From Prosthecobacter sp. (GTDB lineage: Bacteria; Verrucomicrobiota; Verrucomicrobiia; Verrucomicrobiales; Verrucomicrobiaceae), in the NCBI GenBank assembly GCA_030827515.1, contig JAUREI010000014.1, positions 1 to 40,186 of the forward strand: a stretch of DNA of 40,186 nucleotides. The letters are read 5' to 3'. The position numbers and the translations under genes are program-made. The notes under the pieces were generated by a model. It was not told the origin of the DNA and searched no databases. It saw only the letters and a program-made list of their open reading frames with translations. Shown here in pieces: positions 1 through 40,186 of this stretch; position 1 is the first letter of the stretch, and every line of letters starts with the position of its first letter.

Positions 1-863
1 GAGTTGGCGAGTTCCTTGAAGCGGGCGATGATCTCGGCCGTCCGCTTGCCGGGCTTGCCATCGCCGATGGGACGGCGGTCATACTGGACGGCCGGTATGA
101 CCTCGGCGGCGGTGCCGGTGAGGAAGCACTCGTCGGCGGTGTAGACATCATGGCGGGTCATGGTGACCTCGTGGACCTGCAGGCCCATGGCGCGCATGAC
201 CTCGATGACGGCCATGCGGGTGATGCCGTTGAGGGCGCCGCTGGCGATGGTCGGCGTGTAAACCTGGCCGTTCTTGAGGATGAAGATGTTGTCGCCCGTG
301 CACTCGGCCACGTAGCCCTGCTCGTTGAGCATGATGCCCTCCTCGCAACCGGCCTGGATGCACTCGATCTTGGCCATGACGTTGTTGAGGTAGTTGAGGC
401 TCTTCACCTGCGGGCTGAGGGCGGCGGCAGCGGGCCGGCGCGTGGCGCAGGTGATGAGGTTCAACCCCGTTTCATACTTCTCCTTCGGATACAGCGTGAT
501 GCCGCTGGCGATGATGATGACCGAGGGTTTCGGGCACTGGTAGGGGTTGAGGCCGAGCGAGCCGACGCCGCGGGTGACGACGAGACGGATGTAGCCGTCG
601 CGCAGGCCGTTGGCGGCGACGGTGTCGACCGTGGCCTTCTCGATCTCCTCAAGCGTGATCGGCATGGTCAGGCAAATGGAACGGGCGCTCTCATAGAGGC
701 GGACCAGGTGCTCGGTCAGGCGGAAGACGCGGCCGTTGTAAATGCGGATGCCCTCGAAGCAGCCGTCACCATAGAGCAGGCCGTGGTCGAAGACGGAAAT
801 TTTCGCCTCGGATTCAGGGACGATCTGGCCGTCGAGATAGATGAGAAGGGAGGATCCAGCCAT
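1..863 (-). CDS. ilvE: Branched-chain amino acid aminotransferase (IlvE, class IV), 3' end cut by window edge
   Basis: This fold-type IV PLP aminotransferase should interconvert leucine, isoleucine and valine with their 2-oxo acids, using glutamate/2-oxoglutarate, in the cytoplasm. About 287 residues are visible, nearly the full family length of roughly 290-300, and the stop lies left of the window. The N-terminus reads MAGSSLLIYLDGQIVPE, and FDHGLLYGDGCFEGIR near residues 25-40 is the typical class IV segment. The PLP-binding lysine sits in VKSLNYLNN near residue 154, and the C-terminal region has the ECTGDNIF and FLTGTAAEV stretches typical of IlvE. The ATG at 863 gives the expected N-terminus. 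It lies 81 bp downstream of the GspG-like gene on the same strand, so it may be a separate unit. D-amino acid transaminase and aminodeoxychorismate lyase are relatives, but the motifs fit IlvE better. Confidence 0.93.
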   Translation of the reverse strand, partial: MAGSSLLIYLDGQIVPESEAKISVFDHGLLYGDGCFEGIRIYNGRVFRLTEHLVRLYESARSICLTMPITLEEIEKATVDTVAANGLRDGYIRLVVTRGVGSLGLNPYQCPKPSVIIIASGITLYPKEKYETGLNLITCATRRPAAAALSPQVKSLNYLNNVMAKIECIQAGCEEGIMLNEQGYVAECTGDNIFILKNGQVYTPTIASGALNGITRMAVIEVMRAMGLQVHEVTMTRHDVYTADECFLTGTAAEVIPAVQYDRRPIGDGKPGKRTAEIIARFKELAN

Positions 864-944
864 GGTGGGGAAGCGCGCAGAATGCCAGCCAGCGGGCTGT
901 TTGCAAGTGCCGGTAGGCGTCCGGTGGCAGAAACCGGGCTCAAC

Positions 945-1613
945 TCACCAGTTCTTGATCCACTTCTCCGAAGCCAGCTTGAGCGTTCCGCCGGTGTTCG
1001 TCTCCAGGGAGGTGGCCATCGTGTTTTCCTCGTCCTCGCCGTAGGACCAGATGTCGTAATGGGAGTTGATGGTGGTCGGTGTCGTGGAACCACCGCCGGC
1101 CCCGGTGAGGTTCTGCGCCACACCACGGATGTACTGGAGCGGATTGCCAAAGCCATCAATCAGGTAATAACGGCCATCCTGCATCTTCCAAACCTCCTTG
1201 GGCATGTCGGTCAGCATGATGTTTTTCGCCTCGTTCTCGTCGATGTTGCCGTCGGACTGCGGCGCCCCCGCGTTGGCCGGAGGCACGGCAATCTTGATCG
1301 CGTCGTAGCCATCCCCGCTCATCGCCTGGTAGAGCATCGTGGCGCCGGCCACGGTGTAGGTCTTGTCGCGGATGCTGATCGTGTCGCCCGGATTGGCCGG
1401 CTCGGGATACTCGCCGAACTCGGCATTGTAGCGTTCGAGGGCACTCTGCACGGCCTTGATCGTGGCGGCGGTCTTGCTACGCGCCGCGGAGCGTTGGGCA
1501 TAGGTGAAACCGCCGACGGTGAGGGCGAAGAGCAGGGCGATGATGGTGACAACGATGAGCAGCTCAATGAGGGTGAAGCCTGCCCGACCGAGGGTCCGCT
1601 GGGAGATTTTCAT
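945..1613 (-). CDS. Type II secretion pseudopilin, GspG-like, with type IV prepilin leader
   Basis: This is a 222-residue prepilin-like protein. After a short basic leader (MKISQRTLGRAG) comes the prepilin peptidase site, G-FTLIELLIVVTIIALL, with Glu at +5 and a roughly 20-residue hydrophobic helix. The next part (AALKAVQSALERYNAEFGEYP-type sequence) matches the GspG family. A C-terminal YDIWSYGEDEE stretch resembles the calcium-loop end of major pseudopilins. At 222 residues it is longer than classical GspG (about 140), mainly through an insert after the helix. It would be cleaved and methylated by a PilD-type peptidase (not in this window) and assembled in the inner membrane. It follows GspF by 51 bp and closes a two-ATPase/GspF/pseudopilin set. 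Whether the machine is a T2SS or a T4P-like filament cannot be settled here, because no secretin is present. Confidence 0.88.
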   Translation of the reverse strand: MKISQRTLGRAGFTLIELLIVVTIIALLFALTVGGFTYAQRSAARSKTAATIKAVQSALERYNAEFGEYPEPANPGDTISIRDKTYTVAGATMLYQAMSGDGYDAIKIAVPPANAGAPQSDGNIDENEAKNIMLTDMPKEVWKMQDGRYYLIDGFGNPLQYIRGVAQNLTGAGGGSTTPTTINSHYDIWSYGEDEENTMATSLETNTGGTLKLASEKWIKNW

Positions 1614-1664
1614 GGTGCTGGGGGGGTGGGGTTTGCATCCGGAGGGCCTCGCGGCCCGCCAGGG

Positions 1665-2942
1665 TCAGCCGCCGGCGCCGCTCAGGCCCTTGATGACCTC
1701 GATCAGCGGCAGGAAGAGGGCCATGACGATGACACCAACCACGAGGGCGAGGATGACGATCATCAGGGGTTCCAGCATCGAGGTGAGGGCCGACACCGAG
1801 TTGTCGACCTCGTCCTCGTAGACGTCGGCGATCTTGAGCAGCATTTCGGGCAACTGGCCGGTTTCCTCACCGACGTCGACCATCGAGATGACCATGGGCG
1901 GGAAGACGTTGCTGGCTTCGAGCGGGCCGACCATCGATTCACCTTCCTTGACCGCGTCATGCACCTTGGTGATGGCGTCGGAGACAATCGTGTTGCCGGC
2001 GGTCTCGCGGGTGATGTTGAGGGCCTGAAGGATCGGCACGCCGGAGGTCACCAGGGTGCCCAGGGTGCGGGTGAAGCGGGAGATGGCCGTCTTGCGCTGG
2101 ACGTCGCCGAACAACGGCAGCTTGAGCTTCATCTTGTCGATGGTGCGACGACCGTTGGCGGTGGAGGAGAAGACTTTCCAGCCGATGAAAATGAGGATCG
2201 CGCCACCGGCGAGGTAGAGGACGTTGTCGCCCATCCATCGGCTGAAGCCGATGACCAGCTTGGTCAGCCCAGGCAGTTTGTTGGCATCCCCGAGCATGTC
2301 CTCGAAGATCTTCTCAAAGCGCGGCACGATGACCAGCATGAGGAAGACCATGATGGCCATGGCGATGAACATGACGATGATGGGGTAAACCATCGCCGCG
2401 ACGATCTTGTTCTTCAGCTTCTGGGCCTTTTCCTGGTATTCCGCCAGACGGTTGAGGACGATCTCGAGCACACCGCCGAGTTCGCCGGCCTTCACCATGT
2501 TGATGTAGAGCTTGTTGAAGATCTTCGGATACTGCGAAAGCGTTTCGGAGAAGGTGCTGCCGGTCTGCACGTTGTCCGCGATCGTCGTGATCGTGCTCTT
2601 CATGATCGGGTTCGGCTCCTGGCGGCCGAGCACGGTCAAACCGCGCAGCAGGGGCAGGCCCGAGTCGATCAGGGTGGCGAGCTGGCGGGTGAAAATCATC
2701 AGGCTCTTGGCCTTGACGGTGGCATTGGCACCGGCCTTGACGGCCTTGCCCTTGGACTTCGCCGTCGTGGTCTTGGCACGCTTCTTGACAGCGGCGTCGC
2801 CCTTGCCTTCCTGGGCCACCTGGGTGGGATAAAGCTGGTTCTGCCGTAGCAGGTTGACGGCCTCCGCCTCATTGGCGGCGTCCAGTTCTCCGGCGACTTC
2901 TTGGCCGTTCTGGTCGAGGGCGATGTAGTGAAACTTCGGCAT
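1665..2942 (-). CDS. Type II secretion / type IV pilus inner-membrane platform protein (GspF/PilC)
   Basis: This 425-residue polytopic membrane protein carries two GspF repeats. The N-terminal portion (MPKFHYIALDQNGQEVAGEL) is the usual PilC start. A Lys/Ala/Thr-rich linker at about residues 46-80 precedes the first F domain (IFTRQLATLIDSGLPLLRGL). A long hydrophobic stretch near residue 185-215 (VYPIIVMFIAMAIMVFLML) and others follow, then the second F domain (FTRTLGTLVTSGVPILQAL) and a final transmembrane helix ending in VIKGLSGAGG. It should form the inner-membrane platform turned by the hexameric ATPase and extract pseudopilins from the membrane. It lies 114 bp after the second ATPase gene and 51 bp before the pseudopilin, all on one strand. 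The basic linker is longer than in many GspF proteins. Confidence in the family is high; the exact system is uncertain. Confidence 0.92.
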   Translation of the reverse strand: MPKFHYIALDQNGQEVAGELDAANEAEAVNLLRQNQLYPTQVAQEGKGDAAVKKRAKTTTAKSKGKAVKAGANATVKAKSLMIFTRQLATLIDSGLPLLRGLTVLGRQEPNPIMKSTITTIADNVQTGSTFSETLSQYPKIFNKLYINMVKAGELGGVLEIVLNRLAEYQEKAQKLKNKIVAAMVYPIIVMFIAMAIMVFLMLVIVPRFEKIFEDMLGDANKLPGLTKLVIGFSRWMGDNVLYLAGGAILIFIGWKVFSSTANGRRTIDKMKLKLPLFGDVQRKTAISRFTRTLGTLVTSGVPILQALNITRETAGNTIVSDAITKVHDAVKEGESMVGPLEASNVFPPMVISMVDVGEETGQLPEMLLKIADVYEDEVDNSVSALTSMLEPLMIVILALVVGVIVMALFLPLIEVIKGLSGAGG

Positions 2943-3056
2943 AGGAAAGAGACTCTGCAGGGAATTCTAAACTAATTTCAGCTTACCGGGTGGGCGCGGA
3001 AAATGTCCAACTAAAATGGTGTCAGAAACGTGAAAAAGCGGGGCCGGCGGCGGCCG

Positions 3057-4715
3057 TCAGGTGTACTTGAGCACCTCCTCAATCGTCGTTTCACCGTCGT
3101 AGATGTTGCGCAGACCGTCCTCGCGCAGGGTGACCATGCCGAGTTCGATGGCCTTCTGCTTGAGCACCAGGGTTGGCGCGCGTTCGGTGATGAGCTCACG
3201 GATGGGGTCGGTGACGTCAAGCAGCTCATAGATGCCCTTGCGACCCTTGTAGCCGCTGCCGCCGCACTTCTCGCAGCCGTTGCCGGTGTAGAAGCTCTTG
3301 CCACCGATGTCTTCGGTGGTGAGGTTGAGCTGGTTGAGGATCGACAGGCTTGGCTCGTAGGGGGCGGTGCAGTTCTTGCAGATGGTGCGCAGGAGGCGCT
3401 GGGCGAGCACCCCCTCCAGGGTGGCGGAAACCAGGAAGGGCTCGACCCCCATGTCGACAAGTCGGGTCACCGCGCCGGCGGCATCGTTGGTGTGCAGGGT
3501 GCTGAGCACCAAGTGACCCGTGAGGGAGGCCTGGACGGCGATCTGGGCGGTCTCCTTGTCGCGCATTTCCCCGACCATGATGCGGTCCGGGTCCTGGCGG
3601 AGGAAGGCGCGCAGGGCCTTGGCAAAGGTGAGGCCGACCGCGTCGTTGACGGGCACCTGCATGACACCGTCGAGTTCGTATTCGACCGGATCCTCGGCGG
3701 TGAGCAGCTTGCAGTCGATCGTGTTGATGCGGCGCAGGCAGGCGTAGAGCGTCGTTGTCTTGCCGGCACCGGTGGGGCCGGTGACGATGAAAATGCCGTT
3801 CGGCTTGACGATGGTCTCGGTGATGTAGTCGTACAGGAAGGTCGGCATGCCCAACTGTTCGAGGTCGAGGTTGACCGAGCTGCGGTCGAGAACGCGCAGC
3901 ACGACGGATTCCCCGTGCTGGGTGGGCAGCGAGTTGACGCGCATGTCGACCGGCTTGCCGTTGACGGTGGTCATGATGCGGCCGTCCTGCGGCACGCGCC
4001 GTTCGGCGATGTTCATGTTCGACATCACCTTGATGCGCGAAATGACGCTGTTGGCGAGGTGCACCGGCGGCGGCGCCATCTCATACAGGGCGCCGTCCAC
4101 GCGGTAGCGGATCTTGAACTCGTGCTCGAAGGGCTCGAAGTGAATGTCGGAGGCGCGCTCCTTGATCGCCTGGGTCATAACCAGGTCGACGAACTTGACG
4201 ATGGGCGCCGAGTTGGCCTCAACCTCGGGGGCGTCCTTGCCGACATCCTTGAGGCCGCCGAAGATTTCGTCGATGCTGGGGGCGCCGGTGCCGTAGTGCT
4301 TGTCGATCAGCCCCTGCACCTGGCTGCGGCGGGCGACCACGGGCACGACGACCTTGTCGAGACCGAAGCGCAGGTCCTCGACGAGCTGGGGGTTGAGGGG
4401 GTCGGTGAAGGCGACATGAAGGCCGCGGCCGTCCAGCGTGATCGGAAACGCCCCATAAAGGCGGGCCATGCCGGCGGGGATGAGATTGACCACGGAGGGT
4501 GCGGGCTCGAACGAGGCAAGATCGAAGTGCTCGGCCCCCAATTCCTCGGCAACGAGCGCCCAAAAGGCATCCTCATTGGGGAAGATCTGGTAATCCATGA
4601 CGGTTTGGAGGATCTCCTTGCCGTTTTGCACCACCTCCTGGGTCAAGTCGTAGGCCTGGCCGCTGTCGATCACTCCGCGGGCTTCAAGCATGTCCACCAC
4701 GTTCTGGGCTGTCAT
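3057..4715 (-). CDS. GspE/PilB-family secretion/pilus ATPase, second of a tandem pair
   Basis: This 552-residue traffic ATPase powers pseudopilus or pilus assembly at the cytoplasmic face of the inner membrane. The N-terminal 150 residues are a GspE-II/MshEN-like domain. The core holds the ASDIHFEP motif near residue 189, Walker A GPTGAGKTTT at about 313-322, the Asp-box VEYEL region, the Walker B-like segment LRQDPDRIMVGEMRD at about 372-386, and the His box STLHTNDA near 405-412. A four-cysteine zinc module follows (CKNC near 446-449 and CEKC near 481-484). All expected catalytic elements are present. It starts 46 bp after the other ATPase gene and was probably duplicated from it long ago, since the two differ throughout. 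The ATG at 4715 gives a family-length protein. Confidence 0.93.
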   Translation of the reverse strand: MTAQNVVDMLEARGVIDSGQAYDLTQEVVQNGKEILQTVMDYQIFPNEDAFWALVAEELGAEHFDLASFEPAPSVVNLIPAGMARLYGAFPITLDGRGLHVAFTDPLNPQLVEDLRFGLDKVVVPVVARRSQVQGLIDKHYGTGAPSIDEIFGGLKDVGKDAPEVEANSAPIVKFVDLVMTQAIKERASDIHFEPFEHEFKIRYRVDGALYEMAPPPVHLANSVISRIKVMSNMNIAERRVPQDGRIMTTVNGKPVDMRVNSLPTQHGESVVLRVLDRSSVNLDLEQLGMPTFLYDYITETIVKPNGIFIVTGPTGAGKTTTLYACLRRINTIDCKLLTAEDPVEYELDGVMQVPVNDAVGLTFAKALRAFLRQDPDRIMVGEMRDKETAQIAVQASLTGHLVLSTLHTNDAAGAVTRLVDMGVEPFLVSATLEGVLAQRLLRTICKNCTAPYEPSLSILNQLNLTTEDIGGKSFYTGNGCEKCGGSGYKGRKGIYELLDVTDPIRELITERAPTLVLKQKAIELGMVTLREDGLRNIYDGETTIEEVLKYT

Positions 4716-4761
4716 ATCTTCTTCAGTCGTTCTCGGTTGAAAAGTTCGGGCTTGGGCGGGC

Positions 4762-6414
4762 TCAGTCGGCGTCGGCCATGGTGGCCTCGATGACCTCCTC
4801 GGCGGTGGTCATGCCGGCGAGGACCTTGCGGATGCCATCCTCGCGCAGGGTGCGCATGCCCAGTTCGCGGGCGCGCTTGCGAAGCTGCGGGGTGGTGAGC
4901 TGCTGGTTGATCATGTTGCGCACCTCGTCGTCCACCTTGAAGATTTCGGCGATGACCATGCGGCCCTTGAAGCCGGCACTGCGACACTTGTTGCAGCCCT
5001 TGGGCCCCATGATGCTGGCGTTGTAGAGCTGGCTGGCCTCGAGGCCGAGGTGGCGGAGTTCGCGCTCGCTCAGGCTGGTGGGCTCCTTGCAGTTTGAGCA
5101 GAGCTTGCGCACCAGGCGCTGGGCGAGAATGCCGCGCACGGCGGAGGCGATCAGGAAAGGCTTGACGCCGATGTCGGCGAGACGGGCGACCGAACCCGGG
5201 GCGTCGTTGGTGTGCAGGGTACTGAACACCAGGTGACCCGTCAGCGACGCCTGGATGGCGATCGAGGCGGTTTCGTAGTCACGAATTTCCCCCAGCATGA
5301 TGATGTTCGGCGCCTGGCGCAACATCGCCTTGAGGGCGGCGGCGAAGGTCATGCCGACGTCCTCCTTCACCATGACCTGATTGATGCCGGCGAGTTCATA
5401 CTCGACCGGATCCTCGACCGTGATGATCTTGCGGTCGGGACGGTTGATGAAGTTGAGGCAGGCGTAGAGGGTCGTCGTCTTGCCGGAGCCGGTCGGCCCG
5501 GTCACCAGCACGATGCCGTCCGGCAGGGTGATGAGCTTCTCGAAGGTGTCCTGGTCATCGGACAGGAAGCCGAGATCGGACAGGCCGAGGCGCAGGCTGC
5601 TCTTGTCGAGCACGCGCATGACGACGCTTTCGCCATTGTTGGTCGGGATGATCGACACGCGCATGTCCAGCTCCTTGTCGTTGAAGGCCATCTGGATGCG
5701 GCCGTCCTGCGGGATGCGCTTCTCGTCGACGCTCATCGTGCCGCACATGATCTTGATGCGGGCGATGATGGAGGAGTGCAGGCGCTTGGGATGGTGTTCG
5801 ACGTCGTGCATGACGCCGTCGATGCGCAGGCGCACGCGCAGGTCCTTCTCGAGCGGCTCGATGTGGATGTCGGAGGAGCCGGACTTGAAGGCCTCCAGCA
5901 GGATGTTGTTGACCAGCTTGATGACCGGCGCGTCGCCGTCGCTCGTGCTGCCGCCGGTCTTGCTGCCGACGTCGCCGAACACTTCGTTGCCGTAGATGTT
6001 CGCCTGAAGGGTCTTGATCAGCGCGTGCGTCGAGCAGAAGATCTCGAGGTCGGGCTGCAGCACGTGCGGCAGTGAGTCGAGGGTCTCAAAGTCGTAGGGG
6101 TCGGCAACGACGACCTGCAGGGCCGGGCCGTTCATGCCGATGGGGGCGATCTTGTAGCGCTGGGCGACCTCCATGGGCACCAGGGTCTTCAGGTGTGGCG
6201 CGGCGGCAAAGCCGTGCAGGTCGATGTACTCCATTCCGGAGTTCACCGCCACGGTCTGGGCGACCTGCTCGTCGCTGACGACGCCGGTCTTGATCAGGCA
6301 CTCAAGCAGGGTTTCCGTGGGCTTTTTCGTGGACTTGGCCTTCTGCAGGTCGCTGTCCATGACCAGTCCTGCCTCGGCGAGCAGTTCCAGGAGATACTCT
6401 TCGTTCGAATACAT
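4762..6414 (-). CDS. GspE/PilB-family secretion/pilus ATPase, first of a tandem pair
   Basis: This 550-residue GspE/PilB ATPase is the first gene of the secretion block. An N-terminal MshEN-like domain (about residues 1-145) is followed by a Gly/Ser linker, SSDIHIEPLEKDLRVRLR near 180, Walker A GPTGSGKTTT at about 306-315, VEDPVEYEL near 333-341, the Walker B-like segment ending LGEIRD near 374-379 and the His box STLHTNDA near 398-405. The four zinc cysteines are CSNC (about 439-442) and CNKC (about 474-477). The usual DPD just before the Walker B-like strand is replaced by APN (about 368-370), whereas the neighbouring paralogue keeps DPD. The catalytic Glu is retained, so it may still hydrolyse ATP. 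The ATG at 6414 is supported by the MYSNEEYLLELL start. A weak promoter candidate lies upstream. Confidence 0.93.
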   Translation of the reverse strand: MYSNEEYLLELLAEAGLVMDSDLQKAKSTKKPTETLLECLIKTGVVSDEQVAQTVAVNSGMEYIDLHGFAAAPHLKTLVPMEVAQRYKIAPIGMNGPALQVVVADPYDFETLDSLPHVLQPDLEIFCSTHALIKTLQANIYGNEVFGDVGSKTGGSTSDGDAPVIKLVNNILLEAFKSGSSDIHIEPLEKDLRVRLRIDGVMHDVEHHPKRLHSSIIARIKIMCGTMSVDEKRIPQDGRIQMAFNDKELDMRVSIIPTNNGESVVMRVLDKSSLRLGLSDLGFLSDDQDTFEKLITLPDGIVLVTGPTGSGKTTTLYACLNFINRPDRKIITVEDPVEYELAGINQVMVKEDVGMTFAAALKAMLRQAPNIIMLGEIRDYETASIAIQASLTGHLVFSTLHTNDAPGSVARLADIGVKPFLIASAVRGILAQRLVRKLCSNCKEPTSLSERELRHLGLEASQLYNASIMGPKGCNKCRSAGFKGRMVIAEIFKVDDEVRNMINQQLTTPQLRKRARELGMRTLREDGIRKVLAGMTTAEEVIEATMADAD

Positions 6415-6450
6415 GCGTGCGTGGGTGCCTGAATTTTGGGGTGAATTATG

Positions 6451-6480
6451 AAACTAGGTGATTCCAAGGCGAGGTGTCAA
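6451..6480 (-). promoter_or_regulatory. Possible sigma-70 promoter for the secretion operon
   Basis: Read on the minus strand, there is a perfect TTGACA (6475-6480) and, after 18 bp, TAGTTT (6451-6456), which is a poor -10. This lies 37 bp upstream of the first ATPase start in an AT-richer stretch of the 162-bp divergent spacer with the DUF3500 gene. The -35 is good and the -10 is weak. The rest of the spacer shows no gene. Confidence 0.3.
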
Positions 6481-6576
6481 TCCCGCCCCGCGCGAAGGAC
6501 GGAAAAGTTTCTCTTCTCCGGAAGCCTGACAGACCCCGGGCTTGCGTTGCGTTCGACTTAACCCTACTTCCCGATC

Positions 6577-7614
6577 ATGATCCGCCGCCTCGCCGTCCCG
6601 CTGCTCGCCCTCCTGCTCTCTCCCGCCCTCCCGCTGCCCGCGCATGACGCCGGCACGCAGATGGCGGATGTCGCCACGGTCTTCCTGGCCTCGCTGTCCC
6701 CGGAGCAGAAAGCCCGGGCCACGTTCGCCTTTGAGGATGCCGAACGCATCAACTGGCACTTTATCCCTCGCGAACGCAAGGGACTCGCGATGAAGGACAT
6801 GACGCCGCAGCAGAAGCTCCTGGCGCACGCCCTGATGAACACCGGCCTGGGCTTCCGGGGCGCCGCCAAGGCCGCCACCATCATGAGCCTGGAGGAGGTT
6901 CTCTACCAGATCGAGGGCGCCGACGAGGCCAAGCGCGCCGCTGTGCGCGAGAAGCGCGATCCGGAAAAGTATTACATCAGCCTGTTCGGCACGCCCGCCG
7001 CCGGCCAGACCTGGGGCTGGCGCCTTGAGGGCCACCACCTGTCGCTCAACTTCACCCTCAAGGACGGCCAGCTGCTGCGCGCCACCCCGGCCTTCATGGG
7101 CAGCAATCCGGGCGAGCTGCGCCAGGGTCCGCTCAGCGGCCTGCGCGTGCTCGGCAAGGAGGAGGATCTCGGCCGTGAACTCGTCAAGTCGCTCAACGAG
7201 GCCCAGTTCCGCAAGGCGGTCGTTGCCGAAGTTGCCCCGAAAGAGATGCTCACCGCCGCCGAACCGCGGGTCAACGCCCTGCAGCCGGATGGTCTCAGTG
7301 AGACCGACATGACCGAGCCCCAGCGCGCCAAACTGAGCGAGATCATCGAGGAGTACCTCGGCCGCCTGCGCCCGGAGATCGCCGGGGAAACCCGAGAGGA
7401 CATCGCCAGGAACGGCCCGGTCTTCTTCGGCTGGGCCGGCGGCAAGGAGCGCGGTGAACCGCACTATTACCGCGTCCAGGGCAAGACCTTCCTCATCGAA
7501 TACGACAACGTTCAGAACGAGGCCAACCACCCGCACAGCGTGTTCCGCAGCTTCGACGGTGACTTCGGCCGCGATCTGCTCGGCGAACACCACCGCGAGG
7601 CGCACGGCAAGTGA
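6577..7614 (+). CDS. Secreted DUF3500 family protein
   Basis: The 345-residue product begins with a signal peptide (MIRRLAVPLLALLLSPALPL) and is likely exported. The body fits DUF3500: FLASLSPEQKARATFAFED near residue 30-50, a WHFIPRERKGL segment, and a His-rich C-terminal part (PHYYRVQGKTFLIEYDN, then NEANHPHSVFRSFDGDFGRD). The family has no established biochemical role that I know of. It is common in Bacteroidetes, Planctomycetes and Verrucomicrobia, often among secreted catabolic genes. The His/Asp-rich C-terminus could bind a metal (inference). It is transcribed divergently from the secretion block and converges on panB with only 12 bp between the two stop codons. The start is the ATG at 6577, which gives the signal peptide directly. 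Confidence 0.8.
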   Translation: MIRRLAVPLLALLLSPALPLPAHDAGTQMADVATVFLASLSPEQKARATFAFEDAERINWHFIPRERKGLAMKDMTPQQKLLAHALMNTGLGFRGAAKAATIMSLEEVLYQIEGADEAKRAAVREKRDPEKYYISLFGTPAAGQTWGWRLEGHHLSLNFTLKDGQLLRATPAFMGSNPGELRQGPLSGLRVLGKEEDLGRELVKSLNEAQFRKAVVAEVAPKEMLTAAEPRVNALQPDGLSETDMTEPQRAKLSEIIEEYLGRLRPEIAGETREDIARNGPVFFGWAGGKERGEPHYYRVQGKTFLIEYDNVQNEANHPHSVFRSFDGDFGRDLLGEHHREAHGK

Positions 7615-7626
7615 GCCGCCGCGCGC

Positions 7627-8388
7627 TCAGCAGCCCCGAACATCGGCGATGAACTCGCGCGCAGCCCTCGACATCTCGTCGGCCACCGCCGCGCGAGCCC
7701 GGGCAAAGGGCGGACGGAACCAGGGAAAGGCACCGGTCAGATCCGACGTCACCAGCACCTGACCGTCCGTTCCCGGTCCTGCGCCGATGCCAATCGTGTT
7801 GGCGCGAATCCGGCGGGTGATGGCCTCGGCGGCCTCCGGCATCATGCTTTCCAGGACGATGGCGCAGGCTCCCTCGGCGTCGAGCGCCAAGGCGTCGGCC
7901 AGCAGGCGGTCGGCGTCCTCGGGCGTGCGGCCCTTTTTCTTGTATCCGCCCTCCACGCGCACGCTTTGCGGCAGCATGCCGAGGTGACCGACAAAAGGGA
8001 TACCCGCACCAACGATGGCGCGCACCTGGGGCACAAAGTCGACGCCTCCCTCAAGTTTGACGGCGTCGGCACCGGCCTCGACCAGGCAGCGCGCGCTGGC
8101 CAGGGCCTCGCTGGCATCGCGGTAGGTGTGGTAGGGAAGATCGGCGATGACCGGCGCCCGCGTGACACCGCGGCGCACGGCGGCCGTGTGATGGCACATC
8201 ATGTCAAGGGTCACCCCCGTGGTGTCGGGCAGGCCGAGAACCACCATGCCCAGCGAGTCGCCAACCAGCAGCAGGTCGGCGCCGGCCTCGTCGAGCAGCC
8301 GACCCATGGGGTAGTCATAGGCGGTGAGAACGGCCAGGGGCGGACCCGCCGCCTTGCGGGCGGGAAGCTCGGAGAGAGACGTCAGCAT
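7627..8388 (-). CDS. panB: 3-methyl-2-oxobutanoate hydroxymethyltransferase (ketopantoate hydroxymethyltransferase)
   Basis: PanB transfers a hydroxymethyl group from 5,10-methylene-tetrahydrofolate to 3-methyl-2-oxobutanoate, the first committed step to pantothenate and CoA, in the cytoplasm. The 253-residue sequence shows the family signatures in order: LTAYDYPMGRLLDEAGADLLLVGDS near the N-terminus (metal-ligand Asp in VGDS), the VTLDMMCHHTAAVRRG helix, ADLPYHTY, VKLEGG, FVGHLGMLPQS and GIGAGPGTDGQVLV. These include the metal-binding and substrate loops. I chose the ATG at 8388. A TTG four codons upstream (8400) is possible but not needed. It lies downstream of rplI but is separated by a strong terminator at 8434-8466, so it probably has its own promoter in the short gap. 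Confidence 0.95.
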   Translation of the reverse strand: MLTSLSELPARKAAGPPLAVLTAYDYPMGRLLDEAGADLLLVGDSLGMVVLGLPDTTGVTLDMMCHHTAAVRRGVTRAPVIADLPYHTYRDASEALASARCLVEAGADAVKLEGGVDFVPQVRAIVGAGIPFVGHLGMLPQSVRVEGGYKKKGRTPEDADRLLADALALDAEGACAIVLESMMPEAAEAITRRIRANTIGIGAGPGTDGQVLVTSDLTGAFPWFRPPFARARAAVADEMSRAAREFIADVRGC

Positions 8389-8433
8389 GGAGGTCGGCAA
8401 GGTGAAGGTTGGAGGCGGGTGGGGTCAACCCAA

Positions 8434-8466
8434 GAAAAAAGCCGCATCCCGTCGGGGATGCGGCTT
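8434..8466 (-). terminator. Rho-independent terminator of rplI
   Basis: On the minus strand a perfect 12-bp stem (AAGCCGCATCCC pairing with GGGATGCGGCTT) around a CGAC loop is followed by a T tract and lies 18 bp beyond the rplI stop. It insulates rplI from panB. Confidence 0.9.
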
Positions 8467-8483
8467 TCGAAAGAGGTCGGATC

Positions 8484-8978
8484 TCAGCCCTCGGCCGAGT
8501 CACCCTGAGCCTGCTCGCCTTCCTCACCGGCGGTGACGGTGAGCTTGAGGAAGCAGCTGACGTCGCGGTGGAGCTTGACCGGGATCTCGAAGCTGCCGGT
8601 GTTCTTGATCGGCTTTTCGAGTTCGATATGGTGGCGATCCAACTCGATCTTGGCGCTTTCGGCCACGGCCTTGGCGATGTCGATGGTGGTGATCGAACCA
8701 AAGGCCTTGCCGCCCTGACCGGTCTGCAGCGACAGGTTGAGCTTGAGCTTCTTCAGTTTGGCGGCGGTCTTTTCCGCTTCCTGGATTTCCTTGGCCTCGC
8801 GCTCGGCGCGCTGCGCCTTGAGCTGGTTGAGGTGGCGCAGGTTGCCCGGGGTGGCTTCATAAGCCTTGCCCTGAGGGACGAGGAAGTTGCGGGCGAAGCC
8901 GCGCTTCACGTTGACCACATCCGCCTCGGCGCCGAGACCTTTGATCTGTTCTTTGAGGATGACTTGAGCGTGTGCCAT
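8484..8978 (-). CDS. rplI: 50S ribosomal protein L9
   Basis: L9 binds 23S rRNA at the base of the L1 stalk and influences reading-frame fidelity. The 164-residue protein has the standard two-domain layout. The N-terminal domain (VILKEQIKGLGAEADVVNVKRGFARNFLVP, split across about residues 6-36) contains the Gly/Lys-rich loop that contacts rRNA. A long charged helix follows (about 45-75, LNQLKAQRAEREAKEIQEAE). The C-terminal domain begins near 80 (GKAFGSITTIDIAKAV). An acidic tail (GEEGEQAQGDSAEG) extends it slightly beyond the usual 148-150 residues. The ATG at 8978 matches the conserved start; the frame stays open upstream but that extension is unlike L9. It is not next to rpsF, ssb or rpsR here, so it appears to be transcribed alone and ends at the terminator noted above. 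Confidence 0.96.
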   Translation of the reverse strand: MAHAQVILKEQIKGLGAEADVVNVKRGFARNFLVPQGKAYEATPGNLRHLNQLKAQRAEREAKEIQEAEKTAAKLKKLKLNLSLQTGQGGKAFGSITTIDIAKAVAESAKIELDRHHIELEKPIKNTGSFEIPVKLHRDVSCFLKLTVTAGEEGEQAQGDSAEG

Positions 8979-9147
8979 AAAATTCAGCCCTTTGGGGGGA
9001 AAGGGTGGCGACGCTACACGCTGCCGGCGCCATGTCAAATGCATGAATCAGGTCTTTTTTCCGTCCACCCGGGTTTTCCTGGCCTTTCCGTCCCGACTCG
9101 CGGCAAAAAACCTTGCCTTCCCCGCCCCGCACGCACGAGCATGAGGC

Positions 9148-10014
9148 ATGCTTCGCGCCCTCCTTCTGCTGCCCCTTCTGTCCGCCGCCAGTTCCGCCGC
9201 CGAACCGGTCACCTTCAAGCTCTGGCCCGGTGGAGCGCCAGAGCCGGCGGGCTTCAAGTCGCAGCCGGAAGAGGTGATGAAGCGCGAGCCCGATGACGGC
9301 ATCCGCCGGGTCGCCCATGTCTCGGATCCCGATGTGACCTTTTATCCCGCCGCCGGCGCCACGACGACGATTCTGGTCTGTCCGGGTGGCGGTTACAACA
9401 TCCTCGCCATCGAACACGAGGGCAGCGCGGTCTGCCGCTTCCTCAACGAGCACGGCTACCATGCCGCCCTGCTCAAATACCGGGTGCCGCGCCGCGATCC
9501 CGCCAACCCGTCGCGCGAACCCCTTCAGGACGCCCAGCGGGCGATCGGCCTGCTGCGCAACCGCGCGGCCGAAATCGGCCTGCAGCCGGATCGCCTCGGC
9601 ATTCTCGGCTTTTCCGCCGGCGGCCATCTCGCCGTGACCACCGCCCTGCACCAGGGTGAACGCACCTACCCGCAGGACGCCAAGCTCGACGCCGCCAACG
9701 TCCGCCCCGACTTCTGCATCCCGGTCTATCCGGCTTATCTGGTCGGCAAGGACGACACCTTCACGCTCCTGCCGGAAGTGAAGGTGACCGGGCAATCGCC
9801 GCCGATGTGCCTGATTCACGCCCATGACGACAAGGGGGTGACCAGTTCAAGCGCCAGCGCCCTGCTCTACCTGGAATACAAGAAGCTCGGCCTGCCCTGT
9901 GAACTGCACATTTACAGCCTGGGCGGCCACGGTTTCGGCATGAAGCGCCGGGATCAGCCTGTGCAGGAGTGGCCAAGCCGCGTCGTTGAATGGCTCAAGG
10001 TCTCAGGCTGGTGA
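9148..10014 (+). CDS. Secreted alpha/beta hydrolase, acetyl-esterase-like (BD-FAE/xylan esterase type)
   Basis: This 288-residue secreted serine hydrolase has a signal peptide (MLRALLLLPLLSAASSAAEP). It has the oxyanion-loop segment VCPGGGYNILA near residues 78-88, the nucleophile elbow GFSAGG with Ser at about 156, the acidic residue in LIHAHDD near 230, and the catalytic His in GGHGFG near the C-terminus. The start of the mature part (TFKLWPGGAPEP) is typical of the esterases found beside xylanases and other polysaccharide enzymes in Bacteroidetes and Planctomycetes-Verrucomicrobia. It likely removes acetyl or other acyl groups from a glycan outside the cytoplasm; the substrate is not determinable. 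It is divergent from rplI (169 bp between starts) and convergent with the PSD1 gene (27 bp between stops). Confidence 0.85.
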   Translation: MLRALLLLPLLSAASSAAEPVTFKLWPGGAPEPAGFKSQPEEVMKREPDDGIRRVAHVSDPDVTFYPAAGATTTILVCPGGGYNILAIEHEGSAVCRFLNEHGYHAALLKYRVPRRDPANPSREPLQDAQRAIGLLRNRAAEIGLQPDRLGILGFSAGGHLAVTTALHQGERTYPQDAKLDAANVRPDFCIPVYPAYLVGKDDTFTLLPEVKVTGQSPPMCLIHAHDDKGVTSSSASALLYLEYKKLGLPCELHIYSLGGHGFGMKRRDQPVQEWPSRVVEWLKVSGW

Positions 10015-10041
10015 CCCCGGCAGCCGCGCCCAGCGACCGGC

Positions 10042-13000
10042 TCAACTGCGGGTGATGAACTCGTCCATGTTGAGGATCATGCGCACCGTCGCCACCCAGG
10101 CCGCGGCCGTGGCGACCGGAACCTTCGCCGGGACCCGGGCGCCGGCGGCGAGTTTCGCTTCCTCGGGACTGGCTGCGTAGTGGTAGAGGGCATCCGCAAG
10201 CAGTTGGCGAAGGGCCGCCTGTTCCCGCGCGGAAGGCAACCGCCCCACGGCGAGGCGGAAGGCAAGGGTGAGCCGTGCGTCGTCGTCCGCCAGCCCCTGC
10301 TGACCGAGGACGCGATGCGCGAGCCCCTGCGCCGCCTCGGCAAAGGCCTCGGCGTTCAGGGTGGTCAAGGCCTGAAGGGGCGTGTTGGAAACGGTGCGAC
10401 GGATGTTGGTGACGTTGGAATCCGGACAGTCGAAGGTGGTCAGGTCCGGATGCGGCGAGGTGCGCTTGAAGAAGGTGTAGAGGCCACGCCGGTAACGATC
10501 CTCCCCCTGGCTGGTGGTCCACTTGAAGTTGTTGGCATAACTCAGCGCGGCCACGTCCTCGGGCATCGGCGGAAACACGCTCGGCCCGCCAATCTTCGGC
10601 GACAGCAGGCCGGCGGCCGCCAAATGCAGGTCGCGGACGATCTCGGCCTCAACGCGCAGGCGGTTCTGGCGCCAGAGCAGGTGGTTGTTGGGGTCGACTT
10701 CCTGCAGTCGCGCCAACTCGCCGGCTTCACGCACGATGGCACTGCTCTGCCGGTAGGTGGCCGACAGCAGGATCGTCTTGAGCAGCTTCTTGCGGCTCCA
10801 GCCGCCCTCCATGAACTCGGCCGCCAGCCAGTCGAGCAGCCCGGGATGGGTGGGTCGCTCGCCGCGAACGCCGAAGTCGCCCGGCGTGTGCACGAGGCCG
10901 AGGCCGAACAGCTTGCCCCAGAAATGGTTGACCGTGACGCGCGCGGTCAGCGGGTTGTCGCGACGGACCAGCCAGCGGGCCAGATCGAGACGGGTCGCCC
11001 CCTCGCGCGGCCGGCCCGGAAGGGTCGCCACCCCGAGCATGGCCGGCCTGACCGGATCCGCCGGCTGAAGAAAGTCGCCCCGGTGCAGCAGCCGGGTTGA
11101 GCGCGGATTCTGGCTGCGTTGAGCGATCACCCGCACATCCATGAGCGGTGCTTTCGGCAACTTGTCCTGGGCCGCCTGCAGGGTCGCCGCCGCCGCAGTC
11201 ACCTCCGGATCGATCTTTTCCAGCCAGTCGTAGAGCGCCTGGATGACCACCGGATTGCGCCGGCGTGGCTCCTCGTTGAGGATGCGCACCACCGCGGCCG
11301 GGGCGAGACTTTCCTCCGTCTCCCGGAATGACGCCAGAACGCGGAAACGACCCAGCGTGTGGCTGCTGTCCTTGGCGTAATTCTGGTCAAGCTCGAGGCG
11401 GATCTCCTCGCCGGCCGAGACGGGTTCGGCGAGGTGCAGGGTGAGACGCTGTTCCTTGCCGGTGCCGCCGCCGACCGCCCAGCCGGTGTCCGCCTTGCTG
11501 TCCACTGCGGCTGCCGCTGCAAAGCCCTTCTGCTCATGCGTCGCCTTGGGCGAATGCAACCCTCGCGCGCGACCGGCGACGCTGACGCGGACCTCGCTGA
11601 GCACGAAATTGCCGCCACTGCTGCGACCCGGCCCCCGGGCCGGCAGGGTGGCGTCTGGCAGCACTTCAATCTGCAGGGAATGCACCGTCTTGGACGCTGC
11701 CGCCAATCGCAGGGTGTAGCGCTCGTTCTTCGCCTGTTTGCCCGACACCCGCAGCGAACCGTCATCCAGAGTCTCGAAGGTCGCGCCGGCGCGGCTCTTC
11801 GCCTCGACAATCCCCTGCGGCTCAAAGTGCGGGACGGTCTTGTCGGCACGCGCGCGCGCCAACCGCTCCTGCACCCCCTTCTCCCAGTCAGGCAGTCGCC
11901 GTGGCAGAGCGGCCTTGGCTTCGTCGAGCTTCTTTTGCAGGGGCAGCAGCGCGCGGGCCGCGGCACCGTTGGCTTCTTCATAGGCGGCCCAGGCCTCGGG
12001 CGAAACCGGCGCCTGGCGCGTGACCTCGTCGCCGTTGTCAAAGAAGGCATAGAGTTCGTAATACTCGCGCTGGGTGATCTGGTCGTATTTGTGCGTGTGA
12101 CAGCGCGCACAGCCAACGGTCAGCCCCAGCCAGACCGTGCCCACCGTCTCGGTGCGATCCATGCAGGCCTCGACGCGGAACTGTTCCTGATCGGTGCCGC
12201 CCTCGGTGTTGGTGAGGGTCTGTCGGTTGAAGGCGGTGGCGACGAGGGTCTCGGCGTCGGCATCCGGCAACAGGTCGCCAGCCAGTTGCTGGATCGTGAA
12301 CTGGTCGAAAGGCAGGTCGTCGTTCACGGCACGGATGACCCAGTCGCGGTAACGCCAGGCATCCGGCCGCGGCCGGTCCTTTTCATAACCGTCGCTGTCG
12401 GCATAACGCGCCATGTCGAGCCAGTGCCGGCCCCAGCGCTCGCCAAAATGCGGGCTCTGCAGCAGTTCGTCGACCAGTCGCTCATAGGTCGCATCGGACC
12501 AGTCGCGCAGGTTGGCGTCGAGCGTCTCCAGCGACGGTGGCAGCCCGGTGAGATCGAGGTGCAGACGGCGAATGAGCGTCGCGGGATCCGCCTCGGGCGA
12601 GGGCGTCAGCTTTTGTTCGGCAAGCTTCTGGCGAATGAAGGCGTCGATGGGATGCGGGGCGCCTTCCTGCGCCGGCACCAGCGGCCGCTCCACGGGTTGA
12701 TAGGCCCAGTGGAGTTCAAATTTTGCACCCTCGGCGATCCACTGCCGCAGCAGGCCGATCTCACGTTCCGTGACCGGTTTCTTGGCGCGCTGCTCGGGCG
12801 GCGGCATCTGCTCGTCCGGATCCTTCGTCTGCAGGCGGGCGAACAGACTGCCCTTCTCCGGCTGGCCCGGCACAATGGCATGGCCCCCGCTCTTCAGCGC
12901 CTTCGTCGCCAGTTCAAACGAGGTCAGCGTCAGCCCGCCCTTGGAGTCGTCGGGCCCGTGGCAAAGCAGACAGTGCTCGGCCAGGATCGGCTGGATGTCG

Positions 13001-13074
13001 CGCGCGAAGTCAACGGCCGCGCGCGCCGGCAGAACGACGGTGGCGAGAAGCAACAGGGACAGGAGGCGTGCCAT
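10042..13074 (-). CDS. PSD1 and planctomycete cytochrome C (DUF1549/DUF1553) domain protein
   Basis: This large secreted protein (1010 residues) belongs to a family expanded in Planctomycetes and Verrucomicrobia. After a signal peptide (MARLLSLLLLATVVLPARA) comes a PSCyt1 domain with a c-type haem motif, CLLCH near residue 37, and the usual MPPP distal segment. The DUF1549 (PSCyt2) domain follows from about residue 140 (HPIDAFIRQKLAEQKL) and includes a second CxxCH (CARCH) near 330. The C-terminal DUF1553 (PSD1) domain contains NPLTARVTVNHFW and FKRTSPHPDLTTFDCPD. A central region (about 500-600) resembles a carbohydrate-binding-like insert. Its biochemical role is unproven; it is presumed to be a periplasmic redox or glycan-linked protein. 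The usual DUF1501 partner is absent. The ATG at 13074 was chosen for the signal peptide; an upstream extension would translate the repeat region. Confidence 0.9.
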   Translation of the reverse strand: MARLLSLLLLATVVLPARAAVDFARDIQPILAEHCLLCHGPDDSKGGLTLTSFELATKALKSGGHAIVPGQPEKGSLFARLQTKDPDEQMPPPEQRAKKPVTEREIGLLRQWIAEGAKFELHWAYQPVERPLVPAQEGAPHPIDAFIRQKLAEQKLTPSPEADPATLIRRLHLDLTGLPPSLETLDANLRDWSDATYERLVDELLQSPHFGERWGRHWLDMARYADSDGYEKDRPRPDAWRYRDWVIRAVNDDLPFDQFTIQQLAGDLLPDADAETLVATAFNRQTLTNTEGGTDQEQFRVEACMDRTETVGTVWLGLTVGCARCHTHKYDQITQREYYELYAFFDNGDEVTRQAPVSPEAWAAYEEANGAAARALLPLQKKLDEAKAALPRRLPDWEKGVQERLARARADKTVPHFEPQGIVEAKSRAGATFETLDDGSLRVSGKQAKNERYTLRLAAASKTVHSLQIEVLPDATLPARGPGRSSGGNFVLSEVRVSVAGRARGLHSPKATHEQKGFAAAAAVDSKADTGWAVGGGTGKEQRLTLHLAEPVSAGEEIRLELDQNYAKDSSHTLGRFRVLASFRETEESLAPAAVVRILNEEPRRRNPVVIQALYDWLEKIDPEVTAAAATLQAAQDKLPKAPLMDVRVIAQRSQNPRSTRLLHRGDFLQPADPVRPAMLGVATLPGRPREGATRLDLARWLVRRDNPLTARVTVNHFWGKLFGLGLVHTPGDFGVRGERPTHPGLLDWLAAEFMEGGWSRKKLLKTILLSATYRQSSAIVREAGELARLQEVDPNNHLLWRQNRLRVEAEIVRDLHLAAAGLLSPKIGGPSVFPPMPEDVAALSYANNFKWTTSQGEDRYRRGLYTFFKRTSPHPDLTTFDCPDSNVTNIRRTVSNTPLQALTTLNAEAFAEAAQGLAHRVLGQQGLADDDARLTLAFRLAVGRLPSAREQAALRQLLADALYHYAASPEEAKLAAGARVPAKVPVATAAAWVATVRMILNMDEFITRS

Positions 13075-13138
13075 TCGTATGAAACGTCGGCTGCAGGCCA
13101 GCTTTGTCGCGGAGCGACACGGCGCCGGAGGGGAGTGG

Positions 13139-13213
13139 GACCCCGTTGACCCCATTGACCCCATTGACCTTGTTGACGCGATGTCAGTGGGGTCAACCAG
13201 GTCAACCCCGTCC
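13139..13213 (+). repeat. 9-bp-unit tandem repeat arranged as an inverted repeat
   Basis: Four head-to-tail 9-bp units (GACCCCGTT, GACCCCATT twice, GACCTTGTT) are followed by a 12-bp centre and then units in opposite orientation (GTGGGGTCA, ACCAGGTCA, ACCCCGTCC). The two halves can pair imperfectly over about 20 bp. It fills much of the 171-bp gap between the sulfatase stop and the PSD1 start, both on the minus strand. It could be a REP-like element, an attenuator or processing hairpin, or a slippage-derived repeat. Confidence 0.8.
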
Positions 13214-13245
13214 ATCCGGGTCTCCCAAGACCTGACGCCAGCCGG

Positions 13246-14865
13246 TTACTTCTTCCGGCCCTTCGGCTTCGGCTCGTCCTGAACGGGGCCTGCCATGGGC
13301 GGGCTCTCGAAAAACTTGCCGTCGTCGACGAGACGCGGGTCGCCGGTGCGCGACAGTTCCGCCATCAGGCGCTTCTCCAGGTCGGTCTTCACTGCGGCGT
13401 AGGCGGGGTCGTCGGCGAGGTTCTTCGTCTCATGCGGATCCTTGCGCAGGTCGTAGAGTTCATACTTGGGCCGCTTGCCATACACCCACTGGTAGTGCTT
13501 CTCCCACTCCGGCGAATGCCGCACGCCAACCAGCCAGGCCTTGGTTGGCCCGGCATCCTCGTCGGGATGCGTGACGCGCGTGGTCTCGGTGATCTCCCCG
13601 GCGGAGGGCGGACTGGAGCTGTCGAGCCCGTAGGGATCGCCCATGGGCCAGCGATCAGGGCGGAAATTGACGATGAGCACGTGGTCGGCCGTGCGCAGGG
13701 CGCGCTGCGGGTATGGGGTGTAATCGGCACGCGCGCTTTCAACATGGCGCTCGCGGCCGGTGACGACCCAGGTGCGCTGCGGATCCACCAAGCCCTGCTT
13801 GTCCGACTTGAGCACGGGCCAGAGGCTGCGACCGGTCATCACCTCTGGCACCGGCAGGCCGGCGGCCTCCAGGAAGGTCGGCGCGAGGTCGGTGAGGTTG
13901 ACGAAGTCATCGACCACCCGGCCGCCCTGGACGCCGGGGCCGGTGACCGACAGACAGACGCCGGTGCCAAAGCCGTAGAGGTTGCACTTGCCGTGCGGGA
14001 AGCCGGGCGCGCCGTGGTCGCCGCTGATGACGATGAGGGTGTTGTCGAGTTCCCCCGCTTTCTCGACGGCCTCAATGAGCTGACCGATGGCGTGGTCCCA
14101 GGCCTGGACCTCGCCGAAGTAATCCGCCAGATCCTCGCGCACCTCGGGCACGTCGGGAAGATAGGGTGGCATCCGGCCCTTCAGGGAATCGGGATCGATG
14201 TCCCAGAGTTTCTTGCCGCTGCCCTTGATCCAGGTGCGATGCACATTGGTCGGGCCGAACCAGTAGCAAAAGGGCTTGTCGCCCTCCCGCGCGGCCAGGA
14301 AGTCGCGGAAATTGCCGCGCACCTCGTCATACAGCACTTCCTTGGCGGCCTGCATCTCCCTGCCCTCGGCGACCATCTTCGTGACGTTCTGGGAGAACTG
14401 GTTGAACCTGCCGCCCGCCTTCTGGTAGGAGTGGGCTTGCTGGCCGTAGGGGGCATCGGCCGGCGTGCCAGGGCTCCAAACCTTGTAAGTCTTGCCGATG
14501 TGATAGCCGGATTCCCGGAGCAGCAGCGGGTAGGCGGGAATCGTTTCGTCCCAGACCGCGCCGCGCAGGATGGCGCCGCGGCCGGTGCGCCAGAAATACT
14601 GGCCCGAAAGCAGCGAACTGCGGCAGGGCGTGCAGGAGGGCGCGTTGACGTGGGCGTTGCGGAAGAGCACGCCCTTGCGGGCAATCTTGTCAAAGTTCGG
14701 CGTGCGCACGACATCGTTGATGCTGCCGGGTCCCTCGACCTCGGCAAAAACGCTGGCATAGCGCCCCCAGTCGTCGGCGAACAGGAAGAGAATGTTGGGC
14801 CGGTCGGCAGCGGCAAGCGCGCCGGCAAACATCAGGACGGCAAGGGCGGTCAGTCGTTTCATCAT
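13246..14865 (-). CDS. Secreted sulfatase, sulfamidase/heparan N-sulfatase-like
   Basis: This 539-residue type I sulfatase hydrolyses sulfate esters or N-sulfates using a formylglycine. It has a signal peptide ([20 protein letters not shown]), the metal-binding [12 protein letters not shown] segment, and the active-site core CTPCR with the convertible Cys at about 78. Later come a KTYKVW segment, a [14 protein letters not shown] metal/sulfate-site region, and the C-terminal [17 protein letters not shown] typical of the family. The overall pattern resembles sulfamidases (assignment from memory). Position +3 of the core is Cys rather than the usual Ser. The protein ends in a Pro/Lys-rich tail ([10 protein letters not shown]). 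It follows the next sulfatase by 41 bp and is probably co-transcribed with it. ATG codons at 14865 and 14862 are adjacent; I used the first. Confidence 0.88.
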
Positions 14866-14906
14866 GCCCCATGGCAACGCCGGCCCACGTGGGGTCTTTC
14901 GGCGGC

Positions 14907-16445
14907 TCAAGGCGCCGGTTTTTTGGCGACTGCCTTCGATGCCTTGCCGGGTCCCTTTTTGCCGGCGGCAGGCGGGCCCTGCGGCACGGCCTCGGGATGG
15001 CGGTCCAGCATGGCCCGCAGCTGAGCCACCACCTGCGGCTGTTCGGCGGCTAGATTGCGCCGTTCCAGCGGATCGGCTTCATAGTCATACAACTCCAGTT
15101 CCGCCGTGGCCACCGGGGCACCCGACCGTTTCCACTCAACCAGCCTGTAGCGCTCCGTGCGGATGGCGCGACCAATCGTCTCCTTGGGGTAGCAGTGAAA
15201 GGCATGATCGCGCACCCGTGCCTGAGGGTCGAGCAGCACGGGCACGAGGCTCACGCCATCGACCGCCTGTGGCCCGGCCGGTGCCGGCAGCCCGGCGAGT
15301 TCGGCAAGCGTGGGGAACACATCCACCGTCTCGGCCAACTGCCGGGTATGCGAACCGGGTTGGGCGACCCCCGGGGCAACCACCAGCAGTGGGATGCGGT
15401 TCGCCTGCTCGTAGTTCGTGTGCTTCGTCCAGATGCCGAGATCACCCAGATGAAACCCGTGATCGCCCCAAAGCACGACGAGGGTGTCATCCGCCAGGCC
15501 GAGGCGGTCGAGTTCGTCGAGCACCCTGCCGATCTGGGCATCGACAAAGCTGGTGCTCGCATAGTAACCGTGGATGAGCCGGCGCTTGAGTTCCGGGTCG
15601 AAGGCCGTGTCCGGCGACTCCGGCACAGGGGCGTAGGCGGCGATTTCCCCGCCGCGCTTGTGCGCCACGCGCGGCGAGCCGGCCGGCAGTTCCTCAAAGA
15701 CCGGCTGCGGCAGCGAGGCGGGATCATGCAGGTCCCAATATTTTTGGGGGGCGCAAAACGGCAGGTGTGGACGCACGAAGCCGGCGGCGAGAAAAAACGG
15801 CGTGCCATCGCGATGGCGGCGTTCGGCGGCCGCTTGGAGGCGTCGCACCGCCTCGGCCGCGACCCGGCCGTCGGCGTAATCCTCGTCCTCGGCCTGTGGG
15901 GACTCAAAGGCGGCACCGCGGGGCAGGCTGCGGATGCGGTCGAGTTGCTGGTTGGTGAACAGCGCCTCCTCGCGCGTCAATTGCCCGCCGCTGGTGCTCG
16001 CCGGGTCGAGATACTCGATGACCTTGTCCTTGAAATGCGGCACGCTGAACGATGCCGGATCCCCGTCATTGCCATGGCCGATATGAAAGACCTTGCCGAT
16101 CGACTCGGTGCGGTAGCCGCCGTGGCGGGCAAAATGCTGCGGCAGGGTCACCGCGTCGGGCAGGCGTTCGCGCAGACGGCTGCCGAGGCCATACAAGCCG
16201 GTCGAGGTCGAGTGCGAACCGAGCATCAGGTTGAAGCGCGAGGGTGCACAGACGGCCTGGTTGCAGTAGGCGAGGTCAAAGCGCATGCCTCGAGCGGCGA
16301 GGCGGTCGATGTGCGGCGTTTTCGCGTGGGCATCCCCGTAGCAGCCGAGGGCGGGCTTGAGGTCGTCGACCAGAAGCAGCAGCACGTTCGGCGCCGCCGG
16401 CAGCAGGTGCGGCAGCAGGAAGAAAACGGGGATCAGGCGTGTCAT
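14907..16445 (-). CDS. Secreted sulfatase, iduronate-2-sulfatase-like
   Basis: This 512-residue secreted sulfatase has a signal peptide of about 18 residues ([18 protein letters not shown]). [18 protein letters not shown] carries the paired metal Asp residues, and the formylglycine core is CAPSR with Cys at about 66, followed by FNLMLG as in iduronate-2-sulfatases. Further family elements are the [10 protein letters not shown] segment, [14 protein letters not shown], the [19 protein letters not shown] catalytic/metal loop and the C-terminal [15 protein letters not shown]. Its substrate is likely a sulfated uronic-acid or related glycan (inference). The last 20 residues form a Lys/Ala/Pro-rich tail. 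It is the first gene of a minus-strand pair and is divergent from the DUF5722 gene. A GTG sits one codon before the chosen ATG. The upstream leader resembles that of the sulfatase at 20346-21728. Confidence 0.9.
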
Positions 16446-16457
16446 CACCTCAGGATA

Positions 16458-16517
16458 GACGCGTCAACGTCCGGCATGTTGCGCACCGCAGGGCACGCGC
16501 GCCTATCGAATTTCCAA
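16458..16517 (-). promoter_or_regulatory. Conserved leader of the iduronate-2-sulfatase-like gene
   Basis: On the minus strand, this leader shares three blocks in the same order and spacing with the leader at 21739-21796: TTGGAAATTCGATAGGCG (16500-16517), CAACATG (16475-16481) and GACGCGTC (16458-16465). ACGCGT starts 14 bp upstream of the ATG, and exactly 10 bp separates it from CAACATG. No clear -10 is seen, so it could be a promoter, operator or mRNA leader element. Confidence 0.45.
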
Positions 16518-16567
16518 CGCCACCGGCTGACAAGTCGCCCGTGCAGTGCATGTTCCCTGCCCCCCGC

Positions 16568-18601
16568 ATGCCAGTCCTTCCACTCTGCCTGTTCACCCTC
16601 CTGACCGCCCTCGCCCTTGAGGCGGCGGACATTCCGCTGTCCCACGGCCCGCACCGTGACCTCGTGCTGAAACCGGAACCGGAAGGCGTGCTGGCGGTCA
16701 CGCTGGGGGAAGGCCATCCGCACTTCTGGACCGCCGTGGTCCCGGCCGGCTATGATCCGAAACGCGAGACCGTGCTGACGTTCGATGCCTTTGCCCCGTC
16801 CGGCCTCGACAGCGTCGTGTTGCGCTACCGTGTTGAAAGCGGCGACATGGCGGTCGCCGAAGTCCGGCAGATGGCCTTCAGCGAAACCTGGCAGCCCGTG
16901 GCGTTCGACCTCGGTCAGCTTGAAATCCAACCCGCCGCCGGTCATCCGGAGATGCGCTTTCACTTTGCCCTCAACGGCAAGCCCGGCACGGAACTGCGCC
17001 TGCGCGGGATTCGCCTGCGCGAACCCACCGCCGAGGAACGGCACCTGGCCGCGAACCGCGAGCGCCGGCAGGCGGAACGCGAGGCCGATGCCGCCGCCAT
17101 CCTGGCCGACCTGCGGAAGACCTATCCCGCCACCCTCGACACGGTGCATGTCGGCGCGGACCTCATCACGCTCACGGGCCAGAGTCCCGGAGCGGCGCGA
17201 CTGATCGGCATCGCCCCGGAAACGCCGTCGCACCTCGCGGACCCGAAGGCCGAAGCCGCTGCGGAAATTGTCCCGGACGCCCAGGGCCGTTTCCGCCTGG
17301 ACCTGCCGCGCCGAAGTCCCGAGGCGCCACCCGACCGCGCCCTCTGGCGCTGGCGTCTGGCCGATGGCGAGGGTCGCTGGCTGTCGGTCGCTCGATGGCC
17401 CACGGCCTATGGCCCCGCCGTTGGCCGCAAGCTGCCGAAGCTGAGCGCGCCGCACCCAAAAGGCATCGGCGTGCCGCCGCTGAACCGGGCCGATCATGAA
17501 CTCTTCGAACTCGGCCTGCGCCATGCGACGGTGAACATTCTCGTCACCGCCCTGTTGCGCGACACCCCCGCACCGGGTTGGCAGGCCTGGGAGTTTGAGG
17601 GGAAGACCTGGTATCGCAACGAGCGCGCCCTGCAGGGGCACGACACCACCCTGCGCCTGCTCGCGCAAAACGACATCATCGTCAGCGCCATCCTGCTCGT
17701 TCCCAACAGTCGCCAACCCGACGGCACACCCCACAGCGCCCTTGTTCATCCCGAGGCCGAAGTGCGCGGCATTTACTCAATTCCCAACCTGACCCGCGAA
17801 CACGGCGCGCGGTTTTACCGCGCCGCCCTGCATCTGATGGCCGAACGCTGGTCGCAAAAGGACGGACCCCGCGTCAGCAACTGGATCCTGCACAACGAGA
17901 TCGACCAGGCCGCCACCTGGACCAACATGGGCGACCAGCCGCTGGCCCGCTATCTGGAAACCTACCTGCGCAGCGCCCGCCTCACCCATCACACCGCGCG
18001 CCTGTTCGATCCGCATGCCCGCGTCTTTGTATCGCTCACCCATCACTGGGCCAAAAAAAGCAGCGGCAGCGGCACCTACATCGTGCGCGAGGTGCTTGAG
18101 CATTTCGCCGAGATGGCAAGGACCGAGGGTGACTTCGAGTGGGGGGTCGCCTATCACCCCTACCCGCGCGACCTGCGCAATCCCGACGCCTGGAAGGACG
18201 AGGACCTGACCCACGACTTTGACACGCCCTACATCACCCCGCGCAACATCGCCGTGCTGCCGGCCTTTCTCGACCAGCCGCGGTTCCACTTTGAAGGCCG
18301 GCCTCGCGGCATCCTGCTCTCGGAACAGGGCTTCAACACGCCAACCCTCAGCGAAGCCGACCAGCGCCGCCAGGTCGCCGGCCTGATTTACATGTTCCGC
18401 CAGATCCGCCCGTTGAAAACCATCGAGGCCTTCCACCTGCACCGCTATCATGACATGCCGGAACAGGAGGGTGGACTGCGCCTCGGCATCATCACCGAGA
18501 CCGGCGCCCACAAGCTCGGCTGGGAGGCCTACAAGGCCATCGGCACCGACCGCGAAGCCGAGTTCGACCGCATCGCCGACGAGGTCATGCGGGAACCCTA
18601 A
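16568..18601 (+). CDS. Secreted DUF5722 protein, putative clan GH-A glycoside hydrolase
   Basis: This 677-residue secreted protein has a signal peptide (MPVLPLCLFTLLTALALEAA). Residues from about 25 to 175 form a beta-rich, carbohydrate-binding-like region. A charged helix (AEERHLAANRERRQAEREAD) and a second beta domain follow. From about residue 300 comes the DUF5722 domain, which I recognise by its KGIGVPPLN start and which reads like a TIM barrel. Two glutamates have GH-A-like contexts: HNEID with Glu at about 444 (acid/base candidate) and LLSEQGFNT with Glu at about 586 (nucleophile candidate). A WGVAYHPYP segment lies between them. The catalytic assignment is inference. It is divergent from the iduronate-2-sulfatase-like gene and therefore probably acts on the same sulfated glycan. 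An ATG at 16550 is an alternative start. Confidence 0.82.
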   Translation: MPVLPLCLFTLLTALALEAADIPLSHGPHRDLVLKPEPEGVLAVTLGEGHPHFWTAVVPAGYDPKRETVLTFDAFAPSGLDSVVLRYRVESGDMAVAEVRQMAFSETWQPVAFDLGQLEIQPAAGHPEMRFHFALNGKPGTELRLRGIRLREPTAEERHLAANRERRQAEREADAAAILADLRKTYPATLDTVHVGADLITLTGQSPGAARLIGIAPETPSHLADPKAEAAAEIVPDAQGRFRLDLPRRSPEAPPDRALWRWRLADGEGRWLSVARWPTAYGPAVGRKLPKLSAPHPKGIGVPPLNRADHELFELGLRHATVNILVTALLRDTPAPGWQAWEFEGKTWYRNERALQGHDTTLRLLAQNDIIVSAILLVPNSRQPDGTPHSALVHPEAEVRGIYSIPNLTREHGARFYRAALHLMAERWSQKDGPRVSNWILHNEIDQAATWTNMGDQPLARYLETYLRSARLTHHTARLFDPHARVFVSLTHHWAKKSSGSGTYIVREVLEHFAEMARTEGDFEWGVAYHPYPRDLRNPDAWKDEDLTHDFDTPYITPRNIAVLPAFLDQPRFHFEGRPRGILLSEQGFNTPTLSEADQRRQVAGLIYMFRQIRPLKTIEAFHLHRYHDMPEQEGGLRLGIITETGAHKLGWEAYKAIGTDREAEFDRIADEVMREP

Positions 18602-18602
18602 C

Positions 18603-18629
18603 CGTTCCCGTTTCCCGTTTCCCGCTTCC
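18603..18629 (+). repeat. Degenerate 7-bp tandem repeat
   Basis: Immediately after the DUF5722 stop codon is CGTTCC, then CGTTTCC twice and CGCTTCC, i.e. about four copies of a 7-bp unit. It resembles the heptamer short tandem repeats seen between genes in several phyla. It shows no terminator structure. Confidence 0.7.
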
Positions 18630-18666
18630 CTCTTGTCCAACCGGTTTCGTTCGGTCAGGTTGTGGG

Positions 18667-18915
18667 ATGAACCGCTGGGCCGTTCTGTCGATCTTTCTCC
18701 TGGCCGCCACCCTTGTGTCGGCTGTCGACACCGCCCTGGAAGCCCATTCCGGCGTCGCCGTGCTGCACACGAAGACGAGAGTCCTGACCGAAGTTCGCGG
18801 AACGCCGCAGGGGCACTACAACAACTTCATGGCCTGGCAGATCCTTCGCACCCTCCTTCTCGCCGGCGGCTTTGGATGCAGCCTGCGATTCTGGCGCGCC
18901 ATGAAGACCCTCTGA
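18667..18915 (+). CDS. Small putative membrane/exported protein (82 aa)
   Basis: This small ORF encodes 82 residues. The N-terminus (MNRWAVLSIFLLAATLVSAVD) reads as a signal peptide or first transmembrane helix. A polar middle (HSGVAVLHTKTRVLTEVRG) leads to a second hydrophobic stretch (MAWQILRTLLLAGGFGCSL) and a short basic end. It is the only good frame in the 335-bp gap between the DUF5722 stop and the convergent sulfatase stop. I do not recognise a family. It follows the DUF5722 gene by 65 bp on the same strand, with a heptamer repeat between them. The start is the only ATG that gives the hydrophobic N-terminus. It could be spurious, but the signal-like start at a sensible position argues that it is real. 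Confidence 0.5.
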   Translation: MNRWAVLSIFLLAATLVSAVDTALEAHSGVAVLHTKTRVLTEVRGTPQGHYNNFMAWQILRTLLLAGGFGCSLRFWRAMKTL

Positions 18916-18936
18916 ACCACCGGATCGGAACCGTCA

Positions 18937-20349
18937 TCAGCCCTTCTTCTTTTTCTTTGGCGCCGGCGGCGGTTCGGTGAGTGAAGGACCGTTGTCCTGT
19001 GGCATCGACGCGTTCCATTCACGGGCGAGGCGGGTCAGGCGGGCAACAACGTCGGGTTGGCGTTCGGCAAGGTTGTCGGCCTCGCCAGGATCACGGTTCA
19101 GGTCATAGAGTTCGGGACGGCCTCCATCGAAGTCGCACAGCAGTTTCCAGTGACCCTCGCGCACGGCGAGATCGGGCAGTGGCCCGGCCCCGTAGGCATA
19201 CTTGCGATCGGGCGGCCGGCGCCAGAAAAGCGGTGCACGCCGCGAGCCTTCCTCCCGACCGAGCAGGGTTGGCGCAAGATTTTCGCCATCGAAGGAGGCC
19301 TCCGTTTTGACCCCGGCGAGGGCGAGCAACGAAGGTGCCAGGTCGAAGGCGGCGAACACCGAGGTTTGATTCACGATCCCCGCCTTCTCCGCGGCCATCA
19401 GGCCGGGCCCCCAGACCACCAGCGGCGAACGGATGCCACCTTCCAGGAGGGTGGCCTTGTGGCCGCGCAAGGGACCGCCGCTGCCGACCCCGTTTTCGTG
19501 ACCGTTGTCCGAGCAGACGAGGATGAGCGTGTTGTCGCGGAGCGTGGGTTCGGCACGGATGTGGTCAAACAACCGCCCCAACCGACGGTCCATCTCCTCC
19601 AGCACGGAGAGATACAACCGCCGCTTGCTACCATCGCCCCAGCGGTCGACACGCGGCCACCACGGGCCATGCACGTCGTCGGGCCAGAGGTTCACGTAAA
19701 ACGGCTTCCCTGCGGCGGTGGCGCGCTTGATGAAGGGGATGGCGGCATCGACAAAGCCGCCGGTGATCTCGCTGCGCTGCATCCAGACGACCGGACCGCC
19801 CAGGCGCTCGGCATCCTCCCAGATGCGCCCCGGCTCCGTGTCCCCGGGACGCAGGGTGAGCGGCAGCAGCTTGGGGCCCATGCCCTCAAAGTTGGTCAGG
19901 CTTTCGTCAAAGCCGTAGGCGCTGATGGGCGGCGCGTCGTCGACATCGCGCTGGCCGCCGAGGTGCCATTTGCCGAAGTGCCCCGTGGCGTAGCCGCCGC
20001 CCTGCAACAGACGCGCCAGGGTGGTCGCGTTCGGGTCCAGCCACTGGGCCACGCCGCGGCGGGTGTTGTCCTCCCGGTTGTTGAGGTAGGAGGTGATCTT
20101 CCAGCGCTGCGGATACTGGCCCGTGCTGAGGGCGCAGCGCGAGGGCGAACAGATCGGTGAGTTGACGTAAAACTGCTCGAAGCGACGCCCTTCCGCCGCC
20201 AAACGGTCAATGTTCGGCGTCTTTGCCTCGCGATTGCCGAAGCAGGAGAAGTCGGCCCAGCCCATGTCGTCGATGAACACGACCACGAAGTTCGGCGGCG
20301 TGGCTGCGGCGGCGCCGGCCAGGAGAAAAAGAAACAGCAGGGATTTCAT
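18937..20349 (-). CDS. Secreted arylsulfatase, N-acetylgalactosamine-6-sulfatase-like
   Basis: This 470-residue secreted sulfatase has a signal peptide (MKSLLFLFLLAGAAAA). FVVVFIDDMGWADFSCFG carries the metal-binding Asp pair, and the formylglycine core is CSPSR with Cys at about 67, followed by CALSTGQYP. Family motifs follow: TGHFGKWHLGG with the active-site Lys/His, LVCSDNGHENG, GHKATLLEGGIRSPL and the C-terminal ELYDLNRDPGEADNLAE. The pattern is that of GALNS/arylsulfatase A-type enzymes; the exact sulfate position on the sugar cannot be read from sequence. The protein ends in PPPAPKKKKKG. Its ATG overlaps the stop of the upstream sulfatase as ATGA, so translation is probably coupled and the two enzymes are made together. 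Confidence 0.9.
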   Translation of the reverse strand: MKSLLFLFLLAGAAAATPPNFVVVFIDDMGWADFSCFGNREAKTPNIDRLAAEGRRFEQFYVNSPICSPSRCALSTGQYPQRWKITSYLNNREDNTRRGVAQWLDPNATTLARLLQGGGYATGHFGKWHLGGQRDVDDAPPISAYGFDESLTNFEGMGPKLLPLTLRPGDTEPGRIWEDAERLGGPVVWMQRSEITGGFVDAAIPFIKRATAAGKPFYVNLWPDDVHGPWWPRVDRWGDGSKRRLYLSVLEEMDRRLGRLFDHIRAEPTLRDNTLILVCSDNGHENGVGSGGPLRGHKATLLEGGIRSPLVVWGPGLMAAEKAGIVNQTSVFAAFDLAPSLLALAGVKTEASFDGENLAPTLLGREEGSRRAPLFWRRPPDRKYAYGAGPLPDLAVREGHWKLLCDFDGGRPELYDLNRDPGEADNLAERQPDVVARLTRLAREWNASMPQDNGPSLTEPPPAPKKKKKG

Positions 20350-21728
20350 GGGGGGGTGATGATCCAGTCCTTGGGCGCACGGAAACCCTCGCGCCCCTCG
20401 TCATAACGGCCAACGCCGGGTTGGTGCCAGCTGCCAAACTCGCGAAGGGCGGTGTGCAGATCCCTCACACGCTGCGCTTCGGTCGCTCGAAGATCCCGCG
20501 TTTCGCCGGGATCGCTTTCGAGGTCGTAAAGCTCCAGCACGGGCGGCCTGGCCGGGGCCTCCGCAAAGAAGTCGCCCTGGGCGACCAGCTTCCAGCGCCC
20601 CAGATGCACCGAGGCGTGGGCGTCCTCGTTTTGATGAAGGTAACTGAACCAGGGACGATCGGGCAGTTCGGCCCCGCCTCGCAGGGCCGGCAGGACATTG
20701 ATGCCGTCGGGGGATGGCAACTCCGCCGCGATGGGCACTCCGGCCGCGGCAAGCAGGGTCGGCAGGACATCGATGTATCCGATGCGACCCCCGAAGCTTC
20801 GTCCCCCGCCCAGACCTCCGGCTGGCCAGCGGATCGCGGCACAGACGCGGGTGCCTCCCTCGTGCACCGACAGCTTGCCACCCCGCCAGGGGCCGTTGCT
20901 GGCGCCGGCGCGTGGGATGCCCCCATTGTCACTGAAAAAGAGCACCAGCGTGTTGTCGGCATCCGGCCGCGCTTCGACGGCGGCGAGGATGCGGCCAACG
21001 TTCTGGTCGAGCGACTCGATCATGGCGGCGTAGGCGCGGCGCTCGGGGCGCTTGAACCGGGTCTGCTTTTGCATCGCCTCGGCCGGCGCCTGATAGGGGG
21101 AATGAGGCGCGGTGAACGGCACGTAAAGCAGCCAGGGCTGCCCGGTGGGCGAGGCCTCAATGAAGCGCACCGCGTGTTCGCCGATGAGGTCGGTCGTGTA
21201 GCCCGGCTCGCGCACCGTTTCACGGTTGTGATGCCAGTCGGTCTCGCCGTCGCGCTCGCGGGTGAAGTAATCCACCGCGCCGTTGTAGCAGCCGACGAAG
21301 TGCGTGAAGCCGTGGTGCAGCGGGTGGTGAACCTGGCGGGAATGCCCGAGATGCCATTTGCCGATGATGCCACGACGTTCGTAGCCGGCTCCGGACAGGC
21401 GCTCCGGCAGGGTGGCCTCGCTGTGCGGCAGGCCGTGGGCGGACCACGGTGGAACGACGGCGCGCATGAGTCCGAAGCGCAGTGGCCAGCGTCCGGTGAG
21501 CAGGCCGGCCCGGGTGGGCGAACACATGGGGCAGGCGCGGAAATCCGTGAGCTTGACCCCCGTGGCGGCAAGCCGGTCGAGTTGGGGCGTCGGGTAGTCT
21601 TGACCGCCGTTGAAGCCGACATCGGCCCAGCCGAGATCGTCGGCGAGCAGAATCAGGAGATTCGGCCGAGCCGACTCGGCACGGCCAAGAACCGGCAGCA
21701 GGAGCGCGATGAGGATCCACAGCTTCAC
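20346..21728 (-). CDS. Secreted arylsulfatase, arylsulfatase A/B-like
   Basis: This 460-residue secreted sulfatase begins with GTG at 21728, preceded by TAGGGT, and has a signal peptide (MKLWILIALLLPVLGRAESA). LLILLADDLGWADVGFNGG holds the metal Asp residues. The formylglycine core is CSPTR with Cys at about 69, followed by AGLLTGRWP. RGIIGKWHLGHS carries the active-site Lys/His, FFSDNGG is the second metal site, and GGKLSVHEGGTRV and ELYDLESDPGETRDL complete the family pattern. Unlike the other four sulfatases here it has no Lys-rich tail, ending in FRAPKDWIITPP. It is the first gene of a pair with the GALNS-like enzyme and lies divergent from waaA across 155 bp. It shares a leader with the iduronate-2-sulfatase-like gene. 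Confidence 0.9.
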   Translation of the reverse strand: MKLWILIALLLPVLGRAESARPNLLILLADDLGWADVGFNGGQDYPTPQLDRLAATGVKLTDFRACPMCSPTRAGLLTGRWPLRFGLMRAVVPPWSAHGLPHSEATLPERLSGAGYERRGIIGKWHLGHSRQVHHPLHHGFTHFVGCYNGAVDYFTRERDGETDWHHNRETVREPGYTTDLIGEHAVRFIEASPTGQPWLLYVPFTAPHSPYQAPAEAMQKQTRFKRPERRAYAAMIESLDQNVGRILAAVEARPDADNTLVLFFSDNGGIPRAGASNGPWRGGKLSVHEGGTRVCAAIRWPAGGLGGGRSFGGRIGYIDVLPTLLAAAGVPIAAELPSPDGINVLPALRGGAELPDRPWFSYLHQNEDAHASVHLGRWKLVAQGDFFAEAPARPPVLELYDLESDPGETRDLRATEAQRVRDLHTALREFGSWHQPGVGRYDEGREGFRAPKDWIITPP

Positions 21729-21738
21729 ACCCTACCAT

Positions 21739-21796
21739 GACGCGTTCGCGGCCCCCATGTTGCGAGCATGACGCACCGCCGCCTATCGATTTTCAA
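21739..21796 (-). promoter_or_regulatory. Conserved leader of the arylsulfatase pair
   Basis: On the minus strand, TTGAAAATCGATAGGCG (21780-21796), CAACATG (21756-21762) and AACGCGTC (21739-21746) match the leader at 16458-16517 block for block, with the same 10 bp between CAACATG and ACGCGT. ACGCGT starts 12 bp upstream of the GTG start. The rest of the 155-bp spacer to waaA shows no gene. Confidence 0.45.
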
Positions 21797-21883
21797 CCGG
21801 TCAGCCAGGGATTGGACCCGCGCAGGCGGCAACGCCTTCCCCCTTGACCCGCGCGCCATGTCCCCTGACTGCTTGGGGCTTCC

Positions 21884-23215
21884 ATGCGTCTGAGTCTGTT
21901 GCTATACAACCTCCTGCTGCCTGTCGCCCTGCTGCTCATGCTGCCTTCGGCGCTGGCCAAGCTGCGCCGCCGCGGTGGCCGCTGGCAGGATCTGGCCCAG
22001 CGCTTCGGCCGACTCAGCCCGGCCCAACGGGCGGCGCTCGATGCCCTGCCGGCACGCCGGTTCTGGATGCACGCGGTCAGCGTCGGCGAGGTTGGCATCG
22101 CCACCAAGCTGATCCCGCTTCTGCTCGAACGCGATACCGGTCTCGGCATCATGCTGACCACGACCACGCCGACCGGCCACGCCCTGGCGTCCGACTTCGC
22201 CGCGCGACACCCGGGCCGGGTGGTCGTGCTCTATTCACCGGTCGATCTGCCCTGGCTGGGCTCCTGGCCGCTGCGCGTGGCAGGGCCCGGGCAGTTGGTG
22301 CTGATCGAGGCGGAACTCTGGCCCAACCTGGTACGGTCGGCCAAACGCCGTGGCCTTCGCCTCAGTCTGGTCAACGCCCGCCTGTCGGCACGTTCCGAGC
22401 GGCGCTTCCAGCGCTTCGGCTTTTTCATCCGGCCCGTCTTCGGCCTGCTCGACCTCGTGCTGGTTCAGGAGGAAACCGACCGCGGGCGCTTTGCCGCGCT
22501 GGGCGTCGATCCGGCACGCATCCACCGCAGCGGCAGCATCAAGTTCGATCCCGCTGGTGCCGCAGCCGATCCCGCGCAGGTCGAGGCGCTCGCCGGAGTC
22601 CTTCGCTGCGGCGGCCTGCGCGAGGACCAGCCCGTGCTGCTGCTGGCCAGCACCCACCCGGGGGAGGAAGTCCTGCTCGCCGGTGTCTGGCAGCGCCTTC
22701 GCCTCCACCACGCCGACCTCGCCCTGATCGTCGTTCCGCGCCATGTCGAACGCGCCGATGCCATCGTGCGCGAGCTTGGGGAACTTGGCCTGACCGCCGT
22801 CAAGCGTTCGGGCGCCGACACGCCCGGATTCACCCTGCATGGCGGTGAGTCCGTCCTGCTGGTGGACAGCACCGGCGAGTTGCGAGCCTGGCAGTGCCTG
22901 GCCACTGCCGTGGTGGTCGGCAAAAGTTTTTTGGCGACGGGTGGCCAGAATCCGGCCGAGGCGGTCATGGCCGAGCGCCCCGTCCTGTTTGGACCGCACA
23001 TGGAAAACTTCGAGGCCCTCGTTGAACTGCTGCTGCGCGCCGGTGGTGCCGTGCAGGTGCCGGATGCCAAGGCACTCGAATCCCCCCTGAACGGCCTGCT
23101 GGCCGACAGCGTCCTGCGCGCCCGCCTCGGCGCCTCAGGGCGGACCGCCCTGCAGGCACATGCCGGAGCGGGTGGGACCAGCGCGGATTTCCTGCTCCGC
23201 CCCGGCGACGCCTGA
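21884..23215 (+). CDS. waaA: 3-deoxy-D-manno-octulosonic acid (Kdo) transferase
   Basis: WaaA (KdtA) transfers Kdo from CMP-Kdo to the lipid A precursor at the inner face of the cytoplasmic membrane. The 443-residue length is typical. An N-terminal membrane anchor (LSLLLYNLLLPVALLLMLP) precedes the GT-B fold. Family motifs are WMHAVSVGEVGIA near residue 60-72 with the putative catalytic Glu, LIEAELWPNL near 140, LVNARLSARSERR, GSIKFD, LLASTHPGEE near 255, and the CMP-binding VVGKSFLATGGQNPAEA followed by RPVLFGPHMENF. Together with lpxB at the right edge it shows an LPS-type outer membrane. The start is the ATG at 21884, just before the anchor. It lies divergent from the arylsulfatase pair and upstream of the tRNA gene. 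Confidence 0.95.
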   Translation: MRLSLLLYNLLLPVALLLMLPSALAKLRRRGGRWQDLAQRFGRLSPAQRAALDALPARRFWMHAVSVGEVGIATKLIPLLLERDTGLGIMLTTTTPTGHALASDFAARHPGRVVVLYSPVDLPWLGSWPLRVAGPGQLVLIEAELWPNLVRSAKRRGLRLSLVNARLSARSERRFQRFGFFIRPVFGLLDLVLVQEETDRGRFAALGVDPARIHRSGSIKFDPAGAAADPAQVEALAGVLRCGGLREDQPVLLLASTHPGEEVLLAGVWQRLRLHHADLALIVVPRHVERADAIVRELGELGLTAVKRSGADTPGFTLHGGESVLLVDSTGELRAWQCLATAVVVGKSFLATGGQNPAEAVMAERPVLFGPHMENFEALVELLLRAGGAVQVPDAKALESPLNGLLADSVLRARLGASGRTALQAHAGAGGTSADFLLRPGDA

Positions 23216-23376
23216 GCCTGTTTTCCGAATCGCAGGGCTGCGCCAAGGCCACATCTGCCGGTCACTTTCGCTGGCTGCGGGGCGGGTAGCCCGGCGGGGT
23301 TGCGCAACGGGAGAATTTTGCATCTTTTTCAGTTGCACACGCGGCGGGATGAGGCACTGTCACGGCCCGCTTACAC
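23216..23376 (+). other. 161-bp intergenic stretch upstream of tRNA-Glu
   Basis: No gene is seen. It must hold the tRNA promoter. A TTGCAC lies at about 23334, but no convincing -10 follows at the right spacing, so I do not call a promoter. Confidence 0.4.
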
Positions 23377-23448
23377 GACCCCTTCGTCTAGCGGTTAGGA
23401 CACATCCCTTTCACGGATGCGACACGGGTTCGAGTCCCGTAGGGGTCG
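23377..23448 (+). tRNA. tRNA-Glu (anticodon UUC)
   Basis: The cloverleaf is complete. The acceptor stem GACCCCT (23377-23383) pairs with AGGGGTC (23441-23447), the D-arm contains TAGCGGTTAGGA, the anticodon stem is CATCC/GGATG with loop CTTTCAC and anticodon TTC at 23410-23412, and the T-arm is CGGGTTCGAGTCCCG. A G discriminator (23448) is followed by a genomically encoded CCA (23449-23451). It decodes GAA/GAG. Confidence 0.97.
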
Positions 23449-23453
23449 CCACT

Positions 23454-23480
23454 CACCCGCCACTTGGCGGGTGTTTTTGT
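23454..23480 (+). terminator. Rho-independent terminator of tRNA-Glu
   Basis: CACCCGCC (23454-23461), an ACTT loop and GGCGGGTG (23466-23473) are followed by TTTTTGTTT. The hairpin begins 3 bp after the encoded CCA. Its T-tract runs up to the stop codon of the convergent sigma-factor gene. Confidence 0.92.
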
Positions 23481-23481
23481 T

Positions 23482-24186
23482 TCAGGCCGCGGAATCCGAA
23501 TCGCCGAGATGGGCGGCAAGCTGGCGGCGCAACTCGTGGCGCGCCCGGAACAGCAGGCTTTTCAGGGCCGGCAGGGAGAGTCCGAGAATGTCACAGATCT
23601 GCTCATACGGCATCTCCTCGTGGCGGCGCAGGATGACGGCCATGCGCTGTTTTTCCGGCAGGGCGGCGATGGCGCGGTCGAGCGCCTGCTCCAGCTCCGT
23701 CTGCTGGCTGATTTCATCGGGTGAAGGCGCCGTCTGGTCGACAAACTGGCGCGGCGGATCATCGTCGTGCTCCCCTTCCAGCGGCACTTCCTGGCGGCGG
23801 ACGCGGCGGCGGGTCTCGTTGAAGACGAGGTTGCGCAGGATGGTGAACAGCCAGGTCGTGAACTTGGCGGTTGGCTCGTAGCGCGGAGCGCTCTTCCAGA
23901 CACGCAGAAAAACCTGCTGGGCGATGTCGTGGGCGTCGTCGAGGTTGCCGAGCATGCGGGCGGCGGCGCCGATGACCGTGTTCTGGTGCAGTTCGACGAG
24001 CTGCTCGAAGGCACGCATGTCGCCCTCGCGGACCCGGCACATAAGACGAACGTTCTCATCGTCGTTGGCAAACGCACTGAGCGCCACCTCCGGCGGGGAG
24101 GCGGCAGCGGGCGGCGAGGGTTGGGTCCACTCCGGTTCCGGCATGAGGTAGGCGGGCAACAGCCCCGCCACGCTAGCGTTGCTCAT
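23482..24186 (-). CDS. RNA polymerase sigma factor, sigma-70 family (ECF-type)
   Basis: This roughly 234-residue sigma factor has regions 2 and 4 only. Region 2 covers about residues 48-125: GDMRAFEQLVELHQNTV, then DDAHDIAQQVFLRVWKS (the 2.2 core-binding helix), then FTTWLFTILRNLVFNETRR. An acidic linker follows (EGEHDDDPPRQF). Region 4 spans about 175-225: ALPEKQRMAVILRRHEEMPYEQICDILGLSLPALKSLLFRARHEL, split by the helix-turn-helix. An N-terminal stretch of about 45 Pro/Ala-rich residues is unusual for the class. No anti-sigma factor is adjacent. The ATG at 24186 was chosen; 24195 or one at the MPEPEW codon are alternatives. It is divergent from the PIG-L gene, with about 100 bp between starts. 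Its stimulus cannot be inferred. Confidence 0.9.
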   Translation of the reverse strand: MSNASVAGLLPAYLMPEPEWTQPSPPAAASPPEVALSAFANDDENVRLMCRVREGDMRAFEQLVELHQNTVIGAAARMLGNLDDAHDIAQQVFLRVWKSAPRYEPTAKFTTWLFTILRNLVFNETRRRVRRQEVPLEGEHDDDPPRQFVDQTAPSPDEISQQTELEQALDRAIAALPEKQRMAVILRRHEEMPYEQICDILGLSLPALKSLLFRARHELRRQLAAHLGDSDSAA

Positions 24187-24284
24187 GCCCGTCATCAACC
24201 ACGCCCGGGACGGGCGGTTGCGCAAGTGCGCGTTCTTTTTCTGGCCCGTTGCACCCAACCCGAGTCTGTGCTTGTTCAGCAGCC

Positions 24285-25133
24285 GTGACCTTCCGCCATC
24301 CCAAACACGATGTCTTCATCCCCGACCAGACCGAGCCCCTTGCCGCCCTGCGGCGGGTGACCCATCTGGGCATCGTCTCCCACCAGGACGACCTGGAAAT
24401 CGCCGCCTACCACGGCATCACCGAGTGCTTTCACAGTGAGAACGAATGGTTCGGCGGGGTCGTCGTGACCGACGGCGCCGGCAGTCCGCGCAAGGGCGAC
24501 TACGCCAGCTACACCGACCTCGAGATGCAGGAGGTGCGATTGCTTGAGCAGCGCAAGGCCGCCTACGTGGGCGAATACGGCTTCATGGCCCAGCTCGGCT
24601 ACCCGAGCGACGAAGTGAAGAGCCAGCGCGACGGCCCGGTCGTTGAGGACCTGAAGTTCATCCTCGAACAGGCGCGGCCGCACACACTCTACCTGCACAA
24701 TCCCTGCGACCGCCACGACACCCATGTCGCCACCTTCCTGCGCTGCATCGAGGCGCTTCGCGCCCTTCCCGCCGAGATGCGGCCGAGCCAGGTCTACGGC
24801 TGCGAAGTCTGGCGCAAGCTCGACTGGCTGCTGACCGACGACAAGGTCATGCTGAAGGTCGACAAGCATCCGCACCTGCTGCGGCCCCTGCTCGGCGTCT
24901 TCGACAGCCAGATCAGCGGCGGCAAGCGCTATGACCTCGCCGAAGAGGGACTGCGCCACGCCAATGCCACCTATTTTGACTCACACACCACCGACAAAAC
25001 CAGCCTGCTGACGTTCGCGATGGACCTGACTCCCCTCGTTTTGGATGACCAGCTCGACGTCTACGAATTCACCCTCGGCTTTGTGCGCCGGCTGGAAAGC
25101 GACGTCGTCGACCGTCTGAAAAAATTCCTGTGA
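24285..25133 (+). CDS. PIG-L/LmbE-family deacetylase
   Basis: This PIG-L family protein of about 282 residues is a presumed zinc-dependent de-N-acetylase. The metal-binding first motif is HQDDLE near residue 35 (equivalent to the classical HPDDE) and the second is DRHDTHVATF near 148, with the distal His. VVVTDGAGSPRKGDYA, EQRKAAYVGEYG, YGCEVWRKLDWL and DSQISGGKRYD are further segments I recall from close relatives. The substrate is unknown; N-acetylated sugars or glycoconjugates are plausible given the surrounding catabolic genes. A GTG at 24285 gives the start MTFRHP- that fits relatives better than an in-frame ATG at 24249, which would add a Cys-rich 12-residue extension. It is cytoplasmic, with no signal peptide. 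Confidence 0.85.
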   Translation: MTFRHPKHDVFIPDQTEPLAALRRVTHLGIVSHQDDLEIAAYHGITECFHSENEWFGGVVVTDGAGSPRKGDYASYTDLEMQEVRLLEQRKAAYVGEYGFMAQLGYPSDEVKSQRDGPVVEDLKFILEQARPHTLYLHNPCDRHDTHVATFLRCIEALRALPAEMRPSQVYGCEVWRKLDWLLTDDKVMLKVDKHPHLLRPLLGVFDSQISGGKRYDLAEEGLRHANATYFDSHTTDKTSLLTFAMDLTPLVLDDQLDVYEFTLGFVRRLESDVVDRLKKFL

Positions 25134-25157
25134 GTTCGTTCTGTCAGAGAAATGGCA

Positions 25158-25187
25158 TTGACGCCGCGGGCACCGCCCGGCTAAATA
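25158..25187 (+). promoter_or_regulatory. Sigma-70-like promoter candidate
   Basis: TTGACG (25158-25163) and TAAATA (25182-25187) are separated by 18 bp and lie about 40 bp before the ATG of the Pro/Ala-rich protein. The -10 is in an AT-rich patch that stands out in this GC-rich sequence. Confidence 0.45.
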
Positions 25188-25227
25188 GAAATTTAAATCG
25201 AAATCCCGCAGCAAGCCATCCGACATC

Positions 25228-26064
25228 ATGAGCGAAGACAACACGCCGCCGCCGCCCAGCACCCCCAAGACCTCGGCCGTGCCCCTGAAAAAGGAAACCG
25301 TGCGCATCACTCTGCGCCCGCGGGAGGAAAGCGCCCCCGAGGCGGCCGCCCCGTCGGCTGGCGAGACTCCGCGCCGCACCACGGCCCCAGTTCAACTGCC
25401 GTCCGCACCGCTGCCGCCGCCTGCACCGAAAATCGCTTCGTCCCCGGTGAAACTGCCCCCGGCCGCGCCGCCGCCCGCCGCTTTTCCCACCCCTGCCGCC
25501 GCCACGCCGCCCCCGGCGGCCACCGTGCCCCTCACTCCCGCCGCCCCGGCCGCCCCGCGTCCGCCAACGGCTCCCGCCGCTCCCATGGCCCCGCGCCCCC
25601 CGGCCGTACCAGGTGCCGCGCCGCGCATGGAAACCGGTGCCACCACCGTGCCGCTGACCAAGGCGGCCGCCCCGAAACCGCCGGGCACCGCCCCGCTCAC
25701 TGGCGCTTCGGCCGCCGGTCTGCCCAAGGCCACCGTCAAGCTCCAGCAGACCCAGCCGATGTCCCGCCCGAGCATCGGCGCGCCGCCCAGCGCCCCGGTC
25801 AAGCGTGCCGCCGCCGCCGATTCCCAGCAGTTCTACGAGGAAACCGATCCGGAAGCCGGCCTCATGCCACTGTCGGCGATCTGCTTCGTGGCTGCGGCCG
25901 CCCTGCTGGTCCTGCAGATGTTCGGTGGCGACATGATTTCCGCCGAAGACGATTCCCCCCTCATGGTGCCGCACTCCAAACCGGCCAAGTGGGAGGTCTA
26001 CAACAAGGACGACGGCACCTGGATGAACCAGTTTGCCTCCCAGCTCCCGGCCATCCCGCAGTGA
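25228..26064 (+). CDS. Pro/Ala-rich single-pass membrane protein of unknown function
   Basis: This 278-residue protein consists of about 200 residues of Pro/Ala-rich disordered sequence, one transmembrane helix (about 213-232, MPLSAICFVAAAALLVLQMF) and a short C-terminal domain of about 45 residues (KWEVYNKDDGTWMNQFASQL). There is no signal peptide, so the disordered part is probably cytoplasmic and the tail periplasmic. Within the low-complexity part, short 'TV-x-L' segments recur (KKETVRITL, ATTVPLTKA, KATVKLQQTQPM). I recall similar proteins from Opitutae-like genomes, but no function is known to me. A plausible promoter precedes it, and a 28-codon membrane ORF follows 35 bp after its stop. 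Codon use is normal for the region despite the composition. Confidence 0.75.
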   Translation: MSEDNTPPPPSTPKTSAVPLKKETVRITLRPREESAPEAAAPSAGETPRRTTAPVQLPSAPLPPPAPKIASSPVKLPPAAPPPAAFPTPAAATPPPAATVPLTPAAPAAPRPPTAPAAPMAPRPPAVPGAAPRMETGATTVPLTKAAAPKPPGTAPLTGASAAGLPKATVKLQQTQPMSRPSIGAPPSAPVKRAAAADSQQFYEETDPEAGLMPLSAICFVAAAALLVLQMFGGDMISAEDDSPLMVPHSKPAKWEVYNKDDGTWMNQFASQLPAIPQ

Positions 26065-26099
26065 GCGCCGGTTCCTGAACCCTTCATCTGACGCTGAAC

Positions 26100-26186
26100 A
26101 TGCCCTTCGCCCTGATCGTCTTCGTCCTCGCCGCCGCCGCGCTTGCCCTGAACTTCCTCGCCAAGAGCGGTGGAGCCGGCATGTGA
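26100..26186 (+). CDS. 28-aa single-helix membrane microprotein (candidate)
   Basis: This short ORF encodes MPFALIVFVLAAAALALNFL followed by AKSGGAGM, i.e. one hydrophobic helix of about 20 residues and a short small-residue tail. It lies 35 bp downstream of the Pro/Ala-rich membrane protein and 32 bp upstream of the sugar kinase, all on the plus strand. Without it there would be an unusually long untranslated gap in a compact gene run. No Shine-Dalgarno is visible, but that is also true of accepted genes here. It may be a small subunit or partner of the preceding membrane protein (inference). Confidence 0.42.
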   Translation: MPFALIVFVLAAAALALNFLAKSGGAGM

Positions 26187-26218
26187 GTGCAAGGCCCTGA
26201 CGCCATCCCCAGGCGCGC

Positions 26219-27127
26219 ATGACCGCGCATCGTGATTTCGGTCGCCCCGTCGATGTCCTTGGCGTCGGCGCGGCCACTTGGGATCATTTCTGGATCATTG
26301 ACGACTTCGCCACCGAAGAACGTGTCTGTGCCGCCGCGGACCATGCCGTCATGGGCGGCGGTCCGGTAGCCACCGCTCTCTGCGTGCTTGCCCGCCACGG
26401 GCACACGGTGGCCCTGCTGGACGTCGGCGGCGATGACGCCCCGGGCCTGGCCCTGCGCAACGAACTCGATCGCCACGGCGTCGACACCGGCGCCATCCAG
26501 GTGGTTCCCGGCCGACAATCCGCCACCGCCGGCATTCTCGTGCGCCGGAGCGACGGCACCCGCCAGATCCATTATCACCCGAGCGATGCCGGCGAGCCGG
26601 CCTGGAACGAAACCACTGCCAGCCTCGTCCGCGGCGCACGCCTCCTTCACCTCAACGGACGCCATGAGAACACGGCGCGCGCGGCCGTCGCCTGTGCGGA
26701 GGTTTATGGCGTGACGATCTCCTTCGACGGCGGTGCCGGGCGCTGGCGCGAGTCGCTGCGCGACCTCGTCAACCGCAGCCACCTGCGCCTGGTCTCGCGT
26801 GATTTTGCCCGTCACTTCGCCGGCAGCGACACCCTGGAGGCCCAGTTCGCGGCCCTGCTGCAGCCGCCGGCACGTGTCGTCGTCCTCACCGACGGCATCC
26901 GCGGCAGCCACCTGGCCCTGCCTGACGGCACGCGCCATCACCAGCCCGCCTTTTCCACCGAGCCCCTGGTTGACACCACCGGCTGCGGCGATGTCTTCCA
27001 GGGCGCGTTCCTGCACGGCTGGCTCAACGGCTGGCCGGCATCCGAATGCAGCGCCTTCGCGGCCCGCCTGGCCGCGCGCAACGCGGAGGGGCTTGGCGGA
27101 CGCCACGCCCTTGGCCGGTCGAGCTAG
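26219..27127 (+). CDS. PfkB-family carbohydrate kinase
   Basis: This 302-residue ribokinase/PfkB-family kinase should phosphorylate a sugar or related compound with ATP in the cytoplasm. The N-terminal strand VDVLGVGAATWDHFWIIDD and the glycine-rich HAVMGGGPVATALCVLARHG (about 40-60) correspond to the first family signature. The second signature, DTTGCGDVFQGAFLHGW near residue 256, carries the catalytic base Asp in GCGD. ISFDGGAGRWR and VVLTDGIRGSH are the intermediate segments. The substrate cannot be assigned: fructose-, adenosine-, ribose- or sulfosugar-type kinases share this fold. It lies beside a sulfatase and a glycosyltransferase, so a role in downstream sugar catabolism is likely. 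It converges with the sulfatase gene (16 bp between stops). Confidence 0.87.
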   Translation: MTAHRDFGRPVDVLGVGAATWDHFWIIDDFATEERVCAAADHAVMGGGPVATALCVLARHGHTVALLDVGGDDAPGLALRNELDRHGVDTGAIQVVPGRQSATAGILVRRSDGTRQIHYHPSDAGEPAWNETTASLVRGARLLHLNGRHENTARAAVACAEVYGVTISFDGGAGRWRESLRDLVNRSHLRLVSRDFARHFAGSDTLEAQFAALLQPPARVVVLTDGIRGSHLALPDGTRHHQPAFSTEPLVDTTGCGDVFQGAFLHGWLNGWPASECSAFAARLAARNAEGLGGRHALGRSS

Positions 27128-27143
27128 CCGGATTGAAAGCGCG

Positions 27144-28562
27144 CTACTCCCCGGCCTTCTTCTTTTTTTTGCCCGGCTTGTCGATTTTGTTCGCGGGCTT
27201 TTTCAAGGTCGGCGCCACCTCCGCCTCGGCGGCCGGCAACGCCGCTGCCAGGCGCGCCTTGAGGTCGGCATGTTCCGCCAACCCGGCGAGATTGCGGAAC
27301 TCACCCGGATCGTCGCGGTGGTGGTAGAGTTCCTCACTGCCATCCGCATACCGGATGTATCGCCAGTCGCGGTCGCGCACGGCATGGTTGCCGCGCCCGT
27401 GCGTGCAGACGCCAACGGAGGCCCAGTCGCCCCGCGGATCACGCAGCAGGGGAACCAGACTCGGACCCTTGACATGCGCCGGCAGGGGCACACCGGTGAG
27501 TTCGCAAAGGGTTGGATACACGCTCATGTAATCCACCGGCGCGCCGCAGGTCTGTCCGGGCCGTCCGACACCGGGCGCCACCACCGCAAAGGAGGTGCGG
27601 GTCGCCTCCTCCCAGAGGGCAAACTTGCGCCAGTGCTCCTTTTCACCGAGATGCCAGCCATGGTCGGTCCACCAGACAATGACCGTCTTGTCGCGACGCG
27701 GGCTGGCGTCAAGACCGTCGAGCAGGCGGCCGACCTGCTCATCGAGAAAGGAGATGGTGGCAAGGTAGGCCTGCACGGCCTTCGCCCACTGCCCGCCCTT
27801 GACGACAGCGGCGTGGTCGCCCTCAGGTCTGGCCATCTGGCGGCCGGCCGACGGCACATCGTCGAGATCGTTTTCGCCCACGACCGGCAGCTGGATCTGG
27901 TCGAGCGGGAAGCGGTCGAAATACTCGCGCGGCACATACCACGGCAGGTGCGGCTTGACGTAGCCAACCGCGAGGAACAGCGGCTGGTCCGCCGGCGCGT
28001 TCTGCAGGGTATCGATCGCCCAGGTGGTCAGCTTGTGATCGCCCATCTCCTCGGTTTTGGCATCGACCGGTCCCCAGTCAAAATGGCCGCGGTCGAGACC
28101 GCTGTAATTCTCCTCGTGCTCCTGAATGCTGGGAAACAGGCCCTTCCATTCCGTCCAACTGTCCTCCCGGCCCTCGCTGCTGTAGCCATGGTAGATCTTG
28201 CCGCCACCAAGGGTGCGATAGCCCTGGGCCAAAAAGTGGCGGTTGATCGTGAGGGTGTCGCGCATCACGTCCTGGGCCGGGTCGGCATTGGTGTAAACGC
28301 CGGTCTGCCAGGGCCGCAGACCGCTCATCAGGGCGGCACGCGACGGGTTGCAGGCCGGGGCGGCACAGTGGCTGTTGGTGAAGGCGGTGCCCCGCGCCAC
28401 CAGGCGGTCGATGTTCGGCGTGCGCGCCTGCGGATGCCCCCGCAGGTAGCCGGTCCAGTCGTTGAGGTCGTCGACGGCGATGAACAGCACGTCGGGCCGG
28501 CCGCTTTGGGCCGGGGCGGCAACGGCGACAGTCAGGAGGAGGCAGAGGCTGAGAAAGCGCAT
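27144..28562 (-). CDS. Secreted sulfatase (fifth in window), iduronate-2-sulfatase/choline-sulfatase-like
   Basis: This 472-residue secreted sulfatase has a signal peptide (MRFLSLCLLLTVAVAAPAQS). VLFIAVDDLNDWTGYLRGHP holds the metal Asp pair, and the formylglycine core is CNPSR with Cys at about 71, followed by AALMSG. GGKIYHGYS, LFLAVGYVKPHLPWYVP, WWTDHGWHLGEKEHWRKFALWEE and ELYHHRDDPGEFRNLA are typical of the iduronate-2-sulfatase-type group. The C-terminus is a Lys-rich tail (KIDKPGKKKKKAGE). The ATG at 28562 is the natural signal-peptide start. An ATG at 28607 overlaps the stop of the glycosyltransferase as ATGA and would add a 15-residue Arg-rich extension, so it remains possible. It is probably co-transcribed with the glycosyltransferase gene. 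Confidence 0.88.
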   Translation of the reverse strand: MRFLSLCLLLTVAVAAPAQSGRPDVLFIAVDDLNDWTGYLRGHPQARTPNIDRLVARGTAFTNSHCAAPACNPSRAALMSGLRPWQTGVYTNADPAQDVMRDTLTINRHFLAQGYRTLGGGKIYHGYSSEGREDSWTEWKGLFPSIQEHEENYSGLDRGHFDWGPVDAKTEEMGDHKLTTWAIDTLQNAPADQPLFLAVGYVKPHLPWYVPREYFDRFPLDQIQLPVVGENDLDDVPSAGRQMARPEGDHAAVVKGGQWAKAVQAYLATISFLDEQVGRLLDGLDASPRRDKTVIVWWTDHGWHLGEKEHWRKFALWEEATRTSFAVVAPGVGRPGQTCGAPVDYMSVYPTLCELTGVPLPAHVKGPSLVPLLRDPRGDWASVGVCTHGRGNHAVRDRDWRYIRYADGSEELYHHRDDPGEFRNLAGLAEHADLKARLAAALPAAEAEVAPTLKKPANKIDKPGKKKKKAGE

Positions 28563-28574
28563 GGCCCGCTGGTA

Positions 28575-28597
28575 ACGCGTCCGGCAACGCCATCTTG
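28575..28597 (-). promoter_or_regulatory. Shared ACGCGT/CAAGATG element before the fifth sulfatase
   Basis: On the minus strand, CAAGATG (28591-28597), 10 bp and ACGCGT (28575-28580) precede the ATG, with ACGCGT starting 13 bp upstream of it. This repeats the proximal half of the leaders at 16458-16517 and 21739-21796 with identical spacing. The distal GATAGGCG block is absent here, where the upstream sequence is coding. Confidence 0.35.
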
Positions 28598-28603
28598 CCG
28601 GGC

Positions 28604-29740
28604 TCATGCCGGCTCTGGTGACCGGACCGGGATGCCGAAGGCGCGCTGCAGTTCACCGAGGTGGGCGGCCGGCGAAAACAGGCCAAGGGCGCGCTCCTGG
28701 AGTTCTCCGACATGCCGGGCAAGAACCTCCGGCTGGCGCATTTGGGCATCGATGCGGGCGGCAAGGGCGTCGGGGTCAAAGGACTCGCTCACAAAATCCG
28801 GCCGCTGCGTACCAAAGATGTCATCGGCCCCCTCACAGGGATACATGAAGCAGGGGCGCCCGGCCTCCAGCGCCTCGATGACCGAACCGGGCAGCGCTTC
28901 GCGCAGGCTGGTGAGCAGGCAGATCTCCGCGAGATCAAAGAGCGGCCGAACATTCGGGACATTGCCGAGACGCAGCACGCGATCGGCGACGCCGCAGGCA
29001 TCGATGGCCGCCGTCATCTCCGCCTCGTAGTCCGGTTCACAATCGCCCGCCAGCGCCAGGCCGAAGCCGGCATGGCCGAGGTCGAGCAGGCGGCGCAGCA
29101 CGCGCACGGCGTCAGCCTGCCGTTTGCGCGGACCCAGCTTGCCGATGACGAGCAGCCAGCGATCGACCGCCGGACAGGCCTTCAGGCGTTCGGCGAGAGC
29201 ATTCGCCACCTCGGCCGGCACGGGGGGGGGCAGGCGCACGGAGTCGAGAAAGACCTGGGTGCGCGCGGCGAGATCCGCATCGACCCGCAGGCCCTCGGCG
29301 ATCTGGATCGAGGAGGGCAGCAAGAGGTCATTGCGATGCAGATGATAGCGGCGCGCCTTGGGCGCGGTGGCGATGCCGTCGCGAATGATGACCGCCGAAC
29401 GCGCGCCCAGACTGCGGGCCAGAGCACCGGCATGGGGTGCCCACCACATCTCGTTGCTGACGACCCAGTCGGCCCGCTGGAACGGCAGTTTCCGCAGATT
29501 GGCACGCATGGCGCCGCCAAAGCGCAGGCGATCCCCGAGTTTACGCCACTCCGGCAGCGTCCCGACGGTGCAGGGCACGCCCATTTCGGCCAAACGGTCC
29601 GTGAATTCACCGGTTTCTCCGCACAGCACATGCAGGCGCGCGTCACTACCGCCCTGAAGCGCGGCGAGGGTGTCCAGCAAGCGGTTCTTGGCGCCGCCGC
29701 GCCCGGCGGTTTTTTGGAGGAAGAGAAACTGTTCGGCCAT
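28604..29740 (-). CDS. Glycosyltransferase, GT4-like (GT-B fold)
   Basis: This 378-residue cytoplasmic glycosyltransferase fits the GT-B, family 1/4 pattern. The N-terminal half begins MAEQFLFLQKTAGRGGAKNR and includes ADWVVSNEMWWAPHAG. The C-terminal half starts near residue 190 with RWLLVIGKLGPRKRQADAVR (the usual nucleotide-sugar domain strand), then LALAGDCEPDYEAEM and VLRLGNVPNVRPLFDLAEICLLTS. The donor-binding region is LREALPGSVIEALEAGRP, with the conserved Glu. The donor and acceptor are unknown; a role in LPS or other surface-glycan synthesis is plausible because waaA and lpxB are nearby. The ATG at 29740 was chosen over a non-conserved 21-residue extension starting at 29803. The stop lies 41 bp before the fifth sulfatase. 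Confidence 0.83.
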   Translation of the reverse strand: MAEQFLFLQKTAGRGGAKNRLLDTLAALQGGSDARLHVLCGETGEFTDRLAEMGVPCTVGTLPEWRKLGDRLRFGGAMRANLRKLPFQRADWVVSNEMWWAPHAGALARSLGARSAVIIRDGIATAPKARRYHLHRNDLLLPSSIQIAEGLRVDADLAARTQVFLDSVRLPPPVPAEVANALAERLKACPAVDRWLLVIGKLGPRKRQADAVRVLRRLLDLGHAGFGLALAGDCEPDYEAEMTAAIDACGVADRVLRLGNVPNVRPLFDLAEICLLTSLREALPGSVIEALEAGRPCFMYPCEGADDIFGTQRPDFVSESFDPDALAARIDAQMRQPEVLARHVGELQERALGLFSPAAHLGELQRAFGIPVRSPEPA

Positions 29741-29862
29741 GCGCACGTCCAGACTGGATGCGAAAGGCCCGCGCTTCAAGCCCGGGCCGGGAATGCGCAG
29801 CATTCGCAGTTGCCATCGGCACCGATCGGCGCTGAAATGATCCTCTTCATCTTCCTACCGCC

Positions 29863-30825
29863 ATGTCGACCCCGCCCTCCCGCCGCCGCTTCCTCCAGCT
29901 TGCCGCCGCCAGCTTTGCCGCCACCGCCGCCGGCGTCCGCGCCCAGGCCGGCGCGCCGCTGTTCAAGATCTCGCTCGCCGAGTGGTCGCTCAACAAGGGC
30001 ATGTTCAAGCGCGGAGGCGCCGAACCGCTTGAGCATCTCGACTTCTGCAAGATCGCCCGAGGCCTCGGCATCGACGGCGTTGAATACGTCAACCAGATGT
30101 TTGCCGACAAGGCGACCGACAACGCCTACCTTGGTGAGATGAAAAAGCGCCAGGATGGCGAGGGCGTGAAGGGTCTGCTGATCATGATCGACCGCGAGGG
30201 CAACCTCGGTGCCCCCGAGGCCGCCGCGAAGGCGAAGACCGTGGAAAACCACCTCAAGTGGCTCGACGCCGCCGCCCACCTCGGCTGCCACAGCATCCGG
30301 GTCAATGCTGCCAGCGACCCCAAGCTCAGCTACGAGGAACAGATGAAACACGCCGCCGAGGGCCTGCACAACCTCTGCGTCGAAGCCGACAAGCGCGGTC
30401 TCTTTGTCGTCGTTGAAAACCACGGCGGCCTGTCCAGCAACGGCCTGTGGCTGACCGGCGTCATGAAGATGGCCGAGCATGCCCGCGTCGGCATCCTGCC
30501 CGACTTCGGCAACTTTTACATCGACCGCAACAAGGGTGAACTGTACAACCCCTACAAGGGCCTGCGCGAGTTCATGCCCTGGGTGAAGCAGGCGATGAGC
30601 GCCAAGGCCTACGACTGGGACACCGGCGCCGGCAAGTTCTACACCGAGGATCGCCGCGAGGGTCGCGAGATGACGCTCGACTACGAGCGCCTGCTCAGGA
30701 TTGTCGTCGAAGCCGGCTACCGCGGCTACATCGGCATCGAATACGAGGGCGACAAGCACCCGGAAATCGAGGGCATCAAGTGCACCAAGCAAGCGCTTGA
30801 GGAAGTGCGCGCCCTGCTTGGCTGA
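29863..30825 (+). CDS. Tat-exported sugar phosphate isomerase/epimerase-like TIM-barrel protein
   Basis: This 320-residue protein of the xylose isomerase-like TIM-barrel family (AP endonuclease 2-like) carries a twin-arginine signal, SRRRFLQLAAASFAATAAG, so it is exported folded. Likely metal ligands are Glu in VVVENHGG (about 185), Asp in ILPDFGN (about 214) and Glu in IGIEYEG near the C-terminus. The barrel start FKISLAEWSLNKGMFKRGG and LGCHSIRVNAAS are family-like. Proteins of this kind are abundant in Planctomycetes and Verrucomicrobia and are thought to isomerise or epimerise sugars. The reaction here is unknown, and with a periplasmic location the substrate is probably an unphosphorylated sugar. 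It is divergent from the glycosyltransferase, with about 122 bp between starts, and converges on the next gene with 7 bp between stops. Confidence 0.86.
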   Translation: MSTPPSRRRFLQLAAASFAATAAGVRAQAGAPLFKISLAEWSLNKGMFKRGGAEPLEHLDFCKIARGLGIDGVEYVNQMFADKATDNAYLGEMKKRQDGEGVKGLLIMIDREGNLGAPEAAAKAKTVENHLKWLDAAAHLGCHSIRVNAASDPKLSYEEQMKHAAEGLHNLCVEADKRGLFVVVENHGGLSSNGLWLTGVMKMAEHARVGILPDFGNFYIDRNKGELYNPYKGLREFMPWVKQAMSAKAYDWDTGAGKFYTEDRREGREMTLDYERLLRIVVEAGYRGYIGIEYEGDKHPEIEGIKCTKQALEEVRALLG

Positions 30826-30832
30826 CCGGGCC

Positions 30833-31423
30833 TCACGGCGCGATCACCATCTTGAATTCCAACTCGCTGGCCAGCTCGGAGGCCTCGCTGCGAATGCGGC
30901 GACGCACGGACTGCAGCCCGCGCCGCGTCATCGCCTGGAACTGAAAGCGGCTGAGCAGGATGATCTCAAAGGCCGAGGTCAGCATCCAGTCGACGTCGGC
31001 CTTGTAACCGCAGACGGCGAGCGCCCGGGTGCGCTTGAGAAAGCGCTTCAGGCGCAGGCCGTGCACCGCCATCGTGCCACAGGAACCAAAGTGGATGAGT
31101 CGGCCCTTGCACTTGCCCTTCAGTCGCTCCTCCAGCCAGTCAAGATCAATGCTGTGCTTGCGGCTTCCCATGTAAAGAATGCCCGGGTCGCCATGAAAGC
31201 CCAGGTAGAGGATCGGGTAATCGACGTAGCGCTTTTGCACCCACTTGCCGAGGTAATACTCCAGCTCACCGGCCGTGCCGATGTCGCGCCGGATGAAGCG
31301 CACGACCGGATCGTGCGAGCGCGAGAGCAGTTCGAGCACGGGCTGCATCGAGGTGGGCGACCGCAGGTCGGTCTCCCAATCGCCCTCGAGACAAAAAATG
31401 CCCTTGTGACTGTGTGCCGGCAT
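30833..31423 (-). CDS. DUF6642-like small protein with a caspase/CHAT-like His-Cys pattern
   Basis: This 196-residue cytoplasmic protein starts MPAHSHKGIFCLEGDWETDL. I recognise the beginning and length as resembling DUF6642 (recalled from memory). The order of elements matches the caspase/CHAT peptidase core. A hydrophobic strand ending in His-Gly (ILYLGFHGDPG, His at about 77) is followed by a second strand ending in Gly-Ser-Cys (RLIHFGSCGTM, Cys at about 115). A third strand with an acidic turn and helix then follows (ALAVCGYKADVDWMLTSAFEIILL). In CHAT proteins the corresponding segment is the VDD-type helix. Catalytic activity is therefore plausible but unproven. No effector or substrate gene is adjacent. 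It lies 35 bp downstream of phoH on the same strand, so the two are probably co-transcribed. The C-terminus is basic and helical. Confidence 0.75.
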   Translation of the reverse strand: MPAHSHKGIFCLEGDWETDLRSPTSMQPVLELLSRSHDPVVRFIRRDIGTAGELEYYLGKWVQKRYVDYPILYLGFHGDPGILYMGSRKHSIDLDWLEERLKGKCKGRLIHFGSCGTMAVHGLRLKRFLKRTRALAVCGYKADVDWMLTSAFEIILLSRFQFQAMTRRGLQSVRRRIRSEASELASELEFKMVIAP

Positions 31424-31458
31424 GCAGGAAAAAACCGGATTCGACGGTGGACGGCATC

Positions 31459-33072
31459 TCAGAGCAGGCGCGCCGCAGCCTCGGCCAGCGGGCTGCGTTC
31501 CCCCTTGCTCAGCGGCACGTGGGCGGCAAAGGGCTGGCCGCGCATGCGCTGGCGGGTGTAGACCAGGCCGTTGCTCCGGCTGTCAACGTAGGGATTGTCG
31601 ATCTGCGCGGGGTCACCGACAAGGACGAGCTTCGAACCGCGCGACATGCGGGTGACGATGGTCTTGGCCTCCAGCGGCGTCAGCTGCTGGGCCTCGTCGA
31701 GCACGAAATAGCGGTCCGGAATCGAGCGTCCGCGGATGTAGCAGAGCGCCTCGATCTCGATGACGCCCTGCTGGATGAGCGGATCGTAGGGCGCGGCGGC
31801 CTCCTGGGCGGACGGTTTGTCGGGCAGGAAACGGTTCTTTTTCCGCTGCGGCCCCTGCTGGCTGTCGACCGGACGCATCAGCAGGTCGAGCGCGTCATAG
31901 ACCGGTTGCAGCCAGGGCCGCATCTTTTCCTGCAGGGTGCCGGGCAGGAAACCGACTGTCTGGCCCATCGCCACGATGGGGCGGCTGATGGTGACGCCAT
32001 GATAGGTGCGTGCGAAGACCTGGGAAAGGCCGGCCGCGACCGCGAGCAGGGTCTTGCCCGTGCCGGCCTGGCCGTAGCAAGTCACCAGGCTGATTTCGGG
32101 ATCCAGCAGCGCGTCGAGCAGGCAGGTCTGGCCCAGGTTCATCGGCTTGACGGCACGACCCTGGCCCACCTTGATGGCCTCGGGGGTGTGATGAAGGCGG
32201 TGCAGTTCCCCCTGAGCGGTCATCTTGGCCGGCATCGAAGCCTTGTCGCCGGCGACCAGCAGCGCGTAATCGTTGGCCACGAGATCGGCCACGCGGCCCG
32301 GCGGCAGGACCAGCCGGCCGCTGCTGGCAAAGCGCTGCAGCTCGTGCGAGCTCACCGGCAGGCGGGCGATGTCAAAGTTGGAGACGTCGCGCGGCTCCAC
32401 CTTGTCGTGGAGATAGTCCTCGCACTCGATGCCCATCGCACGCGCCTTGAGCTGCATGTTGAGGTCCTTGCTGACGAGGATGACCGGGGTGTCGAGCTGC
32501 TCGCGCAGCCAGAGTGTGCAGGCCAGGATGCGGTGGTCCATCTTGTCCTGCCCGGGGAAGATGCGCTGGAATTCCAGAACGCTGTTCAGGTCAGACGCCA
32601 TCAGCGGATCATAAACCACGATGCGTAGGTTGCCGCCGCCGTCGGTGCGCACCCCCTGGGTCACCGAGGCCTCGGGCGCGGCAAAGGTCTTCATCAGCGC
32701 ACGGTGCACCTCGCGGGCGTTGGCACCGCGCTCGGTCATCTCGTTCTTGAACCGGTCGAGTTCGCTGAGCACGTCGACCGGGATGCAGACATGGTGCTCG
32801 GCGAAACGGTGAATGCAGGCCGGGTCATGAAGCAGAACGTTGGTGTCGAGGACAAACGTCTTGAAACCGGCGGGACGGGCGGTCTTGCGGCGGCGGGCTG
32901 ATGAGGCGGAGGGGCGTTTCAAGGGGGTGACTTTGGCGAGCGGCGGCGCGCTGGCAAAGTCCGGTTTGGCAAAAAACACGGGCGCAGCACTGCCGGGGAG
33001 TTCGTCTCGGTCCATGTCAGGAGCAGGGGTTGGGGTGATGGCTTCCGGGGTTGGTCCCGGGGTTGGTCCCAT
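31459..33072 (-). CDS. PIN-PhoH protein (PhoH2-type RNA helicase/RNase candidate)
   Basis: This protein of about 537 residues has two domains. The PIN nuclease domain occupies about 72-215: FVLDTNVLLHDP with catalytic Asp near 76, DVLSELDRFK, and the distal acidic LVSKDLNMQ. The PhoH-type ATPase domain begins near 305, with Walker A GQAGTGKT near 334-341, the segment VTISRPIVAMGQTVGFLPG, Walker B YFVLDEAQQLTP and a C-terminal SRGSKLVLVGDPAQIDNP. Such PIN-PhoH (PhoH2) proteins unwind and cleave RNA in vitro in mycobacteria, and the cellular role is probably RNA metabolism. The N-terminal 60 residues are Pro/Ala-rich and not conserved. The start is uncertain: ATG 33072 was chosen, with ATG 33015 and a TTG at 33096 possible. 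It is probably co-transcribed with the DUF6642-like gene. Confidence 0.92.
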   Translation of the reverse strand: MGPTPGPTPEAITPTPAPDMDRDELPGSAAPVFFAKPDFASAPPLAKVTPLKRPSASSARRRKTARPAGFKTFVLDTNVLLHDPACIHRFAEHHVCIPVDVLSELDRFKNEMTERGANAREVHRALMKTFAAPEASVTQGVRTDGGGNLRIVVYDPLMASDLNSVLEFQRIFPGQDKMDHRILACTLWLREQLDTPVILVSKDLNMQLKARAMGIECEDYLHDKVEPRDVSNFDIARLPVSSHELQRFASSGRLVLPPGRVADLVANDYALLVAGDKASMPAKMTAQGELHRLHHTPEAIKVGQGRAVKPMNLGQTCLLDALLDPEISLVTCYGQAGTGKTLLAVAAGLSQVFARTYHGVTISRPIVAMGQTVGFLPGTLQEKMRPWLQPVYDALDLLMRPVDSQQGPQRKKNRFLPDKPSAQEAAAPYDPLIQQGVIEIEALCYIRGRSIPDRYFVLDEAQQLTPLEAKTIVTRMSRGSKLVLVGDPAQIDNPYVDSRSNGLVYTRQRMRGQPFAAHVPLSKGERSPLAEAAARLL

Positions 33073-33220
33073 GCCTTGGCGCAGTTTGGATGCCAAGCTT
33101 GCCGGTCCGCACTTTTGACTGGAAAAAGCGAATCACGGAATTGTCGGCACACTGCCAGAAAGCCCGCCACCCCACAAGCATTTATTCGGCTTGGTTAATT
33201 TTTCAGCCTGTCATGGGCAT

Positions 33221-33257
33221 AAAAAAAGCCCGCCCGGCAGAGCCGGACGGGCGGAAA
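33221..33257 (-). terminator. Rho-independent terminator of the P-II gene
   Basis: On the minus strand an 11-bp stem (GCCCGTCCGGC pairing with GCCGGGCGGGC, one mismatch) with a TCT loop is followed by seven T residues. It lies 16 bp beyond the P-II stop and separates that gene from phoH. The remaining ~150 bp up to phoH shows no gene. Confidence 0.9.
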
Positions 33258-33268
33258 AACCATCTGAT

Positions 33269-33664
<396 letters not shown>

Positions 33665-33838
33665 TCATCATTCCTGATTTTTTGCTGGCCGGGAGATGCA
33701 ACTGTCAACAAAAGCGGAAAGCGTGCCAGTTTTCTGGAAAGTTTGTTTTTCAGCCTGATCTCGCCACCTCCCGACAGCATTCAACGCCCCGCACCGCGGT
33801 TGCGCATGGAGGGACGCTGGCTTAGCTGCAACCGAGCC

Positions 33839-34717
33839 ATGCCCCTGCCCTTCCCCCTTGTGTCGACAGCGCTGCTGCTGACCGCACTGACCCTGTCGGC
33901 CCAGGAGGCCCCCGTGCTCCTGCGCCCCCACTGGGACCCGGGTGCGGCCTACGTGCTGGAAACCCTGACCGAGACCGTGACCGACCTCTCCGCCCTCGGC
34001 CGCAAGCCGGAACAGGGCATGAAGGTCAAGCAGACGACTCGTCTTGGCGTTGGCCGCCTGCAGGAGGGTCGCAAGGAGGTCAGCGTCATCTTTTCAGGCC
34101 TCAGTGGTGAGGCCATTCTGGACGGCAAGCGCCAGACCTTCGATTCCGAACGTCTTGACGAAGCCTCACCGGAAATCCGCGCATCGATCGGCCGCAGTCT
34201 CGGCCAGCAGTTTGTGCTGGTCTACGACGCCGAGGACCGCTTCCTCACGGCGCGCGACACCGCCGACATGGTCGCGGTCCGTCCCGACGGCCAGCCGAGC
34301 CTGCAGAGCATCGCCGAGTCCGGACAGGTGGCCGAACTGTTTCGTCGCTCCCTGAACATGGGCCTGCCGGAACACGCCGTGCGCGCCGGCGACACCTGGA
34401 CGACCGAGGAAAGCCTGAAGTTTCCGAGCGCCGGCGACGTGACGGTCGAGTTGAAGGCCAGCTACGAGGCCACCGTGGATTATCAGGGCACGCCGCACGC
34501 CAAGGTCCGCTTCACCGGCGACCTGGTAACCCGCGACTCCGCCGAGCGCGCCCTCAGCCTGGGCGCGGGCTCCAAGGTCTTCGGTCAGGTGTTGTTCGAC
34601 CTCGGCCAGCGCCAGGTCGCCTTCGGCGCCTTCCGTGCCGACCTGAAGCTGGAGGTTCAGGGCAAAACCGTGCCGGTGCGCCAGCAGGTGACCACCCGTC
34701 TGACCCGCGTCCCCTGA
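33839..34717 (+). CDS. Secreted protein of unknown function, DUF6263-like
   Basis: This 292-residue exported protein has a signal peptide (MPLPFPLVSTALLLTALTLSA) followed by a beta-rich body: YVLETLTETVTDLSAL, then VKQTTRLGVGRLQEGRKEVSVIF, a middle SIGRSLGQQFVLVYDAEDRF, and VRAGDTWTTEESLKFPSAGDV near residue 185. The GDTW turn and overall layout resemble DUF6263 proteins, which I recall only in general terms. The function is unknown. There is no Cys lipobox, so it is probably periplasmic or outer-membrane associated. It is divergent from the P-II gene across about 220 bp, and that spacer shows no other convincing gene. It converges with the NUDIX gene, with 4 bp between stops. The ATG at 33839 was chosen because it begins a proper signal peptide; the frame is open upstream to 33632. 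Confidence 0.72.
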   Translation: MPLPFPLVSTALLLTALTLSAQEAPVLLRPHWDPGAAYVLETLTETVTDLSALGRKPEQGMKVKQTTRLGVGRLQEGRKEVSVIFSGLSGEAILDGKRQTFDSERLDEASPEIRASIGRSLGQQFVLVYDAEDRFLTARDTADMVAVRPDGQPSLQSIAESGQVAELFRRSLNMGLPEHAVRAGDTWTTEESLKFPSAGDVTVELKASYEATVDYQGTPHAKVRFTGDLVTRDSAERALSLGAGSKVFGQVLFDLGQRQVAFGAFRADLKLEVQGKTVPVRQQVTTRLTRVP

Positions 34718-34721
34718 GCAC

Positions 34722-35126
34722 TCAGGCTGGCGGCAGGGCCCGCACCCACGGCAGCAGCGGTTGGTCCGCGGGCGCCAAATCGAGTCGGTCCAGATCGCCC
34801 GGAGCGACCCAGGCAAGCGCCTCGTGCTCCAGGGCGGAGGGTTCCGGTCCGGCCGGGTCCAGCAGACACGCGAAGGCGAACATGCGCACCGTGCACCAGG
34901 GGTAGGCGTGCACCACTTCGGGTCCGGCCAGCAGCTCGCAGACATGGCAGCCCAACTCTTCCTGCAATTCGCGATGCAGGGCCGCCTCCGGTGCCTCCCC
35001 GGGTTCCAGCTTGCCGCCGGGAAACTCCCAGAGGCCGGCCAGACGCTTGCCTTCCGGTCGACGAGCGACCAGCACCTCGGCCCCCCGCCGGATGACGGCG
35101 CAGACCACATCGACTGGTTCTTGCAT
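34722..35126 (-). CDS. NUDIX hydrolase, MutT-like (8-oxo-dGTP diphosphatase family)
   Basis: This 134-residue NUDIX hydrolase contains a complete NUDIX box, GGKLEPGEAPEAALHRELQEELG at about residues 37-59, matching GX5EX7REUXEEXGU with all acidic metal ligands present. The N-terminal strand VDVVCAVIRRGAEVLVARRPEGKRLAGLWEFP is characteristic of MutT, and the length is close to MutT (about 130). A likely role is removal of oxidised purine nucleotides such as 8-oxo-dGTP, though other nucleotide substrates are possible. It lies divergent from the VOC gene with 29 bp between starts. The ATG at 35126 was chosen; a TTG two codons upstream could also serve. Confidence 0.88.
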   Translation of the reverse strand: MQEPVDVVCAVIRRGAEVLVARRPEGKRLAGLWEFPGGKLEPGEAPEAALHRELQEELGCHVCELLAGPEVVHAYPWCTVRMFAFACLLDPAGPEPSALEHEALAWVAPGDLDRLDLAPADQPLLPWVRALPPA

Positions 35127-35155
35127 TTTCAAGGCACTCGGCGGATAAGCCGGGA

Positions 35156-35503
35156 ATGCGCCCCGAGAAAGTGAAATTCATGCTGCTGGCGGCCGACATG
35201 CGCCGGGCCGTGCGGTTCTACACCGAGGCCCTGGGTTTCGAGACGGTGTTCGTCAGCGATTTCTGGTCGGAACTGAAATGCGGCGACGCCATTCTGGCCC
35301 TGCATGGCGGCCACGACGGCACGGTCAATCCAACCGGTCTGAGCCTGCAGTATGAGGATGTCTTTGACGCCGCCGCGCAGGTGGCCCGGGCCGGCGGCAA
35401 AATCCTCGACGCGCCCAACCAGCGCGAGGGGGAACCCATCCTGCTCGGCCGCTACCGCGACCCCGAAGGCAACGAGGGATTCCTCACCCAGTATGTGGGG
35501 TGA
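35156..35503 (+). CDS. VOC family (glyoxalase/bleomycin-resistance-type) protein
   Basis: This 115-residue single-module VOC protein has the typical opening KFMLLAADMRRAVRFYTEALGFETVF, then WSELKCGDAILALHGG, and the C-terminal motif LGRYRDPEGNEGFLTQYV, which carries the Glu/Asp-type metal-binding positions. VOC proteins act as metal-dependent lyases, dioxygenases or ligand-binding resistance proteins. This one cannot be placed more precisely, and a glyoxalase-like role is a default only. It is small, cytoplasmic and complete. It lies divergent from the NUDIX gene and converges with the heparinase-like gene. The ATG at 35156 is the only start that keeps the opening strand intact. The 99 bp after it show no structure. 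Confidence 0.82.
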   Translation: MRPEKVKFMLLAADMRRAVRFYTEALGFETVFVSDFWSELKCGDAILALHGGHDGTVNPTGLSLQYEDVFDAAAQVARAGGKILDAPNQREGEPILLGRYRDPEGNEGFLTQYVG

Positions 35504-35602
35504 GGGGGATGAGATCCCCGTTGGGTGTCCGGGCGTGCAGACGCTGCCTGACTGACCCGATTCAGCCTTCGCCAAACGCTGACCACGAAACGCCAGCCTC
35601 CC

Positions 35603-37888
35603 TCACCGCTTTGGCATCCAGTCGGCGATGGGCTTGACCGGCGCGGTCTCCGGAGCCTCGCCCAGGGCGAAGGCAATGGCGATTGTCTGCGACCCCTTGA
35701 CCTCGCCGAGAACGACCTTGAGCGCGCGGATGCCCGTGAGCTTCTTCATCTGCTCGTTTTCCGGTTCCGGAGCATCAACGACGGAGAAACTGGCGCCTGC
35801 CGGTGAGAGCAGGACGGCATGCAGGGTCTTGCCCTTGTCGGTGAGCGTCGCCGTTGTGCCATCGATGCTGACCTCGGCCCGGGTGTGCATGGACCAGACC
35901 ACCGGGGTCGTGTTCTTGACGCCGATTTCGTCCTGGATCAGCACCTGCGGCTTGGCACCGCGTGTGAGCATGACGCCGCGCAGGGCATCCTTGGCCGGCT
36001 TGCTGTAGGCCTTGCCCAAATCAACCGCGGTCATGGAGAGTTCGGGCGTCGAGTGATTGAAGAGGATCGCGGCCTTCGCATCCAACTCCTGGTTGTCCCC
36101 CAGCCACAGGGTGTTCTGGCCGGGTGTGCCCTCGACATAAAGCGCGTAACGCTTGCTGCGGTCGGCCGACTTGAAATTCGGCGCGCGGTCGCTTTCGGCG
36201 CCCAGCTCAATGCCCCAGCGCGTGCCACCGGCTTCCAGGATGAAATCTCCCAGGTCGAGCTGATTGTGCTCGAAGCGGTTGTCCCCGCCCTTGATGGCGA
36301 CGTAGAGCGCGTCCTTGTCCCAGCCCGATCGCATGGACGCCACCAACCCACCCGGCGTGGCGTAGTCGAAGCTGTCGGGCGTGCCGTCGCCGGCGGCGTG
36401 CGGGTTGAAATACAGGAAGTGCCCGGCGAGGTCCAGGTGGGCGGTGTCGGGGCCCGGAACGCGGCCGGCACCGAGCGCCTTGGTGCCCATGTTCCCGTGC
36501 ACGCCGGCCAGCCAGGTGGAAACCCAGGGCCGGGTCAACGCTGTGGCATTGCTGTCGCCATAATTGAAGAGCTGGTTGCTCGGCCCCACCAGATGGATGC
36601 GTGCCAGTCCGGCCTGGGGAATACCCTCCAGAAGGCTGAAGCCGAAGTCTGAGCCGCCATTGGCCTTGAGGGTTTGCATGACCAAAATGGCATAGTCGAG
36701 CACCATCTCGCCGGCTTCCATGCCCTCGGGCCAGATGCCACCGGGGGCAAACATCTGCATGCCGCGACCAAACACCTTGGCCGCCGCGTCGACGGCCGCC
36801 TTGGCGGCGGAGGGATCCTCATCAGCCAGGCAGATCGCCGCCAGAATGAGGGCGGAGGCGCCGGCCATGTGTTCGGCATCCGGTTCCTCGGGCGCTTCCG
36901 CCTTCTTCGCCGGCGCCTTGGCAGGGGCCTTGCTTGCGGCGGTGCCGGGCGCCCGACCGCGGGCCGACTCGGGAATGGGCTCGCCCTCAAGATGGGCCAC
37001 CAGGGCGCCAATCCCCTTCTCCACCATGTAGGTGCGCACCGCCGTCGCCTGCTGCTCATTCAGTCCGGCACGGAAAAAGTCATAGCCCAGAGAGGCTGCG
37101 GCAAGGAAGTCGGCCAGCACGCCAACCTCGTCGACATACCAGTTGGTGAACACCGAGGGATCGGTGATGGCCACCAACTCGCGCACGCCGCGCTCCTGCC
37201 AGCGCGGATCGTCGTCGACATGGTGCAGCGCTCCCAGGGTCGCCAGTCGGAACAGCGCCTTCGAACCGGGCGTCACCGTGCTGCGCATCTCACCGAAAAT
37301 GCGGGTCAACTCCGGCGTCTCGAGAATCTTCTCACCGCCCGCCTTGAGATTTTCGAACATCTTGCCCGCCACCGGATGGGAGGCGACCTGGTTCTTCAAG
37401 TATTGCCAGCCGGCGGCGGTGTGCACCATGCGCGGCCGGGTTTTCTGGACGCCGCGCAGGTAGTCGGCGGCAGCCGGCACCTTGAAGCCCTTGAGCGGCA
37501 CCATGGCGACCTGCGGGCGCGGCGGCGGTGGCTGGGCCGGGGTGGCGCCCCCCTTGGCCGGTGCCTTCGGGGCCGCAGCCGGGGCCGCAGCCGGGGCCGC
37601 AGCCGGGGCCGCAGCCGGGGCCGCGGCCGGCGCGGACTGCATGCGCTTCCATTCGGCGGCGGCGAAGGCCTTGTCCTCATCGCTCAGCATGTCGATCGGG
37701 ATGGTGAACACCTGGCCGTCGGCGCGCTTGATGGTGATGGTGCGCGCGGTGACATCGACTCCCGTCATCTCGGCCTCAATGGACACGCCGGACTTGTTTT
37801 TCCAGGGACGAATGACGGCTTCAGCCGGCGACACAAGGGCGGCAGCGGCGAGCAGGACCAGCAGGGAAGGCAGGAGGCGACATTTCAT
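35603..37888 (-). CDS. Secreted SHD1-like/heparinase II/III-like fusion protein (putative polysaccharide lyase)
   Basis: This 761-residue secreted protein has a signal peptide (about 1-24, ending PAEA). It is followed by an SHD1-like domain at about 25-82 (RPWKNKSGVSIEAEMTGV, then FTIPIDMLSDEDKAF). A Pro/Ala linker of about 40 residues, built partly from a DNA tandem repeat, connects it to a large C-terminal part. That part has an alpha/alpha-toroid-like segment (FTNWYVDEVGVLADFLAAASLGYDFF near 250) and a beta-sandwich-like second half (ALYVAIKGGDNRFEHNQLDLGDFILEAGGTRW near 540). This matches heparinase II/III-like and alginate-lyase-type proteins. It probably cleaves or binds uronic-acid polysaccharides outside the cytoplasm. 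I could not place the catalytic Tyr/His with certainty. A second Lys/Ala insert occurs near residue 305-335. Confidence 0.78.
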   Translation of the reverse strand: MKCRLLPSLLVLLAAAALVSPAEAVIRPWKNKSGVSIEAEMTGVDVTARTITIKRADGQVFTIPIDMLSDEDKAFAAAEWKRMQSAPAAAPAAAPAAAPAAAPAAAPKAPAKGGATPAQPPPPRPQVAMVPLKGFKVPAAADYLRGVQKTRPRMVHTAAGWQYLKNQVASHPVAGKMFENLKAGGEKILETPELTRIFGEMRSTVTPGSKALFRLATLGALHHVDDDPRWQERGVRELVAITDPSVFTNWYVDEVGVLADFLAAASLGYDFFRAGLNEQQATAVRTYMVEKGIGALVAHLEGEPIPESARGRAPGTAASKAPAKAPAKKAEAPEEPDAEHMAGASALILAAICLADEDPSAAKAAVDAAAKVFGRGMQMFAPGGIWPEGMEAGEMVLDYAILVMQTLKANGGSDFGFSLLEGIPQAGLARIHLVGPSNQLFNYGDSNATALTRPWVSTWLAGVHGNMGTKALGAGRVPGPDTAHLDLAGHFLYFNPHAAGDGTPDSFDYATPGGLVASMRSGWDKDALYVAIKGGDNRFEHNQLDLGDFILEAGGTRWGIELGAESDRAPNFKSADRSKRYALYVEGTPGQNTLWLGDNQELDAKAAILFNHSTPELSMTAVDLGKAYSKPAKDALRGVMLTRGAKPQVLIQDEIGVKNTTPVVWSMHTRAEVSIDGTTATLTDKGKTLHAVLLSPAGASFSVVDAPEPENEQMKKLTGIRALKVVLGEVKGSQTIAIAFALGEAPETAPVKPIADWMPKR
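37571..37630 (+). repeat. 12-bp tandem repeat within the fusion-protein linker
   Basis: There are five exact or near-exact copies of GGCCGCAGCCGG (the last has G for A), encoding alternating Pro and three-Ala units on the minus strand. A multiple-of-three unit length means copy-number changes stay in frame. The linker length may therefore vary between strains. Confidence 0.9.
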
Positions 37889-37979
37889 GGCAGGGGAGAT
37901 CCACGGTCAGTTTGACGACGCACCCCACGCGGCACAAGACCAAACTGCCCTCCAAGCAACGTCCCTGCGTCGCCGCTTG

Positions 37980-38645
37980 TTAGTCGGATCCGCCGCGCAG
38001 CAGCCCCCGGTAGTGGTCGGCGGCCGTGGCATTGTGCCGCCGCACCGCCCCGGCCAGCGCAGCGGCGTCGCCGCGGCGGAAGGCCTGCACGATGGCCTCA
38101 TGCTCGCGATTGGCCTGATGCAGGTCGGGCGGCACGGCATCGCGAAAGGCCAGACGGTGCAACCGCTCCCATTCGCCAAACAAGGCCTGCAGCATGTCCT
38201 GCGCGCGCGGATAGCCGGCGAGGCGGCAGGGAAACAGATGAAACTCGCGGTTCGCCGCCTCAAACGCGGCCGAATCGCCCCGGGTCGCCGACGCCTGCGA
38301 CTCCTTCAGCAAGCCGTCCAGTTCCCTCAGCTCGGCTTCGCCCAGCTTCGGCAGCGCCGCCAGAGCACTGGTCGTCTCCAGAGCCCCAAGCAGGGCAAAA
38401 ATCTCTTCCAAGGCACCGATCTCGACCGGTGTGACGCGGACTCCCGTATGCGGCCGAATCTCGACCAGGCGCTCCGCCTGCAACTGGCGCAGGGCCTCGC
38501 GCACCGGAATGATGCTGACCCCAAAACGCCGTGCGAGGGCGTCGATGACCAGCACCTGCCCGGGTTCCAGGGCACCGCCAACGATGTCGGCACGCAGGGT
38601 CTCGTAAACCTGGCGCTGCTTGGTGGGGGCGGGAGAGGCAGACAT
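37980..38645 (-). CDS. GntR-family transcriptional regulator, FadR/FCD subfamily
   Basis: This 221-residue regulator has an N-terminal winged helix-turn-helix (about 10-75: QVYETLRADIVGGALEPGQ, then IDALARRFGVSIIPVREALRQL) and an all-alpha FCD effector domain (about 80-215). The FCD domain has the His-containing REFHLFPC segment and REHEAIVQAFRRGD. FCD regulators usually repress sugar-acid or other carboxylate catabolism genes until a ligand binds. It is divergent from the Gfo/Idh/MocA gene, and the 96-bp spacer contains a near-perfect palindrome (38689-38705). It therefore probably controls its neighbour and itself. The ATG at 38645 was chosen; the frame extends up to 38699 but that stretch overlaps the operator. 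Confidence 0.92.
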   Translation of the reverse strand: MSASPAPTKQRQVYETLRADIVGGALEPGQVLVIDALARRFGVSIIPVREALRQLQAERLVEIRPHTGVRVTPVEIGALEEIFALLGALETTSALAALPKLGEAELRELDGLLKESQASATRGDSAAFEAANREFHLFPCRLAGYPRAQDMLQALFGEWERLHRLAFRDAVPPDLHQANREHEAIVQAFRRGDAAALAGAVRRHNATAADHYRGLLRGGSD

Positions 38646-38688
38646 GAGAGACTCGAAGGAGGACAACCCAAACGGCAAAAACCGCTTG

Positions 38689-38705
38689 TCATATATCATA
38701 TATGA
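38689..38705. promoter_or_regulatory. Palindromic operator candidate for the GntR-family regulator
   Basis: TCATATATCATATATGA is a perfect 8-bp inverted repeat around one base. It sits 44 bp before the regulator start and 37 bp before the oxidoreductase start, in the only AT-rich stretch nearby. FCD-type GntR proteins bind short palindromes of this kind. Confidence 0.6.
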
Positions 38706-38741
38706 TTTATGAGAGGGCGCAAGTCAAACCCGCACCTTCTC

Positions 38742-39908
38742 ATGACCACGCAACGCATCGGCATCATCCTCAACGGCGTCACAGGCCGTATGGGCACCAA
38801 CCAGCACCTCGTCCGCTCCATCCTCGCCATCATGCGCCAGGGCGGCATCCGCGTCTCCGACGACCTCGTGCTCATGCCCGACCCCATCCTCACCGGTCGC
38901 AGCGCCTCCAAGCTGCAGGCCCTGGCGGCGAAGCATTCCTGCGACAAGACCGGTCCGCTGAAAACCAGCACGGACCTCGCCGCCGTGCTCGCCGATCCGG
39001 CCTATCCGGTCTTTTTTGATGCCTCGGGCACCCTGCATCGAGCCCGCTTTGTCGAGATGGCCGCCGCCGCCGGTAAGGCGATCTACTGCGAGAAGCCGAC
39101 CGCCGTCGAAACCACGGAAGCCCTGCGACTGGCCAGCATCTGCGAAAAGGCCGGGGTGAAAAACGGCGTCGTCCAAGACAAGCTCTGGCTGCCCGGCCTG
39201 CGCAAGCTCGCCCTGCTCAAGCGCCAGGGCTTCTTCGGTCGCATCCTCAGCGTGCGCGGCGAGTTCGGCTACTGGGTTTTCACCGGCGAGCACGAGGGCC
39301 AGCCGGCCCAGCGCCCCTCCTGGAACTACCGCAAGGGCGACGGCGGCGGCATCATCGTCGACATGCTCTGCCACTGGCGCTACGTCATCGACAACCTCTT
39401 TGGCGAGGTGCGCAACGTCAGCTGCCTCGGCGCCACCCACATCCCGCAGCGCGTCGATGAAAAGGGCGCGACCTACGACTGCGACACCGACGACGCCTGC
39501 TACGCGACCTTTGAGACCGCCGACAACGTGGTCTGCCAGTTCAACTCCTCCTGGTGCGTGCGCGTGCGCCGCGACGACCTCTTCACGATGCAGGTCGACG
39601 GCACCCATGGCTCGGCCCTGGTCGGCCTGCGCAAGTGCTGGTTCCAGTCGCTGTCAGGCACGCCCAAGCCGGTCTGGAACCCGGACGTCGACAGTCCGAT
39701 CAACCACTACGCCCACTGGCAGGAGGTGCCCGACACCGCGGAATACGACAACGCCTTCAAGGTGCAGTGGGAACTCTTCCTGCGCCATGTCGCCCTCGAT
39801 GAACCCTTCCCCTGGACCCTGCGCGAGGGTGCCAAGGGCGTGCAACTCGCCGAACTCGGCCTGCAGAGCTGGGCGGAACGGCGCTGGCTGGATGTTCCGG
39901 CCCTGTGA
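38742..39908 (+). CDS. Gfo/Idh/MocA-family oxidoreductase
   Basis: This 388-residue NAD(P)-dependent oxidoreductase has a dinucleotide-binding N-terminus (IGIILNGVTGRMGTNQHL), with an unusual GxxGRMG turn reminiscent of dihydrodipicolinate reductase. The family hallmark EKPTA appears near residue 120 (IYCEKPTAVETTEALRLA), and NGVVQDKLWLPGLRKLALL and GDGGGIIVDMLCHWRYVID follow. The latter carries the Asp/His pair expected at the active site. The second half is the beta-sheet substrate domain (MQVDGTHGSALVGL). The substrate is a sugar, sugar acid or polyol of unknown identity; the divergent FCD regulator suggests a sugar-acid pathway (inference). The ATG at 38742 fits the nucleotide-binding start; an ATG at 38709 lies next to the operator. 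It converges with lpxB. Confidence 0.88.
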   Translation: MTTQRIGIILNGVTGRMGTNQHLVRSILAIMRQGGIRVSDDLVLMPDPILTGRSASKLQALAAKHSCDKTGPLKTSTDLAAVLADPAYPVFFDASGTLHRARFVEMAAAAGKAIYCEKPTAVETTEALRLASICEKAGVKNGVVQDKLWLPGLRKLALLKRQGFFGRILSVRGEFGYWVFTGEHEGQPAQRPSWNYRKGDGGGIIVDMLCHWRYVIDNLFGEVRNVSCLGATHIPQRVDEKGATYDCDTDDACYATFETADNVVCQFNSSWCVRVRRDDLFTMQVDGTHGSALVGLRKCWFQSLSGTPKPVWNPDVDSPINHYAHWQEVPDTAEYDNAFKVQWELFLRHVALDEPFPWTLREGAKGVQLAELGLQSWAERRWLDVPAL

Positions 39909-39917
39909 GGCCGCGGC

Positions 39918-40186
39918 TCAGCCGATCAGTTCCCGAACCACCGTCGCCGCGCGTGCATAGGCGCCGCCGGCACCGAGACCGGCCACCACTTCGGCAAGCT
40001 CCCCCTTGAGGTGGCTGCGACGCTCCGTGTCGGTGAGCAGCGACAGCATCTCAGCCGCCAGGCTGTCGGCACTGAGGCCGCTCTGGACGAGTTCGCGCAC
40101 GACCTCGCGGCCGGCGAGCACGTTGACGATGCCGATGTGGCGGATGCGCACCAGGGTCTTGGCGGCGAGATAGGTCGCCGGACTGA
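39918..40186 (-). CDS. lpxB: Lipid-A-disaccharide synthase, C-terminal fragment (cut by window edge)
   Basis: Only the last 89 or so codons are visible and the start lies beyond the right edge. The segment SPATYLAAKTLVRIRHIGIV, continuing NVLAGREVVRELVQ, is the conserved C-terminal signature of LpxB, and the remaining helix (SADSLAAEMLSLLTDTERRSHLKGE) fits the family end. LpxB joins UDP-2,3-diacylglucosamine and lipid X to form the tetra-acylated disaccharide of lipid A on the inner membrane. Together with waaA it supports an LPS-bearing envelope. It converges with the Gfo/Idh/MocA gene, with 9 bp between stops. Confidence 0.9.
   Translation of the reverse strand, partial: SPATYLAAKTLVRIRHIGIVNVLAGREVVRELVQSGLSADSLAAEMLSLLTDTERRSHLKGELAEVVAGLGAGGAYARAATVVRELIG

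Follow-up and report, generated by a model that had tools for sequence, protein, structure and literature searches.

A DUF5722 protein of Prosthecobacter as a candidate clan GH-A glycoside hydrolase encoded among sulfatases

Judging from sequence and predicted structure, DUF5722 very probably represents a clan GH-A glycoside hydrolase family that is unassigned in the libraries searched (Pfam and NCBIfam). The window analysed here, a stretch of 40,186 nucleotides (contig C172) from the 4.05-Mb draft genome of a Prosthecobacter sp., carries the only DUF5722 match of that genome. The original prediction regarded this protein as a GH-A glycosidase with Glu444 and Glu586 as catalytic pair, and that reading is supported computationally by the fold, by conservation and by four profile alignments. 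We infer the chemistry, stereochemistry and substrate of DUF5722 as set out below.

Identity and predicted fold of the DUF5722 protein

Translation from ATG16568, which also sets the residue numbering used throughout, yields a protein of 677 amino acids in a forward frame that ends at position 18601 and has GTG16439 as its longest possible start (Table 1). The proposed DUF5722 identity was borne out by a Pfam scan (PF18989; E-value 5.9e-101; 338.6 bits against a cut-off of 30.5), in which the match spanned residues 301–676 when numbered from position 16556. The Pfam description of PF18989 gives no function, and a Pfam scan up to an E-value of 1 revealed nothing beyond DUF5722 and a weak TiaS_FLD match. 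An NCBIfam scan likewise returned one sub-threshold, unrelated match and no glycosidase family. Among solved structures, phmmer with the DUF5722 protein found no match up to an E-value of 10, and hmmsearch with alignment A1 yielded weak unrelated rows (best E-value 0.42). No paper naming DUF5722 or PF18989 was found in the literature searched.

After the start of the protein comes a hydrophobic, signal-like stretch, from which secretion is predicted. The remainder was modelled with AlphaFold2 (window positions 16625–18598; pLDDT 95.3; pTM 0.92; model number plus 19 equals protein number), and the model contains a (beta/alpha)8 barrel whose strands, as assigned by DSSP, span model residues 279–282, 300–306, 352–358, 419–422, 466–471, 506–510, 563–568 and 600–605. 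The two glutamates, located in the motifs HNEID (Glu444) and LLSEQGF (Glu586) and 142 residues apart as originally noted, occupy the anticipated places in this predicted barrel: Glu444 (model residue 425) just after strand 4 within an Asn-Glu pair, and Glu586 (model residue 567) at the end of strand 7 (model residues 563–568).

Comparison of the model with the PDB by Foldseek gave 282 rows at an E-value of at most 0.001, the best 50 of which were considered and are all GH-A-type barrels, which we take to be GH2, GH39, GH50, GH10, GH1 and GH53 enzymes (several of these family labels stem from entry names). Superposition by VIA-align placed the GH39 structure 5jvk first among the matches listed, with Z 26.0 and an rmsd of 3.4 over 310 residues; GH1, GH10 and PslG chains came next (Z 23–24.5), and the 50 matches listed (Z 21.9–26.0) are GH-A-type barrels (GH39, GH1, GH10 and similar). 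Three hallmarks of clan GH-A were found on the predicted model: a related barrel, an Asn-preceded Glu at strand 4 and another Glu where strand 7 ends.

The N-terminal half, described beforehand as beta-rich, indeed comprises in the model a beta-sandwich and a second beta region with a long helix between them, and a separate model covered the first 272 residues of the mature protein (pLDDT 95.5; pTM 0.78). The sandwich (first 134 residues) matched the N-terminal part of the agarase 5z6p (VIA Z 12.2; rmsd 2.7 over 129 residues), and CBM29, CBM6 and CBM30 at Z about 11. Because Cry-toxin sandwich domains scored equal to 5z6p (Z 12.2 to the N-terminal domain), this match shows only that the domain is a sandwich of such kind. 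On the basis of the model, the N-terminal domain may bind glycan.

Table 1. Features of the window bearing on the DUF5722 protein and its neighbours
Feature	Position	Strand	Basis or remark
DUF5722 gene	16550..18601	+	start ATG16550 or ATG16568; numbering from 16568
Putative secretion signal MPVLPLCLFTLLTALALEA	16568..16624	+	by eye from sequence
CBM-like N-terminal beta-sandwich	16625..17026	+	model residues 1–134; VIA matches
Long helix (model 136–164) and second beta region (model 170–246)	17027..17440	+	AlphaFold2 models
DUF5722 / predicted GH-A-type (beta/alpha)8 barrel	17456..18586	+	Pfam, AlphaFold2 model, structure searches, profile alignments
Glu444 codon, proposed acid/base, after barrel strand 4	17897..17899	+	model, conservation, profile alignments
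Glu586 codon, proposed nucleophile, end of barrel strand 7	18323..18325	+	model, conservation, profile alignments
PSCyt1/PSCyt2/PSD1 protein adjoining sulfatases	10045..13215	-	
Sulfatase, signature CTPCR rather than the usual CxPSR	13246..14910	-	sequence
Sulfatase, divergent neighbour	14907..16448	-	best solved match 6hhm, 1.4e-78
Sulfatase, convergent neighbour	18937..20349	-	solved matches: 7stt best, then 9fo1 (kappa-carrageenan sulfatase S1_16)
Sulfatase	20346..21728	-	
Fifth window sulfatase, some 8.5 kb away from DUF5722	27147..28607	-	

Conservation of the glutamate pair and alignment with GH-A families

Of 288 genomes drawn from across the phylum, 25 carry DUF5722 (24 of them over the cut-off), as do 30 of 37 close relatives and none of the 14 control genomes. 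A scan of GTDB genomes revealed 408 relatives, and the best 80 of these 408, which were kept, belong mostly to Verrucomicrobiota and Planctomycetes, with further members in, among others, Flavobacteria, Lentisphaerae and Armatimonadota. An IMG/VR scan with alignment A1 confirmed no DUF5722 relative. Short DUF5722 forms (open frames of about 413–450 amino acids), which have no room for long N-terminal modules, are frequent in the same genus and order (L003, L005, L006, L030, L032 and others). An Arenibacter DUF5722 protein (L099:11159-12964) is extended at its C-terminus by about 600 amino acids that have no Pfam or PDB match, and that of a flavobacterial MAG (L094) also has an extension, which runs nearly to the contig end.

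The cleanest set for judging conservation comprised 47 domains found by the PF18989 HMM, which required no single residue (L025, a 19.5-bit fragment under the cut-off, was left out). The invariance on which the predicted pair depends was observed for Glu444 and Glu586 in all 47 of these domains, and in 78/78 sequences of alignment A3, for which 77 of the 80 relatives were used (L081, L085 and L086 being truncated). Asn443, Trp451, Arg471, Trp494, Trp525, His530, Pro531, Tyr532, Trp542, Thr557, Asn560, Arg580, Gly588, His625, Asp629, Glu634, Gly640 and Thr660 were likewise kept in 47/47. The aligned domain of the window contains 28 Glu residues, and after Glu444, Glu586 and Glu634 (47/47 each) the next best was conserved in 29/47. 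Glu634 (codon 18467–18469), located after barrel strand 8, is in this HMM-found set as invariant as the proposed catalytic pair.

The 80 relatives had been retrieved by two peptide patterns, one with the Asn-Glu motif and one with HPYP, so that Asn443, Glu444, His530 and Tyr532 are partly conserved by construction in that set; Glu586 is in neither pattern. Among the 24 of 77 A3 relatives that lie outside the Asn-Glu pattern, Glu444 and Glu586 were each present in 24/24 and Asn443 in 23/24 (one His). The merged set of 108 sequences, not fully independent in that five contigs, to judge by their equal lengths, are common to both sources, retained Glu444 and Glu586 in 108/108 (partly biased for Glu444), Asn443 in 107/108 and Glu634 in 106/108.

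This 108-sequence DUF5722 profile was compared by hhalign with profiles of four GH-A families, each derived from members encoded by genomes of the host phylum: GH39 (28 of 30 loci, without L141 and L148), GH10 (28 of 30, without L166 and L176), GH42 (22 of 25, without L191, L192 and L199) and GH5 (24 of 25, without L229, which has one internal stop). Probabilities and scores were 95.5 and 71.4 for GH39, 91.5 and 56.9 for GH42, 87.7 and 51.6 for GH10, and 62.5 and 41.6 for GH5. In all four alignments, Asn443-Glu444 fell on the Asn-Glu pair and Glu586 on the strand-7 Glu, which we take to be the nucleophile of those families. His530 and Tyr532 aligned with His and Tyr in GH39 and GH5, but not in GH10 and GH42, while His625 fell on Trp in GH39 and GH10, on Phe in GH42, and was unaligned in GH5.

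Controls covered the GH39 and GH10 comparisons. The reversed DUF5722 profile scored 18.1 against GH39 and 15.6 against GH10, 20 column shuffles reached maxima of 23.8 and 22.9, respectively, and the DUF5722 profile scored 19.3 against a sulfatase profile. The six pairs among GH39, GH10, GH42 and GH5 themselves scored 59.1–90.4, so that the GH39 link (71.4) falls inside the known-family range and the GH10, GH42 and GH5 links (41.6–56.9) fall below it. TIM barrels are common, and with three of the four profile scores lying under those of known-family pairs, DUF5722 could be a TIM barrel of other function that resembles GH-A by chance and happens to have two conserved glutamates. However, GH39, GH10, GH42 and GH5 agree on both residues, with GH39 and GH10 the score exceeds twice that of the reversed and shuffled controls, and the best 50 rows of each structure search are GH-A-type barrels, which makes chance resemblance very improbable.

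Since DUF5722 has no Pfam match to GH39, GH10, GH42 or GH5, we consider it a relative rather than a member of these families. The host genome itself gave no match to the GH39 model PF01229, nor to PF00331 (E-value 0.001), PF02449 (E-value 1e-40) or PF00150 (E-value 1e-30). It is conceivable, if rather unlikely, that DUF5722 already belongs to an existing CAZy family, either a recent one or one without a Pfam model, its label being merely outdated. The structural neighbours include GH50 enzymes that combine a CBM-like domain with a barrel, which would suit such an assignment; against it, the searches found no Pfam or NCBIfam glycosidase family and no DUF5722 paper, CAZy's own tables lying outside their scope. 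As this possibility is compatible with DUF5722 being a clan GH-A glycoside hydrolase family, it lowers the novelty only.

Sulfatase neighbours, fusions and candidate substrates

The divergently transcribed sulfatase that had been reported upstream of the DUF5722 gene was confirmed, and the window contains five sulfatases in total, of which four lie no more than about 3.5 kb away from it. The best solved match of the divergent neighbour, 6hhm, is listed in PMC9096561 as the ulvan endo-2-sulfo-xylose sulfatase P18_S1_7. The 4.05-Mb genome gave 94 sulfatase matches (some of them fragments and one below the cut-off), which if evenly spread would amount to about 0.9 sulfatases per 40 kb, and sulfatase clusters exist elsewhere in the genome too. 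In the locus of one relative (L074), a protein with PSD2-5/PSCyt3 domains is present.

A sulfatase HMM built from the window's own sulfatases was searched in the 80 relatives and the window (81 loci), and revealed 80 sulfatases in 41 loci, window included, with the DNA examined in the other 40 (some of it very short) being without sulfatase. An earlier count, with 4 of 80 loci omitted for lack of an assigned ORF, had found a sulfatase as the next ORF in 7 of 76 loci and present in 35 of 76. In successive 2.5-kb steps from DUF5722, the number of sulfatases per kb was 0.098, 0.045, 0.039 and 0.077. Because this density rises again at 7.5–10 kb and the genome is rich in sulfatases (94 matches), proximity alone is weak evidence, and we rejected it as the sole support for a functional link.

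Stronger support than proximity comes from fusions of DUF5722 to a sulfatase, which occur in 5 of the 81 loci. Specifically, the sulfatase is C-terminal to DUF5722 in L064, L066 and L083 (full) and in L070 (partial), and N-terminal to it in L076. When the neighbouring proteins were clustered, DUF5722 and the sulfatases fell into a single group, an outcome that we attribute to these fusions; the sulfatase count was then taken by HMM. The same fusions would also suit a catalytically dead GH-A barrel that now serves as a glycan-binding module or as a scaffold for sulfatases, and non-enzymatic GH-A barrels do exist, with beta-Klotho among the structural matches. However, dead enzymes usually drop one of the catalytic pair in part of the family, whereas both glutamates as well as Asn443, His530 and Tyr532 are kept throughout the HMM-found sequences (47/47), and we judge the loss of catalysis to be quite improbable.

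In one of the 81 loci, DUF5722 is fused to a 3-keto-disaccharide hydrolase (PF06439; L119:9035-11752). Near DUF5722 in L115 and L123 lie Gfo/Idh/MocA oxidoreductases whose similarity to glycoside 3-dehydrogenases is sub-threshold; together with the L119 fusion they hint at an oxidative glycoside pathway. At 13 of the 81 loci a conserved protein of about 370 amino acids is encoded downstream of DUF5722 (e.g. L061:11209-12294 and L069:11202-12314), in many of them followed by a sulfatase; Pfam matched neither of the two members scanned, and one gave weak PDB rows (best E-value 0.055).

Homologues of GH78 alpha-L-rhamnosidases are present in 10 of 81 loci, and their coordinates place them beside DUF5722, in the same orientation, in L096, L101, L112, L120, L122 and L128. 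The L115 locus of Algibacter lectus further contains two rhamnose genes upstream and on the opposite strand: one is L-rhamnose isomerase-like but scores below the curated cut-off, and the other, which scores above it, encodes a bifunctional rhamnulose-phosphate aldolase/dehydrogenase of the RhaD type. An ulvan or rhamnose substrate was suggested by these rhamnose genes, the GH78 homologues and the 6hhm match, but was not adopted, as rhamnose isomerase homologues occur in 2 of 81 loci and other sulfatases best match carrageenan enzymes. For instance, the best solved match of the sulfatase in the L064 fusion is the kappa-carrageenan sulfatase S1_16, and that of the sulfatase neighbouring DUF5722 in L115 is an exo-4S-kappa-carrageenan sulfatase. 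A further reason is that no match to GH78 (PF17389) was found in the host genome. Because the nearest solved sulfatases point to ulvan and carrageenan both, we leave the polymer open; we hold with moderate confidence that the substrate is a sulfated polysaccharide, while a polymer of rhamnose and uronate is the leading guess, and a tentative one.

This setting accords with PMC8857213, where sulfated fucose- and rhamnose-containing glycans are reported as the speciality of Verrucomicrobiota, and both Verrucomicrobiota and Planctomycetota are described as rich in sulfatases; the term 'DUF' is absent from PMC8857213.

Proposed mechanism and relation to known systems

In the mechanism that we propose, the protein would be secreted, with its CBM-like N-terminal domain possibly binding glycan, and its (beta/alpha)8 barrel would cut a glycosidic bond by a two-step retaining mechanism. 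Glu444, in the Asn-Glu pair after strand 4, would serve as acid/base, and the nucleophile would be Glu586 at the end of strand 7. A near-invariant His625 would stand where GH39 and GH10 carry the strand-8 Trp. The enzyme would act beside S1 sulfatases on sulfated polysaccharide.

The fold and the catalytic pair fit hydrolysis and transfer alike, since a GH-A fold and its pair cannot tell the one from the other, and the same glutamates might serve a transglycosylase or a phosphorolytic reaction. Some loci, however, have catabolic neighbours (sulfatases, rhamnosidases and rhamnose catabolism genes), which argues for hydrolysis and makes such an outcome improbable. As a glycoside hydrolase, DUF5722 might possibly constitute a new GH-A family at the CAZy level whose active site takes sugars that are sulfated or freshly desulfated. 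His625 and basic residues near it would replace the strand-8 Trp, and fused members would then desulfate a polymer and subsequently cut its backbone, e.g. that of an ulvan-like polysaccharide (rhamnose and uronate). We consider this extension speculative. The expected chemistry would be ordinary for GH-A, and the new part would be the family, the substrate and the sulfatase fusions.

Marine carbon turnover has a bottleneck in the breakdown of sulfated polysaccharides, and the partner glycosidases of the sulfatases of Verrucomicrobiota and Planctomycetota are partly unknown. The relatives of the DUF5722 protein gain a predicted fold, a predicted mechanism and two residues to mutate, by which a large unnamed gene group acquires a testable function, and the natural sulfatase fusions provide a direct handle on the substrate.

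Compared with known systems, DUF5722 has its catalytic columns in common with GH10, GH42 and GH5, but scores lower with these profiles than with GH39 and has no Pfam match to them. The GH50 beta-agarases, among the best Foldseek rows, resemble it in combining a CBM-like sandwich with a GH-A barrel; however, identity is about 11%, the comparison concerns the fold alone, and no examined neighbour suggests agar. GH39 is nearest, both by structure among the matches listed (5jvk) and by profile among the four families compared. DUF5722 differs from it in sequence (13% identity over the 5jvk match), in having His625 in place of the GH39 Trp and in its N-terminal modules, but appears to have in common with it the Asn-Glu pair after strand 4, the aligned His and Tyr, the Glu after strand 7 and an Asp that aligns with Asp629.
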